From Sycon ciliatum (taxonomy: Eukaryota > Porifera > Calcarea > Leucosolenida > Sycettidae), in assembly GCF_964019385.1 (NCBI RefSeq), contig NC_088644.1, positions 42,899,192 to 42,963,191 on the forward strand: a stretch of DNA of 64,000 nucleotides, written 5' to 3'. The notes under the pieces were generated by a model. The model did not search any database. It was not told where the DNA came from and worked only from the letters and a program-made list of their open reading frames with translations. Numbering within the stretch: the first letter of the stretch is position 1; each line of letters begins with the position of its first letter. Positions 1 to 64,000 of this stretch are shown here, piece by piece. Made by a program: the position numbers and the translations under genes.

Positions 1-253
1 ACAATGAAAAGACACTAAATACAATGTGTGACTAAGAAGACAGTGCAGGACACCCTAACTGCAGGCGTATGCCACTCTCAACAGTATATTCAACTACTCA
101 ACAAAGAGAGTGCCTAAATCACCCAATAATAATCATTGACGTTATTATCAGCATGACCATGAAATCAGCGACGGTGTTCCAAGGAGCACGTACCACCACA
201 TCTACAGTAGCATGATGCACACAATTGAACTGGATCTCTCACGTGTCTGCTAT
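1..253. other. 3' flank of the scramblase gene
   Basis: This is transcribed 3' flank or intergenic DNA downstream of the minus-strand scramblase stop codon. I see no AATAAA on the minus strand here, no coding signal and no repeat. Confidence 0.5.
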
Positions 254-973
254 TCATTCTCCGCCTCCATGTTCAAAGAACATGAAGTCAATAAGGAACA
301 GCGCTCCAAGCATGACACCCTTGATCTTCACGTCAAGATCCATTGGGAAACTGATGCCGAAGTTGTCGGCGTCCGTGAAAAATTCCTTGGTGAATCCCGA
401 CCACTGCTTTTGAATGAGGCCAACGTCCTGACCGTCCAAGGACCGGACGTGGAACTTCGGCGAGCAGGAGCAACCACTGCCGCACACCGGGGCGTGGATA
501 CGCAGCACATTCTGTTGACTCGCATCTTGAATCATGAACGTCGGATACAAGCAGGCGCACTTCTCCGTCGTCACGTAGCCGATGATGTTACCTGGAGGGG
601 CCTCCACCTCCATATACGGACGCCAGTCGGCGCAGCAGCAGCTGGAGTCGCATCGGAGAGGACGCTGCATGCACATCACCTCTTTGCCAGCGTTGTCGAG
701 GATGCTCATTTTGAACTCTCTGGCAGAGCCACAGCACTGGCGTTGGCAGCACTCGGACACCTCTGCAGCGAAGTACACTTGCTGACCAAGGGTGTTCTTC
801 ACCACGTATTTGTTTGCCTGCTCCCAACCAGTAAGGACCTCAAGAAGCTCGATTTTCTGATGAACAAGAAGCTGATCGATTTGCATCATGTATTCGAGAC
901 CTGGAGGACAGTTGGCTGGTGCCTCAGGAACTGGCATCCATTGGACTTCGCCTTTAGCTGGGGGCGCAGCCAT
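254..973 (-). CDS. PLSCR: phospholipid scramblase (PLSCR family), intact single-exon ORF
   Basis: The product is a 239-residue phospholipid scramblase. This family moves phospholipids between the two leaflets of the plasma membrane in response to Ca2+, and some members also bind DNA. The family core runs from about residue 24 to 234. Cysteine clusters at 75-81, 108-114 and 164-170 resemble the palmitoylation region. The EF-hand-like Ca2+ loop DADNFGISFPMD is at 201-212, directly followed by the C-terminal hydrophobic helix (about 216-233, ending FLIDFMFFE). The N-terminus is short and only mildly proline-rich (MAAPP...PVPEAPANCPP), so the protein is shorter than vertebrate PLSCR1. The ATG at 973 is followed by G and preceded in frame by stops, so it is the likely start. 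The whole domain is uninterrupted, so the gene is intronless or a functional retrocopy. No poly(A) tract or target duplication is visible. The 348-aa plus-strand ORF over the same DNA is its antisense shadow. Confidence 0.95.
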   Translation of the reverse strand: MAAPPAKGEVQWMPVPEAPANCPPGLEYMMQIDQLLVHQKIELLEVLTGWEQANKYVVKNTLGQQVYFAAEVSECCQRQCCGSAREFKMSILDNAGKEVMCMQRPLRCDSSCCCADWRPYMEVEAPPGNIIGYVTTEKCACLYPTFMIQDASQQNVLRIHAPVCGSGCSCSPKFHVRSLDGQDVGLIQKQWSGFTKEFFTDADNFGISFPMDLDVKIKGVMLGALFLIDFMFFEHGGGE

Positions 974-1739
974 ACCGTCAGCCTGCTATTATTCTACCAC
1001 TGCCCTTGCGTAAGTGACTTTGTCAAGAGAAGGAACGCAACGCAACGCCCTGCAGAATTGGGGACTCTCTCTCTCTCTTTCTCTGATCCCCGACTACTTG
1101 TACTTGTAGAGTTGTGGCCAAAGAAATACGACCCATATCCCGAAATAAGCACCAAGGGTGAGGGTGGGACCCTGCACTACGGCTGCAGCCCTTCAATGGG
1201 TTTTGCACCATGCATGAAATGGGAACGCGGTTACGCCGGTGTTACGTCGTTTCACTAGTCGGTCGGATTTCTTGGGCCACGACTGAAAGATTAGCAGTCT
1301 GTTGTTTTCTGGACGGGTCGGTATGCGATCGGCGATCGCGATCGCGATCGGTAGCGCACGTAGATCTACTACAATAATTATACTTGTTACTTGGTAGTTC
1401 TACAATACTACATGATTGTATGTGACGAGGTGACTGCCTGCATGCAGTCTGTAAAAGAACGTCCACGGTCCAGGCACGTGCACGGCTTCACACTCACACT
1501 ACACGGAGCTCCGGAGCTAGAGCGCGCTAGTGCAGAAGTGCGAAGGTGAGAGTGCAGAGCCAAACATCATCAAGAACGACGTGCGAATGTGTTCTACTAT
1601 GCATAATAATCTACTTCTTGTGCACGGAGAGAGCTCTTGTTATTGGTCGGGAAGTTTTGCACACACAGCGGTGCACCTGCGCTGCAGGCTGCACGGCTGC
1701 AGATAACTGATAAGAGCCACACGCACATGCATACTTGGC
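974..1739. other. upstream region of the scramblase gene, no other gene seen
   Basis: This is the probable promoter and 5' UTR side of the minus-strand scramblase gene. It includes a short (TC)n run near 1065-1082 and a GCGATCGCGATCGCGATCG palindromic stretch near 1330-1350. No TATA box or other factor site can be named with confidence. Confidence 0.4.
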
Positions 1740-1850
1740 ACGCTGCGCGCCACTATGGGGCTGTTAAGTGTGACGTCACGGCTCCTTCGATACGCATAGC
1801 AACGGAGAGCACTGGGGACAAACAAAAGTCGCGTCCTCTGGATGGAACCA
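1740..1850. repeat. left arm of a ~105-bp inverted duplication (partner 4587-4692)
   Basis: The reverse complement of this stretch matches 4587-4692 at roughly 80 percent by eye, including the shared block from TTTTGTTTGTCCCCAGTG to GTGACGTCA and AACAGCCCCAT. The duplication lies about 2.7 kb from its partner in opposite orientation. Both copies read similarly when translated (a D-WF---DATFVCPQ pattern), so it may be a duplicated exon rather than a terminal inverted repeat. Confidence 0.7.
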
Positions 1851-2156
1851 GATGTCAAGGGCAACAGCATCTAAATGACTGGAGAGACAGCAGTTTTTCT
1901 TTGCTTTTTCTTCAAGCGATTGTTGTCGCTCTTTACTCTTTGTTCTTTCCTCTACAAAACTCCTGTAGTCGTCGAGTGTCTTCATTATGGCTGTGAAATT
2001 GGCTGCCCACAGTAAAACTCCGTGTTTGAGAGTGCTTTGAAGATGTTTCGCGTCCTGATGGATCAAAGTATGAGCGCTCCTTGTGGATTCGATTATACAT
2101 GTAGGTGAGCAAGAAATCAGTGTCTTTTTTCTGTCTCTGCCCTCACGCTGGCACAA
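1776..2156 (-). CDS. hypothetical ORF overlapping the inverted duplication
   Basis: I do not recognise this 126-codon ORF. Its C-terminal half, from an internal methionine (MKTLDDYRSFVEERTKSK) through a charged, coiled-coil-like stretch to DATFVCPQC, falls in the duplicated block and is partly preserved as peptide in the second copy at 4490-4660, where frame breaks occur. That gives weak support that the segment once coded. It could equally be a chance ORF beside a conserved non-coding repeat. There is no splice or start evidence beyond the ORF itself. Confidence 0.2.
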   Translation of the reverse strand: MCQREGRDRKKTLISCSPTCIIESTRSAHTLIHQDAKHLQSTLKHGVLLWAANFTAIMKTLDDYRSFVEERTKSKERQQSLEEKAKKNCCLSSHLDAVALDIWFHPEDATFVCPQCSPLLCVSKEP

Positions 2157-2338
2157 TATCAGCCTCTATATCCATGACAGCTCGCACCTCCCGTAAACTG
2201 CATGACTTAGATAATATATTTTCGCCCTCCGTGGTGATTGAAGACCCATGGAAGAATTTATTATGTTCAGAATGATGTCCTAAGAATATAAAATAAAATA
2301 ATTCTAGGGAATTGTCATAGGGTATTTTTGGAAGGATG

Positions 2339-2345
<7 letters not shown>

Positions 2346-2384
<39 letters not shown>
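2346..2384. repeat. (GA)n microsatellite
   Basis: About 39 bp of uninterrupted AG/GA dinucleotide repeat, in otherwise featureless DNA. Confidence 0.95.
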
Positions 2385-2781
2385 ACTGTTTGAAGTGTTT
2401 GTCTCACTGTAATTACTCCAGATTATTGAATGTTGTATTGTAGTATCCCTGGCCCTACTTATAACCAACTCTTGTCCCACCGGTTACTCCTAAGTGCTTT
2501 TCCCAGCAACCACTTTAATACTTTGAAGTAGGACTACTAGACAACCCTGCCTGCAGACCGGTACGGCATGACCTGTATACATGTTGCACACATTCATGCT
2601 GTACTACATTACATTGATTCCTATAGCCCGTTCCTCATCACTAACTCTTTTGATTACTAGTTCTAAGATATCTTCCGCTTCTCTTCTTCTGCCAGATGTC
2701 TTCCCAGATCTACTCTATATTTTCCGCAATGGTTTTTCCTGATTTGCGGGATCTCTTCTTTTGCTGTTTGCGTGTTTACAG

Positions 2782-2896
2782 GAAGTGGCTGCTGTCTGGT
2801 GTAACTGCACCAGATCCTGCGGAAATTAAGTCAGATGCAGAGGCAGGGTCGTCCAGTGATGCAACACTGCCGTTCTGTGTGCAACGTTACCGCTAA
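2782..2896 (+). CDS. probable terminal coding exon of an unidentified gene
   Basis: A good 3' splice site (pyrimidine-rich TTTTGCTGTTTGCGTGTTTACAG) ends at 2781. It is followed by an open frame entered at the third codon position that encodes about 38 residues (KWLLSGVTAPDPAEIKSDAE...) and ends at TAA 2894-2896. An AATAAA signal lies 63 bp downstream. I do not recognise the peptide: it is acidic and serine-rich, with no motif. Upstream exons were not found within the window, so the gene assignment stays open. A chance ORF is possible, but splice acceptor, stop and poly(A) signal in the right order make a real last exon more likely than not. Confidence 0.45.
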
Positions 2897-2958
2897 TACC
2901 CCCGGCGAAAACACAAAAAAGACAAACACGTGAAAAGACTACAGTATTGACCGTTTTG

Positions 2959-2964
2959 CTAATA
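2959..2964 (+). terminator. AATAAA polyadenylation signal
   Basis: AATAAA lies 63 bp after the stop codon of the probable terminal exon at 2782-2896. Confidence 0.45.
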
Positions 2965-4586
2965 AATGCTCCGACAGTCGATAATCGAAACACAGAGCAC
3001 CAGCATGATGTTTTCATATTGGAAACCACACAACAGCTCAGTTCTCAAGCCCAAAAATTGATGAATACAAATACAGAGCGACGCAACAAGAGATCATCCG
3101 GCAACCAAACAAACCTGGGTCTAATGCACTGAATAGTCCTGAAATACGCAGGCCAGACAAAGCAGTGCAAGCACATAATGTTACAAGGTACATGCATTGC
3201 AGAACAAAGTGTAACCAAAGATACACAGGGTTATAGCTGCACACTTGTGCATGTGCTCGCTCAGCCCAAGAACACACGATCATGATGATAGAAACAATCC
3301 GGGGGAAACACGCTAACACCGAAGTAAGCATCAACACGTAAATAGTGCAGCTCTGAAAAAATTACATTGACATGAACATTGGTGTGTCGAGTAGTATCAG
3401 GCTTGAATAATCATCCAACCAAGACTTCATCAGGTCCCAGACGCTGAGATCGCACGCCGAATGTGAAGTGCATCTAGCCTTGAACCTGTCGCACAAGGCA
3501 CACATATATGGCAAAATGACATCCACTCTGATTATTTCCAGAGGCCAATCATGCCAGAACACAGAAATGAAACCACGGGCTCAACCAAGTAAACGCAAAG
3601 GAAGCCAGTCAAAATAATCCATGCAGTGCTCTTTTAATTGCAGCGCTGATTGCAGTGTTGCGTCATAGCCCGATACCCGCTGAGCACAGACACAACTCCA
3701 TTCGTCAGGGGCAAGACATACTCTTTCGGAATAAAGTCATAAAGTACAGCGTTCCAATGACATTACGGACACCTCGTGCAAATGCATGGTCTGTTCATCT
3801 GGCGGACTCGGCCACGCATGAGAGTGTGTGCATGTACATGCGCACGCGCACACACACACACCATGTATTCGGTGCGTATGGTGTACCAGTTGCGGGACAA
3901 TGAAGATGGAATCATTATCATGATGTTACATGTACATGTACAGTGTATGTTTGAGTGTAAAGTAAATTTATTTTATTGCACATTTCTTCGACACAACTAA
4001 TTACTTATTTCACATGTTCGCATTTCTCATAATCGATCCACCTGCACTCCGTATCAGTCGAGGAAAAATTCTCCCAGATACACACTAGTCACCACAGCCA
4101 TGTGATGACATTGGGATGGGCCCCAAGCAGTGCACGATTGCACTCTCTAGTTACAATAAATTTGGCCAGATTATCTGTGAAGAAAAAATGCAATGCATAG
4201 CGGCAATCGATGGATGAAGAGAGAGTTTGTAAATACCCATATCTTTCCACTTGTTCAGGAGCTTACCTTTTGGAGTTCACATCGTTTACACGATCTCTCA
4301 TGCTGTCTTGCACCTTGGTTTTGTTGACCATGGATACGCCAACCCAGAAAACATTCTACAGGAGCTACTAATGCAGAGCGTTTTTCACGCTCGATCTCGG
4401 CGATCTACCTTGTCACGCCAATAAAATCCTCCGTGACACTGGCTACAGTCACAAGAGACGTCTCAGTAAGGTAATGAGCACGACAACATCGTCGAGATCA
4501 AGGACAAAGAGAAAACAAAACACTCACTGAAAACAGCAAAGAAGAAACGAAGAAATGTACACGATTCCTATATGTTGCCACTGACA
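2965..4586. other. intergenic, no gene recognised
   Basis: I see no convincing coding region or element. It contains a short (CA)n run near 3847-3862 and scattered TGTACATG words, which are frequent throughout this genome. The ORFs here are short and of shadow quality. Confidence 0.5.
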
Positions 4587-4692
4587 ACTGGTTCGGTGGA
4601 GACGACGCTACTTTTGTTTGTCCCCAGTGGGATCGTTGTTATGCGTATCGAAGGAACTGTGACGTCATCACTTAACAGCCCCATCAACACGC
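4587..4692. repeat. right arm of the inverted duplication (partner 1740-1850)
   Basis: Reverse-complement match to 1740-1850. In one frame it reads YVATDNWFGGDDATFVCPQ before a stop, parallel to the peptide on the minus strand of the partner. Confidence 0.7.
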
Positions 4693-4707
4693 TGCCTAGC
4701 CTAGGCT

Positions 4708-4751
4708 AGGCACTGCGCTGAGCTGAGGCGCCTCAGCTCAGCGCAGTGCCT
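4708..4751. repeat. perfect 44-bp palindrome
   Basis: The 22-base arm AGGCACTGCGCTGAGC... meets its exact reverse complement with no spacer; the centre is GGCGCC at about 4729/4730. A second short palindrome (CCTAGCCTAGGCTAGG) abuts it on the left. No flanking duplication is visible, so an element origin is not shown. Confidence 0.95.
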
Positions 4752-5327
4752 GATGCCAGTAATCTGGTGATCTGGTGTCTGGTGATGGCTGAGTGATATA
4801 TGTAGATATACTAGATATACTGTCGACGATGTCGTGGACATGGAAATCCGGTCGCACGTCTAGTAATAATTTAGCTAACCGGTCCCAGCGCGCTGGCCAT
4901 GCGCATATGCAGCCGGGATAAGCCGTAGATGGTAGCATCGGATCAACAATGACAAGACACATGTGCACTGCACGCAGCGTTCTCGCCGTTATTAACGTTC
5001 TGTACGCGCTGAGGGCGCCGGCCCCGGTCAATCGACTGGATTTCCATGTCCGCTGCAGTAGTACAGTCATGTACATGTATGTACATGTATGTAGCCAGCC
5101 TAGCCTACGTAGCACTTGGTGGACAATGGTGGAAAATATTTTGGCAGATTCTGTTTGAAAAGCTGAAAAGCATTCTCCGCCAGGCAAGGCCAGTCAGAGT
5201 ACTGCCAGCCAGATACTAGGTCTAGGACAGTCATACGTAGCCAGATAATCACCTCACTGTAAAAGTCATTGGTCTCAATACGACTCCCTGAGCTGAGTAA
5301 TACATGACACAATGTACAGTATTGTCA

Positions 5328-5368
5328 TGTACATGTACATGATGTACATGTACATGATGTACATGTAG
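5328..5368. repeat. TGTACATG-type tandem repeat
   Basis: Tandem ATGTACATGTAC words, self-complementary in register. The same word recurs singly near 5070, 7260, 8993, 9685 and 11275. Confidence 0.8.
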
Positions 5369-5756
5369 CTAGCTGCAGCTTCTTGAGCAGAGGGCGCCGG
5401 CCCAGGTCATTCGACTGGATTTCCGATTTCCATGTCCGTTCTCCCTTTTTCCTTTTTTTATTCTTCGGGAAACACTGAATTGAGATAAACATAATTATGA
5501 CGTCATGCTAGACTAAGCTCAGATCAGGGCCCTACGCTTTGCTTTTTTGCCTAGCTCATCATGTAGAGTAGAGCCCACATGTGCAATAATTCAACTCATT
5601 TCATAATACAACTTACAAGCGGTAGTTTACAATTACAATTATTACAAATTACCTTCATCAGGTTCACAATGATGTGCAAGCTCTCAAACCAGCATGATGA
5701 AGGCCAACTCCCCAGTCAGTATAAAACTATTAAAAGACTAAGAGCTGGGTTATTTT
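5369..5756. other. intergenic with a fragment of the 36.6/40.5-kb repeat family
   Basis: About 35 bp near 5525-5565 (GGGCCCTACGCTTTG, then GCTTTTTTGCCTAGCTCATCATG) matches the end of the unclassified repeat at 36590-37140 and 40505-41010. Otherwise nothing is recognised. Confidence 0.5.
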
Positions 5757-5796
5757 TATGAAATGACCCAAAGGTAGTATGCCGAATTTAGGCACC

Positions 5797-6165
5797 GGCG
5801 GATTATGCCGGCATAATTATTGGCATAATTTGGTGATTGAAAATTTTGAGCTTAATTTGGCATCCTCTCGGAGGTAGGAGCATAACTACACGATTATACC
5901 ACAGTTGTAGTATGTAGGCTATACAATTGTGTACAATGCACCTGATCAGTGCAGGTGGTCTGCATGGCAAAGGGTTCGGAGATCATGCAGATAGTGTTTT
6001 CAATGAAAAGCAGGATAGAAATCATGGCGATACATTATTGTATGCTCGAACTCGTCTTCTTCAAAGTTCTTTCTCACACTGACACAGTACATGTAGCAGA
6101 AGATGCGAGTGAATCAGCCTTCATCAGGTATCCCGGGGCGGACGAGATAGTGGCGGGCATTGCTG
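5797..6165 (+). mobile_element. truncated copy of the GCATAAT-rich hAT-like element
   Basis: It begins TAGGCACCGGCGGATTATG and is colinear with 6231-6600, then stops at GATAGTGGCGGG, where the full copy continues. It has only the left terminal repeat, so it is truncated, and it lies in the LINE 3' UTR. It is rich in ATTATGC/GCATAAT words. Confidence 0.7.
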
Positions 6166-6230
6166 ATCGAGGGGTTCATTTGATTGAAAGAACATTACTA
6201 CTACTAGTATGTGCAAAGACAAGAAGGGAT

Positions 6231-7668
6231 TAGGCACCGGTGGATTATGTCGGCATAATTATTGGCATAATGCGGTGGTTGAAAATTTGGAGCGTAATTT
6301 GGCATCCTTTCGGAGGTAGGAGCATAACTGCATGATTGTATCACATTTCTAGTATGTAGGCGACACAATTGTGTACAATGCACCTGATCAGTGCTGGTGG
6401 TCTGCATGGTAAAGGGTTCGGAGGTCATGCAGATAGTGTTTGGAATGAAAAGCAGGGTAGAAATCATGGAATACATTTTGTGTGCTCGAACTCGTCTTCT
6501 CAAAGTTCTTTCTCACCCTGATACAGTACATGTGGCAGAAGATGCGAGTGAATCAGCCTTTATCAGGTATCCCGGGGCGGACGAGATAGTGATGGGTAGT
6601 CCGCAAAACTCCGCGTACATGTACACTAAGCTTGTTACGAAGTCATGACGTCTGGATCTTAGCAGCTATGACTGTGCATGCTATGGGTATTGCTCTAATA
6701 ACTAAACAAATTGGGGTATAGTTGATGTTCGGTAATGATGGAAGGAGAGCTGGAGCTACGGGAGAGATGAGCTGATTATAAGAATTCGCAGGGTTAGGGT
6801 GACATCAGTTGGACGAGTATGACGATTACGAAGACAGTTGGACATGACAGTTTTCAAAGGTAAGGAAAAATCTTTCAAAGCAAAAGAAGTCAACTAATGA
6901 ATAGAAGAAGTAATGTTTTCTCTTTTCCGGGTTGATCTCTAGTATGCATGGACACCTTGGTATGGGGATACTCATGTATTTTGTTGTACTTATGGCCACT
7001 TGCAAGTACGAAAAAGGCACAATTTTCCTAACTTTGAGGCTCCATAAGCACAACAAAGTGAATATGTATCCCAGCGTGCCAAAGCATAATATGAGGATTT
7101 TGCGAGCATAATGCGAGAATCCATGAAATAGGCCTTGACAGATTATGCTAGCATAATTTGTCGCATAATTCCTACCAAAATCGAATAATCGCATAATTCG
7201 AGGCAAATTGGATACGAATCGCATAAATTGGAATGTTCGCATCAAATTCCATACAGTTGTACATGTTCTACAAGTACAAGTACATGTACATGTATAAGTA
7301 GATGCACCAGGAAGTCGTAGGTTTACGACTCCCTTGATAACATGTCCAGTCCACTACAATCAGTGATGGTTGTAGCTAGGTCGAACGGTGCGTTGACTCC
7401 GTTGAACTTTTGCTACTACAGTACAACGCCCTCTACAAAAAAATTCCCCTGTTATTTTGCACAGAACCATCATAATACACGCACATTAGCAGCATACGTG
7501 AGCATAATGCGGCATAATATGATAACTTTTAGCATAAAAATAGCATAATTCTGCAATATTTTCAGCAATGCGAAAAGCATAATTTCACGAAAATATTAGC
7601 ATAATCCGTCAAGGCCTACCATGAAAGCATAATTCCATGATTTCGCGGGCATAAGCCGCCGGTGCCTA
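6231..7668 (+). mobile_element. 1.4-kb hAT-like element, TAGGCACCGG...CCGGTGCCTA
   Basis: The inverted termini are TAGGCACCGGTGGATTATG at the left and the complement of AGGCACCGGCGGCTTATGC at the right. The flanks GAAGGGAT (6223-6230) and GTAGGGAT (7669-7676) are an 8-bp target duplication with one mismatch. The pre-insertion sequence is visible in the 21-kb LINE copy. I see no transposase ORF, so it is non-autonomous. The 8-bp duplication favours the hAT superfamily. A second MITE is nested inside at 7129-7618. Confidence 0.8.
7129..7618. mobile_element. 490-bp hAT-like MITE with perfect 8-bp target duplication
   Basis: The terminal repeats are TAGGCCTTGACAGATTATGC and its inverted partner, flanked on both sides by CCATGAAA (7121-7128 and 7619-7626). 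The related copy at 9488-10518 shows the empty site with a single such word. The interior is dominated by GCATAAT words. There is no coding. A second copy lies at 11133-12248. Confidence 0.9.
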
Positions 7669-8035
7669 GTAGGGATTGATGAGGAGAGAAACGGGGAAAA
7701 TCAACTGCAGGGAGGCGGAATTCCGTTGATTGCATAAGCATGGTCAGCTGTAAATTTCCTGAGAGCAGCTTTGAACTTATAGAGCGAGTCTTCCGATGTT
7801 AGACTGGGGGGTAAACATTTCCATAGAATAGCAGTTCGGAACATGAAGAGAGACTTAGACAATGATTTAAATTTGGGAAGAATGATTTTATTTGGTCGGC
7901 GCTCCTATTTGTAATGTTAAAAAGGAAATCAGCAAGGTAATCACGATAATGGAAAACACATCTGTGAAAAGTGGCGAGATAGATGATTTGACGACGATAG
8001 GCAAGTGATTCTAGGGAGCATTTAGATAGTGCTAA

Positions 8036-8430
8036 TAATATCGACTACCAGTGGATGGTACTACACTCACTACAGCTGACGTAAAAACAAAAAAATATAC
8101 ACAGCGCCGAATGTCATGATAATCAGACGAAGTGAGTGGCTTAGCGAAACAGCTGTCTGAAGGAGTTTATCAGTATCGTCTACGGAAGTGTCCTCGCAAT
8201 TGTGATAGCTGTGTGTAGGAGGGTCTAGTCGGCTAAAGAGCGCAGTGTAATGGTGGAGGTGACTCAATATTTTCTTCAATGGCCGAGAGCTCTGTTTCAC
8301 CCTGTAATGAAGCGAGTGGCGATACAAATAAATAACAGGCAACCTGTCTGTTTTCCCCAGTTTTTCCCCTTTTCTCTGTAACATTTTGTATGTTATAATT
8401 TCAGCGGATTCCAGTTTTTCTCCCTTCATT
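8036..8430. other. PLE-related non-coding fragment with a decayed hammerhead core
   Basis: It shares GAAACAGCTGTCTGAAGGA (8146-8164) with the hammerhead at 32619-32670. About 60 bp (8205-8265) match 32818-32880 in reverse orientation. The CTGATGA core word has decayed here to CAGACGA (8124-8130). I read it as the remains of a Penelope-like element terminal region. Confidence 0.5.
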
Positions 8431-9160
8431 ATAATTTAAGCGCAGTTTAGCGCGTATTGGCTTATGATTTTTTTCTTCTGTTTGTATTAAAGCGCTTGAC
8501 CGGTTATTATTTTCCTTCTCTTTATTTTTCGCTACATATTATTATTTTTCTGGTTTAAAAAAATATGCGTTGCTTAGATACACATGATAAAAATAACAAT
8601 GGCCGTGCACATGGTCCAGCGTTAGTGTTTATCTTCGGAGTCAAATTTCGGATCTCCACAGCCTCCCTCAATTTCTGTTAGCCATATCGCCTTCTGGAGC
8701 GAGGACTGATTTATATTTGTATTTATGGATTCTCCACAGGCCTTAGCCTAAATCGAGGGAGTCACTGATACTGCTGTGAAGACGCTATCTCCTAGTTTCA
8801 ATCTCCTGGGCGAATGCTTGTTTCTCATGTGGTCACCCCAACAGGCCCAAGGCTTGTCACGGGTCCTTCGACGTGTTCGGCTTCATTCATAATTATTTTT
8901 AATTTCGAGGGCGTGCATCGGATTTTCAATTTGCGTCGCTCTAGATAGGAGAGCTGGACTGCAGTATCTTCTCCAAAGACTCGTACAGCATACATGTACA
9001 TGTATCTGCAGATAGGGATGGATCACCCCGATGTAGTTGGAGCACAGCCTCCCAGTCAATAATATGAAATAGACGCTCACTGAGCGCAACTGCCGTCTCA
9101 TTCGGCACGGACGAGATGCCCATATCAAAAGAAGCCAGGTTACTACGATGTGGCACTCAG
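8431..9160. other. intergenic, no gene recognised
   Basis: AT-rich DNA followed by DNA of ordinary composition. I see no convincing coding region, splice pattern or repeat boundary. Confidence 0.5.
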
Positions 9161-9363
9161 TAGGGACCGGCGGATTCAGCTCGAAAAGGTGGCAGATTCT
9201 GACCGAAAATCAGTGAAATTGGCAGAACCATACCAAACCTTATGGCGGGCAATTCCTCGAATTCTGCTCCTTTTTTTATCCACATACCACACATGCATGA
9301 AACTTACCAGAAAAAGTACCGAATTCTGCCAATTTTTCTGCCGGCAGAATCCGCCGGACCCTA
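9161..9363. mobile_element. 203-bp MITE, TAGGGACCGGCGGATTC termini
   Basis: The inverted termini are TAGGGACCGGCGGATTC and GAATCCGCCGGACCCTA. Subterminal CAGAATTC/GCAGAAT words replace the GCATAAT words of its relatives. The flanks GCACTCAG (9153-9160) and GGACTCAG (9483-9490) look like an 8-bp duplication, but only if the adjacent hairpin at 9364-9481 is counted as part of the insertion. Confidence 0.75.
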
Positions 9364-9481
9364 TGGATGCGGTTGGCAAAATCAAAGTGTCACAGTCCCC
9401 AAGGTCTCCTGTCCCTGACTGGCCTGAGCACAAACACCTGCCACTGTTACTGTGACACTTTGATTTTGCCAACCGCATCCA
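9364..9481. repeat. perfect 33-bp inverted repeat with 52-bp loop
   Basis: The arms start TGGATGCGGTTGGCAAAATC and are perfectly complementary around a 52-bp loop. It abuts the preceding MITE. It could be a separate small foldback MITE or an internal part of a composite element. Confidence 0.95.
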
Positions 9482-9487
9482 GGGACT

Positions 9488-10518
9488 CAGGCTCCAGCGG
9501 ATTATGCTCGCGAAATCAAGGAATTATGCTTTCAAGGATTCTCGCATTATGCTCGTAAAATCCTCATATGCTTTAGCACCCGGGGATATACATTCATTTT
9601 GTTGTACTTATGGAGCCTCAAAGTTCGGGAAATTGTGCCTTTTTTCGTACTTGCAAGTTGCAAGTGGCCATAAGTACAACAAAATACATGTACATGTACA
9701 TGAATATACCCATACCAAGGTGTCCATGCATGTAAGAGCCTAAGAGGTCAACATGGAAAAGAGAAAACAATACTTCTTCTATTCATTACTTGATTTCTTT
9801 TGTACTTCAGTAAAAATATTATTTCATTGCCAAATTAGTTTGAGTTACCTTTGAAAATTATCATGTGCAACTGTCTTCGTAATCATCATACTCGTCCATC
9901 CGATGTCACCCTGGGCCTCACCCTGCGAATAATCAGCTCATCTCTCCCGTAGCTCCACTTCTCCTTCCATCATGACCGAACATCAACTATACATCAATTT
10001 AGAGCAATATCCGTAGCCTGCAGTCATATCATGGCTGCTAAAATCCAGACTGGTCATGACTGCGTAACATGGCATAATGTACAAATGTAATGTACGTGTA
10101 CCGGTACATGTTCACGTAGTTTTGCGGACGACCCGCCACTATCTCTTCCGCCCCAGGATACCTGATGAAGGCTGATTCACTCACATCTTCGGCTACATGT
10201 ACCGTGTCAGTGTGAAAAAGAACTTTGAAGAAGACGAGTTCGAGCATACAATAATGTATTGCCATGATTTCTACCCTGCTTTTCATTGAAAACACTATCT
10301 GCATCACCTCCAAACCCTTTGCCATGCAGACCACCAGCACTGATCAGGTGCATTGTACACAATTGTATAGCCTACATACTAGAACTGTGGGATAATCGTG
10401 TAGTTATGCTCCTACCACCGAGAGGATGCCAAATTATGCTCCAAATTTTCAACCACCAAAATTTGGCATAATTTCATTATGCCAATAATAATTATGCCGG
10501 CATAATCGGGCGTGCCTA
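9488..10518 (-). mobile_element. second copy of the GCATAAT-rich hAT-like element, inverted
   Basis: The reverse complement is colinear with 6231-7668 but lacks the 490-bp MITE, so it serves as the empty-site control for that insertion. The termini are diverged (CAGGCTCCAGCGGATTATG at the left, GGGCGTGCCTA at the right) and I see no clean target duplication. No coding. Confidence 0.8.
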
Positions 10519-10776
10519 CCAGAGACGGAACAGAACCAATGACTTTCTGGTTCGGTTTGGCGTAACGTGATGATACTTGGCGACGGATGGGATTTCTTTG
10601 TGGTGCTTCTTTCTTTGCCTGTTTGTTTGCAGGGAGTCCGACCTCTTCTGTATTTCAGTAGGGTGAAGTTGGGTACGTGTCATCCTCTTGGCTTGTATTT
10701 GTATTTGTATTTCTTTTATTAATTTTTACATCGCAAGTCAAACGGGCAATCATGCCCAATGTTAAATATGATGATG
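10519..10776. other. intergenic
   Basis: Nothing recognised apart from a (GTATTT)n stretch near 10695-10712. Confidence 0.4.
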
Positions 10777-10784
10777 ATGACGAT

Positions 10785-10821
10785 CAGGGAGTAGTACAAT
10801 ACGGTATTGTACTACTCCCTG
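10785..10821. mobile_element. 37-bp palindromic nano-MITE, copy 1
   Basis: A palindrome starting CAGGGAGTAGTACAATAC and ending in its exact complement, with a 1-nt centre. It is flanked by the perfect 8-bp direct repeat ATGACGAT (10777-10784 and 10822-10829). The CAGGG terminus plus the 8-bp duplication are hAT hallmarks. Copies 2 and 3 are at 29891 and 26670. No coding is possible, so it would have to be mobilised in trans. Confidence 0.9.
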
Positions 10822-10829
10822 ATGACGAT

Positions 10830-11124
10830 GGAAAGGGAGAAACGATTTTTAAAAGAACAAGATTAGATAACCTGGATTAAGGGGAGTGAAGAAAACAGTG
10901 AGTATAGGAATCTCTCCTTGGATCCTCAACATTGGTCATGAAAGTACAATGGACGTGAGATGTGCAAGGGGAGGACAACTAGAGGGGAATACTAGGCTGT
11001 GAGATTCCGAAGTACCGGTACATGTATTTTGTGTTTGTTTTATTGTAATGCGTTGCAAATCCAATCATCCCCAAACGAATAAAAGGTAGGATAAACTGGA
11101 TAGGTGGAGTAAAGAAAACAGTGA
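10830..11124. other. intergenic
   Basis: Nothing recognised. A repeated phrase AAAACAGTGAGT occurs twice (about 10893 and 11116). Confidence 0.4.
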
Positions 11125-11132
11125 GTCTAGAG

Positions 11133-12248
11133 TAGGCCTTGACAGATTATGCTAGCATAATTTTTCGCATAATTCCTACCAAAATCGAATAATCGCATAA
11201 TTCGAGGCAAATTGCATACGAATCGCATAAAATTGGAATACTCCGCCTGTTCGCATCAAATTCCATACAGTTGTACATGTACATGTTCGACAAGTACAAG
11301 TACAAGTACAAGTACAAGTAGACGCACCAGGGGTCCAGGAAGGCGTAGGTTTACGACTCCCTTGATGACATGTTCAGTCCTCTACAATCAGTGACCAGGG
11401 TGACGGTCGCAGCTAGGTCGGACGGTGCGTTGACCCCGTTGAACTTTTGCTACTACAGTACAACGCCCTCTACAAAAAAATTCACCTGTTATTTTGCACA
11501 GAACCATCATATACATCAGCAGCATATGTGAGCATAATGCGGCATAATGTAATGGGTAGCCGAGTGGTAGGCGCGGCGAAATCAACAAGAATTACTTTTA
11601 TTCTACTTTCAGGTACACACCTGAGATATTATTATTAATGAAAGAAGAAGCGGCAAAATAACTGACTTTCTCTCCGGTGCACACCTGGAGGTTGAATAGC
11701 TCGTTATTATCAAAATCTCATCTTCCTCGAGTTAGCTTTCATTGCTATGTAATCTAATCTACTAGTAATCTAATCTTCATCAAAACAGAAATGCGCAGCC
11801 GCTTTTATGCAGCAGACGACGTACGCTTACATACGGAGATACACTAAATATACATCAGGCAAGCTCCGTATTAGTTCCGTACTGCTTCCGTATTGGTCGG
11901 GCAGGGATACTACAATAATAATATTATGATAACTTTTAGCACAAAAATAGCATAATTCTGCAATTTTTTCAGTAATGCGAAAAGCATAATTTCATAACCG
12001 NNNNNNNNNNNNNNNNNNNNNNNNNNNNNNNNNNNNNNNNNNNNNNNNNNNNNNNNNNNNNNNNNNNNNNNNNNNNNNNNNNNNNNNNNNNNNNNNNNNN
12101 NNNNNNNNNNNNNNNNNNNNNNNNNNNNNNNNNNNNNNNNNNNNNNNNNNNNNNNNNNNNNNNNNNNNNNNNNNNNNNNNNNNNNNNNNNNNNNNNNNNN
12201 CAATCAATAAAATTTCACGAATATATTAGCATAATCTGTCAAGGCCTA
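11133..12248. mobile_element. second TAGGCCTTGACAG hAT-like MITE, interrupted and containing the assembly gap
   Basis: The same termini as 7129-7618, flanked by the perfect 8-bp duplication GTCTAGAG (11125-11132 and 12249-12256). Relative to the other copy it holds an extra ~375 bp at about 11550-11925 and the 200-N gap. The extra insert starts with a tRNA-like phrase (GTAGCCGAGTGGT) and carries no recognisable B box. Confidence 0.85.
12001..12200. other. assembly gap of 200 Ns
   Basis: A run of N. It falls inside a repeat-rich MITE, a usual place for assembly failure. Confidence 1.
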
Positions 12249-12256
12249 GTCTAGAG

Positions 12257-13400
12257 AACTCTGGGGATAGGGAACATCCTAGCATTAGCCATGAAAGTAA
12301 ACTTTCAACAGACGCTTGAATCAGCATGTGGTAGGGCAGGACTTTAAAGAGGGGGCAAAAGATTCCACAATTACTTAGCAGCAGCAAATACTGGTCTATG
12401 AGATCCCCAAGTACATGTACTGCGGATGTTGGGAAGGGGCAGATTGCAGGCATCCTGACCTCTGGTGGCACGGGGCAGCGAACTGTAGTCCAGGCGTGAT
12501 TTGAGCAGCAAACTGACATAGACGTGAAGAATACGGTGCATGAGAAGCCGCAACTTGCAATCCGCCTGCTCAACAGCCGGACAGATGCCAAGTTGGGCAT
12601 ACAGCTGCATAGTGTGGGTACGTGAGGGCTGGGTTGTGATACAGTGGATGCAGCGCTTATCCAGTCTGATGAGGATCTGTTTGAGGCTTGCTGAAAGGCT
12701 GGCGAAGTAGGCGTTCGAGGCTTAAGGTGGCAGTCTGGGTTCGCGGCCCGACCGCATGAAAACAGCCGTAACTTCCATAATAATTGATGAATTTTGCTCA
12801 AATCTTGACCACATACCCAGTGTATTTCACTAAGTCCAATGAAGTATAAATCAAGCTCACACATGGGAATCTGCAGACACAATAGTCAAATCTGCGATTA
12901 TGCCGTACCACCAATACCTTAGACGCAATATGCAAACGCAGAAAGAAGCTGGGTAGAAACTGAGTGCTCCACAGGATTTCCTTCACATATACCTAGGTGC
13001 TAAGTGGAGCGGAATTTTGAAATCATATTCAGAACAAAGTACTCAAGCTGTCAAACAAAAATCATGCAATCGCGCAAAATTTAGGTCCTCGATCAGTAGC
13101 ACTTTACTCAAAGCTACTATTATTATTATTATTATACGCATTCCCGCGGCAGCGTCAACCAAGCAGTTATGCTTGATCCACACGTTCGCTTATGCTGGAC
13201 ATTGAAACAAAGCAGATGTAGACAGCTCCTAGAGAATGGGGCTCTACAAAACCAATGATCGAAGTTAGTCCTTCAGTAACATGGAGCGTCATAAAATTGG
13301 TCTCATTGGAAAAATGTCATCACTATTGTCTCCTCATGTAGCATCATGGTCAATGGGTGGCCAGATAATTATACGTATGAGGTTGAGTTGCCAGATAATT
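12257..13400. other. intergenic, no gene recognised
   Basis: The long minus-strand ORF at 12226-12882 shows no motif and low-complexity codon content; I do not call it. A short (ATT)n lies near 13118-13133. Confidence 0.5.
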
Positions 13401-13471
13401 ATTAAAAGATTCAAATAGTAATATTATTATAGAATGGTTGTTATGAGTTTATAAGGGTGCCATGGCTGTTT

Positions 13472-16105
13472 CTACTTGTGACGAGGGTGTGCACAAACAC
13501 TCTTCACCAGCGCGTTCCATGCTGGACGGTCCACAGCAATCCGCTCCAGACGGCGCAAGTCCTCAACACTCCGCAGGTGCCCATTGTTCGACTGGGACAG
13601 ATCGGTGTGGAGCTTTATTGGTAGTGTCACCCTCGGCCTCCCACGGTACCTCCCCTCGGGTGCCTGAAAGTATTGCTCCATGCTCAATCGTGCTGGCGTG
13701 TCCTTACCCAGGCGAAGCACATGCCCGAATAAACTCCAGCGTGAATTTCGGATCAAGTCCGACACCGGCTCCACTCCACATCGGGCATACAACGCCAAAT
13801 TACTAATCTTTTGTGGCCATGTGATGCCGAGAAGTGACCTGAGTTGCCTTCTATGGAAAGCGTCCAGGGAGCGTTCGCTAGCAACCGTCAGGCCCCAGGT
13901 GCCTGAATTATAGAGAAGTATCGGCATGATAAAGGCGCAGTACAACCTCATACGCAGAGGCTCTCGGATCAGTCCTCGGCGCTTCCAAAGAGACCACATG
14001 GATCGGAAGGCAGCCTCGGCCAATTGCCTGCGACGTGTCACATCCTCAATGTCGCCCAGGAGTGAGCCCAGCTTTCGGGATGTCCTCCAGCGCTCGTCAA
14101 TTCTGTCTACAGATCGACCCAGCTCTGTCCACTCAGTTTTGGTGTTGTTGACTCTCAGGGCCCACTGCCCGAGAGTGTGGTCTATGACCGGTTCGAGCTC
14201 TGTGAGCCATTAACGACTAAGGCTTATGAAATCAGTGTCATCTGCGTAGACAAGCTCAAATGGAATGTTGATGCTTTGATCCATTGGCGGTCTGTTTCGT
14301 GCCACCTGGGTGCTCCTCAGATCTCTCAGTGCTGCCTCTAAGTATATAACAAACAACACCGGGGAGAGAGAATCACCCTGCGGGGTGCCAATTGTAGTTT
14401 CAAGGGACTCTGATACTGCCCTGCCGATGCGTACCTGCAGAGTTGTGTTGGTCAACAGCACTCTAACCAGCCGAACATCATCCTCCGTCAGGAAAGACTC
14501 GAGAACTGTCAACAGTTTGTCACGATGTATACAGTCGAATGCTTTGGACATGTCGATTCCAAGAATGGTCATTTCCCGCCGATAATGCTGACATGTTGCT
14601 GCAAACCATCTGTGGCTCCAAACAAGGTCCGCTGTAGATCGGCCTGCTCTGAAACCACTCTGCGTCGGAGACAAGTACTCACCGACTTTCGACGATATTC
14701 TTCGCAATGTAATAATGGAGAGCGTTTTGCGTAATGATGTAAGGAGGACAATAGGGCGCAGATTTCCAGGTGGTCCAACCGTCTTTCCTGGTTTCTGCAA
14801 CGGTACCAGTGTGCCACATCCCAGGTCAAGGTGCTGGTGAGTTGTAAACATGCTGTTGAACAGACAGGCAATGTGAGGTGCTAGGTTTTCTCTTCCATAT
14901 TTCAAGAGTTCGCCTGGGACTCCATCTGGGCCAGGGGACCTTCCATTATTCAGTTTTTTCAGTGCGTTGGAGACCTCAGCAGATGAGATTTGTCTTTGGA
15001 GGCTTCTTGGGCGACCGGTGAATGGCTCGACGCCTGCATCCACATTCCCACGAAACTGGTCATGGAAGTGGCTCCGGACCGCAGATGCCGCCTCCTGGTC
15101 ATCGGCTATGAAGCGACCCTTCTGGTCATGTACAATGGGCTTTCGGCTTGGCTTTCTGGTCATCAGCTGGACCGCTTTGAACATCCGTGCTCCATTCTTC
15201 AACCTCTCGACTTCCGCTGCTCTCTCTTGCATAATTTTCTCTGCATTGTCTCGGCATTTTGTTCTTATAGCGTGAAGGATTCTGTTTCGTTTCGTCTTGA
15301 GAGATGCTTTGGTGTCAGGGTTGTTAGTGCTACCAATGCTGATCCGCAGTGATCTCTGTTCCAGGGACAGCAGCTCAATTTCATGATCTGGTGCTTTGCG
15401 ACGAGTTTTCTGCTGGACTGTGCCAAGGACATCACCTGCTGCACTCCTGACCACTTCCATAAGCCTCCGGGATCTTTCCTGCAGGCCGGTATTGCCTTGG
15501 ACCTGATCGGCAGCTAGCAGCTCACTGGCCAACTTCTCAGCATATTCCTCTTGGACTTGTCCTTCGGCTAGTTTGAATGTGTTGAACTTAGGCGCCTGCA
15601 GATCATCTTTCTTCCTCTGTCCAAATATTCCATATAGCCTCTGGAGGTCCAACCGCGCAACAACGAGCCTGTGGTCAGACGAGAGGGTGCATCCACCATA
15701 GCTACGACTGTCAAGGAGAAGCCGCCTCTGGGTAGATTTACACAGCACGTAATCTATTTGGTTATACACAGGAACAGTAGCTCCACTGGCTCCATTCCTG
15801 CGATGTCCTGTCCAAGTAGTCACATGCCGTGCATTATGCTGAAAGGCAGTGTTACAGATGAACAAGTCACTAGCATGGCAAAAGTCTATCAGGCTTTGGC
15901 CACTCAGGTTCCTTTTCCCTCTACCATGCCTCCCACAACATGTTTCTCTTGCATCCGACTTTTTCCCAACCTTAGCATTGAAGTCTCCAGCGAAGAGGAC
16001 GATAGCTGACGATTTTGTTTGATTATATGCACTATTCAAGTCGGAATAGAATTTGTCCAATTCATCAGCGTCGCGGGCAACTAACGAAGACGTTGGTGCG
16101 TACAC
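13472..16105 (-). pseudogene. LINE ORF2-like endonuclease/reverse transcriptase, one in-frame stop
   Basis: The frame reads from the APE-endonuclease motif VYAPTS through AGDFNAKVG and IDYVL, then reverse transcriptase motif A (MSKAFDCIHRD), motif B (GTPQGDSLSPVLF) and motif C (VYADDTDF). A TAA at about 14207-14209 comes just after motif C, and the same frame then continues into the RT thumb and C-terminal domain (YNSGTWGL, LFGHVLRLG, RGRPRVTLP) to a stop at 13472. Apart from the inverted 5' end, that TAA is the only lesion I see in about 878 codons. The protein would nick target DNA and reverse-transcribe its own RNA in the nucleus. The YADD motif is intact, but the ORF cannot be expressed whole from this locus. 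It is an animal APE-type LINE of the jockey/RTE/L2 grade; I cannot fix the clade. Confidence 0.88.
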
Positions 16106-16225
16106 ATTGATAATGTGCTACTGTTCGGTTGAGGGAAGTTGCGTTCTCTCTCTCTCCTGCTCCTCCACTTTGGAGCGGGAGAGTTCTGTATTTATTGGAC
16201 ATGACGACTGGCTAGGATACTGGGA

Positions 16226-16595
16226 ATGGGCGGAAGAAAGCCGAAGCGCAGGCCGTTTGCCGTAGGCAGCTTCAACGTCCGCGGGCTGAACTCAAATTTC
16301 CGTCAGGACGCCTTGCGACGCGACCTAAAAAGCTATCGTATCGACTTGTGTTGTCTTCAGGAAACAAAGCTGACTGGCAGCCTTGACACTGAGAAGGACG
16401 GCTATCGACTTATCGCCCTGGCACCTCAATGTCGCCACTATGGGCTTGCATTTGTTGTGTCGTCTTCGTTATCGTCGCAAATTCAGAAATATTGGAGCTT
16501 GTCGGACCGAGTGGCTGTGCTGACTATCAACCTGCCTTCACGGGCGGGCAATGGAGGCACCAAGGCATCCACTCTCGCCATTATCAATGTGTACG
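16226..16595 (+). pseudogene. inverted 5' end of the same LINE: N-terminal endonuclease
   Basis: It starts at an ATG (MGGRKPKRRPF), then carries the APE-endonuclease motifs FNVRGL and LQETKL and ends at AIINVY. After that the frame runs into unrelated DNA (EKLLDKYKNP, stop). The lost continuation, APTSS..., is found on the opposite strand at 16105. It is therefore the N-terminal 120-odd residues of the adjacent LINE, flipped during insertion, not a separate gene. Confidence 0.88.
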
Positions 16596-16804
16596 AAAAG
16601 CTACTAGACAAATATAAAAATCCATGACACTTAGCACCTAGATAAATGCTCACAGTTTCCAAAAATGTATGGTTTATGGGGTCTGTGACTTACAGGTTCT
16701 TTGCTACGCTGTCTAAGAGGTACGGGACTCAGTGGAAAATGGAGAAAAAAAGTGCTCTGTGCAAGTAGGTGTGTCTGTCCAACTAGAACTTACTAGAACT
16801 TAGT

Positions 16805-17190
16805 CGAAGCCACCAGCTTCATATGTCAAACCTTCTTCCTCTTGCTGCTCATCCTGGATGCCCTTCCTGATCCTCCTTCGCTTCTTTCGTGACCTCTTCC
16901 CTTCTTCTGACTTCTTTCTGGCAGCATGTGCCTGTCTCTCACGGTCTAGCAGCTTGATGAGACGTGTCGTATGGTGTCCAGTAGGAGGCCCATCTCGTCC
17001 AGAACGCGTTTCACTGCCACACCTCCATCATTGAACCAGGCCACGGCCAGGCAGACGCACATCTGGACAGTGGGAGCGGATGCAAAGCCTGTCTTTGGAC
17101 ACAACTGCCACACGAGTCCATTGAACGCTTCGTTGCGATTCTGTGTAGCACCCTTCTGGCAGCGCTCGAGCAAACTCCGGTCGGACAACC
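16805..17190 (-). pseudogene. C-terminal fragment of a transposase-derived protein (TQNxNEx2N type)
   Basis: The minus strand reads LLERCQKGATQNRNEAFNGL, then VWQLCPKTGF...AVAWFNDG, then a basic tail (ARKKSEEGKRSRKKRRR), ending in TYEAGGFD and a stop. This order matches the C-terminal part of a family common in invertebrate genomes and related to Mutator-like transposases: catalytic-domain end with N-x-N-E-x-x-N, an FNDG motif, a charged tail. A frame break lies at about 16945-16950, between the two parts. The upstream catalytic residues are not in the window, so this is a fragment. The family call is from memory of motif order and is uncertain. Confidence 0.45.
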
Positions 17191-17299
17191 GAATGTAGAC
17201 CGCTACCTTGCCGCTACTGCAAATCCAGACGAGGCCGATGTAGATGTCAGTACCAAAGGCACGTCCGTTACTGGCACTGCCTGCTGCGATGATGCTCCC

Positions 17300-17667
17300 T
17301 TTGACGTTCCAATGGCTGTTGATGTTGATGAAGAGGAGGAGGGAGATGAGGAAGATGCTGACGACGACGATGACGACAACGACGGAGGAATGTCAAGTCG
17401 GTTTCATTGTCACGTAATTCCAAAGTATGTACTGGTTCTAGTAGTGGTGTTAGGGTGTATGAATCTTCTGTTGCTAACCATCTTGTTCAGAATAGTGATT
17501 GTCGTTCTAGTTATACTGATGATTGCTTTTCTGTTTGGTCTCGTTCACGTAGTCAAAGGTATTTGCGTGTATTGGAGTCTATCTACATTTTTACAACCAA
17601 GCCGATTTTGTGTAGGCAGAAAAAGAATTTGTTTACGTTGAAATTTTTTGTGAATTTAGATCAGTAG
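17300..17667 (+). pseudogene. C-terminal end of a Penelope-like element protein
   Basis: An acidic linker (DEEEEGDEEDADDDDDDN) is followed, after a frame change, by CFSVWSRSRSQRYLRVLESI and TTKPILCRQKKNL, then a stop. The pattern F-x-V-x6-R-x-LRVLESIYI-x4-KP-x-L-C-x-QKK matches the C-terminal block of the better-preserved PLE at 20992-21110 (RARYVQQLKVLEAVCIRTHK). In PLEs this block follows the GIY-YIG endonuclease. Reverse transcriptase and endonuclease are absent here, so it is a 5'-truncated, frame-broken remnant. A hammerhead core lies 190 bp downstream. Confidence 0.65.
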
Positions 17668-17852
17668 TTCTCGTTTGTGGTTGCATGGTAACTTTCTAGT
17701 GGTAAATTTATCGCATCTGTTGTCACCTGATATCGTTGATTGATGTAATGTTTCTTTCAGCTCTCATTTTCTCGCGCTAGTTAGGGTCTAAATTATTACT
17801 TGCATTGTGCGTATATATATTGAGTTAAGAGCTATTGTTGATTTGCCAGTAA

Positions 17853-17886
17853 TCCTCTGATGAGATGGCGACGAAAACGTTTAGGA
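17853..17886 (+). ncRNA. hammerhead ribozyme core (PLE-associated)
   Basis: CTGATGA at 17857-17863, GAA at 17873-17875, then the self-complementary stem III AACGTT, a U at the cleavage position (17882) and AGGA, which pairs with UCCU (17853-17856) as stem I. The stem II segment (GAUGGCGAC) closes with one G-C pair only. Loopless palindromic stem III is known in PLE and retrozyme hammerheads that act as dimers. It lies downstream of PLE C-terminal coding, which agrees with that class. Confidence 0.6.
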
Positions 17887-18051
17887 ACAAGCTTCTTTAT
17901 TTACATGAAAACAAGTTTTGCTAATGGTGTTTGTATATTTATGACAGGTGTACTGAGTACGCAGCTTACTCTATTTATTGCGTTGATTACATTTTTATCT
18001 CCACGGAAGTTTTTTAATTATTATTATTTATTAATTTGAAACTCGGGTATT

Positions 18052-18913
18052 GAGCCAATAATAAAAGTAGAAAGGAAAAGGACATATGGAAACGAGTTAA
18101 GAGCAACTCTCCACCACCGTACCTAGATACTATATACAGTCAGAAAGTGCAACAACTAGGCACAAAACTGACAGAGTACTGAGACATTCGACGTCCTGAC
18201 ACCTAGCTTCAACACATCTCCGTAGCGCTAACCGACAGCCTTCCAACTTGGAAAGTTCAAGGTTATGGAAAGACCAAAGAGGGGAAGGCAAGCGCGACGA
18301 AAACGAGTACAAGCTACAGTCCCAACGGAACAAACTAACTACAATTCGAAGCAGGAAAGCAGCACACCACCCAACTTGGGTGGGTCATAAATATCAAAGA
18401 TAAGTTAAGAAGGGGGAAGCTTTGCGAGAACGAATTGAGTACCGTAGGAGTTTAGATTTCGGCTTGTACAATTCGTTCTCGCAAAGCTTCCCCCTTCTTA
18501 ACTTATCTTTGATATTTTTGACCCACCCAAGTTGGGTGGTGTGCTGCTTTGCTGCTTCGAATTGTAGTTAGACCGCTTTGTCAAATCGCCTACTGGTCTC
18601 GTCATCGTCCAGTGACAATCGACATTCTTTGTTCCGTTGGGACTGTAGCTTGTGCTCGTTTTCGTTGCGCTTGCCTTCCCCTCTTTGGTCTTTCCATAAC
18701 CTTGAACCTTCCAAGTTGGAAGGCTGTCGGTTAGCGCTACGGAGATGTGTTGAAGCTAGGTGTCAGGACGTCGAATGTCTCAGTACTCTGTCAGTTTTGT
18801 GCCTAGTTGTTGCAGCTTCTGACTGTATTATAGTATGTAGTTACGGTGGTGGAGAGTTACTCTTAACTCGTTTCCATAATGTCCTTTTCCTTTCTACTAT
18901 TAAGTATTATTAG
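18052..18913. repeat. 0.86-kb near-perfect palindrome
   Basis: The left arm 18052-18437 and right arm 18469-18913 are inverted copies around a 31-bp spacer. The right arm holds about 54 extra bases (near 18570-18625). The outer ends show small indels. Both arms carry the same open frame (LPSPLWSFHNLE...) reading outward from the centre, of unknown meaning. There is no target duplication. It could be two head-to-head element ends or an inverted duplication. Confidence 0.9.
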
Positions 18914-19221
18914 GCTAAAACAAATAATAACCTTGTTTCCGGTCGGCCGACTGGGCCACTTTTTCCCAAATTCTGAAACTTTTTTGGTCCCAAATGTATA
19001 CAAACGGTGGCAATGTCATGTGTGCAAGTACATTCAACAAGTCATAACTCAGTCAAATCTCAACCGAATTCCACAATCGAAACACCTACAAGGTAGCAGA
19101 GATTCTCAGCTGTCGGCTCGAAAACCTCCAACACAATGATGCAATAAAAAATATTAATTATTGTAGATTGCAAAAAAAGAAAGAAAGAAAAAAAGTAATC
19201 TACGTGGAGATAAAAGTTTAA
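18914..19221. other. intergenic
   Basis: Nothing recognised. A purine-rich AAAGAAAGAAAG run lies near 19177-19195, just before the PLE. Confidence 0.4.
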
Positions 19222-19298
19222 TAATAGCTATGAAAAGTATGAATGCCGCAGACATCACCACGCAACATGACAATTTGTTCAAGGTTTGGTTTTGTGTG

Positions 19299-19338
19299 TT
19301 TCCATAATCGATTTTCAAGCTCCGATCATCAGTGGAAA
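19299..19338 (-). ncRNA. hammerhead ribozyme core in the left (inverted) PLE terminal copy
   Basis: On the minus strand: UUUCCA (stem I), CUGAUGA, a UCGGAGCUU segment, GAA, the self-complementary stem III AAUCGAUU, A at the cleavage position, and UGGAAA closing stem I with 6 bp. Stem II is not evident. The same core is at 22553-22592. Confidence 0.6.
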
Positions 19339-19596
19339 TACGGAACTAAAGTGATCAAGGGAAAAACAAAGGTTAAAAATCCAAAGAAGTGTGACACATG
19401 ACGGGTAACTTGTGGTAAGTATTACAAAAAGTGAGAACTAAGATAAAGAGTAAGTGTGACAAACGGGCATGAACAGTGCAGAAACAACTCATGAACACGG
19501 GGTGCAAACTCACGAAAATAACCTAAGTGCTAAAACATGTTCTTTTTGCTTACACAAATCGGGCTTATGCGTACGAATACAAACAGCTTCAACACC

Positions 19597-21125
19597 TTGT
19601 CCTTTCTAGATGTGCGTGTGGAGAAGTCAAACGATGAAATTGTAACGTCAATATACAGGAAACCAACATTTACCGGACAATATATCGTGTTTGACTCGTA
19701 TTGTTCGTACCTGTATAAGGTCAACTTGGTGAAGAATCTGGTGGATAGAGCGCGGCGAATCTGTTCCCCCTCTCGACTCAAGGATGAGCTAGGTTTTCTG
19801 AAATCTGTGTTTCTCAAAAATGGTTACCCGGAGGAACTGCTAAACAAGCTACTAAAATCAGCATCAAAACCAAAGGTCGTCATCATAGGTCCAAGTCGTT
19901 GCCCAGTCTACCTTTCCTTACCTTGGAAAGGAGAGGCATCACAGACAGTGTGCCGCACAATCAAAACGCTAGTTACACAAACATACTTTGCGGTGCACTT
20001 CATCCCTGTGTTCACTACGATACGTGCGTTCACGGTGAGGAAGGATGTCCTACCATCCCACCTATTGAGCCACTTGGTCTACCAATTTGAGTGCCGGAAT
20101 TGTGATAGCCGGTACGTTGGTAGGACCCTTCAACACCTGAGCGCACGTATCAAGCAGCATGTACCACTTCACATGCTGCCGGACGTAGCAAAAGCGAAGC
20201 GCCCGAAGCGGGGAAGACCACGCAAGAACCCGCTTCCTCTACCACCGACACAACCAGAGCAAGTCGAACACACGGTGCAGAGGAAGAGTGGTGGATCACT
20301 AAGCCAACCGAATGTGCCTTCTCCACCGTTGCCCTTGCCGCCACCGGAGCCACCACCAGTGCCGTTGGTGGCTGGGGTTGGGGTGGAATCGGCAACAACG
20401 ACAGTACCACCAATCACAGAAATTGATCCCATTTCTTTGACACAGTATCCGGCTGTGCGGACACCGCAGCACCCTCCGGCGCTTGATCCGTGGGTCCAGG
20501 GACCACGGAGGTCGACCGCCAATTATTCAACCGAAATATATGCTAGGAATGGCCAAGGCCCACGCGGAGCATCGAAGGAGACCAGAAGCCAGAAGCAAAA
20601 CGGAACACAACCTCGGGACGTAGATGAGGTAAGGACAGTGGCACGGGCCGGGACAGACGTAGGAAGGAGAACATGGATGGTATCAGACGACTGACTGGTG
20701 GTGAATATGAGTCGGGTGATGATGCGGCGGATGACGAGGATACAGATGACGACGAGGCGGATGACGGCGAGGATACAGATGACGACGAGGCGGGTGATGA
20801 CGAGGCGGCGGATGACGACGAGGCGGATGACGATGAGACGGCTGGTGGTGATGGTGATAAAACGGACGAGGAGAAGTCAGGTGGCAGGGAAGGTGATGGA
20901 GCTGATGAGGGTGAAATTCGTAAGAAGTCAGCTGTGTACTTGCATTTGTTATCTCGTCCCGATTGTTTGAGTGTGTATGATGATTCCCACTTCTCTGTAC
21001 TGTGTCGTGCCCGTTATGTCCAGCAGTTGAAGGTCCTTGAAGCTGTTTGTATTCGTACGCATAAGCCCGATTTGTGTAAGCAAAAAGAACATGTTTTAGC
21101 ACTTACCGGTAGGTTATTTTCGTGA
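19597..21125 (+). pseudogene. Penelope-like element polyprotein, 5'-truncated: RT tail, GIY-YIG endonuclease, acidic linker, C-terminal block
   Basis: Coding enters at LSFLDVRVEK, the end of a Penelope-type reverse transcriptase (SIYRKPTFTGQY is diagnostic; NGYPEELLNK follows). Then comes the GIY-YIG-type endonuclease: LVYQFECRNC, DSRYVGRT, LSARIKQH. A basic, proline-rich linker (KRGRPRKNPLPLPP) follows, then after a frameshift near 20660-20690 a very acidic linker (DDEADDGEDTDDDE), and last the C-terminal block (VLCRARYVQQLKVLEAV). The catalytic RT palm is missing and the frame is broken, so the copy is dead. The first 20 codons of the long ORF here (from 19537) are antisense of the element's own C-terminal end, not real N-terminus. 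Confidence 0.8.
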
Positions 21126-21334
21126 GTTTGCACCCCGTGCTCATGAGTTGTTTCTGCACTGTTCATGCCCGTTTGTCACACTTACTCTTTATCTTAGTTC
21201 TCACTTTTTGTAATACTTACCACAAGTTACCGGTCAACTCGTGGAACTACAACAAACAATTTGTCAATTTGCTTGTACAAATCCATGGTGGGGTACAATT
21301 CCTTTTTCTCCAGAGCATCCCTTATTATTATTAT

Positions 21335-22085
21335 TATTATTATTATGAAATGACCCAAAGGCAATGTGCCTATCGAGGGGTTCATTTGATTGAAAGAACA
21401 GTAGATGTAGATGTATGTACAAAGAGAAGTAGGGATTGATGAGGAGAGAAATGGGGAAAATCAACTGCAAGGTGGCGGAATTCCGTTGATTGCATAAGCA
21501 TAGTCAGCTGTAAATTTCCTGAGGGCAGCTTTGAACTTATAGAGCGAGGCTTCCGATGTTAGACTGGGGGGTAAACAGTTCCATAGAATAGCAGTTCGGA
21601 ACATGAAGAGAGACTTAGACAATGATTTAAATTTGGGAAGAATGATTTTATTTGGTCGTCGCTCACTATTCGTAATCTTGAAATGGAAATCAGCAAGGTA
21701 ATCACGATGATGGAAAACATATCTGTGAAAAGTAGTGAGACTGATGATTTGACGACGATAGGCTAGTGACTCTAGGGAGCATTTAGAATTTAAGACAGAT
21801 TTGGAAGAAGTGTAATCAAATGCAATTTTTTTCTTTTTCAGTAGAGCTCTAGCAAACCTTGCCTGTAATTGATCGAGAATGGTCATGGGTTTCTTATTAG
21901 ATCCAAACGACCACACCGTACAGCTATATTCGATCACAGGTCTTACGAACCCTTTGTACAGTATGATCATTGCCGAAGGCGTAAGTTGCTGGGACATAAT
22001 TGACAGTAGGTGCACTCGATATCTGAACTTCGAAGTTATTGAGGCGACATGTTTGCGGAAATCCAGGTTGTCGGTCAAGGTGAGG
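21335..22085 (-). pseudogene. 3' end of a CR1/jockey-like LINE, inserted in the PLE
   Basis: The minus strand encodes the RT thumb and C-terminal region: LTLTDNLDFRKHV, YKGFVRPVIEYSCTVWSFG, LDQLQARFARAL, FRTAILWNCLPPSL, to a stop near 21461. A 3' UTR then ends GGGTCATTTC followed by (ATA)n at 21332-21352, the tail type of such LINEs. The catalytic motifs are lost through 5' truncation. The same family is the broken copy at 5757-8035. Confidence 0.85.
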
Positions 22086-22483
22086 TTATGTGGAATGCCC
22101 TCCCTGCTCACTTGAAAGGAAGTGAGGACATAAGATCATTTTCTACAGACCTTTTGCACGCTCTAAATGACGACAAATTGACTGATGATCACTATATCCC
22201 CTCCTTTTTGAAAATGTATTTCACCAATAAAATAAGGCTTGGAATTTTTTTTAAACATGATTATCGACGGACTTGCCCCTTCTGTTCATGCATTGCCCTG
22301 CTCTAGTAATGGTTCATGAATCCGCCCAGTCCACATTCCTTCTCCGTTTTTCTTTCCTTACAGGTGCATCTTCCTCTCTGCTCAGTTTTATTTTCTCTTT
22401 TCGTTCGTCCCTCTTGATATTGTACTTTGTACTGTGGAGGCAACGAACTGAAATAACAAAAACCAACCAACCAACCAACCCGT
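22086..22483 (+). pseudogene. 3' end of another LINE, opposite orientation
   Basis: The plus strand reads WNALPAHLKGSEDIRSF, the last block of CR1/L2-type reverse transcriptases, then a 3' UTR ending in an A/C-rich tail (GAAATAACAAAAACCAACC) directly before PLE sequence resumes at about 22484. The join with the minus-strand LINE at about 22085 has no gap, so one probably inserted beside or into the other. Confidence 0.55.
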
Positions 22484-22552
22484 CAGGCGTCATGTGTCAC
22501 GCTTCTTTGGATTTTTAACCTTTGTTTTTCCCTTGATCACTTTAGTTCCGTA

Positions 22553-22592
22553 TTTCCACTGATGATCGGAGCTTGAAAATCGATTTTGGAAA
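22553..22592 (+). ncRNA. hammerhead ribozyme core in the right PLE terminal copy
   Basis: TTTCCA (22553-22558), CTGATGA (22559-22565), GAA (22575-22577), the palindromic stem III AATCGATT (22578-22585), U at the cleavage position, and TGGAAA (22587-22592) pairing 6 bp with the first word. The cleavage nucleotide differs from the left copy (U versus A); both are permitted (not G). Stem II pairing is poor. Confidence 0.6.
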
Positions 22593-22701
22593 CACACAAA
22601 ACCAAACCTTGAACAAAGTACCAATGTGTCATGTTGCGTGGTGATGTCTGCGGCATTCATACTTTTCATAGCTATTAGAAAAAAAAGGGGTAGGAGTTTA
22701 A

Positions 22702-23123
22702 GCGGGATTCACAGAAGCTTTTTTGCGATGCGACACGCGATGCGACAGACGCGAAACCGGGAAAACCCCAAATCGCAGCCATGTCGCACCCCACGCAACT
22801 GCCGCAACTGGGCCATCGCAGGCCATCGCAGAAGTTGAGCTTGGCTCAACTTTTGCGATGCGATGCGATGCGACAAGCGATTTGGTGTACGATTTTGACC
22901 TTTTCTACAGCAAAGTTGTACAAAGGTGCAAGAGTTGCCTATAAACTTTTACAAGTTCTGTCAAACCGCGCGAATATCATGGTGACGTACCCAAATCAGC
23001 AAAACTTTGTCGCATCGTTGACTTCTTCTGTGAATGGTATTTCGCGAGTTCGCATCGCACGCATCCATCGCAGATCGCGTCGCATCGCGTGTCGCATCGC
23101 AAAAAAGCTTCTGTGAATCCCGC
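22702..23123 (+). mobile_element. TTAA-MITE family 1, copy A
   Basis: Termini GCGGGATTCACAGAAGC and its complement, flanked by TTAA on both sides (22698-22701 and 23124-23127). Rich in GCGATGCGAC words. No coding. A TTAA target suggests piggyBac- or Kolobok-type transposition. Confidence 0.9.
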
Positions 23124-23127
23124 TTAA

Positions 23128-24565
23128 AGGCCGATTCACAATACAACTTTCTGCGACGCGACATGCGACTTGCGACACATGCGACGAGCTGCGACAGCGA
23201 CACACGGTTCACAGTATTCTTCATGTTTGCGACATATCCTCATGCACAAGAAGAAGTACTATGCACGTGCACTGCACGTACACTGCACGTGCACCCAGGG
23301 TCGAAACTGTACGATCCATTTGTGTATGTCGCGTGTCGCATGTCGCAAAAGTTGAACTTTTTTAGGGTTTTACGTCGGGCCCTAGACGACGGCTACTTTG
23401 GCCAACCGGACAACGAAGAAGTTGTGACCAAAGAGAATGACTTTATTTCTTGCGCATGCGTATGTAGAATGACGTAATACTCAGGGAGTGAGGTCGCTAC
23501 AGTACTCCCCCGCCAGTGGTGAGGTCGGGAGGAGCGAAGCACGATAAACAAGAAACAAGAAAGAGAAGAGAAAGGAAAGCGCAGCATGTACAAGGCGGAA
23601 AGGCAAAAATATAATAATATGATACATATGTACAGGCGAGAGCGCTGCGTGCGTGAAATTTGTTAATCAACGTGGCACAAATGCCGAAACAAAAATCAGA
23701 AAAGCAGGAAAGAGAGAGATGCATGACAGAGGCGGGTTAACATGTCAGAGATGTGTTAACGTGACAGAGGTGGAGAGCATGTCAGAGGCAGAAAGAAAGA
23801 AAGAAAAGAGGAAATGTACGCATGACAGAGGAGTGTTATCGTGTCAGCCGGAGGCGGCTGCATGTTGCAGGCTTGGCTGGATACCAGCAGGAGCGCTGCA
23901 CTGGGGCGAGGCGTGCCGACTGAGGCGGGGACAGGTGGAGGCGAGCGCAGCTCCATGGGGTCCGGTGCCGGGCGTGGGCCTGCGTGCGTGCACAGTGAGT
24001 GAGCTGGTACGACGGGTGGAGGTGGCCAATTTCCAGCTTGAGGCCAGGACGAATACGGACGACGACGACTGGACGATGCCGTGGCAGGATAGCGGGGTAT
24101 CCAGGTGGGCCGGGGAGGGTGGCAGGGGCCACAGCAGCTCCGAGGCGGATCCAGTGGTGGTGAGGCTCAAGTTTTACGTCAACAGCCGGCGATTGACGGG
24201 TTCCCGAGAGTTGAGGCGAGCAGGAAACTGCGGCGGGCCGAGCTCAGGGATGGCATGTTCAAAACTCCGAAGAGCGCAGCGTCAGGGGTCACCAATTTAG
24301 GGTTTTACGTCGGGCCCTAGACGACGGCTACTTTGGCCAACCGGACAACGAAGAAGTTGTGACCAAAGAGAATGATTTTATTTCTTGCGCATGCGTATGT
24401 AGAATGACGTAATACTCAGGGAGTGAGGTCGCTACACTTTCTTCAACTTCTGCGACAGGTGCATTGCGACAGCTTGCGACAGCTCGCGACAGGCAGTTTC
24501 TTGTCGCAACTGTCGCAAATCGCGTGTCGCGTCGCAGAAAGTTGTATTGTGAATCGGCGCGGCCT
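23128..24565 (+). mobile_element. TTAA-MITE family 2, copy B, split by an LTR element
   Basis: The left end AGGCCGATTCACAATACAAC directly follows the TTAA that ends copy A. The right end is slightly altered (GAATCGGCGCGGCCT). The LTR element at 23361-24436 sits in the centre between GAACTTT and CTTTCTTC, as comparison with copies D and F shows. Confidence 0.85.
23361..24436 (-). mobile_element. non-autonomous LTR retrotransposon (TRIM-like), tRNA-Trp-type primer site
   Basis: Direct repeats at 23361-23501 and 24297-24436 (about 140 bp) are near identical. Read on the minus strand the LTR starts TGTAGCGACC. It is followed by TTGGTGACCCC, which matches the first ten bases of a primer site for tRNA-Trp. 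A purine-rich GGCGGGGGAGTAC precedes the 3' LTR. The target duplication is CTTT (or ACTTT). The 0.8-kb interior has no gag or pol, so the element depends on a relative. The host MITE shows the empty site. The ORFs in the interior are shadows. Confidence 0.85.
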
Positions 24566-24572
24566 TTATTAA

Positions 24573-24996
24573 AGCGGGATTCACAGAAGCTTTTTTGCGA
24601 TGCGACACGCGATGCGACGCGATCTGCGACGGACGCGTGCGATGCGAACTCGCGAAATACCATTCACAGAAGAAGTCAACGATGCGACAAAGTTTTGCTG
24701 ATTTGGGTACGCCACCATGATATTCGCGCGGTTTGACACAACTTGAAAAAATTTATAGGCAACTCTTGCACCTTTGTACAACTTTGCTGTAGAAAAGGTC
24801 AAAATCGTACACCAAATCGCTTGTCGCATCGCATCGCATCGCAAAAGTTGAGCCAAGCTCAACTTCTGCGATGGCCTGCGATGGCCCAGTTGCGGCAGTT
24901 GCGTGGGGTGCGACATGGCTGCGATTTGGGGTTTTCCCGGTTTCGCGTCTGTCGCATCGCGTGTCGCATCGCAAAAAAGCTTCTGTGAATCCCGCT
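24573..24996 (-). mobile_element. TTAA-MITE family 1, copy C (inverted relative to A)
   Basis: Reverse complement of copy A over its whole length with a few differences. TTAA at 24569-24572 and 24997-25000. Confidence 0.9.
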
Positions 24997-25000
24997 TTAA

Positions 25001-25343
25001 GGCCGATTCACAATACAACTTTCTGCGACGCGACATGCGACTTGCGACACATGCGACGAGCTGCGACAGCGACACACGGTTCACAATGTTCTTCATGTTT
25101 GCGACATCCTCATGCACAAGTAGTACTATGCACGTGCACTGCACGTGCACCCAGGGTCGAAACTGTACTCCATTTGTGTATGTCGCGTGTCGCATGTCGC
25201 AAAAGTTGAACTTTCTTCAACTTCTGCGACAGGTGCATTGCGACAGCTTGCGACAGGTTGCGACAGCTCGCGACAGGCAGTTTCTTGTCGCAACTGTCGC
25301 AAATCGCGTGTCGCGTCGCAGAAAGTTGTATTGTGAATCGGGC
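25001..25343 (+). mobile_element. TTAA-MITE family 2, copy D
   Basis: GGCCGATTCACAATACAAC to GTTGTATTGTGAATCGGGC, flanked by TTAA (24997-25000, 25344-25347). Contains the GCACGTGCACTGCACGTGCA palindrome and many TGCGACA words. Confidence 0.9.
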
Positions 25344-25347
25344 TTAA

Positions 25348-25655
25348 CACAGTTGCGACAAGAAACTGCCTGTCGCGAGCTGTCGCAAGCTGTCGCAAGC
25401 TGTCGCAAGCTGTCGCAATGCACCTGTCGCAGAAGTTGAAGAAAGTTCAACTTTTGCGACATGCGACACGCGACATACACAAATGGAGTACAGTTTCGAC
25501 CCTGGGTGCACGTGCAGTGCACGTGCATAGTACTACTTGTGCATGAGGATGTCGCAAACATGAAGAATATTGTGAACCGTGTGTCGCTGTCGCAGCTCGT
25601 CGCATGTGTCGCAAGTCGCATGTCGCGTCGCAGAAAGTTGTATTGTGAATCGGCC
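25348..25655 (-). mobile_element. TTAA-MITE family 2, copy E (inverted, one terminus missing)
   Basis: Reverse complement of D, but its left end starts inside the element (CACAGTTGCGACAAG), so the end abutting D is lost. The right end is complete (GTGAATCGGCCT). Confidence 0.85.
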
Positions 25656-25662
25656 TTTATAA

Positions 25663-26015
25663 GGCCGATTCACAATACAACTTTCTGCGACGCGACATGC
25701 GACTTGCGACACATGCGACGAGCTGCGACAGGGACACACGGTTCACAATATCCTTCATGTTTGCGACATCCTCATGCACAAGTAGTACTATGCACGTGCA
25801 CTGCACGTGCACCCAGGGTCGAAACTGTACTCCATTTGTGTATGTCGCGTGTCGCATGTCGCAAAAGTTGAACTTTCTTCAACTTCTGCGACAGGTGCAT
25901 TGCGACAGCTTGCGACAGCTTGCGACAGCTTGCGACAGCTCGCGACAGGCAGTTTCTTGTCGCAACTGTCGCAAATCGCGTGTCGCGTCGCAGAAAGTTG
26001 TATTGTGAATCGGGC
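25663..26015 (+). mobile_element. TTAA-MITE family 2, copy F
   Basis: Colinear with D. The left flank TATAA is a decayed TTAA; the right flank is TTAA (26016-26019). Confidence 0.88.
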
Positions 26016-26019
26016 TTAA

Positions 26020-26364
26020 AGCCCGATTCACAATACAACTTTCTGCGACGCGACACGCGATTTGCGACAGTTGCGACAAGAAACTGCCTGTCGCGAGCTG
26101 TCGCAACCTGTCGCAAGCTGTCGCAATGCACCTGTCGCAGAAGTTGAAGAAAGTTCAACTTTTGCGACATGCGACACGCGACATACACAAATGGAGTACA
26201 GTTTCGACCCTGGGTGCACGTGCAGTGCACGTGCATAGTACTACTTGTGCATGAGGATGTCGCAAACATGAAGAATATTGTGAACCGTGTGTCGCTGTCG
26301 CAGCTCGTCGCATGTGTCGCAAGTCGCATGTCGCGTCGCAGAAAGTTGTATTGTGAATCGGCCT
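26020..26364 (-). mobile_element. TTAA-MITE family 2, copy G (inverted)
   Basis: Starts AGCCCGATTCAC right after the TTAA shared with F and ends GAATCGGCCT before TTAG. Reverse orientation to F, so F and G form a large head-to-head palindrome. Confidence 0.88.
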
Positions 26365-26661
26365 TTAGGGACAAGCCCAACTTTTTTTGCAGTTTTCTGT
26401 CATAAAAAATTAACGTCACAGGCTGCTCTTCGCAAAAATAGTACTGACTAGACTGTACTGTACACGCGCGCGACCGGTCCGGCGCGGTACGCGGTCGAGT
26501 CTGATCTGGAGTCTTTTCTGGACACGTGTACAGTCCGTGCGCCAGTTCAGAAAAAGTCGTCGTAAAAGTTGCACTTTTATTTTCCAGATTTGCCAGATTT
26601 CGCAGTTTTCTCAAGATATCGCGAGACGAATACTCAATGGCGTCACCTTCGTCGTCCTTTG
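26365..26661. other. intergenic
   Basis: GC-rich, CpG-rich stretch (ACACGCGCGCGACCGGTCCGG near 26461-26490). Nothing coding recognised. Confidence 0.4.
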
Positions 26662-26669
26662 GTTTACGT

Positions 26670-26706
26670 CAGGGAGTCGTAAAATACCATATTTTACGAC
26701 TCCCTG
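26670..26706. mobile_element. 37-bp palindromic nano-MITE, copy 3
   Basis: Starts CAGGGAGTCGTAAAATA, a 3-nt centre, then the exact complement ending CCCTG. Flanked by the perfect 8-bp duplication GTTTACGT (26662-26669, 26707-26714). Confidence 0.9.
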
Positions 26707-26759
26707 GTTTACGTCTCCCGTGAGTTCTTCGTCTCAGATCGTTGTCGAAATCCAACCTA

Positions 26760-27192
26760 AGGCTGTGTTTACATGAGAAATTTCAACCCGGGTCGAGTTC
26801 AGCCCGGGTTGAAAGTCTGTACGACAAACAAAAGAGGTGAGCGTTTACATGAAGACAGTTGACCCGGGTCAAATACTGATATGCCGCCAAAAGTCCACTT
26901 CTACAGTCCTGTATGGTCACGTGAATCCTTTCGCGCGAAATTTGCATCTGCAGTGCTGTTCAAACCTGGCGCGAGATACGCACAGAAGTACGTTTGTACG
27001 ATTTTCTTGACCCGGGTTGATTTCAACCCTCCCCCCAAGGGGAGGGTTGAAATCAACCCGGGGCGAAATTTCAACCCGGGTCAAGCGCAATGCGTCATGT
27101 AAACGCGCCATTCACTTTGTGCACATGGCGGGTTGAAATCTGACCCGGGTCGAACTCAACCCGGGTTGAAACGCTTCATGTAAACACAGCCT
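26760..27192. mobile_element. 433-bp MITE, AGGCTGTGTTTACATGA termini
   Basis: Terminal repeats AGGCTGTGTTTACATG and CATGTAAACACAGCCT, flanked by TA. The interior repeats ACCCGGGTTGAAA words many times. An internal strong hairpin at about 27010-27062 (arms CGGGTTGATTTCAACCC, loop CCAA) adds a second fold. No coding. Confidence 0.88.
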
Positions 27193-27194
27193 TA

Positions 27195-29882
27195 TACTAG
27201 CAAGAGTGGGTTATGTACTCTTGATACTAGTAATAGTTGTTCTCTGCCCTAAGTTTTGTCCGTGACGAAAACAAATAACGAGAAATTGAGTTGTCGCTCG
27301 TCGCTTGCGTTTTCGTTATGTCGCTGATATTTTGGTTGAACATGCTATAATTTCGTGCCGTTGGTTTGTACAAGGGTTTCGCTATTTCCTGCTTATTCAA
27401 TTAGAAAGAGGTATTAGCCAACAGTGTATCCTCCAATTTTGGCTTGTGCAAAAAATCCGACATCGGTGATACCAACCGTTTCGTCAACACTGTACTATTT
27501 TTGACACATTTTGACACACACATGTCTTCAATTGGTGGACTTATGAACGACCGACAGAATCGTTCAAGGGGTCCTAGTATTCTGCGATGTTCCAGCCAGA
27601 CCATTGTATCCGTAGACCACGAATTTACAAACAACACGAACCCCAACAGGTTGCTGGAGCTCCAAACACAAACCCTCGCAGATCAATGCATGTGCCTGTA
27701 CTTGTATGTACAACAGCAACAATATCAAGCCAAATACAGTACTGAGGCGGGAAAGAAATATAAATAATTCATGCAGAGAGGATGACACTACAAACACAGC
27801 ACCTGAGCCAATGCAGAATTGAAGTGAAAAAATGGCATCTGCGGATGGCCAGGATACGGTGCTACTATTAAATTTTACAGAACAACCGCCACAAGCTATG
27901 ACACATAACGTCTCGTACCTTCATTCACGGCGGACGCATGGAGCAAAGAATACGTTTACCATACACCCGTACATACATGCACACGTGAATTGACACGTGT
28001 TCATGCGCTTTTTTCAACAGACCCACACACGTCCGCATGTACATGTAAACGCACAGACATGTACACGTACGTACGTGCACGAACATACACACCCATAAAC
28101 ATGCACACACACACCCCCGCTAAAGTATGGGAGCATATGTGCACAAAGCATCACGTGATTGCATTCACAAGTTTATACAAGCCAGCCAGGTAATGAATGC
28201 ATACTTGTAGTTGTGTGGTAGCTGCTACAACAAATGGAGCATTGGCTAAATATTGCAATAAGGAGAGTGTTATGATAGTCATGCAAAGGTTCTGCTGTTA
28301 TCAACGAAGTGCACGCCTCTCGTGCTAAGTTCAAGATCCATTGTACTCTTCTTTGCAACATACTTCGTGCAGCTTGCATCCAATCGTGGGCATCACGAGT
28401 CAAGGCAGCAGCCACATAGACCAGTAAGATTCACTGATATTGAGGATTTGGACCAGGGTGCTGTTCCGATCAAACTTGCAATAACACCTTGTTGAGCTGG
28501 GTCTTCCCCACTGGCACAGCCACCTTGTGTGGCCCTACCATTAGTGGTCTCTGCCCGTTGCCTTCATTTCATTGGTAGGGTTGTGTTTGACGAAAAGCCC
28601 ACTTGACTGCATTCCAGCATATAGCTTTCAAATGTAAGTGTGATGTATTGATATCACAGACATGCTGACGTTTGGTACATGCCTCAAGGCTAGTCAATAG
28701 AATTGATAGTCATACATCACTTCAAGCTAGGACCTCTCCAGTGGGAGAAATGAGGTGATCCACTGTTGTCCGCTGGAAGCGTTTGACCCTGTTGATCATG
28801 GTGATATCTACATAGGCATCAATACACAGCCGGAAAGTGAAGTGTGCACACACAGACGCACACACACACAGACACACACAGACACACACACGCACACACA
28901 TACCAAGCAGCATAGCACCACAATTTCCACCATGTAAAGCAGCAAGTATCGCCCCCCAAGCATGTGTATGCACAGAGTACATGATTATGCCACAGGGGAT
29001 TTTTTATATATTTGAATGCAGATGCACAGACCCTGGGTCATTGGCATTGGTTATGGGTTTCATATTCATGTCCTAGCTATAAATTGATAAGTCAATAATA
29101 ATTTTGCTCTTCTGTTTCATGCATTGTGTGTAAAATACCAATATACAGGCAAATTGTACTAAAGTACCATACAGCTCTGCATCAATGTTGCCAATGCTGT
29201 TGATTGTACATTGTTCACAATCGCTGCAATCACTGCCATTTCTCATAAATAATATTGTCATGCGGTATAGTTACGAAATACACCGCCAGGATGCCACAAT
29301 ACAAAGATGGCTACATTTTTTCAACCAACATGCAATTATTGCGAAAAAATAAATATTTCCATAATTCGTGCCGTTGGTTTGTACACAATTTCAGGGCTAA
29401 AATAACCTTACCCTGTTATGGCGATATCTCTGAGGAGTTGAATTCACCTAGTCTCCTTTGTGCAAAAAATTCCCTCGTGGTGCTGCCAGCTGCAATGTAA
29501 TGGCAACCCAGAATAGGGTGAAAATCGAAAACGATAAATTCCTCGCCTCCCGTCCATCCAACTGCGCTGGTTGCATCAAGTACGATGTTTAGAAGACGAG
29601 TGGCATCCGACTAACGACTGGCAACATATTTCTTGAAGAAGGAAGCCCTCATTTCACCGACTGGCCTCGAGGCCTCTGCGGCCTTTGGACAATCAATCAA
29701 TCAATCAATCAGGTAGGCAACAAATCGACCAACAATTTACTGACCGGCGTCGTCATCTTTCCCTGCATAACGTCTGCATGTATGGTTCCCGCGCAGAAAA
29801 TAAAACTCGGGCCAAAACAGGGTCTGGCGCACGGACTGTGTACTACTACTTGTACTAGTACAAGTAGTAGACGTAGATCTAC
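27195..29882. other. intergenic, no gene recognised
   Basis: It contains CA-rich stretches at 27990-28115 and 28850-28905 (irregular (CA)n) and (AATC)n near 29693-29711. A minus-strand ORF at 28173-28415 (TRDAHDWMQAARSMLQRRVQ) has exon-like composition but no splice or family support. Confidence 0.5.
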
Positions 29883-29890
29883 GTGTACAT

Positions 29891-29928
29891 CAGGGAGTCG
29901 TCAAATACCGGTATTTGACGACTCCCTG
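29891..29928. mobile_element. 38-bp palindromic nano-MITE, copy 2
   Basis: Starts CAGGGAGTCGTCAAATACC and is followed without spacer by its exact complement. Flanked by the perfect 8-bp duplication GTGTACAT (29883-29890, 29929-29936). Confidence 0.9.
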
Positions 29929-29936
29929 GTGTACAT

Positions 29937-30322
29937 GTATGCGCGCGCGCAAGGATCCGATCCGCGAGATGAGCCGGCCTTGCATGGCCTGCACGTGTGG
30001 TGTGAAGTTAGTTCAAACCAGGGAGTGTAGTGGGATCATTCCAGTTTCCACACCCTTGCCTTATAAAATGTAGTCTGCCAGGAACTATTATTATAATAAT
30101 TATTATAATTATTGTAACCTCGTCGATCTACATTGTACTAGTACAGCTGAGACTGTGAGACCGTCGAGATGAGTTGCTTAGCTCGAGCAGGGGCATGGCG
30201 GAGTATTCCCAGCATTACTAGCACTGGATCTACGTCCTGTGCATCTTTGCGATATCTGCCGATTATGCCAACGTATAGAACGAGAGAGACGGACAGCTCC
30301 AAGCCTAGGTAAGCGAGCCTAA
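29937..30322. other. intergenic
   Basis: (GC)n-like GCGCGCGCGC at about 29940 and an AT-rich ATTATTATAATAATTATT run near 30087-30113. Nothing coding. Confidence 0.4.
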
Positions 30323-30327
30323 TATTA

Positions 30328-30616
30328 CGGAGGATTAGCAAGACGAAATTCGCGTTCGCGTTCGCAAACATTTTTCAGTTCGCGAACTGGATTGCGAACT
30401 TTCGCATTTTTCGTTCGGAAAAGTAGTCGGAACACGAATCGTGGATTCGTGTCAGGGCAGTCATAAATTTACTACACTGTACTGCCTACATCGTGTCAAC
30501 GTCATACATGTGCGAATTCTGTTTGCTAATCCTTCTCATAACGCGAATTCCGTCACTGAGTTCGACTTTCTTTGGAGAGCGAACGCGAACGCGAATTTCG
30601 TCTTGCTAACCCTCCG
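30328..30616. mobile_element. 289-bp MITE, CGGAGGATTAGCAAGACG termini
   Basis: Inverted ends CGGAGGRTTAGCAAGACG followed by AAATTCGCGTTCGCGTTCGC, nearly perfect over 38 bp. Flanked by TATTA on both sides (30323-30327, 30617-30621). The CGGAG terminus is shared with the 995-bp element at 32926. Confidence 0.85.
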
Positions 30617-30626
30617 TATTATAAAA

Positions 30627-31663
30627 TTTAGGGTTCACGGCTTGCCACTAAAAGCACCCGTCACGTGCGCCTCCATTTTGGATTATGGACGCGCGCTACA
30701 GGCCGCGACAGCGCCTATCGAAGTAAAAAAATATCGACTCGAAGTCTAGCCGGAGAGCGTACTTTTTGAATTTTTCCTTGGCTTCAGTGGCTTCACTTCA
30801 CTCGGGCTTTGCATTTTTCTGACTGACCTGGACTTGATGATGGCGGCGGTGGCGGTCTTGGCGAAAGATCCAGTTCCATCTGAGACACTCTGTCGTCTTT
30901 TCTTATCTGCTGAGGTTCTGGCAAAGCGCAGCTGCATCGAACCCGACTAGATGTAGCTGCACGCATCCTTTGTTTGCCCTGCAAATCTCGATCTGTTGCT
31001 CTTCTTGCTGTTTGGCCGCTGATGCCATGGAAGAAAATATTCTTCCTGTAAAGAGGCCGAAACTGAGCTAGGGCACGTCAAGATATGTAGGGTATACAAA
31101 GAAAAAGAAATGTCGTGGTCGTTTCAGCAGCTCACGACAGCCAACACGCTCCATCGTCGGGATTGGAAGTATCCAGCACGGCTGTTCCGAGCGCTGCTGC
31201 TCTTGTTATTCTTCTTCAGAAATTCTCCACACCTTGTCGGCCAAAGTACGCGCGCGTGCACGGAAAATAGATGCGCTGAGCCGTTTCTTGTTCGATTTTG
31301 ACAAATAATGGCTTGTTGTTTTGCTCTCGACCTTGGCTATCCTTCTACCGTTCAGTATTTTACGGAAACGCAACGGCTCCCCCTGTTTTTTTAGCCGAAC
31401 TTTGGCCAAAGTTACTGGAAAACCCGGAACTCGTTTGAAAAAATACGAACGGTGGAAGTCTTGGAACGTCTTTCGTGCGTGTGGATTCAAAAATTCAGGC
31501 AGTTTGAGCCAACCGTAATGAATCCCGTAGAGTTGAAAGTGAGTGATATTGATGGGAAAATGCGATTTGAGCACTGATCGATTGTGTGGGACAGTATATG
31601 CACGCGCCTGTCACGTGCATGATGTAGCTGGCGACGCTAGCATGCCAATCCGTGAACCCTAAA
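30627..31663. mobile_element. 1.04-kb DNA transposon-like element, TTTAGGGTTCACGG termini
   Basis: The inverted ends TTTAGGGTTCACGG and CCGTGAACCCTAAA enclose two minus-strand ORF regions. The target duplication is uncertain. It abuts the CGGAGG MITE. The enclosed ORFs are not recognised, so I cannot assign a superfamily. Confidence 0.65.
31206..31571 (-). CDS. unrecognised ORF inside the TTTAGGG element
   Basis: About 121 codons, open from an upstream TGA near 31610 to TAA just below 31208. There is no ATG near the start; a possible 3' splice site (CGATCAG) sits at the start, so it could be a last exon. The product is basic (KVRLKKQGEPLRFRKI, KSNKKRLSASIFRARARTL) and fits a DNA-binding or transposon-encoded protein, but I recognise no family. 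Its enclosure by inverted repeats suggests it moves with the element. A chance ORF is possible. Confidence 0.3.
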   Translation of the reverse strand, partial: LKSHFPINITHFQLYGIHYGWLKLPEFLNPHARKTFQDFHRSYFFKRVPGFPVTLAKVRLKKQGEPLRFRKILNGRRIAKVESKTTSHYLSKSNKKRLSASIFRARARTLADKVWRISEEE

Positions 31664-32280
31664 ATTGCAATGAATAAGAATTAATGATAAAGTGCGAAGT
31701 CATTCTATGTCATCATGCATCCACTAGTACAACACAATCATCATCAAGGAACGATTGGTTGTCTCTAAGAACGTTGTCTTGTAATGGTCATCAGGTCTTA
31801 CTTTTCTTACTTAGTCTTTGTACATTCACTTGACACATCAATTTGTTTAATACCGTGTACCTTGCTATTCTTTGTTCAACACTCACTGATGTACTCCATT
31901 AAACTGATAATCATCACAAGAAAACTTGTGAAGTGTTTTCCCATACAAAACTGGCATAGCTAGCTGAGATGATAACGCGGGGAAAAGGAAAGTGTGAAGT
32001 ACTGTTGACGCGCATAGGACATGCATGCATGCAGCGTCAGGAATTTGGCGCGGAAAATCAATCACTATGAGTATGACTATCGATGCAGAAATAATGAGGC
32101 AGAATCAGTGTACTGTGTAGCTAGTGACAGTCTGTGTATTGTACTTCTTGTCCGAGCGCCATGAAGACCTGTAAACTACCCCCCCCCCCCATGTTATCAC
32201 CTCAGCTATGCCAGTTTTGTATGTGAAAACACGTACATAATAGCAGTTTGGTCTTGTATATTTTCATCATTCAACATCTA
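31664..32280. other. intergenic
   Basis: Nothing coding is recognised. Homopolymer C10 at about 32180-32189. Confidence 0.45.
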
Positions 32281-32297
32281 CCTTCACTGATGAGCTA

Positions 32298-32591
32298 CCG
32301 TAAAAGTCCGTAAATAAGTACGTATTTACTTTTGAATTTAGTGACCACACCCGTACTAACTTTCGGGCGGGTACTGACTTTCGGGCACGGACTAACTTTC
32401 GGACCTGACTTGTGTGTAGCGGAGAAGTCATTTTCATGTCGATGTACATGCTACGTGCTGCATGTGCGCATCGTAACGGTACTTATTTCGGGCAGTATGT
32501 TTATCGGGCTTGACTTGACTTCACCAGACAGAGCCAAAAGAATGAAGGGGGTATTTCTTTCGGGCAGGTACTTATTTACGGACTTTTACGG
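32298..32591. mobile_element. ~298-bp MITE with TA duplication, CCGTAAAAGTCCG termini
   Basis: A perfect 26-bp inverted terminus (TACCGTAAAAGTCCGTAAAT then AAGTAC, counting the TA) on both sides. The TA dinucleotide is duplicated (32296-32297, 32592-32593), as for Tc1/mariner. The interior repeats ACTAACTTTCGGGC-like words. It is inserted right after CACTGATGAGC, which looks like the first half of another hammerhead core. Confidence 0.85.
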
Positions 32592-32618
32592 TACTCAATC
32601 TGCGGACAGAACTGTTTC

Positions 32619-32670
32619 TTCCTTTGTGGACTGATGAGCTATGTATTAACGAAACAGCTGTCTGAAGGAA
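32619..32670 (+). ncRNA. hammerhead ribozyme core, best-formed example
   Basis: Stem I TTCCTT (32619-32624) pairs with AAGGAA (32665-32670) across an internal loop, with A32630-U32663 next to the core. CTGATGA is at 32631-32637. Stem II GCTA/TAAC has one mismatch. GAA is at 32651-32653. The palindromic stem III ACAGCTGT (32654-32661) is followed by C at the cleavage site, giving the canonical GUC. The short self-complementary stem III is typical of PLE and retrozyme hammerheads. The flanking DNA (to 32890) matches the PLE-like fragment at 8036-8430. Confidence 0.7.
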
Positions 32671-32925
32671 TATAAGTGCTTTTTTGGGAAATATCAACGG
32701 TTCGGTAGCGTGAAGATTTCGGTAAGCCAGTTTCTCAGATCCAAAAATTCATTTTGCACACTGTGTGGCATTGCATGGTTGAATTTTAGGTCGCGTTATA
32801 TTTATTAAAAAAATGTTGAGTATCACCTCCACCACTACACTGCGCTCTCAGACGACTAGACCCTCCTGCACACAACGGGATAAGTCGTTTCGCCTTTTGA
32901 AACACCTTTGGCAATTTTGACATTA

Positions 32926-33920
32926 CGGAGCATCAGCAAATCGAATTTTCGATTTGATCATTCGAATGGCAAAAAGAAAATCAGAGAGAAAATTCGAATG
33001 AAAAAGAGGTTCAGCATATGAAGCGCAGTCCAGTATTTTCGAATCGAGTTTTTTTTAGCTTGAGCAGTTGAGGACTGGGATTTTGAGATGTGCAATGGCT
33101 GCGTTTGTTGCAGAGCAAGTCGATTTGTTGGATTCGCTTCTCTTCCTTGAGTTCGCTGAAGGTCACCTGGACCAAACGGAGTTGCTGCTGTTTCTCATTG
33201 CCTTTGGGGATGACGCGAAGCGGCGGATGCTTCATCCGATTCAGGCTATTGCAGTATTGGCGATAGGATCTCTCTTGGAGACCCCTTGAAAAGGCGGATC
33301 TCGGCCGAGCTCCTCCGCTATCCCTTGCATATCAGGAGACCCGCGGACGAATAGCTGAGGGTGGGCCCTACACTGCCTCAGCAGAATGAGATCCATAGTA
33401 AGGTCGAACCTCAAATATTTGGCACACTTTGAGTTGCCCTCTCCCTGCGGGGAACTCATCATAGACGCAGATGCCGAGACAACGCCAGCAGGGCTACTGC
33501 AGTACTGGGAGCAGGAGGCATACCGGGGCTGGTAGTTGGTGACAAAGCCATGATTCCAGGATCCTTGAAATGAAACAAAAAGCACACTAGTCTTGACAAA
33601 ACTTTTCACTGTTCGAGAGAGAGGAAAGCGTCAAGAATTCCGGTTGGACTGTGCCTTGTGCACTGACATGTACAACTACGACTAGTAGTAGTAGTACTTC
33701 AGTCTTTAGTAAGAACTAGTAGCTACATGCGCAAGTATGAGTACTCGTAGTCGTAGTGCGCCGTGTACTAGAGGCAGCGCGGAGCATTCGAAAAGTATTC
33801 GAAAAGTATTTTCTGTTTGCGGGCATTTTTCAGTCGAACAAAGCCCTAGTTTCGACTGATTGAGTGCTTTTCGTCGCGATTCTCGAATTTCACTCGAATA
33901 TTCGATTTGCTGATGCTCCG
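32926..33920. mobile_element. 995-bp DNA transposon derivative, CGGAGCATCAGCAAATCG termini
   Basis: Inverted ends CGGAGCATCAGCAAATCG and CGATTTGCTGATGCTCCG, then TCGAA-rich subterminal sequence. The interior carries a minus-strand ORF with a Myb/SANT-like fragment (33241-33609) and a plus-strand ORF (33092-33289). Elements coding both a Myb-like protein and a transposase include PIF/Harbinger. The coding is incomplete, so this is a deletion derivative. The target duplication is unclear. Confidence 0.7.
33241..33492 (-). pseudogene. Myb/SANT-like DNA-binding fragment of a transposon
   Basis: The minus strand reads KCAKYLRFDLTMDLILLRQC, RAHPQLFVRGSPDMQGIAEE, then PPFQGVSKRD. The spacing of D-x-x-LLR, a tryptophan-replaced helix and IAEEL followed by VS-R-x resembles Myb-like domains of transposon-associated proteins in invertebrates. 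The helix residues after VSKRD run into unrelated sequence, so it is truncated. The family assignment rests on pattern memory only. Confidence 0.4.
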
Positions 33921-35460
33921 TACTGTAATTGGAACTTGTCCCTTTCATCAGCAGTTGGGCGCCTGGTGGATCGGTTGCAGTTGTGGATAGCAAAGCCCCG
34001 GATCGACTTGCAGCAACGTTCACAAATGGGACAGTGAGACACTGGGAGCACTGGCGGCTGTTGGCTTGCTGCTGGACTGGTTTATGTCGTTCCATAATGC
34101 ACTTGTGGCGGGCGATATCTTGCTGCCGAGGAAATGCACGCTGGCACACCTCGCAGACTATCTCCCGGGCAGGTTCTGAGCTGGTTGTATCGCTTGATAA
34201 GCTTGCCACCACTCATTCAGATCGTTCCTGCGCTGTGTCAAACCATGACTCGTCGGCGATGTTTATTCGTCGCAGGTCGACCCTAATTGTGTCTCGCCAT
34301 CGTTTCCGCGGGCCACATGCTGGACGTGGCGGCAGCAATGTGCCAAACAACAACATCCGCGGCATCCGCTCCTCAGGCATGCGTACCACGTGCCCAAGCC
34401 ATTCCAGTCTTCTCTGCATGAGGTGGTCGGGGATATCCAGTGGGTTTGCTGCATTTCATGTTTTTAGGATGGTGTCCTTGGCTATCTTCAAGTCCCACAC
34501 ATCCCTCTGTGCAACACTCAAGATAGAAAGAAGCGACCGGTAGTAGAAGGACGTGATCCGTTGCACATCACTTTGCAGCGGTACCCACGTCTCCGCACAA
34601 TAGAGCAGTACGGACAGAACACAGGCCTCGAAAACCAGACCCTTGGTGCGCAGAGAGAGATTGTGGTCATTGAACACAGCATGACGGAGCGCTCCAAATT
34701 ACCCCCACCAAAAGCACGGGAGGCAGATGAAACACGGGTCGATACATTTTTGTGAGATCGGCCAGAATCATGGATAACAGCACCCAGGTACCGGAACTCA
34801 CGCACACATTCCAATGTGCCATTCTTCACAGGAAGAGGACGTCGGTCATCATCCTTGATACCATAGCCCACAGCCATAAATTTGGTCTTGTCCAGATTGA
34901 CGGTCAGACCAAATGCAGACGAGACATCGATGAACATATCCAGAGCAAGAGCAGCAGCAGTACGGGTAGTGGCAAACAGTGCAGAGTCGTCAGCGAACTG
35001 GCAATCGTTGATGGTAGTCTGATTGTCATTTCGCTTTTCTCTTGAAATAAAGCGAGCCCCCAGGATTGTATGCCATCGGGACGCTAATACCATGCACAAG
35101 CTCGACCACTCTGGACCATCTCTGAAAAACAGCCCACATGAATATGTTGAATAAAACCGGTGCCATACAACAGCCCTGCCGCAAACCACTCTTCACTGCA
35201 ATCGGTTGAATGGGTGTTGACCCGATGGAGAGGGTAGCCGGCATGGAGGTGTGAAACGATTTGATGATATTTACGATGTTGCTAGGGACCCCTGCCTTCG
35301 CGAGAACCAGCCACATGCATTCACGGTTTACCGAGTCATACGCCTTACGTAAATCAACAAAGACAACGTATCCCGGGCAGCGATATTCATATAATTCCTC
35401 CAGGACTTGGCAAACTGCAAACACCATGTCTGTGCAGGATCGACCCTTACGAAAGCACAC
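33921..35460 (-). pseudogene. decayed APE-type LINE: reverse transcriptase and C-terminal zinc finger
   Basis: 5'-truncated at a (GT)n tract near 35500. RT motifs in order: RKGRSCTDMVF, motif A FVDLRKAYDSVNR, motif B GLRQGCCMAPVLFN, a frame change near 35030, motif C FADDSALFATT, and YLGAVIHDSG. After another frame change come the thumb (VLLYCAETWVPL), LEWLGHVVRMPEE, PRKRWRDTIRVDL, and a C-terminal C2H2 finger (CEVCQRAFPRQQDIARHKC). In-frame stops lie near 34455 and 34212. The catalytic motifs are present, but the frame is broken at least four times. Same architecture as the LINE at 60126. Confidence 0.85.
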
Positions 35461-35680
35461 ACACACCACACATGCACGCGCACGCGCACACGCACACATA
35501 CACTGTTGTGAACCCTCTGGTTCTCTAAAGTGTCAGGAACGAACGACCCCACACGGCACGAGGACAACTATTTATTCTCAACAATATATTTCACTTCCAT
35601 CGACTAATAACAATGAACAATGAATGAACAACTGAAACAACTGAAACCACCAGGTAGTTATAGCGTGAAATGACAGCGTA
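35461..35680. repeat. irregular (CA)n tract and flank
   Basis: CACACACCACACATGCACGCGCACGCGCACACGCACACATACAC-like DNA at 35456-35503, at the 5' truncation point of the LINE. Confidence 0.7.
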
Positions 35681-35867
35681 TACGAGAAAGGCATACACAT
35701 ACAACATACAACTACAGCGCACACAGCAAACCGCACATAGCGCATGTAGCGTATACTACGCTGTAAACATCAACGGTACGGCGGAGTCGGGATACAACTG
35801 CATTGAAACGAACACAATGTCACAAGCGAGAAGGCCTTTCACTCTCGAGAACTTGTGGTTTCACAAC

Positions 35868-36138
<271 letters not shown>

Positions 36139-36284
36139 TAGGTCGAGGAGTATGGAAAAGATGCTCAATTGGCTATTGAACTGCATTGTTGAACTGCCTT
36201 GTTGTGTGCATCTGTGTGTCTGCATGCCTGGGTGTGTATGTGTATGTGTCTATTAATGTTTGGCGGATGTGACTGGCTGTGCAG

Positions 36285-36415
36285 GCCCAAGGGCCGCATA
36301 ACTATGGAAGTGGCTGAGAGAGCACATTTCAAGACCCCAACGCCTCTAACTAAAGAACAGGTTACCATCTTGCAACAGAACTTGAAACGTGGGGCGCTTC
36401 ACGCGAGCAGGCAAG
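36285..36415 (+). CDS. probable internal exon A of an unidentified gene
   Basis: 3' splice site GGCTGTGCAG ends at 36284; 5' splice site CAAG/GTATGT starts at 36416. The 131-nt exon is open in one frame (PKGRITMEVAERAHFKTPTP, LTKEQVTILQQNLKRGALHA, SRQ), entered at the third codon base and left after the first. I recognise no family. The peptide has ordinary amino-acid composition and no repeats, unlike the surrounding DNA. Its exit phase matches exon B at 39420, so the two could be consecutive exons joined across a 3.0-kb intron that holds a repeat copy and a MITE. Confidence 0.55.
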
Positions 36416-36589
36416 GTATGTGCTAGCAGTGGCCATGATAGCAATCTTGTTGTTGTGTTGGGTTGTGCTCAGAACTGATGCGTGCGCTTGCGCTGCCATG
36501 CGTTACTAAACACAGGTTTCGGCATTCATGAAAACACAGCGGTTCAAGTGGTACGATGCCAATTGGAAGTTTATTTTATTTATTCCCGT

Positions 36590-37140
36590 AGCTATGCAAA
36601 AAGTAACGTCTGGCGCTAGCCAGGGTCCACACGGCTTTAATTCCGTGTTTGTTTGTTTGTTTGTTTGTTTGTGCCATGGGCATGCCTGGCGCTATCCCGT
36701 ACTTGTCCCGTACCATACCATCAAGGACAGCATCACGATATCGGCATGCCTGGCGCTATCCCGTACCGTACCATCAAGGACAGCATCGCGATATCGGCAT
36801 GCCTGGTGCTATCCCGTACCTGTCCCGTACCGTACCATCAAAGACAGATGGCCACGATATTCAAATAGGGCTTTCAAATGCAAGATCATAACGTGAAGCA
36901 ACTTGGAAGAATGAGCATGTATGCGAAGTGTATCGGGGAATGAATGCAGGGCGATATTGCGGGTTCGAATCCTAGGGTATGTCTTAAGGAGAAACGAATT
37001 GTTTTAGCATCCCTATGCTTTTTTTGCCTAGGTCATCAAGGTGGTAGACGGTGTCGCATTACCCTGGAATGCGAAGAGAAAGTTGACTCTCGCTAGGCAA
37101 AAAAGCATATTGTAGGGCCCTGAGCTTCCAAGCTCTCTCG
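36590..37140 (+). repeat. unclassified 550-bp interspersed repeat, copy 1
   Basis: It matches 40505-41010 in reverse orientation across its whole length. Shared landmarks are TAACGTCTGGCGCTAGCCAG, a (GTTT)n run, three GCATGCCTGGCGCTATC units, GGGTTCGAATCCTAGG, TTTTTTTGCCTAGGTCATCA, and the end GAGCTTCCAAGCTCTCTC. The GGTTCGAATCC phrase equals a tRNA B box, so a tRNA-derived SINE part is possible, but I find no matching A box at the right distance. Confidence 0.75.
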
Positions 37141-37495
37141 TTTGGAACTACTTTTGTTTTTGAAAACACACACCAGTGAAAGTGACTGGCATGTACGCTA
37201 GACCACTCGGCTTTCCTTGTCTGGCCCTCTCCAGTCCGATCACCTCCGTTTCCCTCCGCTTACCCCGCACCCTTCTGGGACTAGTATTCGTTAGTTGTTT
37301 GGAGTTAAGGTGTGTACATTCCAGAATCGGTTTTCTTGTTCCAATCAATCCTCGTCGGAAGCAACTGAAAAGTGTTGTTGGAATCCATTGGCCTCAGATA
37401 ATCTTACACGCTGACCTAAACACTACTTCAAGTAGGTGCATCACTGACCGAGGAGTCCTGTAGGTCAACAAATAATTATATTCGGCGCGTATTTA

Positions 37496-37715
37496 GGGGC
37501 CATCCGGCATTATCGATAATTTTCACGAAACGAAAAAGTATGACCCTTCCCCACCCACCCACCCCCTTCAACGAAAAATATACTGACTGGACAGCTAGAA
37601 TGGATTGATGTTTCAGCTATCAATCATTTTCCAAACGAAACTCTCCTCAACCCATCCACCCATAAACGAAACTTTTTTCTCTTCATGAAAAAGATCGATA
37701 ATTACGGACGGCCCC
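37496..37715. mobile_element. 220-bp Harbinger-type MITE (TTA duplication)
   Basis: Inverted ends GGGGCCATCCG and CGGACGGCCCC, then ATCGATAAT and TTTTCATGAAA-like subterminal words. Flanked by TTA on both sides (37493-37495, 37716-37718). No coding. Confidence 0.8.
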
Positions 37716-37854
37716 TTATTTAAAATAATCTTGTATACGCATGCATCTACGCAAGAACGCACCACCAGCCAATAAGGACATGTGAGATAAGCTGTATTTG
37801 TTTTCGGTTATTTTCGGCTTGGGCATTTTTGGCCAAATTTTCAGACTTACGGTA

Positions 37855-38060
37855 TCCGTCTCAATCGCAAAAGCCAGACGTGGCTAATCGGCCATGTCCT
37901 GCGGTTGGACGGAGACGTCCTAGCACACGTAGCAATGCAGGCCTACTTCAGCGTATGGGACCTGACGACTGGCTATAGAGGCTGACCGAGAACAGAACTG
38001 CCGACCATCCTACACAATGATCTGATGAGTATCGGGAGGTCGCTACTGGTGATAATGTAA
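37855..38060 (+). pseudogene. fragment of a LINE C-terminal domain
   Basis: The plus strand reads TWLIGHVLRLDGDVLAHVAM, then after a stop PRTELPTILHNDL. This follows the order GHVLRLG...RGRPRVTLP...LHTDL seen in the LINE at 13472. Both ends are lost, and there is a stop in place of the RGRPRT arginine region. Confidence 0.6.
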
Positions 38061-38680
38061 AGACGTGCTGCTTCTTGACAGCCGTGGACAGTCAACTCAC
38101 GTAAAACACGTCAAATTAATACTTAATACAAATTATTGTCTCCTCGCCGTGTGTTGAGTTTTTTTGAATTTTTGATGTAGAAGTTCACGGACGTAAGATT
38201 TTTACGTGAAACTTAACCTCTCTTCTAACTTCTGTGCGCGTACTGCTTCGGCCTTCATGAACCAGGAAAGCACAATCTTGAGCTGGAGGGTGGGCACCGA
38301 ACGTCCCACAAGGGCTCCACAAGACGTACTTTCACGAGCGACAAGGAGTGTGCACAGCAAGCTAACAACACTACACCATCACCGCATGACGACTGGCCAC
38401 TCAGGTCCGAACAACACGGCCAAGGACGAATTCACAATTCCAGCAATACACCGCGCAGGAATAAGTTGCTGCGGGTGTGACCTGTTTCCTTTCTCATCCA
38501 GGAATCCACTTGCTTTGCCGAACGCCACTGCATTGTCTTTCGGGGTGATAACCTCGGCAGTGGAAAGTGTATTTTTTATAGGGGGGTACTACGTCATTGG
38601 GGAGAACTTACTTACGGGGAAATACGGAAGTTTGTACTTGACAGTGAGCGTGCACTTGCACTACGTAGACATTGTATAGT
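38061..38680. other. intergenic or intronic, no gene recognised
   Basis: A 157-codon ORF at 38206-38679 has no recognisable motif. If exons A and B belong together, this is intron. Confidence 0.4.
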
Positions 38681-38682
38681 AG

Positions 38683-39090
38683 AGAGGTTCCGGGGTACGG
38701 TTTTCCGTGCCAAAATCCGTATGAGCGCTACGGATTTTTTCGAGGCGTACTTCATACGATTTTTTGGCACGGAGAATCCGTGTGGACTGGCTTTCATACG
38801 ACCCATGTTTCGTATGGAGATTTTGCGTCATCGAGTGCAGAAAGATTTTCGTGTACAGATTTGGTACGAGAAACATCAATTTTCCGCGGGAAGTTTTGAT
38901 TTCGGTACAAAGTTTCAAAATAAAAAGGCATAGCGCGGGAATATGACGTGTTTGCGATTGTAACCTAGGCAATGACGGCAAACACATAAGTTCCGTACTC
39001 CGGAACATTTCACTGCTCGAAAACGACGTTATAGAAAATCGATAGTGCCTCTACGGATTTTGACACGAAAAAGCGTACTCCGGAACCTCT
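38683..39090. mobile_element. 408-bp MITE, AGAGGTTCCGGRGTACG termini
   Basis: Inverted ends AGAGGTTCCGGGGTACG and CGTACTCCGGAACCTCT, then GTGCCAAAATCCGTA-like subterminal repeats. No clean target duplication. No coding. Confidence 0.75.
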
Positions 39091-39419
39091 GTAATAAGCA
39101 CGTAGTTGTGCTGTTGACATGCACCGTTGCGAAAACACCATACTCCAATTACCCGATCGGGTTGTCAGGAGCAAGCTGCTACCCGAATACCCGCTCAAAT
39201 CACGGGTAGCACGGGTACCCTGCTACTCGATGGCACCCTTAAAATTTTCATTGCCATGCAGGCAGGCATGCTTTGACTGCTGACTTACTGTTTCTTGATA
39301 TGATTCATAGCTGTACATGTAGGCATGCTTGGATCTATTCTTGAAACTGATTTTATTCCTCTTTCATACGTATTCATGTATATGGACTTTGCTTTTGTTC
39401 TCCTCTTCTCTGCTTTCAG

Positions 39420-39511
39420 GCTGGCGTTCGGTTCCCATCAAGGAATACACGAATGTGCTGAATCAGGCCTTCAACGGCAAGTGGGCAATGAAACGCTTGT
39501 CGTCAGAACCC
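39420..39511 (+). CDS. probable internal exon B of an unidentified gene
   Basis: A strong pyrimidine tract and 3' splice site (TTCTCCTCTTCTCTGCTTTCAG) end at 39419; 5' splice site CCC/GTACGT starts at 39512. The 92-nt exon begins with two bases that complete the codon left open by exon A (G+GC, glycine) and then reads WRSVPIKEYTNVLNQAFNGK, WAMKRLSSEP, leaving at a codon boundary. No family recognised. The splice sites are the best in the window. Whether later exons are those at 58.5-59.7 kb (phase 0) cannot be told from sequence alone. Confidence 0.6.
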
Positions 39512-40504
39512 GTACGTCTATGATCACGGATTTATTGACTTCTCTGAGTGCCAGTGCATGTACAGTACTGGCCTAAGAAATCCAACACCTCATAAATAGA
39601 TAGCATTGCCGGGCGCTACGCAGCCCTAGCACTACACACACTGGTCTGTGCAACTGAACGCAGCGCTACTTTATTCATGAGGTTGGCTTTCTCTGGCCAG
39701 CGCTGTAGTTTTTTGTCCGCGTCTTCGTGCAGTCTGTTTCCACCGATTCGTTGCCCGTCCCTTCCTCTCTCCACTTTGCAGTGACTTGATTTCTTCCTTT
39801 CTCACCCGTACCTCTCCTATCCGTGCAGTTTTGGAGTGGGCACTGCCCATTGCTTGAAATGTTCGTGACTCTGAATCAAACAATAAGAAGGGGACGAAAA
39901 AAGTGTTTTCGAGTTTCACGCATCCCGCGAATATTATTATTACTATTATAGATGCCCAATGGGCGAAATATTGGCATTAGGAAATCTATTCGATGCAGCT
40001 GAGAGCCTGTTATGTACGGTGTGCAATGGAGATATTTTCCGATGTGAAAATTATTATTATTAAGTGATGATCAGAAAACAGCAGTCACTCAGAATCACAT
40101 ACGTTTCAATGCGGAAGGGCCAGAGATCTGGCATAATTACAGTATGGTGCCACTGTTTTCGCAAAAATTGGCAAAAGGAGTAATAATATTTCCAGTAAAA
40201 CTCTCCCCCCCCCCCCCCACGGTGTGCACGGCAGACCAGGGTGGCCGTGACTTGGAGGTGCAGATAAGAGAGATAGGAGTGCACTTTCAGATGTTGCCCT
40301 CCCACTGCAATACTGTATAAGGTATATTTTTAGGTGCATTAATATTTCGGTGCCAGGGACCTGCCAGGTTTCCGGTGTAATGTAGAATTAGGTGACCAGC
40401 TTTCCCTTCATTTACCGTGCATCGTACTCTAGTGCCTTTAGGTGTAATTTAAATTTAGGTGCCTGGTTTCTCTACCGAAATCACCGAAATTAAAGTTGCA
40501 CCGA
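39512..40504. other. intron or intergenic, no gene recognised
   Basis: It contains small ATT/TTA runs near 39940 and 40055 and C14 at about 40206-40219. No coding segment stands out. Confidence 0.4.
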
Positions 40505-41010
40505 AAATGAGAGAGCTTGGAAGCTCAGGGCCCTCCACTACGCCTTTTTGCCTAGCTCATCATGCATGTTATTAGAACTGATGGAAATGTTTGTTTTTCC
40601 ATTGATTGGCTACATCAAACGTTCTCTTTGCATTCAAGGGTAATACGACACAGTCTACCACCTTGATGACCTAGGCAAAAAAAGCATAGGGATGTTTTTT
40701 CATTTCTCCTTTTTTTTTCAAGCCATAACCTAGGATTAGAACCGCACTATTGCCCTCCATGCATTCCCCCGAAACACTTCGCATACATACTGATTCTTCC
40801 AAGTTGCTTCCCGTTATGATCTTGCATTTGAAAGCCCTATTTGAATATTGTGGCCAGCTGTCTTTGATGGTACGGTACTGTACGGGACAGGTACTAGATA
40901 GCGCCAGGCATGCCGATGGCACAAACAAACAAACACGAAATTAAAGCTGTGTGGACCCTGGCTAGCGCCAGACGTTACTGAAGTAACGTCTTTTGCATAG
41001 CTACGGGAAT
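40505..41010 (-). repeat. unclassified 550-bp interspersed repeat, copy 2 (inverted)
   Basis: Reverse complement of 36590-37140 with indels. It carries one GGCATGCCTGGCGCTATC unit instead of three, and a decayed B-box phrase (GGTTCTAATCCTAGG). Confidence 0.75.
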
Positions 41011-41235
41011 AAGATGTTTTACGGTATAGCAAGGGTAAGCGTTGCACCCGTGAACCATGGCTTTGCTGGCTGGTACATGGCGGCGACGACTGGTGACTCC
41101 AAGAGTGCATAACCCTCAAGAATGTGCAACTGCCTGCACGTTCCCTACGTAGAGATGCTCTGCAGAGCTTCACTTCAAGCGGCATGTTTTGCACAGTTCA
41201 CGTTGCGCGTACAAACAGTGCAAAGCGATTACATG

Positions 41236-41943
41236 TGTTGTCCGTGCCCTTTTGGCACGTGTGTGCCCCTTTTGGCACGTTGGTGCGGACCGCGCGCGGA
41301 CTGCGCCGGTTGGAGATTATCGTACATGTTCTTGTTGTTGTGCGCATGCTTGCATGCTTATCGTGCGCATCCTGGTTGTTTTGGGTGCCTTCTTCCTGAG
41401 ACTCTCCTTGGAGCAACAATGATAATCTGTCCTCTGAGTGTGGCGTATGTGTGATGAATGAATAAGAGAGTAATCGGAAGGGCTATCGTGCGAGGCAATA
41501 AAACCCCCCGACGACAATTGGCGCCCAGCTAGTGGCATCGTTCCCCACGACCCTGTCTTCTCGTTTTGTTTTCTTCTCTCCCATCCTCAGGAGAGGATGC
41601 ATTTTTTTTCATGTGGAAGTATGTTGTCCGTGCCCTTTTGGCACGTGTGTGCCCCTTTTGGCACGTTGGTGCGGACCGCGCGCGGACTGCGCCGGTTGGA
41701 GATTATCGTACATGTTCTTGTTGTTGTGCGCATGCTTGCATGCTTATCGTGCGCATCCTGGTTGTTTTGGGTGCCTTCTTCCTGAGACTCTCCTTGGAGC
41801 AACAATGATAATCTGTCCTCTGAGTGTGGCGTATGTGTGATGAATGAATAAGAGAGTAATCGGAAGGGCTATCGTGCGAGGGAATAAAACCCCCCGACGA
41901 CAATTGGCACCCAGCTAGTGGCATCGTTCCCCACGACCCTGAG
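41236..41943 (+). mobile_element. tandem LTR-primer site-LTR-primer site remnant
   Basis: Two 281-bp LTRs (41236-41516 and 41622-41902) are nearly identical. Each starts TGTTGTCCGTG and ends ACGACA, and each holds AATAAA 20 bp before its end. Each is followed by about 40 bp of the same leader (ATTGGCGCCCAGCTAGTGG; one base differs), where TGGCGCCCA is a plausible primer-binding site. Only about 105 bp separate the LTRs, ending in a T-run and GTGGAAGTA before LTR2. So internal sequence is nearly all deleted, and a third LTR or body once followed LTR2. Gypsy or BEL class is not decidable. Confidence 0.8.
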
Positions 41944-42700
41944 ATCGTTTTCGTTTTCGCCGTGGCTTCAAATCTTGCCTTCTCCACGCGTCCTCGCCAT
42001 GGCTCCGCTTTGCTCCATCTGCTCAACCCTGTCCTCGGAGCTCCTACTCAGGTGAGCCTGCTTTGTCTGCCCTGCGTAATGTTTTGTACCTTGTACGTAG
42101 TTCTCCTGGTACTAGTCTTCGATTTGGGATTTTCAAATAATTGTTTCGCTTCGTGGCATTGAAGTCCCGTGTTGTTCTCTTGTGTACAAGTACCTCGTTC
42201 GAGCCTCGCTCCTGTTAGTAGTAGGGAGTTCACATGATTTTTTCATGTTGGCAGCTGGCCATTTCTAAGCGGATTTTTGAAACGTATGGGGTAAAACCAA
42301 GTAGCAGCCGAAATTTGGAGTGGATACCTTGAAAAACAACAGAGTTATGGTGATTTGAAGTCGCGGCAAATTCATCATGAAAGTGCATACATCGCATGGC
42401 ACCAAAGGCATCTTCGGACCAGCCCTAGCTACACATAGCAACCGATGAACTTCTCCAGATTGTCTTGAAACTCCACCCAAGGAGTAAACACAGTCTGTAG
42501 GATACCAAATGAAAATTAATTTTCAAATTCAGTTACAGACTTTCAAATTCTGTCCATAGCAACCACCATGGCAACCGCTCTGACCGCATACATCGGATAT
42601 GGATATTAGGAAAACCAGGAATATATCATTGCAGGAAAGGTAATTCTGAACACCAAGCATATTGTTAATGAAGAAGCAGTGGATTAGAGAAGATGAAACA
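41944..42700. other. LTR leader continuation and unassigned DNA
   Basis: The first part after 41944 no longer matches the leader of LTR1. I see no gag-like coding. The rest is unassigned. Confidence 0.35.
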
Positions 42701-44980
42701 ACAAAACGTGAGTGGCATTGAAGAGTTTTATGTTTTACAGCAGTGTTAGATATTTGCGACACCGTGTCTGGTGACGGCGGCCAAGATATAGACGACCATG
42801 TACTTAGTAACTCCTGGAAATGCAATAAGTCAGGTTTTTATGGTGCAACACTTGGTACGCGCTTTGGAGCTGGCTCCAAATCCCCAGAGTCCTGGTCAGG
42901 ATCAGTAGTGCCGGGTGCCAGTACAGACCTTGCCGGCCCAGTTGCGGCGGCGGGATGTGGTGGCCGAATTTGTGATACCAGATGCGAGAACTATGGCAGG
43001 TAGCAGGGACTTCAGGTTGTCCACCAGCTTCTCCACGGGGTGCTGCCGCCCATCCTTCGAGAGGGAGAATGTGGCAGCTGGTGCATCATGGTGCACAAAG
43101 TTTTACGGAACAGAAGCTGTGCCCTCAGCGCACTTCGTTTTTCAGCAACAGTGCGGAGGGCTGCCACACCAGCTGGAAGCTCAAATACCTGCTCAGACGG
43201 CAAATGCTACTGCTCTTTGTTTGCTTTCAGGAGGTAAGTACGTCTGTCTTCAGTCTGTTCACTTTGCCAGACACTGCCTTCGAATTTAAAGTTGAACATT
43301 CTCTCCCAGATATTCCTTCCAGCCATGTTGTGAAAGCCTTGAACGTCAGTTTCTCCGTTTCTTTTAATCGGAAAAGCTCCAACACAAGACCATTGGACAA
43401 GTTCTCAGCACTACGCTTCAGCGACGTAAATGCATCGTTGTTTTCCACTGAATTTAGCAGCGACGTCCGAGTCAAACCCAGCACTTTACACACCCAGCAC
43501 TTTACACATATCTCCAACGACGTCCTTGCTGCTGTCACCTGTCTCCTTTTCTGTGTGACTTGCCATCGTTCAGGTAATTTTGCAGACTTTTGCTACTTCC
43601 TGAAGTTGCAGGACGACTCGATCTTACTAAATTCGAGGGTGCTCTACACGAATATGAGCGTTTCCTCGGCGAGCAACCAAAAGAAAATACTGAAAAACAC
43701 GATCGAAAAGTTCCTCCAGAACTTTGGACGTCTGAAAACGGTTCAATGAAGGCAAGCGACACACCAAACAAAAGCTACTGTCTTCACGAACCAGGAAATG
43801 GCCGTCTTCTTGATCAAAAATTTGAGCTTGCAGCAAAACATTCAAAAAAACGCGACGCTGCCCACCTGGCCACGTCATGCGTACATCCGCGTGTAGAGAC
43901 CCAATGTATGTGCCCGGTCACGTGATTGAACTCCCTATTAGTAGCGATGTCAGAGTGCCGTGCCACGTGACCTCCACGCTTGTCGCTGGATTCCCTAGCA
44001 ACCAGCTGAAATGATGGCACAAAAGGCCAGTACGGCAGAATGCCAGTCGCGGCCAGAGCGTGCAGTACTTGGCACGCGGGATATTCAAATGTGACCTGAA
44101 GACGTCAGTGACAAGCTTGGTCGTGACTATTGCCACGAAAATAGAAGATGAACTTTCGTATCCGCGTTTGTGCGGGCGCGCTGCGCCTACGGAGCTGGGA
44201 GTATGGCCGCCGACAAGTTAGCGTATGTTCAGTCGCCTTTTTCATCTCTTGCGCTGCCTGATACAGGTTTGATTTTAGTTCCATCGTGTTCCCCGTCGTC
44301 CAATTTAGTTTCCTGCCAAGTTTCACCGGCGTATCACGCCGCGCACCAGACTTGTAGTATTTTTCGCGACAGGTACTCCATTGCTGGATACACCGCCATC
44401 ATGAGTGTTCGTCCAGCAAAGGGACAGGCGGTGAAGATGTTTTGTCGAGTCTTGGACTCAAGGAGGAGCAGCTATTGCAGGATAAGCCCCTGCCTAGCAT
44501 GATCGGAAACGTTTCAAATGCATTGGTGTTAGAACTGATGAAGTTCAAAGCGGACCACCACCAGGATCATAATCTACTTGTCGAACTCTTCTTGTCTTGG
44601 AGAATGGCCAAATCACAACTCATACTTCGGCTACTCTTCAACAGTCTTCTTGAATTTCTCCAACAGTTTGCAGCAACAACAAAAAAAAACAGTACAGCTA
44701 CGGTATGTACATTTTGTACAGTGCGCAAGATTATTCATGAGCCGCGATCCCTGTTGTCAAGACCGATTTTGTGCCGTGGTGAGATCTGGTTTGTGTACAG
44801 TGCGGCATGGTGCTTTTCGACAATGGCGGCGCTTACCCCGCGCACTCTAAACTGGAATAAGTCCACTATATTTGCTCCGATTTGCTTCAAACTTTGCCAG
44901 TATACTCTACTTGTCTTCAGGAATCGGATGGTATTACAATATTTGCCCGATTCTCAAAACAGAAATTTACCCTGACATCG
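42701..44980. other. region with exon-like ORFs, unassigned
   Basis: Two stretches encode similar peptides in opposite orientation: minus 43330-43400 (LSNGLVLELFRLKETEKL) and plus 44500-44560 (VSNALVLELMKFKADHHQ). A plus-strand segment at 43590-43925 (LLPEVAGRLDLTKFEGALHE) starts next to a 3' splice-like TTTTGCAG. These look like pieces of a duplicated gene or a transposon-borne protein. I do not recognise the family and cannot define exons. Confidence 0.3.
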
Positions 44981-46452
44981 CTACTGTTAGTACATGATTG
45001 TGGCCCACGTTGTGTGCGGTGTTTTGAACCAGTGTACATTGTCGCCCTCCGGCCTCTGGCTGTTCGAGTGGTCGTGTGCACTGTGTTTTCACACCTTCTG
45101 ACTTGAAAGTTCTGTTGTCGGTGCTGTCGTGCATGCTCATCGTGTTGCTTGGTACGTCATCATGGTAGTCAGCATGGGTAGCTTTGCTCGTGTTTGCTTA
45201 CTCGCCCTGTGTTGTGCACTGGTGCACGTCGTTTCGGTGTCGTCGGACTGCTCCGATCCTGTGTCGTTCGATTTGTTTCAGTTTGGTAGATGTCCCCATC
45301 GATTTACTCGATGTGGTGGCACTCCGTCGTTTCCAGTTTCAAGTACAAGTGCTTTCTTTTTCGTTTTACTAGTATTCATGTTTTGTGTCGAGCGTTTTAG
45401 TGCTCCGCCTGGTTGTCCCGCTCATCTGGAATGGCTGACGCCCAGTGGTGTAACATGCTTCTGAGATTCTCGTTGACGGTCCGGGTGGCAATATTTCTGT
45501 GAGTGTGTTGTTTGGTATTTGTGTTTTGGCACGTGGGTCTCTTCATTTCACCTAGGGGGGCGTCCGATCATGGTGAGCCACGGTCTGCCTGGTGGGCTGG
45601 TGGGATCCAGCGCTTATTTGTATCGGTTCGCCTTGCGGGTGTTCGGTTTCCGTGTTTTGCTGGCTGGCCTTTGTGCGTCCCAGTAGGGTTCAGGACGGTG
45701 TTTTTGTTGTGTTTCGTGAGCGGATGTGTTTCACGCGTGATATTCAGGTTCAATCCCTGTGGGTTTTTTCAGGTTAGAGACCTGTGGTTTTTTCAGGTTA
45801 GAGGCCTGTGGTTATTCAGGGTAGCGCCCTGTGGTTTTTCTATGTTAATTTTTGTTTGCGTATTGGTGACCGATTTGTTTGTGTGCTATCTGGTGTCCTC
45901 ATGGATAGACTGCCCCTGTATCCGTAGGCGTGTTCAATGTTGCTGTTCTGCCATTCCTTCTTGTGGTTTTTCTTGTCTGAATTTTGGCTCCTAGTATTGC
46001 TGAGATGTTTGCGTCAGTCCGTGTTTCTTCCTTTCTGTGTGTGTCTCTGTGAGTTTTCGTAGCCCCATCGGCTGCGCGATGGTTTTCCGGACAACTCCTG
46101 TGCTGTCAGATGACTGGTCACCCGGTTCAGCTGCCGCGGTCTTCGCAGTAGCGTCGGTTTGCCTTGGCTTCGCACCAGGGCGAGGTGGTTGTTTTCCGGG
46201 GGCCCCACGCCTGAAAGAGGGCGGTTCCCTCTATGGGTGGGCCCGGTCTGTTTTCTTTTCACACATTTGTGCCTTGGCTTTTTCCCCGTTGTCCAGAGTT
46301 ACGTCTCTTACTGTTTTGGCCCTGCATGTTTTGTTTCTATTCTCCTCTGTATTGTGTTCACATTTGATTTCTTTTTCTCCTGTCTTTCTTCTAATTTTGT
46401 TTTGATTGCTTCCATCCACAGGAGTGGATGTCTTTTTTTTGATGGGGGATAG
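44981..46452 (+). mobile_element. probable 3' internal part of an LTR element, non-coding
   Basis: G/T-rich DNA without a usable frame. It ends with CACAGGAGTGGATGTC, a T-run and GATGGGGGATAG immediately before the LTR at 46453, parallel to the sequence before LTR2 at 41622. A 24-bp tandem repeat lies at 45758-45842 (CCTGTGGTTTTTTCAGGTTA units, about 3.5 copies). Confidence 0.45.
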
Positions 46453-46883
46453 TGTTGTACATGTAGCTGCGCTTGTGTCTCTTCGTTGTACATGCGGTTG
46501 CACGTGTAGCTCTTTGTCGTACATGTGGCTGCTTTTGTGTCTCTTTGTTGTACATGCTGCTGAGTCGTGGTACATGCTGCTGCGCTGTTTTTGACTCCTG
46601 GGTACATGCGGCTGCACCGTCTTCTGTCCCCGTTGGTACACACTTGCTTGTCTTGTCCCCGTTGTACGCCTTCACTATAATATATTCTGTTGTCTCGTCT
46701 TGTCTCCGTGTCAGTCGTCAGTCGTTCGTTGTCAGTGTTGGTTCTTCTTTATGAGTTCCCCAGTCGCCTACTGAAATGAAGTAGAAGAAAAAGTACTCTA
46801 ACAATTTGCACTAGTCCTGTGTTGTGTGGCGTGGCGAGGAGCCTAGAGGTAGTTCGTTCACGGTTCTCAAACCCGTGACGACA
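46453..46883 (+). mobile_element. 431-bp LTR of a second LTR family
   Basis: Starts TGTTGTACATG and ends CGTGACGACA, with a purine-rich tract just upstream. Its first 170 bp hold degenerate repeats of TTGTACATGYRGCTGC plus a CTTTGT-like spacer. Relation to the 41-kb LTRs is limited to the termini. The partner LTR was not found, so it may be solo or the 3' copy. Confidence 0.55.
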
Positions 46884-47217
46884 CATGTGGCAGCAAGTAA
46901 GTTGTGCCCAAGCCAGGTTTTCTATAGCTCTCTGGCTAGATCATGTACGCACTGTACCAGGCAAGCAGCAGCAGCAGCAGGGTGCACTGGGTTCTGACAT
47001 GATGTTCTAGTTCCACTCTCACTAACACAGATCCAACGACTGCAGTTACACGCTCTTGGTGATTATCTGCTCTTGTTGGCGCGAATTGGAAAAGAAACGA
47101 AGATGATCATTGTGTGTACAGTAGATATATACGTATTGAATGTAGACCTGTGTGCAGGATATTGCTGGGGGGTTTATTTGTAGAAATGATTTGAGTAGGC
47201 GAATGAAATTCATGCTC

Positions 47218-47710
47218 GGAGAACACTACATTATGGAATGCTCTTCTCAGAGAACACTACATTATGGAATGCTCTTCTCGGAGAACACTACATTATGGAA
47301 TGCTCTGCTCGGAGAACACTACATTATGGAATGCTCTTCTCGGAGAACACTACATTATGGAATGCTCTTCTCCGAGAACACTACATTATGGAATGCTCTT
47401 CTCGGAGAACACTACATTATGGAATGCTCTGCTCGGAGAACACTACATTATGGAATGCTCTTCTCGGAGAACACTACATTATGGAATGCTCTTCTCGGAG
47501 AACACTACATTATGGAATGCTCTGCTCGGAGAACACTACATTATGGAATGCTCTTCTCAGAGAACACTACATTATGGAATGCTCTTCTCGGAGAACACTA
47601 CATTATGGAATGCTCTTCTCCGAGAACACTACATTATGGAATGCTCTTCTCGGAGAACACTACATTATGGAATGCTCTTCTCGGAGAACACTACATTATG
47701 GAATGCTCTT
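47218..47710. repeat. 31-bp minisatellite, ~16 units
   Basis: Unit GGAGAACACTACATTATGGA plus ATGCTCTTCTC, 31 bp, about 16 copies with three variable positions (TT/TG, and G/A/C before GAG). As 31 is not a multiple of 3 and the unit has no stop in any plus frame, all three forward frames are open and give the same 31-residue peptide repeat. I read the long ORFs as by-products. Confidence 0.97.
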
Positions 47711-47905
47711 CGATGGTTTGGAGCCAACTACTAGTATGTTGGGAATGACCAACGGTCCTCAGCGTTCGTTCAGCACTTCCATGAGCGACACTGACTCCCG
47801 CTGCTGTCTGGAGTTTGCGAGGTGTTTGTCGCGCTGGAAATGGAGTATGACTGTGAGTTGACACCCCTAGTGATGTTTAGGCTCGGAGAGCACGCATTTC
47901 TTTAA

Positions 47906-47963
47906 CCTACTCAAGCTCAACTGATGAGGGATGAATTTCCCGAAACACCATATATTGAGTAGG
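47906..47963 (+). ncRNA. hammerhead ribozyme-like core
   Basis: CTGATGA (47921-47927) is followed by a perfect stem II, GGGA/TCCC with loop TGAATT (47928-47941), then GAAA. Stem I can form as CTCAA (47916-47920)/TTGAG (47955-47959), or as the 9-bp CCTACTCAA (47906-47914)/TTGAGTAGG (47955-47963). U-A precedes the stem I 3' strand, as cleavage requires. Stem III is weak (ACACCATAT), which lowers confidence. It follows the 31-bp minisatellite by 0.2 kb. Confidence 0.55.
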
Positions 47964-48261
47964 GAGTGATGCTTTCTTGCAGGCTTGCCGGGTGAAAGGT
48001 TCAATGGACTTCTCGTGTGCTCTGGATGGCAGTCGTGAGTCAGTCGAGTGAGAATTCAAGTCGGCAGGAATAGCGCAACCTCCCATGTAGGGTCATCATC
48101 ATCATTGGAAACGGCCTCTTGTACGTGCTTGAAACGGTGATAACCGAGATTCTGTGCAAAAATCGTGATAGATATTCAAGTAAAAGTATGACATTTAACA
48201 GTTGAATGATTAGTACCAAGTAGATATTCAAATGCTGATTATTTTACCGGGTAGATATTGA

Positions 48262-49119
48262 TATTGGGCAGGCATAGTGGGATGGTCTAAGACCATGATT
48301 GAGAAACAGAGGGTACCAGGTTCAAGTCCTGCTTGGAAGCGGAAGGAATTTTTCCAGCCGTGCTGCGACCCACAGTTTTTTGGGAACTTGTGGCCTGGCA
48401 CGAGGGTAACATGGATGCAGCTAATGGGATTTCGGTCTTTATCCACTTGGTGGTGGGTCTGAGCTACTCACCTCCCACCGTTTAGGCGCTAGCGCTGCAT
48501 CTGCGCCTTTGATCCTGGAGGGTGGTGGCGTTCCCACGACGGATGCGGAAAACTGGGCTTCCAGCCGAGTCTCACGCGACCCGTGAATTTTTTTTTTTTA
48601 ATTTAGGCCACACCAAGTTTTTTCATTGTTTCTCGTCACCGCGCGCGTACCTTTCTTGAGGATTGGACCAAAAAAAAATCTCGCGTCCCGGTAAACACGC
48701 ATAAAAAAGGCGTTGTAAAAGTACGCGCGGCGTCAAATCTGGAGTGCAGTGCTAGTGCACGAACCGAAGGACGACTTTTGCACCGTGTATGTACGCATAC
48801 CATAATTTTAGCACAAGCGCGCACTTGGCTGTTCTTTTATGTACCCCTTGTATAATAACTTTGGTTTGCTTTCTTTCCTATTTAAATAACATGCAACACT
48901 GGACTTCCTCACCAGAGGCCGGTGCAGGAGCCTGGTTTTCTGGCTGTATGTTGCAATTGACTGTCACACGTGGTGTATAGTCTGATTTTAGGTCATAAAT
49001 TGGGCCTTTGTAGTGTAAATAGCAGTTTTTGTTTTTCAAACCCTATTTTGTTTTTTCCGCCCGCGTTCCTTTTGAGATTTTCAGGTGACGAGAAACAATG
49101 AAATAACTTGGTGTGGCCT
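48262..49119 (+). mobile_element. tRNA-derived SINE, split by a MITE
   Basis: Flanked by the 10-bp duplication TAGATATTGA (48252-48261 and 49120-49129). Copy 2 of the LINE shows the empty site. A tRNA-like head holds an A-box-like GGCATAGTGGGATGG (48271-48284) and a B box GGTTCAAGTCC (48319-48329). The body ends in a T-rich tail (48588-48600). The MITE at 48606 sits in the last bases of the tail. Confidence 0.8.
48606..49118. mobile_element. 513-bp Harbinger-type MITE (TTA duplication)
   Basis: Inverted ends GGCCACACCAAGTT...CATTGTTTCTCGTCACC, nearly perfect over about 36 bp, with TTA on both sides (48603-48605, 49119-49121). No coding. Confidence 0.88.
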
Positions 49120-49220
49120 TAGATATTGAATGACAGATGATGTTACTTTACCAAATAGTTATTTAAAAAATGTGATGTTATCCATAGTGATATTGTTGAG
49201 AGGCATAGCATAAAAATTCA

Positions 49221-51179
49221 CTATGCGGCCAAACGACACTGGGCCACAAAGGAACTCACCCGCCGTCTGTTATAAGACCCTCGGCAACCACGAAAGCACG
49301 TAATGGCCCACCTCAAGAGGCAAAACGACAGGCGGGTACGCAACATACCCATGACAACAGGATATTTGAGATCCTGGCTTCTCTCTACAAAGAGAGAGGC
49401 AAGAGACTTTAGGAATTGAGTTGTTTCAGGCCCGCTGAATCCATAGGTCGAGAACACCAGTGGGGTGAACGATCCTCGCTCGACATTCACAACGCGGCTG
49501 GCATATTGATTCTTTTTTTGCCCGTTCATGGGACTTCAGCTGACTCAAGGCTTTTGATCGAGACAACACGGACGCTGCGGGATGGGTAATCCGCACATCA
49601 AAAAAAGCGTCTTGTTGCCATGACCAAAAACCCCGAGCCCGCACATCAAAGACGAGCTTCAGTACTTCTGTTGAGCGAACGCCCTCCTGGTAGATCCTCA
49701 TCACCGCACGGCAATAATCTAGGCTCGGTCTCGACGTCAACAACACCTGCCTCTCTCAGGAGACCGGCGATAAGGTCTCTCACATCGTTGTGCCTAGCGA
49801 TTGTGTACCCACCAGTAGCGCAAGTGAGAGCGTGTGCGACACTGAGATCCACTCCACACACGCATTTCTCCGACAGTCCACTCAATCTATGACCATACCG
49901 GATGCATAGAGCGTCCCGGAAATCTGATTTCTTTAAAATTGTTCCATGCTGCCAGCGGGGAGCCACCGTAAGCCACGATGATAGGCCCTTCTCATTTGCG
50001 ACTTCTACCAAGAACTGCTGCTCGGCAGTCAAGCATAGCTTGATATCGGCTTGGCGACGATCTACATCCCCGATCCTGGCCGCACGCGTTGTCCTTGCAA
50101 TGTGCCGTGCATCGCCCACTGCATCACGGACCGGATCATGTGTCAAGATTAATTGATCCGGATTCGCCAGCACACCAATATTTCCATCAGGCTGTGCGAT
50201 TTTCTCCTGGGCTTCCATCTGTGGCACACAGGAAACATCAAGAGAGCTTGTGTAATCGCCGGTCAGCAGCAGCTGTACCAGAGGCTTGGTCACTGCCCTT
50301 GACGCAATAAATTCAGCAGGTGCACTAGCCGCCAGAACGGGAATGGCAAGGCCACCATACCGGACGGGGAATGTCAACAGCTCTCTCTCTCTCAGGACTA
50401 CCAGGACGGACACCATCGCCAAGTAGGGCCGGAAGCAGACGTTCATCAATCACGGTGTCGATCGCCGTCAGGAGCTCTGGAGAACATGGCGAACAACGAA
50501 TGCGATAGGTCCAGGAGCTCGACAAACCTTTAGTTAATACGCTATAGGCTGCCTTTGGCTGTGTGGTTGCCATTGAAGACAATGTATCCAATACCCGTCC
50601 CCACTTCTGGACACGCCGCTCCATAAAGGAAGAACAAAAATCCTCGCTGCCAATCACACCTCCAAGATATCGGCTACCATCAGTTGTGATGACGACGCCA
50701 GAGCCCTGGAACTGTAGCCGAGCATCCTGTTCATACTGAGGCTTTACAAGGAGAACGGTTTTCTTGGGATTCGGGAAATACCCATAGCCTGGACCAATCT
50801 GACTGATATCGTTCCAATATGACCATAGTGATGGTATCCTACCCCAGGCTGAATCGTCATCTGCATACCATCCCTGCTTTACTGATACGTTGGTATCCCG
50901 AAGTCGCCTGATCAACGGGACGGTCGCAAGAGCGTAAATAGCCATGGCCAACGGATCCCCCTGGCAGGTCCCTTCACGGGACAGAATCTCACCACCTCCC
51001 GAGACAAAGAGGCGGATCGGGCTGCCATAGGTGTTGCTGAAGATCTTGGACATAGCAGGGCACACACGCGGTACATTATGCAGAGCCGCCTTCCTGTTCA
51101 GTGAATTAAACGCATTGCTAGCATCCACAAACAGGACACCCTCAACGTCATCCTGTTGGAACAGCTCTTAAGCTGCGTG
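49221..51179 (-). pseudogene. RLE-type LINE protein, copy 1: reverse transcriptase to C-terminal endonuclease, frame-broken
   Basis: It enters at the RT (GIP...), has a TAA near 51170, then motif A FVDASNAFNSLNRK, motif B GTCQGDPLAMAIYA, motif C WYADDDSAWG and YLGGVIG. Frameshifts follow at an AG run near 50385, at an extra A near 49645 and at an extra T in a T-run near 49515, each clear against copy 2. The C-terminal part holds the zinc knuckle CVCGVDLSVAHALTC and the PD-(D/E)XK-like endonuclease signature ARLDVRARGFW...AFFDVRITHP. The lesions fit replication slippage, so it is a dead copy. Confidence 0.88.
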
Positions 51180-51211
51180 CACACCAGCCTCGCATGCGAA
51201 TGGAATGCCGA

Positions 51212-52284
51212 TCATCATCATCATCATTGGAAGCGGCCTCTTGTACTGGCTTGAAACGGTGATAACCGAGATTATGTGCAAAAATCGTGATAGATATTCA
51301 GGTAAATATATGACATTTAACAGTTGAATGATTAGTACCAAGTAGATATTCAAATGCTGATTATTTTACCAGATAGATATTGAATGACAGATGATGTTAC
51401 TTTACCAAAATTAATAGTTATTTATAAAAATTTAATGTGATGTTATCCAAAGTGATATTGTTGAGAGGCATAGCATAAAAATTCACTATGCGGCCAAACG
51501 ACACTGGGCCACAAAGGAATTCACCCGCCGTCTGTTATAAGACCCTCGGCAACCACGAAAGCACGTAATGGCCCACCTCAAGAGGCAAAACGACAGGCGG
51601 GTACGCAACATACCCATGACAACAGGATATTTGAGATCCTGGCTTCTCTCTACAAAGAGAGAGGCAAGAGACTTTAGGAATTGAGTTGTCTCAGGCCCGC
51701 TGAAACCATAAGTCGAGAACACCAGTGGGGTGAACGATCCTCGCTCGACATTCACAACGCGGCTGGCATATTGATTCTTTTTTGCCCGTTCATGGGACTT
51801 CAGCTGACTCAAGGCTTTTGATCGAGACAACACGGACGCTGCGGGATGGGTAATCCGCACATCAAAAAAAGCGTCTTGTTGCCACGACCAAAAGCCCCGA
51901 GCCCGCACGTCAAGACGAGCCTCAGTACTTCTGTTGAGCGAACGCCCTCCTGGTAGATCCTCATCACCGCACGGCAATAATCTAGGCTCGGTCTCGACGT
52001 CAACAACACCTGCCTCTCTCAGGAGACCGGCGACAAGGTCTCTCACCTCGTTGTGCCTGGCGATTGTGTACCCACCAGTAGCACAAGTGAGGGCGTGTGC
52101 GGGACTGAGATCCACTCCACACACACATTTCTCCGGCAGTCCACTCAATCTGTGACCATACCGGATGCATACAGCGTCCCGGAAATCTGATTTCTTTAAA
52201 ATTGTTCCATGCTGCCAGCGGGGAGCCACCGTCAGCCACGATGATAGACCCTTCTCATTTGCGACTTCTACCAAAAACTGCTTA

Positions 52285-52285
<1 letters not shown>
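51212..52285 (-). mobile_element. RLE-type LINE, copy 2 (5'-truncated) in a TCA/TGA microsatellite
   Basis: It begins (minus strand) right after (ATG)19 at 52287-52343 and ends at the (ATG)5 of 51211-51225. Only the C-terminal quarter of the ORF and the 3' UTR are present. Confidence 0.88.
51486..52283 (-). pseudogene. C-terminal endonuclease domain of the RLE-type LINE, copy 2, frame intact
   Basis: An uninterrupted frame from KQFLVEVANEKG to the stop: zinc knuckle CVCGVDLSPAHALTC with HNEVRD, then TEARLDVRARGFW, QDAFFDVRITHP and the conserved tail (LRTRLSFCLLRWAITCFRG). The apparent N-terminus of repeated methionines is the translated microsatellite. No reverse transcriptase remains, so it cannot move. 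It serves as a reference for reading copy 1. Confidence 0.85.

Positions 52286-52286
<1 letters not shown>

Positions 52287-52343
<57 letters not shown>
52287..52343. repeat. (CAT)19 microsatellite
   Basis: Uninterrupted, directly at the 5' truncation point of copy 2. Confidence 0.98.
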
Positions 52344-52931
52344 GTGACCAAGCCGCTTTTACGGGCAACAATATTATGAATATAAAACGCAAGGTATTGT
52401 AAGAGCAATTTTCTGAAAATAATGTTAAAACACGAAATATAAAAATGCATTATCACACCGTAGCCACTTTTATGGGCAAATTCCAATACAAGGCAATAAG
52501 AAAACGAGGATGAAGTTAACCTTTTAACCCAAAGAAAAGACAAAAGATGTCAACAATAGAACTACAAATATAAAAAACAAACATCAGGTCATAAAAACTA
52601 CTTTAAAACATAACCAAATGACAGCAAAGCGTGGAGAATGAGATTGACTTACAAAACAAAAGTAGTCCTACTATGCTTACAAAACAGAATCTACCTACAC
52701 ACAGAATCTACCTACACCACTAAGGAAGAAACATTAAATGATTGCAGTCTCACAAACACCGGCCTCTATCTAACGACCCATCAAACAATAACTCCTGAAA
52801 TTCTTGACTGACTTTTTCTGGTAGGAGCTACGGCAGCCACGAAAACAGGTCATTGCCCAACGGAGTAAAGTGAACGAGAGCAGGCACCGCAATCGACCCA
52901 TAACCAGCGAGTAGGCCAAGTCACTGTGTTT
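52344..52931. other. intergenic
   Basis: AT-rich. The region 52795-52915 reads, on the minus strand, like the end of a related LINE (FTLLRWAMTCFRGCRSSYQ), so a fifth, small C-terminal fragment is likely at 52820-52925, again next to the microsatellite. Confidence 0.5.

Positions 52932-52992
<61 letters not shown>
52932..52992. repeat. (ATC)20 microsatellite, 5' side of the full-length element
   Basis: About 60 bp of pure ATC repeat, ending at the first base of the RLE-type LINE. Confidence 0.98.
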
Positions 52993-52993
52993 C

Positions 52994-55900
52994 GGTTGGC
53001 AATTCTGAGGCTCTTGGTTTGCTTGGTTGACTTGGTTGCTGGAGAGGAACTGAGAAGCTTGACTTGGCTGGCGCTGCTGTCTGTTGCTGTTCGGTGGAGT
53101 GGTCATCACATTTTATCCTTTGGAGGCACCCAATGGCCACCCAATGGCCAGTGTTAGACCAGTGAGGAGAGGAGTGTGACTGCCTTGCTGCTGGAGGCAG
53201 TTTCTGACACGATTGGTGACTCTGGTCGTACAGTCCTGATGCAGTCGTCACCTCAGTCATCCTCACACCTCCTATCCCTGCCAGTTCTGTCGTGATGCCG
53301 TGCTGCAACTGCCAGATTGGTCGCAAATGTGTTAGATGCAGATGTGTTCGTGCGAAGAAGCGCTGTGTGGACTGCTACCCTGGTAGAGCTACCCCTAGCC
53401 TTTGTCACAACCAAACTGAATCCATCGCCTCACAGCCTGCTGGTGCTGTTGGCGCTGGTATTGTGGTCAGTGGTGGTGGAGGATGTTCAGCCAGCCAGCC
53501 ATCTCAGCGAAACATATCACCGGAGGATAGCTCTGATGAATCCACTGCATCTGCAGATGAGGGTTGTGGCAGTGGCAGGCGCGATGTCGACTCCTGGCTG
53601 CGTGTAGATCACCCACTTGGGATTCATCCCAGCTCTGATTCCTCGCCATTCCCCCCAAGTGACATAGTCGAGTGCGGTCTAGCCAGCGCGGTGCCATGTT
53701 GTCGCTGCCAAGCAGGGGGTACGTGCATACGATGCGCTTGTGTCAGGGCTGGCAGAGTTTGTAGTAACTGCTATCCTGGGAGGGGTCGACTTGGCACCTG
53801 TCGTAATGTTGCTTCGGTGCCTGGGGTCCCGAGCTCTCAGCCCCAGATTATTCAGAGTGGCACCTCTGCTGCAACTGCATTGATTCCGACAGCATCTCAG
53901 GTTGACTTGCTTACCAGTTTGGAGGAATCTGACTCTGGTGCGCCACTGATGAGTGTGGATTCGGGCGCTGGGGGTACTGTACAACAGGCAGTGCATGGGG
54001 AGGATGACTCACGGTCCACTCTTATCTCATCCCAACCCCAGCTATGCCCATCTACGGGGAATATCGATTTGCAGGCTACGGGTTCTGGGCATGCGGATGT
54101 GGATCCATTTTCGCAGGTGCTTGGCTCGAGCCAGCCGGACGCTGCCTCTCCAGTTCCCACCACCCCTCGGGTCTCCATGCCTTTTGACATGGCTGACATC
54201 TATCAGGAGGTGGCGAGTTGGGAAAAGAACCTCTTCCGGGCTCCGACCGGCAGTGTTGGCAAAGAGTTTGTTCGGACACTCACGTCAGAACTTCAAAAGT
54301 TCAATTCGTCCCGAGGAGCGGAAGCCACTGCTCTATATCGTTTCTTCCTGCTTCCAGCGTTGGTGCTCCAGCGAGTAGGTCGGAATTGCCCTGCCGCAGA
54401 GTGCTCTGACCACACTCGTCGCAGACTAAATTTATGGATCCAGGGTTCCTATATGGAGCTAGTGCAGGAGGGTCGAACTATTCAGCATATGCTCAAGACA
54501 TCGCAGAATCGGAGATCCAGGCGTGGCGAAGACCCTGCTCATGAGTTTGGCCACTTGATGGAACAGGGCCGAGTTCACTGCGCACTGAGAATGCTGGATA
54601 ATGCAACCAAGCCCAAGTGTGATAAACCGGTCTTGGGCATGGACGACATCATTTCTGATTCTCATCAATCCCAGTCAGTCCGTGAAATTCTCGTCGGGAA
54701 GCATCCGGGGTCGGCACCGGCAGCACCGGACATCCTGCTTCAGGAGGAGGCGGGCAATGTCAGCAGTATCTACTTCGCCAGCGTCAATGGTGAGTTGATC
54801 AAACGCACTGCCCTTTCTCTGCACGGTTCTGCGGGTCCTTCCGGCCTGGACGCGGATGCTTGGCGGCGGCTATGCACATGTTACAAAGGTGCATCTACTG
54901 ATCTGCGTGAGGCAGTGGCGTGCTTCACACGCTTGATCTGTACCGACTCAGTCCCCTCCGGCTCACTCACACCGTACACAGCTTGCAGACTCATTGCCCT
55001 CAACAAGAACCCTGGCGTTCGGCCAATAGGGGTATGTGAAGTGTTTCGTAGACTGTGCTCCAAGGCGGCATTGTTTCTGATGAAACCCGACATTATGCAA
55101 GCCTGCGGACCAGTTCAGGCCTGCACGGGCATCCCGGCTGGGGTGGAGGCTATGGTGCACTCAATGACGGCTGCCTTTGCTTCGGAAAAGGCTGAGGCAG
55201 TGTTGCTAGTCGATGCTCGCAATGCCTTCAATAGCTTGAATCGCCGCGCTGCATTGCACAATATTGCTCGAGTATGCCCCCCGCTAGCACAAATAACATT
55301 GAATACTTACCAAGACCCTGCATCCCTCTTTGTGCGTGGTGGCCAGTCTTTATTGTCACAGGAGGGCACAACCCAGGGTGACCCTCTTGCGATGGCCATT
55401 TATGCCACGGCTCTCACCCCTCTCGTCAAGTCAGTCGGAACCAATGTTGCAGATGTGTGCCAGGGATGGTTTGCAGATGACTCGGCAGCTGCCGGAGGGC
55501 TCTCCCCATTGCGAAAGTGGTACAACCTCCTTAAGGAAGAGGGCCAAAAATACGGCTACAACATCAACGAAACAAAAACGCAACTACTCGTCAAGCCTGG
55601 CTTTGAGTCCTTGGCTGCCGAGACTTTTGGTGACACAACTATCCACGTCAAGTCTCGTGGCGTACAGTATCTGGGCGCTGCTATCGGGACTGAGGCATTC
55701 CTCGGAGAATTCAAAGAGACAAAAGTAGAAGAGTGGGTGAAACATACAGAGATTTTGGCAAATTATGCCGCATCAGAGCCGCATGCAGCATACTCTGCGT
55801 TGACCCATGGCTTAGTCAACAGATGGAACTATGTGTTTCGAACTATGGCTGTTTCTGCGGAGGACTTGGCGCCGTTGGAGCGGGAGCTTCACTCCTCACT

Positions 55901-57423
55901 TCTACCGGAGCTCGTGGGACAACCGAGCGTGCCTCTGAAAGACATTGATATTCTAAAGCTCCCGACACGGGATGGTGGGATGGCCCTTCCGGACCTCACG
56001 ACTCGACCACGGTTTGAGCACCAGGGCTCCAAGCAAGTGTCCGGACCTATGGTGAAGGAGGTTCTGGGCGATTTCGCTAAGGATAGCGATCCAATTTCTC
56101 TCGCTGGAGATGTGCCGGCTTCTGCAGATACTGCTGACCGTGGTGGAGCGTCTCCCACTCCCACGATGACGGCAACGGAGGTGCAGCCGCGGGAGGTCGC
56201 TGGCAACTCAAACCCTGGACCGGATGTGGCTGCTGATGTTGCTGGTGCTGGTACCCCCTTTCAGAGGATGATCGATGAAATGCGTCACAAAAAGCGTGTC
56301 GTCCACACCGAAAACCGGGAGCGCGCAAAGGCAGCCAGGAACAAAATAGTGGACACGAGCGATGAGATGACGAAGCGACGAATAGAAGAACACACGGAGA
56401 AAGGATCATCCTCATGGCTGAGCGTGCTGCCCCTGGCGGAGCATGGCTTTCGTCTCACCAAGCGTGACTTCCGGGATGCTCTGGCATTGAGATATGCATG
56501 GCCGCTAGCCAATACACCAGCAACCTGTGTGTGTGGTGAGCTGTTCTCAGTTGAGCATCAGCTATGTTGCGCCAGGGGCGGCTTCCCGACACTTCGTCAT
56601 AACGAGATACGTGACCTGCTGGCGAGGGAATTGACTGAAGTCTGCACAGCCGTTTCGACAGAACCAGCGCTGCAACCTCTTTCTGGTGAGAGGTTTCCTC
56701 TTCGGTCAACGAACCGCCGAGAGGATGCGCGCCTGGACATAGCCGCTCGAGGGTTTTGGACCCGTGGGGAGGAAGCTTTTTTTGATGTAAGGGTATTTTG
56801 CCCAGATGCTCCTTCCTACGGGTCCAGAACCCTTCCTGCATTGTACCAGCAGCACGAGCGGCGTAAGTGGAACGAATATGGGCCAAGAGTCACAAATGTA
56901 GAAAGAGCCGCTTTCACACCTCTCGTGTTCTCTGTGCATGGTGGTTGTGGGAGGCTGTGCAATGTGTTCCTCAAGAGACTGTGCCAGATGCAGGCCGAGT
57001 CATCGGGATCTCACTATTCCCAGGTCATTGGTTTACTCCGCTGTCGGCTGTCTTTTGCTTTGCTGCGTGCTGCTGTGTTGTGCATACGTGGGGCTCGGTC
57101 ACGGTACCACCATCCGGCGAGATGTTTTCATGATGTCTCGATTGCCGTGGCCGAGTCAGGTCTAGTTTGTTAAGTATCGTGCTGTGTCCTGACTGTGCAT
57201 GTGGGATTGGTATGGCGCTTACCCTTTTGTTGCTGTTTTGTTGCTTTCATGCCTTTAAGCATGTAATTGTGTTCAATTGTTGTATTTCATGGAAAAACGA
57301 TCTTTGCGTTGGATTCATTTAAACTATTATTTGTGTAGGGTTCCACTCCTTCATCTTGGGAAATTGTGTTTTGTTTGCCCAAAGAAGTGGCTTCATCATC
57401 ATCAAAAAAAAAAAAAAAAAAAA

Positions 57424-57427
<4 letters not shown>
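52994..57427 (+). mobile_element. full-length RLE-type LINE inserted in a TCA microsatellite
   Basis: A 4.4-kb element with a 300-bp 5' UTR, one ORF, a 230-bp 3' UTR ending CTTCATCATCATC and a 24-nt poly(A) (57404-57427). (ATC)n flanks it on both sides (52932-52992 and 57428-57471), so it sits within one microsatellite array. The intact frame, full length and clean tail suggest a recent insertion. Confidence 0.93.
53295..57173 (+). CDS. RLE-type non-LTR retrotransposon protein: Cys-rich repeats, reverse transcriptase, C-terminal endonuclease
   Basis: A 1292-residue protein that would bind element RNA and target DNA, nick the target and prime reverse transcription there. Two copies of a Cys-rich motif are at about residues 3-36 and 134-166 (C-x-C-x2-G-x2-C-x-RC-x-CVRA-x4-C-x2-CYPGR). 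RT lies at about 560-800: LIALNKNPGVRPIGV, motif A LLVDARNAFNSLNR, motif B TTQGDPLAMAIYA, motif C GWFADDSAAAG, and YLGAAIG. The C-terminus (about 1030-1290) has the zinc knuckle CVCGELFSVEHQLCC, HNEIRD, and DARLDIAARGFW...AFFDVRVF, the likely PD-(D/E)XK nuclease. No APE endonuclease is present. The first ATG is 53295 (the GTG before it is in frame). All catalytic motifs are intact and there is no stop. Sequence class: R2/R4/NeSL/Hero grade; the exact clade is not decidable by eye. Confidence 0.92.
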   Translation: MPCCNCQIGRKCVRCRCVRAKKRCVDCYPGRATPSLCHNQTESIASQPAGAVGAGIVVSGGGGCSASQPSQRNISPEDSSDESTASADEGCGSGRRDVDSWLRVDHPLGIHPSSDSSPFPPSDIVECGLASAVPCCRCQAGGTCIRCACVRAGRVCSNCYPGRGRLGTCRNVASVPGVPSSQPQIIQSGTSAATALIPTASQVDLLTSLEESDSGAPLMSVDSGAGGTVQQAVHGEDDSRSTLISSQPQLCPSTGNIDLQATGSGHADVDPFSQVLGSSQPDAASPVPTTPRVSMPFDMADIYQEVASWEKNLFRAPTGSVGKEFVRTLTSELQKFNSSRGAEATALYRFFLLPALVLQRVGRNCPAAECSDHTRRRLNLWIQGSYMELVQEGRTIQHMLKTSQNRRSRRGEDPAHEFGHLMEQGRVHCALRMLDNATKPKCDKPVLGMDDIISDSHQSQSVREILVGKHPGSAPAAPDILLQEEAGNVSSIYFASVNGELIKRTALSLHGSAGPSGLDADAWRRLCTCYKGASTDLREAVACFTRLICTDSVPSGSLTPYTACRLIALNKNPGVRPIGVCEVFRRLCSKAALFLMKPDIMQACGPVQACTGIPAGVEAMVHSMTAAFASEKAEAVLLVDARNAFNSLNRRAALHNIARVCPPLAQITLNTYQDPASLFVRGGQSLLSQEGTTQGDPLAMAIYATALTPLVKSVGTNVADVCQGWFADDSAAAGGLSPLRKWYNLLKEEGQKYGYNINETKTQLLVKPGFESLAAETFGDTTIHVKSRGVQYLGAAIGTEAFLGEFKETKVEEWVKHTEILANYAASEPHAAYSALTHGLVNRWNYVFRTMAVSAEDLAPLERELHSSLLPELVGQPSVPLKDIDILKLPTRDGGMALPDLTTRPRFEHQGSKQVSGPMVKEVLGDFAKDSDPISLAGDVPASADTADRGGASPTPTMTATEVQPREVAGNSNPGPDVAADVAGAGTPFQRMIDEMRHKKRVVHTENRERAKAARNKIVDTSDEMTKRRIEEHTEKGSSSWLSVLPLAEHGFRLTKRDFRDALALRYAWPLANTPATCVCGELFSVEHQLCCARGGFPTLRHNEIRDLLARELTEVCTAVSTEPALQPLSGERFPLRSTNRREDARLDIAARGFWTRGEEAFFDVRVFCPDAPSYGSRTLPALYQQHERRKWNEYGPRVTNVERAAFTPLVFSVHGGCGRLCNVFLKRLCQMQAESSGSHYSQVIGLLRCRLSFALLRAAVLCIRGARSRYHHPARCFHDVSIAVAESGLVC

Positions 57428-57471
<44 letters not shown>
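57428..57471. repeat. (TCA)14 microsatellite, 3' side of the full-length element
   Basis: Follows the poly(A) directly and is itself followed by another truncated element copy. Confidence 0.98.
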
Positions 57472-57640
57472 TTCGTCGTTGATGGGTTACTATCGCTGTC
57501 GGGTGTCTTTCGCACTGCTACGTTCCGCTGTGTTGTGTGTCAGGGGTGCTCGGTCGGCCCGTCACTGTCCAGTTCACATGCTTCGTGAGTTGGCGATGGT
57601 GGAGGGTTGGGTTCCCCTGCCGTGATTAGTGCTGCACCGA
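57472..57640 (+). pseudogene. RLE-type LINE, copy 4: last ~45 codons
   Basis: Directly after the microsatellite the plus strand reads GYYRCRVSFALLRSAVLCVR, GARSARHCPVH and a stop at about 57622-57624. It aligns with the C-terminus of the full-length protein (GLLRCRLSFALLRAAVLCIR). It is a severely 5'-truncated insertion in the same array, same orientation. Confidence 0.85.
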
Positions 57641-57671
57641 GCTTGTTTTGTGTGAAAGTATATTATACATG

Positions 57672-57985
57672 TAATTATTATTATTATTATTCTTATATTT
57701 ATACTTCAAGTATTACAAAATAATTGAGAGGCTTTGAATCGTTTCTATCAAAATCTAAATATTTGCCGGGTTGGAAGGTAGGAATCATCACAAGCCCATA
57801 GCCCTAAGGTCGTCACAGAGCAAGTATGAACAAGCGACCGCCATAAAAATCCATCGCGTGCAGCAGCGAGCAGGGACTGCACGTCAAGTGCAGTCCATGA
57901 AATATTATTATCAAGCCATGACATTCTGGGTCTGCCTCGGCCACGACCTCCAGCAACACAGCCCTGAAGAACAGTCAATGACAAA
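57672..57985 (-). pseudogene. 3' end of another LINE (C-terminal domain) with (ATA)n tail
   Basis: The minus strand reads GGRGRGRPRMSWLDNNISWT, then LLAAARDGFLWRSLVHTC. The RGRPR-x-SWLDNI-x-WTxL...W-RSLVH pattern is the C-terminal end of RTE/jockey-like LINE proteins. The 3' tail is (ATA)n-like, 57678-57692 on the plus strand as (ATT)n. Truncated upstream. Confidence 0.8.
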
Positions 57986-58246
57986 CAGCCGGAACGAACA
58001 ATATGACCAAAAATTGCAATTTCCTTTTACGAACAGAAACAATAAGTGGGACTTGTTTGTGAATACTATTTATTTCCTCTCTAACAGACACATTCGTCCG
58101 GTGATCAGTGAACGGAATCCTGAGAAGGCGTCGATAGCTTCTCATTTCGTTTCATGTAGGGTGCAACACGCAATTCCCCCAGTATCGTAGTCATCACAAC
58201 AACCTCTTCTTGACATTGTTCATTTTTGGTTGATGATATTTCCGAA
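57986..58246. other. intergenic or intronic
   Basis: A possible 3' splice site (TTTATTTCCTCTCTAACAG at 58069-58087) precedes an open stretch that stops after about 35 codons. It is not strong enough to call an exon. Confidence 0.35.
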
Positions 58247-58247
58247 T

Positions 58248-58327
<80 letters not shown>
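58247..58327. repeat. (TC)n microsatellite
   Basis: About 80 bp of uninterrupted CT repeat. Confidence 0.97.
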
Positions 58328-58331
<4 letters not shown>

Positions 58332-58517
58332 TTATGAGAGACAGAGAATTCTGAAAATATAATCAACCAAAATGAACAAAATTCTTTTTAAATATATTCT
58401 GATGAAAAATATCCACAACTGTCACCAAAAGTGAAAGAGTACTGTGCTGCGTGCAATTTCCTGTGTCTTTGGTTAATTTTGTGTGTACGTGTACTTGTGT
58501 GTCTGTCCGGGCATGTG

Positions 58518-58549
<32 letters not shown>

Positions 58550-58553
58550 CCAG

Positions 58554-58625
58554 CTAGTTTGGTTGGTGGGTACACTTATGCCAGATAGTGTTGGGCCTGT
58601 TGCCAACGGGCTCGGCTGCTTGAAG
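58554..58625 (+). CDS. possible internal exon of an unidentified host gene
   Basis: 3' splice site (TG)n...TGTGCCAG ends at 58553; 5' splice site AAG/GTGTAT starts at 58626. The 72-nt exon is in phase 0 at both ends and reads LVWLVGTLMPDSVGPVANGL, GCLK. It shares phase with the better-supported exons at 59213 and 59529. The acceptor tract is a (TG)n microsatellite, as in the next intron. Weak by itself. Confidence 0.35.
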
Positions 58626-59083
58626 GTGTATTGTTGTACCTACCACCTTTGTTGGTTTCAGGGTTCATATACTTTCTATTTGAAGTATACATACCTGTTA
58701 ACCATGGACTGCTTCTGGCTAGATTAACTCTTGTGTAATCAATGGTGCTAGTGAAGCTTATATCAGATCCACTCTGATTTAGCCACCCACGCTAGTACCA
58801 AGTATTACCTTCACTGGGGGCAGGGGTACCTGCAGTTGGATCCCGGGACGGATACCCTGATGCCGTCAATCCTTTTTTCTGCACCTTGTCCTCACCCACT
58901 TACTGAGGTGTGGTGAGCCCATAAGTGGGATCATTTCAAGTCCACCCTAGTTTGGGGATTTCAGGGGGTGTCGGCCGTTGGGTGGTTCAATGGCCAATTG
59001 AGTCATCTTTCCAAGATTCCTTTTGAGTCTCTCTCCCCTCTCCCGGGGAGACCCACGTGACCAGTTTTGGCAGTGAGCAAGTA

Positions 59084-59129
<46 letters not shown>

Positions 59130-59212
59130 TGTGTTTGTGTGTGTGTGTGTGTTTGTGTGTGTGCGTGTGTGTGTGTGTGTGCGTGCATATGTGTTTGCAC
59201 CTTTTCCTCTAG
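58626..59212. other. intron-like sequence with a (TG)n tract
   Basis: If the flanking exons are joined, this is a 587-bp intron. (TG)n-rich DNA occupies 59083-59190. Confidence 0.4.
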
Positions 59213-59416
59213 ACACCAGTTAAGTCGTCTGATCTCCTTATTCAAGACTGGGGGCTATTTGTCGACGGGCAGTGTCTTGCTGAAGCTGCATCTCTTGTTA
59301 AACAATACCCTGGTATGAAAAGGAACAGAGCTATCGAAAAGAGTTGCTACAATGCTTTGACGTATTGTTGCAGGGACCTTGGAGTGTTCCCTGAGTATCA
59401 GATACTTGTTAGCCGG
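59213..59416 (+). CDS. probable internal exon of an unidentified host gene
   Basis: 3' splice site TTTGCACCTTTTCCTCTAG ends at 59212; 5' splice site CCGG/GTAAGT starts at 59417. It is exactly 68 codons, phase 0 on both sides: TPVKSSDLLIQDWGLFVDGQ, CLAEAASLVKQYPGMKRNRA, IEKSCYNALTYCCRDLGVFP, EYQILVSR. The composition is that of a globular protein. I recognise no family. It joins in frame to the terminal exon at 59529. Confidence 0.65.
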
Positions 59417-59433
59417 GTAAGTGCATTGTGTGT

Positions 59434-59525
<92 letters not shown>

Positions 59526-59528
59526 CAG
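59417..59528 (+). repeat. 112-bp intron consisting almost only of (TG)n
   Basis: GTAAGTGCATTG, then about 90 bp of (TG)n with one A interruption, then GGCAG. The donor fits consensus, and the acceptor tract is TG rather than pyrimidine. If real, most of the intron is a microsatellite. Confidence 0.6.
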
Positions 59529-59690
59529 TTGGTTGTAGTTGTAGGAGTCAGTTGTGCTTTTTGGAGCTCTGACAAGGAGGATGTAGCTGCCTTCAGCAGC
59601 CATGCGCCGTGTGGTGTAGACCAGGCCATGGCTGTGGCAGCCCGTCTCAGTGAATTTGCGCTTCACTGGGAGTTTTTTGACACGCAATAG
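59529..59690 (+). CDS. probable terminal exon of the same host gene
   Basis: Starting at the phase-0 acceptor TGTGGCAG, it reads LVVVVGVSCAFWSSDKEDVA, AFSSHAPCGVDQAMAVAARL, SEFALHWEFFDTQ and stop TAG. The stop is made of the TA target duplication plus the first G of the MITE at 59690. Without the MITE the same codon would be TAA, so the insertion left the protein end unchanged but replaced the 3' UTR. No family recognised. Confidence 0.55.
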   Translation: MVVVVGVSCAFWSSDKEDVAAFSSHAPCGVDQAMAVAARLSEFALHWEFFDTQ

Positions 59691-60122
59691 GGAGGTTTCG
59701 CTCTACGGAATTACGTATGAAAATAACGTAGGAACCGCACGTAATTTTCATACGTAAAAATCAGAGCTGTTGGGTTTCGCTCTACGTGATTTCTCCACGA
59801 CTGCTAAACAGGCCTAGTTGCTTGGAGACGCGTTGGCTGCATGCGCCCACCGCATGCACTACGAACCGAAACCGCGTTTTCCATCTTATTTTGCACGTGG
59901 TGTACGGTGTGTGTACCTTGTGTTTCGCGCGGCTTGAACTTTGCCCTGGATAAATCCGGAAAATTCGAAAAAATATTTCAAAAAGTCCTACGGAGGACCC
60001 AACGTAGGAAAGAGCTTTCCTACGGAGATCCGTAGAGAGATTTACGTATGAAAGTTGCCCTCGCTCCCCGGCGCGTACGACATACGGATTTTCATACGTA
60101 ATTACGTAGAGCGAAACCTCCC
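59690..60122. mobile_element. 433-bp MITE with TA duplication, GGGAGGTTTCGCTCTACG termini
   Basis: Inverted ends GGGAGGTTTCGCTCTACG followed by AATTACGTATGAAAAT, nearly perfect over 35 bp. TA on both sides (59688-59689, 60123-60124), as for Tc1/mariner. The interior repeats TACG-rich words. It lies directly after the stop codon of the host gene. Confidence 0.9.
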
Positions 60123-60183
60123 TAATAGCACAAGCAGGAGATGCAGTATAGTTCGAACGAAATTTGAATTTTCGAAATTGAAG

Positions 60184-63180
60184 ATGAAGGCGAAGAGAAA
60201 GTTGGGACGGCGGAGGCTTCTTGTCGCGAGCTGGAATGTGCAGTCACTAGTTGAGAGCACAGGAGATGCTCGGATTTGCCGTAAGGTGCCATCTGCTGCT
60301 AAGCGAGTCGATCGCGGCTTGGATTTCTTGTCGGAGGAATTACGAAAATTTGAAATTGGTGTAGCTGGTATACAAGAAACCAAGTGGTTTGGAAGTGATG
60401 TCTGGCCTGTCGGCGCTTGCACTTTTGTTCATTCCGGGAGGCCCTTTCCGGCCGACGGTGAAACAGCTCGGCGTGACGAGGGCGTTGGGATTTGGATGGG
60501 GCCTGACATGACATCGCCCTGGAGGAGAGGCGGCGAACAGTGGAACGCGATCAGTTCACGTATCGCCACAGCTCGCTTTCTAGTCGGCATGAAGGGAGAC
60601 AAGCTCCAGCGTGGTGGCCAGCGATATTCTGACCAGTATCTGACAATTGTAAACGTGTATGCACCAACTAGCAAGGCGACTCGAGCAGTGAAGGATAAAT
60701 TCTTTCGAGACTTGCAAGATGCCCTTCATCATGTGAACAAAAATGATGTCATGGTCCTTCTAGGAGATTTCAACGCTCGCGTCGGTTCATTGTCACTTGC
60801 AGATCCTTCTGATGAGCGCCCACTGTGGGACCAGGTACTAGGACAGTTTGGCCTCGGTCAATGCAACCAGGCTGGGGAAGATCTGCTGTCTTTTTGTGCC
60901 AGGAACTCTCTCTGCGTAATGAACACCTGGTTTCGCAAGAGACCTTTTCGGCGCGGCACTTGGACACACCCTGCGACACGACAACAGCATCTGATTGACT
61001 ATGTCATACTACGACAAGACCAACGTGTATTCTGTCAGGATGTTACGGTGATGCGCGGTGCATCGTTCTGGACGGATCATTGTATGGTGCGGAGTAAGCT
61101 GGCACTGGATTTCTCCCGCCCACGCAAGTCGCAGTCAGCTCCACGCCGACTGGCGGTGCACAACCTGCATGATAGTGACATCCGGAAGGAATTTCAGACC
61201 AAGCTGGATGATGTGCTTGGAAATGGTCCTGGCCTGCAGCAAGAGTCACCTGGGGATGACACCATTGACTCGTCTTGGTCTCGCGTTCGTGATCCGCTTA
61301 TATCGGCTTCTTCATCAGTCCTGGGATATAAGCGCCGTGCCCAGCCGGATTGGTTCCTTGAGAGTCGTGATGAGCTGGAACCGCTCATTCAGGAGAAGAA
61401 CAAACACCACCAGATCTTGCTAGCCAATGACACCCGCCAAAACCGTCAGGTCTTCAGGAGACACCAGCGACTTGTTGCAAAGGCAGTGCGGGATGCAAAG
61501 GACAGATGGGTCATGAAGACTGCGCGTCATGCAGAAGAGGCCAAGAAAGATGGTCGTACTCGGTGGCGCTGCATAAACATGTTGCAGGGTGTTCATGTCG
61601 GGAGGAAATCAACTGCTACATCATCTGTTCTCGATGAGAATGGGAATGCTACGCCAGATATTGACTCTACCCGAGCCAGATTCGGTCGGCATTTCGAGCG
61701 TGTTCTGAATGTTCCCTCGGAGTTTAATGCTGATGTTGTGAATTCCATGCCGGAGCTGGAGGTGCGAGAGGATCTAGATACTGTACCAGCATTTGAGGAA
61801 CTCCAACATGCCTTAGGTAACATGAAGCGAGGCACTGCAGCTGGTCAATCTGGCATCCTCCCGGAACTTGTGCTTTGTGGAGGTGAAGTTCTTCAGCGTC
61901 GCATTCATGAGCTGATGGTGCAGGTATGGTCATCTGGATGCGTCCCCGGTGATTGGCGAGATGCGCAAATTGTCCCCATCCCCAAGAAAGGTAATCTTCG
62001 CGTGTGTGACAACTGGCGTGGCATCAGTCTGCTGGACGTCGTAGGCAAGCTGTTCGCGCGGATCATCCAGGATCGTCTTGAGGAGATCGCCGAGGACATT
62101 CTGCCGGACACGCAATGTGGTTTCCACAAGGGACGTGGCTGCTTAGATATGGTTTTTGTTGCTCGGCAGTTTGTGGAGAAAACCATCGAACAGCTTGTGG
62201 AGAAAGCCATCGAACATGAGTCGAACTTGTACGTCCTTTTCGTAGACTTGCGAAAGGCTTATGACTCTATCCCCCGTGCTGGTTTGTGGTTGGTCCTGGA
62301 GAAATGCGGTGTTCCTCCAAAGATGTTGTCATTGATCCAGTCTCTGCATAATGGTATGCTCGCCCATGTTCGTGTCGACAATGGCAGGTCGTCGGAATTT
62401 GAGGTCCGCAATGGTTTGCGTCAAGGATGCACACTTGCTCCTATTATGTTTAACATATATTTCGCAGCTGTTGTGGCCCACTGCCACTGGCGGTCGATCT
62501 CCGCTGTTCCTGGCTTTCCACTGCGCTATCGTTTGGGTCGCAAGCTCGTCGGCGATCGCACAACCAAGAGTCGCCTTGAGCACCTTGACGTCACTGAGTC
62601 ACAGTTTGCCGACGATGCCGCACTGTACACCACCTCACATGAGAATCTGTGCACTATGGCCAATGAGTTCATCTCATGGGCGTCTGACTGGGGCCTGACT
62701 GTCAGTATCACCAAGACCAAGGCAATGTCGGTTGGACCAGGTCGAGTATGTGCAGATCTCCCTGTCCTCGGTGGTGATGACGTCATCAGTTGCCAGGATG
62801 ATTTCACCTACCTTGGAAGCAACATCAGTGGGGATGGTCAGCCGGATCATGAAATCGCATCCCGTTTGGCAAAGGCATCGCGTGCGTTTGGCAGCCTAAC
62901 GAACCCCATCTTCCGCAACACGTCACTGTCTCTTGGGACACGGCGCTATGTGTACCAAGCTTGCGTCTTGATGGTCCTGTTTTATGCATCAGAGAGCTGG
63001 ACGTTGAAGGCCCCGCAGCTACATCGCCTGGAGGTATTCCATCACCATTGCATCCGAGTGATTCTGGGTGTGTCTCGGGACCAGCAGTGGCAGGATCGCA
63101 TTTCTTCTGAGGAACTAGCCCGTCGTTTCGATATGCCGTCGTCAATGGCGGAGGTCGTACGCTGTCACCGCTTACGCTGA
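60184..63180 (+). CDS. LINE protein: APE endonuclease and reverse transcriptase, cut short by an in-frame TGA
   Basis: I start at ATG 60184 (MKAKRKLGRRRLLVASWNVQ) because the longer N-terminus from 60055 lies in the MITE. The endonuclease motifs are SWNVQSL, QETKWFG, VNVYAPTS, LLGDFNARVG, DYVILR and WTDHCMV. The RT motifs are A FVDLRKAYDSIPR, B NGLRQGCTLAPIMFN, C FADDAALYTTS and YLGSNISGDG. The frame meets TGA at 63178-63180, where the family has tryptophan (RLR-W-LGHLGRM), so TGG to TGA is likely. The same frame continues to 63483 through PKKRWRDIAAADL and a finger (CGCGRDFRRPNDLTRHRKYC), with a second TGA near 63356. All catalytic residues precede the first stop. Confidence 0.9.
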   Translation: MKAKRKLGRRRLLVASWNVQSLVESTGDARICRKVPSAAKRVDRGLDFLSEELRKFEIGVAGIQETKWFGSDVWPVGACTFVHSGRPFPADGETARRDEGVGIWMGPDMTSPWRRGGEQWNAISSRIATARFLVGMKGDKLQRGGQRYSDQYLTIVNVYAPTSKATRAVKDKFFRDLQDALHHVNKNDVMVLLGDFNARVGSLSLADPSDERPLWDQVLGQFGLGQCNQAGEDLLSFCARNSLCVMNTWFRKRPFRRGTWTHPATRQQHLIDYVILRQDQRVFCQDVTVMRGASFWTDHCMVRSKLALDFSRPRKSQSAPRRLAVHNLHDSDIRKEFQTKLDDVLGNGPGLQQESPGDDTIDSSWSRVRDPLISASSSVLGYKRRAQPDWFLESRDELEPLIQEKNKHHQILLANDTRQNRQVFRRHQRLVAKAVRDAKDRWVMKTARHAEEAKKDGRTRWRCINMLQGVHVGRKSTATSSVLDENGNATPDIDSTRARFGRHFERVLNVPSEFNADVVNSMPELEVREDLDTVPAFEELQHALGNMKRGTAAGQSGILPELVLCGGEVLQRRIHELMVQVWSSGCVPGDWRDAQIVPIPKKGNLRVCDNWRGISLLDVVGKLFARIIQDRLEEIAEDILPDTQCGFHKGRGCLDMVFVARQFVEKTIEQLVEKAIEHESNLYVLFVDLRKAYDSIPRAGLWLVLEKCGVPPKMLSLIQSLHNGMLAHVRVDNGRSSEFEVRNGLRQGCTLAPIMFNIYFAAVVAHCHWRSISAVPGFPLRYRLGRKLVGDRTTKSRLEHLDVTESQFADDAALYTTSHENLCTMANEFISWASDWGLTVSITKTKAMSVGPGRVCADLPVLGGDDVISCQDDFTYLGSNISGDGQPDHEIASRLAKASRAFGSLTNPIFRNTSLSLGTRRYVYQACVLMVLFYASESWTLKAPQLHRLEVFHHHCIRVILGVSRDQQWQDRISSEELARRFDMPSSMAEVVRCHRLR

Positions 63181-63485
63181 CTTGGCCACCTTGGGCGAAT
63201 GGAGGATTCTCGTCTCCCCAAGCGCGTTCTATTTGCCGAGGGACTCAACACAAGGCCCAGACACGGTCCCAAGAAACGTTGGAGGGACATCGCCGCTGCT
63301 GATCTGAGTGCTCGGTGCATGACAGGTGACTGGTGCGTATTGGCGCAGGACAGATGAGACTGGCGCCTCGTGTGCAATCGTCCCCGACCGGCTGTGCCAA
63401 AGCCTAGAGTGTTCATTTGCGGCTGTGGCAGGGACTTCCGTCGGCCCAACGATCTAACTCGCCACAGGAAATACTGCAACTCCTG
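63181..63485 (+). pseudogene. C-terminal domain of the LINE beyond the TGA
   Basis: In frame with 60184-63180: LGHLGRMEDSRLPKRVLF, GPKKRWRDIAAADL, a TGA at 63356-63358, then FICGCGRDFRRPNDLTRHRK and the stop TGA. The terminal C-x-C-x12-H-x4-C finger resembles that of the decayed LINE at 33921. Confidence 0.8.
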
Positions 63486-63545
63486 ATGCTATCATTGCAC
63501 GGAGCAATGGGCATCCAAAGGTCCAAAGGTGTATGTGGAATTTAA

Positions 63546-63702
63546 GCCTAGTTCACATTCGACGGTGCGCGCGACGGGAACCTTCGGGACTGTCTGCCGT
63601 ACGGATCGGGAAGCGACAGGAAGAGTTGAGGCTGTTCTACTTTCCGTACCGTATGCGGGAACGCAAGCGTACAAAACGGCTGCATTCGAGTGTGAACAGG
63701 GG
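63546..63702. mobile_element. possible ~155-bp MITE, GTTCACAYTCGA termini
   Basis: GTTCACATTCGA at the left faces TCGAGTGTGAAC at the right, and further CCGTACGG/CCGTATGCGG words pair imperfectly inside. No clear target duplication. Confidence 0.4.
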
Positions 63703-63757
63703 ACGATGTTGTGCACCGACTCCTCCCGATTCGTCCTTGGAATTTTTTAGCATTTCA

Positions 63758-64000
63758 AATAGGGGTGAAACAATTAGTTCGAATATTCGAGTATTCGTTC
63801 GAAAATCTCAAACGAGCGAGTATTCGAAATTTTGCACTCGATCGGTTTTTTTTTTTTTTTTTTAGTACTGGCATTCTATTTTTCAAAAACTCCTGTAGTA
63901 CTGCTCATCGACTGGTATGCACGCATTATTCGTGCCTTTGAGTCAGTATTTTATGACTTGGACGATGCGATCACCACGGCAAGTAACGTTATTTTGTTTT
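63758..64000. mobile_element. possible start of a hAT-like element, cut by the window end
   Basis: TAGGGGTGAAACAATTAGTT followed by TCGAATATTCGAGTATTCG-like repeats resembles hAT terminal sequence. A T20 run is at about 63846-63865. The other end is not in the window. Confidence 0.35.

What the first reader, a model, noticed from the sequence alone, without database searches (positions are those of the whole stretch)
10777..10829. A 37-38 bp transposon-like palindrome family with perfect 8-bp target duplications (copy 1 of 3)
Three dispersed palindromes (10785-10821, 26670-26706, 29891-29928) share CAGGGAGTMGTMMAATACC arms. Each is flanked by its own different, perfect 8-bp direct repeat: ATGACGAT, GTTTACGT, GTGTACAT. 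One 8/8 match by chance has odds of about 1 in 65,000; three make mobility nearly certain. CAGGG termini with 8-bp duplications are hAT hallmarks. At 37 bp this would be among the smallest DNA transposons I know of: essentially two terminal repeats and nothing else.
Basis: partly seen in the sequence, partly recalled or inferred. Interest (0 to 1): 0.92.

Follow-up and report, generated by a model that had tools for sequence, protein, structure and literature searches.

The report
Tiny 38-base jumping palindromes in sponge
A sponge genome appears to carry thousands of mobile DNA elements only about 38 letters long, just two mirror-image ends joined together, which is far shorter than the best-studied enzyme of this type is known to move.

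Summary
In detail: three 37-38 bp palindromes with exact, different 8-bp flanking repeats. The genome is very probably that of the calcareous sponge Sycon ciliatum. It holds 2,765 places of CAGGGAGT-N20-30-ACTCCCTG (reversed-pattern control 1) and 454 of 47-77 bp. Of 48 copies examined, 25 have exact 8-bp duplications and 33 at most one mismatch. The target consensus is nTnnnnAn, as for Hermes. The modal length is 38 bp: two abutting 19-bp terminal repeats. One insertion has two paralogous empty sites in the local sequence, one clean and one diverged. The arms vary together. Longer elements with these ends exist: one of 430 bp with a target duplication, and four inward-facing end pairs 2.1-2.6 kb apart. 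No transposase could be linked to these ends. Best reading: a minimal non-autonomous hAT-type transposon moved in trans. That contrasts with Hermes, which needs about 220 bp of both ends and asymmetric ends (PMC10368747). The main rival, not excluded, is that the 38-mers are collapsed remnants of longer insertions. I rate it a new variant of a known kind.

The parts
10777..10829 (.). Copy 1: 37-bp perfect palindrome 10785-10821 (arms CAGGGAGTAGTACAATAC) between two ATGACGAT
26662..26714 (.). Copy 2: 37-bp palindrome 26670-26706 (arms CAGGGAGTCGTAAAATA.., one mismatch) between two GTTTACGT
29883..29936 (.). Copy 3: 38-bp perfect palindrome 29891-29928 (arms CAGGGAGTCGTCAAATACC) between two GTGTACAT
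48389..48593 (-). Diverged copy of the dispersed repeat that carries a 39-bp insertion in L018; here the site is empty
   Evidence: 76% identity over 216 alignment columns with 24 gap positions, continuous across the insertion point

Best explanation
The palindromes are minimal non-autonomous DNA transposons of hAT type, in a genome that is very probably that of the sponge Sycon ciliatum. Each is two 19-bp terminal inverted repeats (CAGGGAGT[A/C]GT[A/C][A/C]AATACC) abutted with no interior, modal length 38 bp, inserted with an 8-bp duplication at nTnnnnAn targets. I infer that a hAT-type transposase encoded elsewhere, perhaps by the 2.1-2.6 kb elements that have the same ends, recognises the 19-bp ends, cuts the short unit out and pastes it elsewhere. 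I further suggest that the palindromic centre (AATACC|GGTATT) serves as one binding site shared by both ends. Shown: palindromes, duplications, target preference, one insertion with paralogous empty sites, copy number, arms that vary together, longer relatives with the same ends. Inferred: the enzyme, that the 38-bp form itself is the moving unit, and the shared central site.
For: 2,765 places of 36-46 bp against 1 for the reversed pattern. 25 of 48 exact and 33 of 48 near-exact 8-bp duplications. T2 20 of 25, A7 21 of 25. Empty sites for L018. 28 of 48 copies are exactly 38 bp. Arms co-vary: at position 9 C/C 17, A/A 10, C/A 0 of 33; 15 perfect palindromes against at most 12 in 10,000 shuffles. 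Head-to-tail double insertion of a 45- and a 24-bp element sharing the 8-mer GATAAAAC in L029. A different-arm 40-bp near-palindrome with its own exact duplication, L044:2071-2110.
Against: No transposase with these ends was identified. Hermes, the best-studied hAT enzyme, needs about 220 bp of both ends, keeps little activity with symmetric left ends and none with symmetric right ends (PMC10368747 sections 14 and 15). 14 of 48 copies have three or more mismatches between the flanking 8-mers; one of them, L024, has a 7-bp match shifted by one base. Longer elements with the same ends exist, and 39 of the first 100 listed ends lie outside listed short palindromes, so collapse from long forms is possible. 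The empty-site evidence rests on one insertion out of 34 compared.
Confidence: 0.68

Rival explanations
1. Collapse in place: longer hAT elements inserted and made the 8-bp duplications; repair after excision copied a few bases into each end and joined them at a short shared sequence such as GGTATT, leaving the two ends back to back. The 38-mer itself never moves.
For: Long elements with the same ends exist: 430 bp with exact duplication and four pairs of 2.1-2.6 kb. The left end of the 430-bp element reads CAGGGAGTCGTAAAATACCGGTATT, so a join at GGTATT to a right arm GGTATTTTACGACTCCCTG would give exactly 38 bp. It avoids the end requirements known for Hermes.
Against: The 430-bp left end has only 6 places genome-wide, and its own right end does not carry the full 19-bp arm. 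Short forms far outnumber the long pairs found so far: 19 exact short pairs against 4 long in the first 100 listed ends. The double insertion in L029 is easiest to read as short units inserting.
Confidence: 0.24
2. Copies spread only as passengers of larger repeats or segmental duplications, the palindrome being an internal motif.
For: Three pairs of copies share flanks (L010/L011, L022/L023, L028/L030).
Against: The other flanks examined did not match each other over 150 bp on each side, and each exact duplication is a different 8-mer apart from the shared L029 pair.
Confidence: 0.03
3. Movement by a hairpin or single-strand route (cruciform extrusion of the palindrome), not ordinary two-ended synapsis.
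For: Perfect symmetry and a 38-bp length make ordinary two-ended synapsis hard to picture (inference); the arms change in step.
Against: 8-bp duplications at nTnnnnAn are what staggered double-strand insertion by a hAT enzyme leaves (PMC10368747 section 4). Nothing here shows hairpins.
Confidence: 0.05

Closest known systems
hAT superfamily, Ac/Hermes type
   Same: 8-bp duplications, nTnnnnAn targets, short terminal repeats; the CAGGG tip of maize Ac is recalled, not from a call
   Different: Symmetric and 38 bp, against kilobase-sized autonomous elements and the long, asymmetric ends Hermes needs; transposase not identified
MITEs of hAT origin
   Same: Non-autonomous, terminal inverted repeats, target duplications, high copy number
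   Different: Below the 50-800 nt range that detectMITE searches (PMC4726161, passage); no interior at all
Palindromic transposon-like repeats of C. elegans and Anopheles (PMC3212995, passages)
   Same: Dispersed palindromes related to transposons
   Different: The Anopheles MITE-like clusters, six of which are palindromic, are 430-1678 nt long
Bacterial REP/REPIN palindromes (recalled, not tested)
   Same: Very short dispersed palindromes moved in trans
   Different: As recalled: a different enzyme class and no 8-bp duplication

Membership tests
hAT superfamily | 8-bp target site duplication | tested here: met
   25 of 48 exact, 33 of 48 with at most one mismatch
hAT superfamily | Target preference nTnnnnAn (Hermes) | tested here: met
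   T2 20 and A7 21 of 25 exact duplications; preference quoted in PMC10368747 section 4
hAT superfamily | Terminal inverted repeats of 10-25 bp | tested here: met
   19-bp arms; range from PMC3942097 passage
hAT superfamily | hAT transposase acting on these ends | tested here: inconclusive
   At least 150 hAT-domain matches in the genome. 30 loci fetched: exact ACTCCCTG in right-end orientation only in L046, L048 and L049, which are one duplicated stretch and where it lies about 340 bp beyond the family's own boundary. The long end pairs could not be read
MITE | Non-autonomous, terminal repeats, duplications, many copies | tested here: met
MITE | Length within the 50-800 nt used by MITE finders such as detectMITE | tested here: not met
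   Modal length 38 bp; range from PMC4726161
MITE | Derived from a known autonomous element | tested here: inconclusive
   430-bp and 2.1-2.6 kb elements with the same ends, coding content of the long ones unread
Hermes-like end requirement | About 220 bp of both ends and asymmetric ends needed for movement | tested here: not met
   38-bp symmetric copies against PMC10368747 sections 14, 15; movement of the 38-mer is inferred, not assayed

The most novel reading that the evidence does not exclude
A eukaryotic cut-and-paste transposase of hAT type moves a perfectly symmetric 38-bp unit that is nothing but two 19-bp ends back to back, and has done so many hundreds to thousands of times. This breaks the rule from Hermes that ends must be long and asymmetric and would set a new lower size limit for a eukaryotic DNA transposon. 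The palindrome may work by sharing one central binding site between both ends, or by extruding a hairpin.
Probability: 0.55. Interest if true: 0.82.

Novelty: new variant of a known kind. Interest (0 to 1): 0.7.

Why it matters
If the 38-bp unit moves by itself, the minimal substrate of a hAT-type transposase is two 19-bp ends with no interior and no asymmetry. That contrasts with the end requirements measured for Hermes and makes the question of what a eukaryotic transpososome needs testable with an oligonucleotide-sized donor. It also points to a blind spot: a finder such as detectMITE starts at 50 nt, so elements like these fall outside its search range. In this genome they scatter thousands of CAGGGAGT palindromes, possible protein-binding or hairpin-forming sites.

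Tried and rejected
Chance or low-complexity origin: rejected by the family-wide duplications and the empty site. As a control for the looser scan (37 hits of at most 90 bp), four scrambled tips gave 1, 1, 0 and 4 hits of at most 90 bp, and 2, 3, 0 and 10 longer ones.

The fetched hAT families as partner: not supported. Of 30 loci (L045-L074), copies could be compared in several families; most right tips read are CGTTTCACCCCTA-like or close variants; L046, L056/L062 and L061/L065 gave no clear tip, and L045 did not reach one. My first scan for terminal repeats wrongly treated all loci as oriented along the gene, and the [AC]CCCTG listing could not match ACTCCCTG; one search repeats the scan on oriented loci. 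ACTCCCTG in right-end orientation occurs only in L046, L048 and L049, 99.9% identical stretches, beyond the family boundary; the best 19-bp match in any of the 30 is 14 of 19.

The 430-bp element as common parent: its left end has only 6 places; its longest stop-free frame is 129 codons and was not searched. Solo-end loci L025 and L034: I read the ORF lists and saw no obvious transposase; no family search was run.

Further empty sites: 34 joined sites were compared with the 335 kb in hand only. Three hits span the join: two for L018 (accepted) and one for L020, not counted because only about 14 bp lie left of the join.

Literature: ten searches listed nothing, by title or the abstract starts shown, on hAT elements under 50 bp or on this repeat in Sycon. 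The library lacks most subscription papers and Repbase, so this is no proof of absence. Papers: PMC10368747 sections 4, 14, 15 and passages; PMC3942097, PMC12368964, PMC3212995, PMC4726161 passages only; the others as search listings.

Never answered: a genome-wide count of A/C chimeric copies, PF02892 and PF14372 searches, and a DNA search with the 430-bp element. Counts for lengths below 36 bp or above 77 bp were not made.

Full report
WHERE IT IS. The window is G000:C2:42899192-42963191 of a 538-Mb genome in 313 contigs. A scramblase frame at 254-973 (-) has its best match, 88% identical, in a protein named as Sycon ciliatum on a contig of 50,554,555 bases. That equals the length of G000:C2. 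The organism is therefore very probably the calcareous sponge Sycon ciliatum.

THE OBSERVATION. The three palindromes and their flanking 8-mers are as described: 37, 37 and 38 bp, arm mismatches 0, 1 and 0. In a scan of the window for inverted repeats flanked by exact 8-mers these three were the only hits. The arm motif is far above shuffled expectation (6 against 0.11).

GENOME-WIDE. CAGGGAGT-N20-30-ACTCCCTG occurs at 2,765 places; the reversed-pattern control gave 1. At 47-77 bp there are 454 places, control 0. The 19-bp end occurs 2,149 times forward and 2,240 times reverse, control 0. These counts include copies inside larger duplicated repeats and nested matches.

DUPLICATIONS AND TARGET. 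I fetched 45 of the 50 places listed, all on C1, and added the three window copies. 25 of 48 have exact 8-bp duplications, 8 more have one mismatch, 1 has two and 14 have three or more. One of those 14, L024, has a 7-bp match shifted by one base. Three pairs share flanks and are copies of one insertion (L010/L011, L022/L023, L028/L030); collapsing them gives 25 and 32 of 45. Re-dealing the right flanks gave 0-3 exact matches in 200 trials. In the 25 exact cases position 2 is T in 20 and position 7 is A in 21 (binomial p about 2e-8 and 2e-9). That is nTnnnnAn, the Hermes preference (PMC10368747, section 4). Of the window copies, ATGACGAT and GTGTACAT fit it; GTTTACGT has G at position 7. Over the 335 kb in hand, inverted repeats with 8-bp arms, up to 100 bp, flanked by exact 8-mers gave 30 hits, 26 of them beginning CAGGGAG. 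Hits beginning CAGGGAG were 0 of 18 for 6-mers, 1 of 4 for 7-mers, 0 of 0 for 9-mers and 0 of 8 for 10-mers; 6 of those 8 are the same elements read one base in. Most of this sequence was fetched because it holds the element, so the scan shows the size of the duplication, not how common the family is.

EMPTY SITE. The 39-bp copy L018:2001-2039 sits in a dispersed repeat between GTAGGAAC and ATAGGAAC. L020 holds the same repeat without the element, continuous through one ATAGGAAC (88% over 119 bp). The window holds a more diverged one at 48593-48389 (76% over 216 columns). It is the one accepted case among 34 sites, compared with local sequence only.

ANATOMY. 28 of 48 copies are 38 bp: two 19-bp arms abutted at ACC|GGT. 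Of 33 copies of 38 bp (32 of the 50 listed, and one window copy), 15 are perfect palindromes. At position 9 the arms are C/C in 17, A/A in 10 and other in 6, with no C/A pair. Shuffled arm pairing never reached 15 perfect copies in 10,000 trials, maximum 12. Shared descent of symmetric units is enough to explain this; it does show that arms travel together. L044:2071-2110, 40 bp, has quite different arms, again almost perfectly symmetric and with an exact duplication. Copies with intact arms and fillers of 7, 9 and 15 bp exist. L029 holds two elements, 45 and 24 bp, in the order GATAAAAC-element-GATAAAAC-element-GATAAAAC. Head-to-tail double insertions are called common for DNA transposons in a passage of PMC12368964, which cites McGurk and Barbash.

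LONGER RELATIVES. L005:3220-3649 is 430 bp with CAGGGAGTCGTAAA ends and exact duplication ATGCGGAT. Of the first 100 listed exact 19-bp ends, 38 form 19 short pairs (15 of them 38 bp), 23 lie in short palindromes with an imperfect other arm, and 39 lie outside any listed short palindrome. Some of the 39 may have a partner with mutated tips. Among them are five inward pairs 1.5-3.5 kb apart, i.e. four elements of 2148, 2231, 2544 or 2562, and 2169 bp; random placement gave a mean of 0.08 and a maximum of 2 in 2,000 trials. They are the best candidates for the autonomous partner.

TRANSPOSASE. The genome has at least 150 matches to the hAT dimerisation domain; 150 of 422 candidates were scored. 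None of the listed places lies in the four long pairs. Thirty loci were fetched. Where copies could be compared, most right ends are of the TAGGGGTGAAACG type or close variants. On loci oriented along the gene, ACTCCCTG in right-end orientation occurs only in L046, L048 and L049, one duplicated stretch, about 340 bp beyond the family boundary. The enzyme is unidentified.

MECHANISM. Most likely (0.68) the 38-bp unit is a minimal non-autonomous hAT-type transposon moved in trans. The difficulty is also the interest: Hermes needs about 220 bp of each end, symmetric LE/LE donors keep little activity and RE/RE none (PMC10368747, sections 14 and 15). The same paper describes two subterminal repeats in the first 27 bp of the Hermes left end that form a quasi-palindrome bound by two BED domains (passages). 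By analogy I suggest that the centre of the 38-mer is one site shared by both ends; this is inference. The main rival (0.24) is collapse in place of longer insertions through a short shared sequence such as GGTATT. The left end of the 430-bp element shows how one join could give exactly 38 bp, although that element's own right end lacks the full 19-bp arm. Population genotypes would separate the two.

NOVELTY. Ten literature searches, listed in Tried and rejected, showed no report of hAT elements this small; the library is partial and Repbase was not searched. detectMITE looks only from 50 to 800 nt (PMC4726161, passage). I rate this a new variant of a known kind.

Noticed in passing
L029:1993-2085: Two short elements (45 and 24 bp) stand head to tail and share one 8-mer: GATAAAAC-element-GATAAAAC-element-GATAAAAC. 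At 24 bp the second is even shorter than the family norm.
   Followed up: partly
L044:2071-2110: A 40-bp near-palindrome with tip CAGGGAG but otherwise different arms, flanked by exact GCCTAGGC: perhaps an independent origin of the same design.
   Followed up: no
L016:6881-6912: A perfect 32-bp palindrome with unrelated arms (CAAGAGTACATAAACC) flanked by a 7-bp repeat CTACTGG; could be another tiny family or chance.
   Followed up: no
L022:2001-2040 and L023:2001-2040: CAGGGAGTGAATGCACC palindromes whose flanks are themselves inverted (TTTTTTGC/GCAAAAAA), so they look like the centre of a larger palindromic repeat and not like simple insertions.
   Followed up: no
G000:C5:14413622-14416124: Four places of the left end of the 430-bp element within 2.5 kb on one strand, two of the spacings about 582 bp: a possible tandem array.
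   Followed up: no
L047, L050, L052, L053 from about position 2370, read along the gene: Repeats with a period of about 366 bp directly beside the right end of a hAT family.
   Followed up: no
window 53292-57173 and 60055-63180: Long open frames (1293 and 1041 aa) that look by eye like reverse transcriptases of non-LTR elements; not searched.
   Followed up: no
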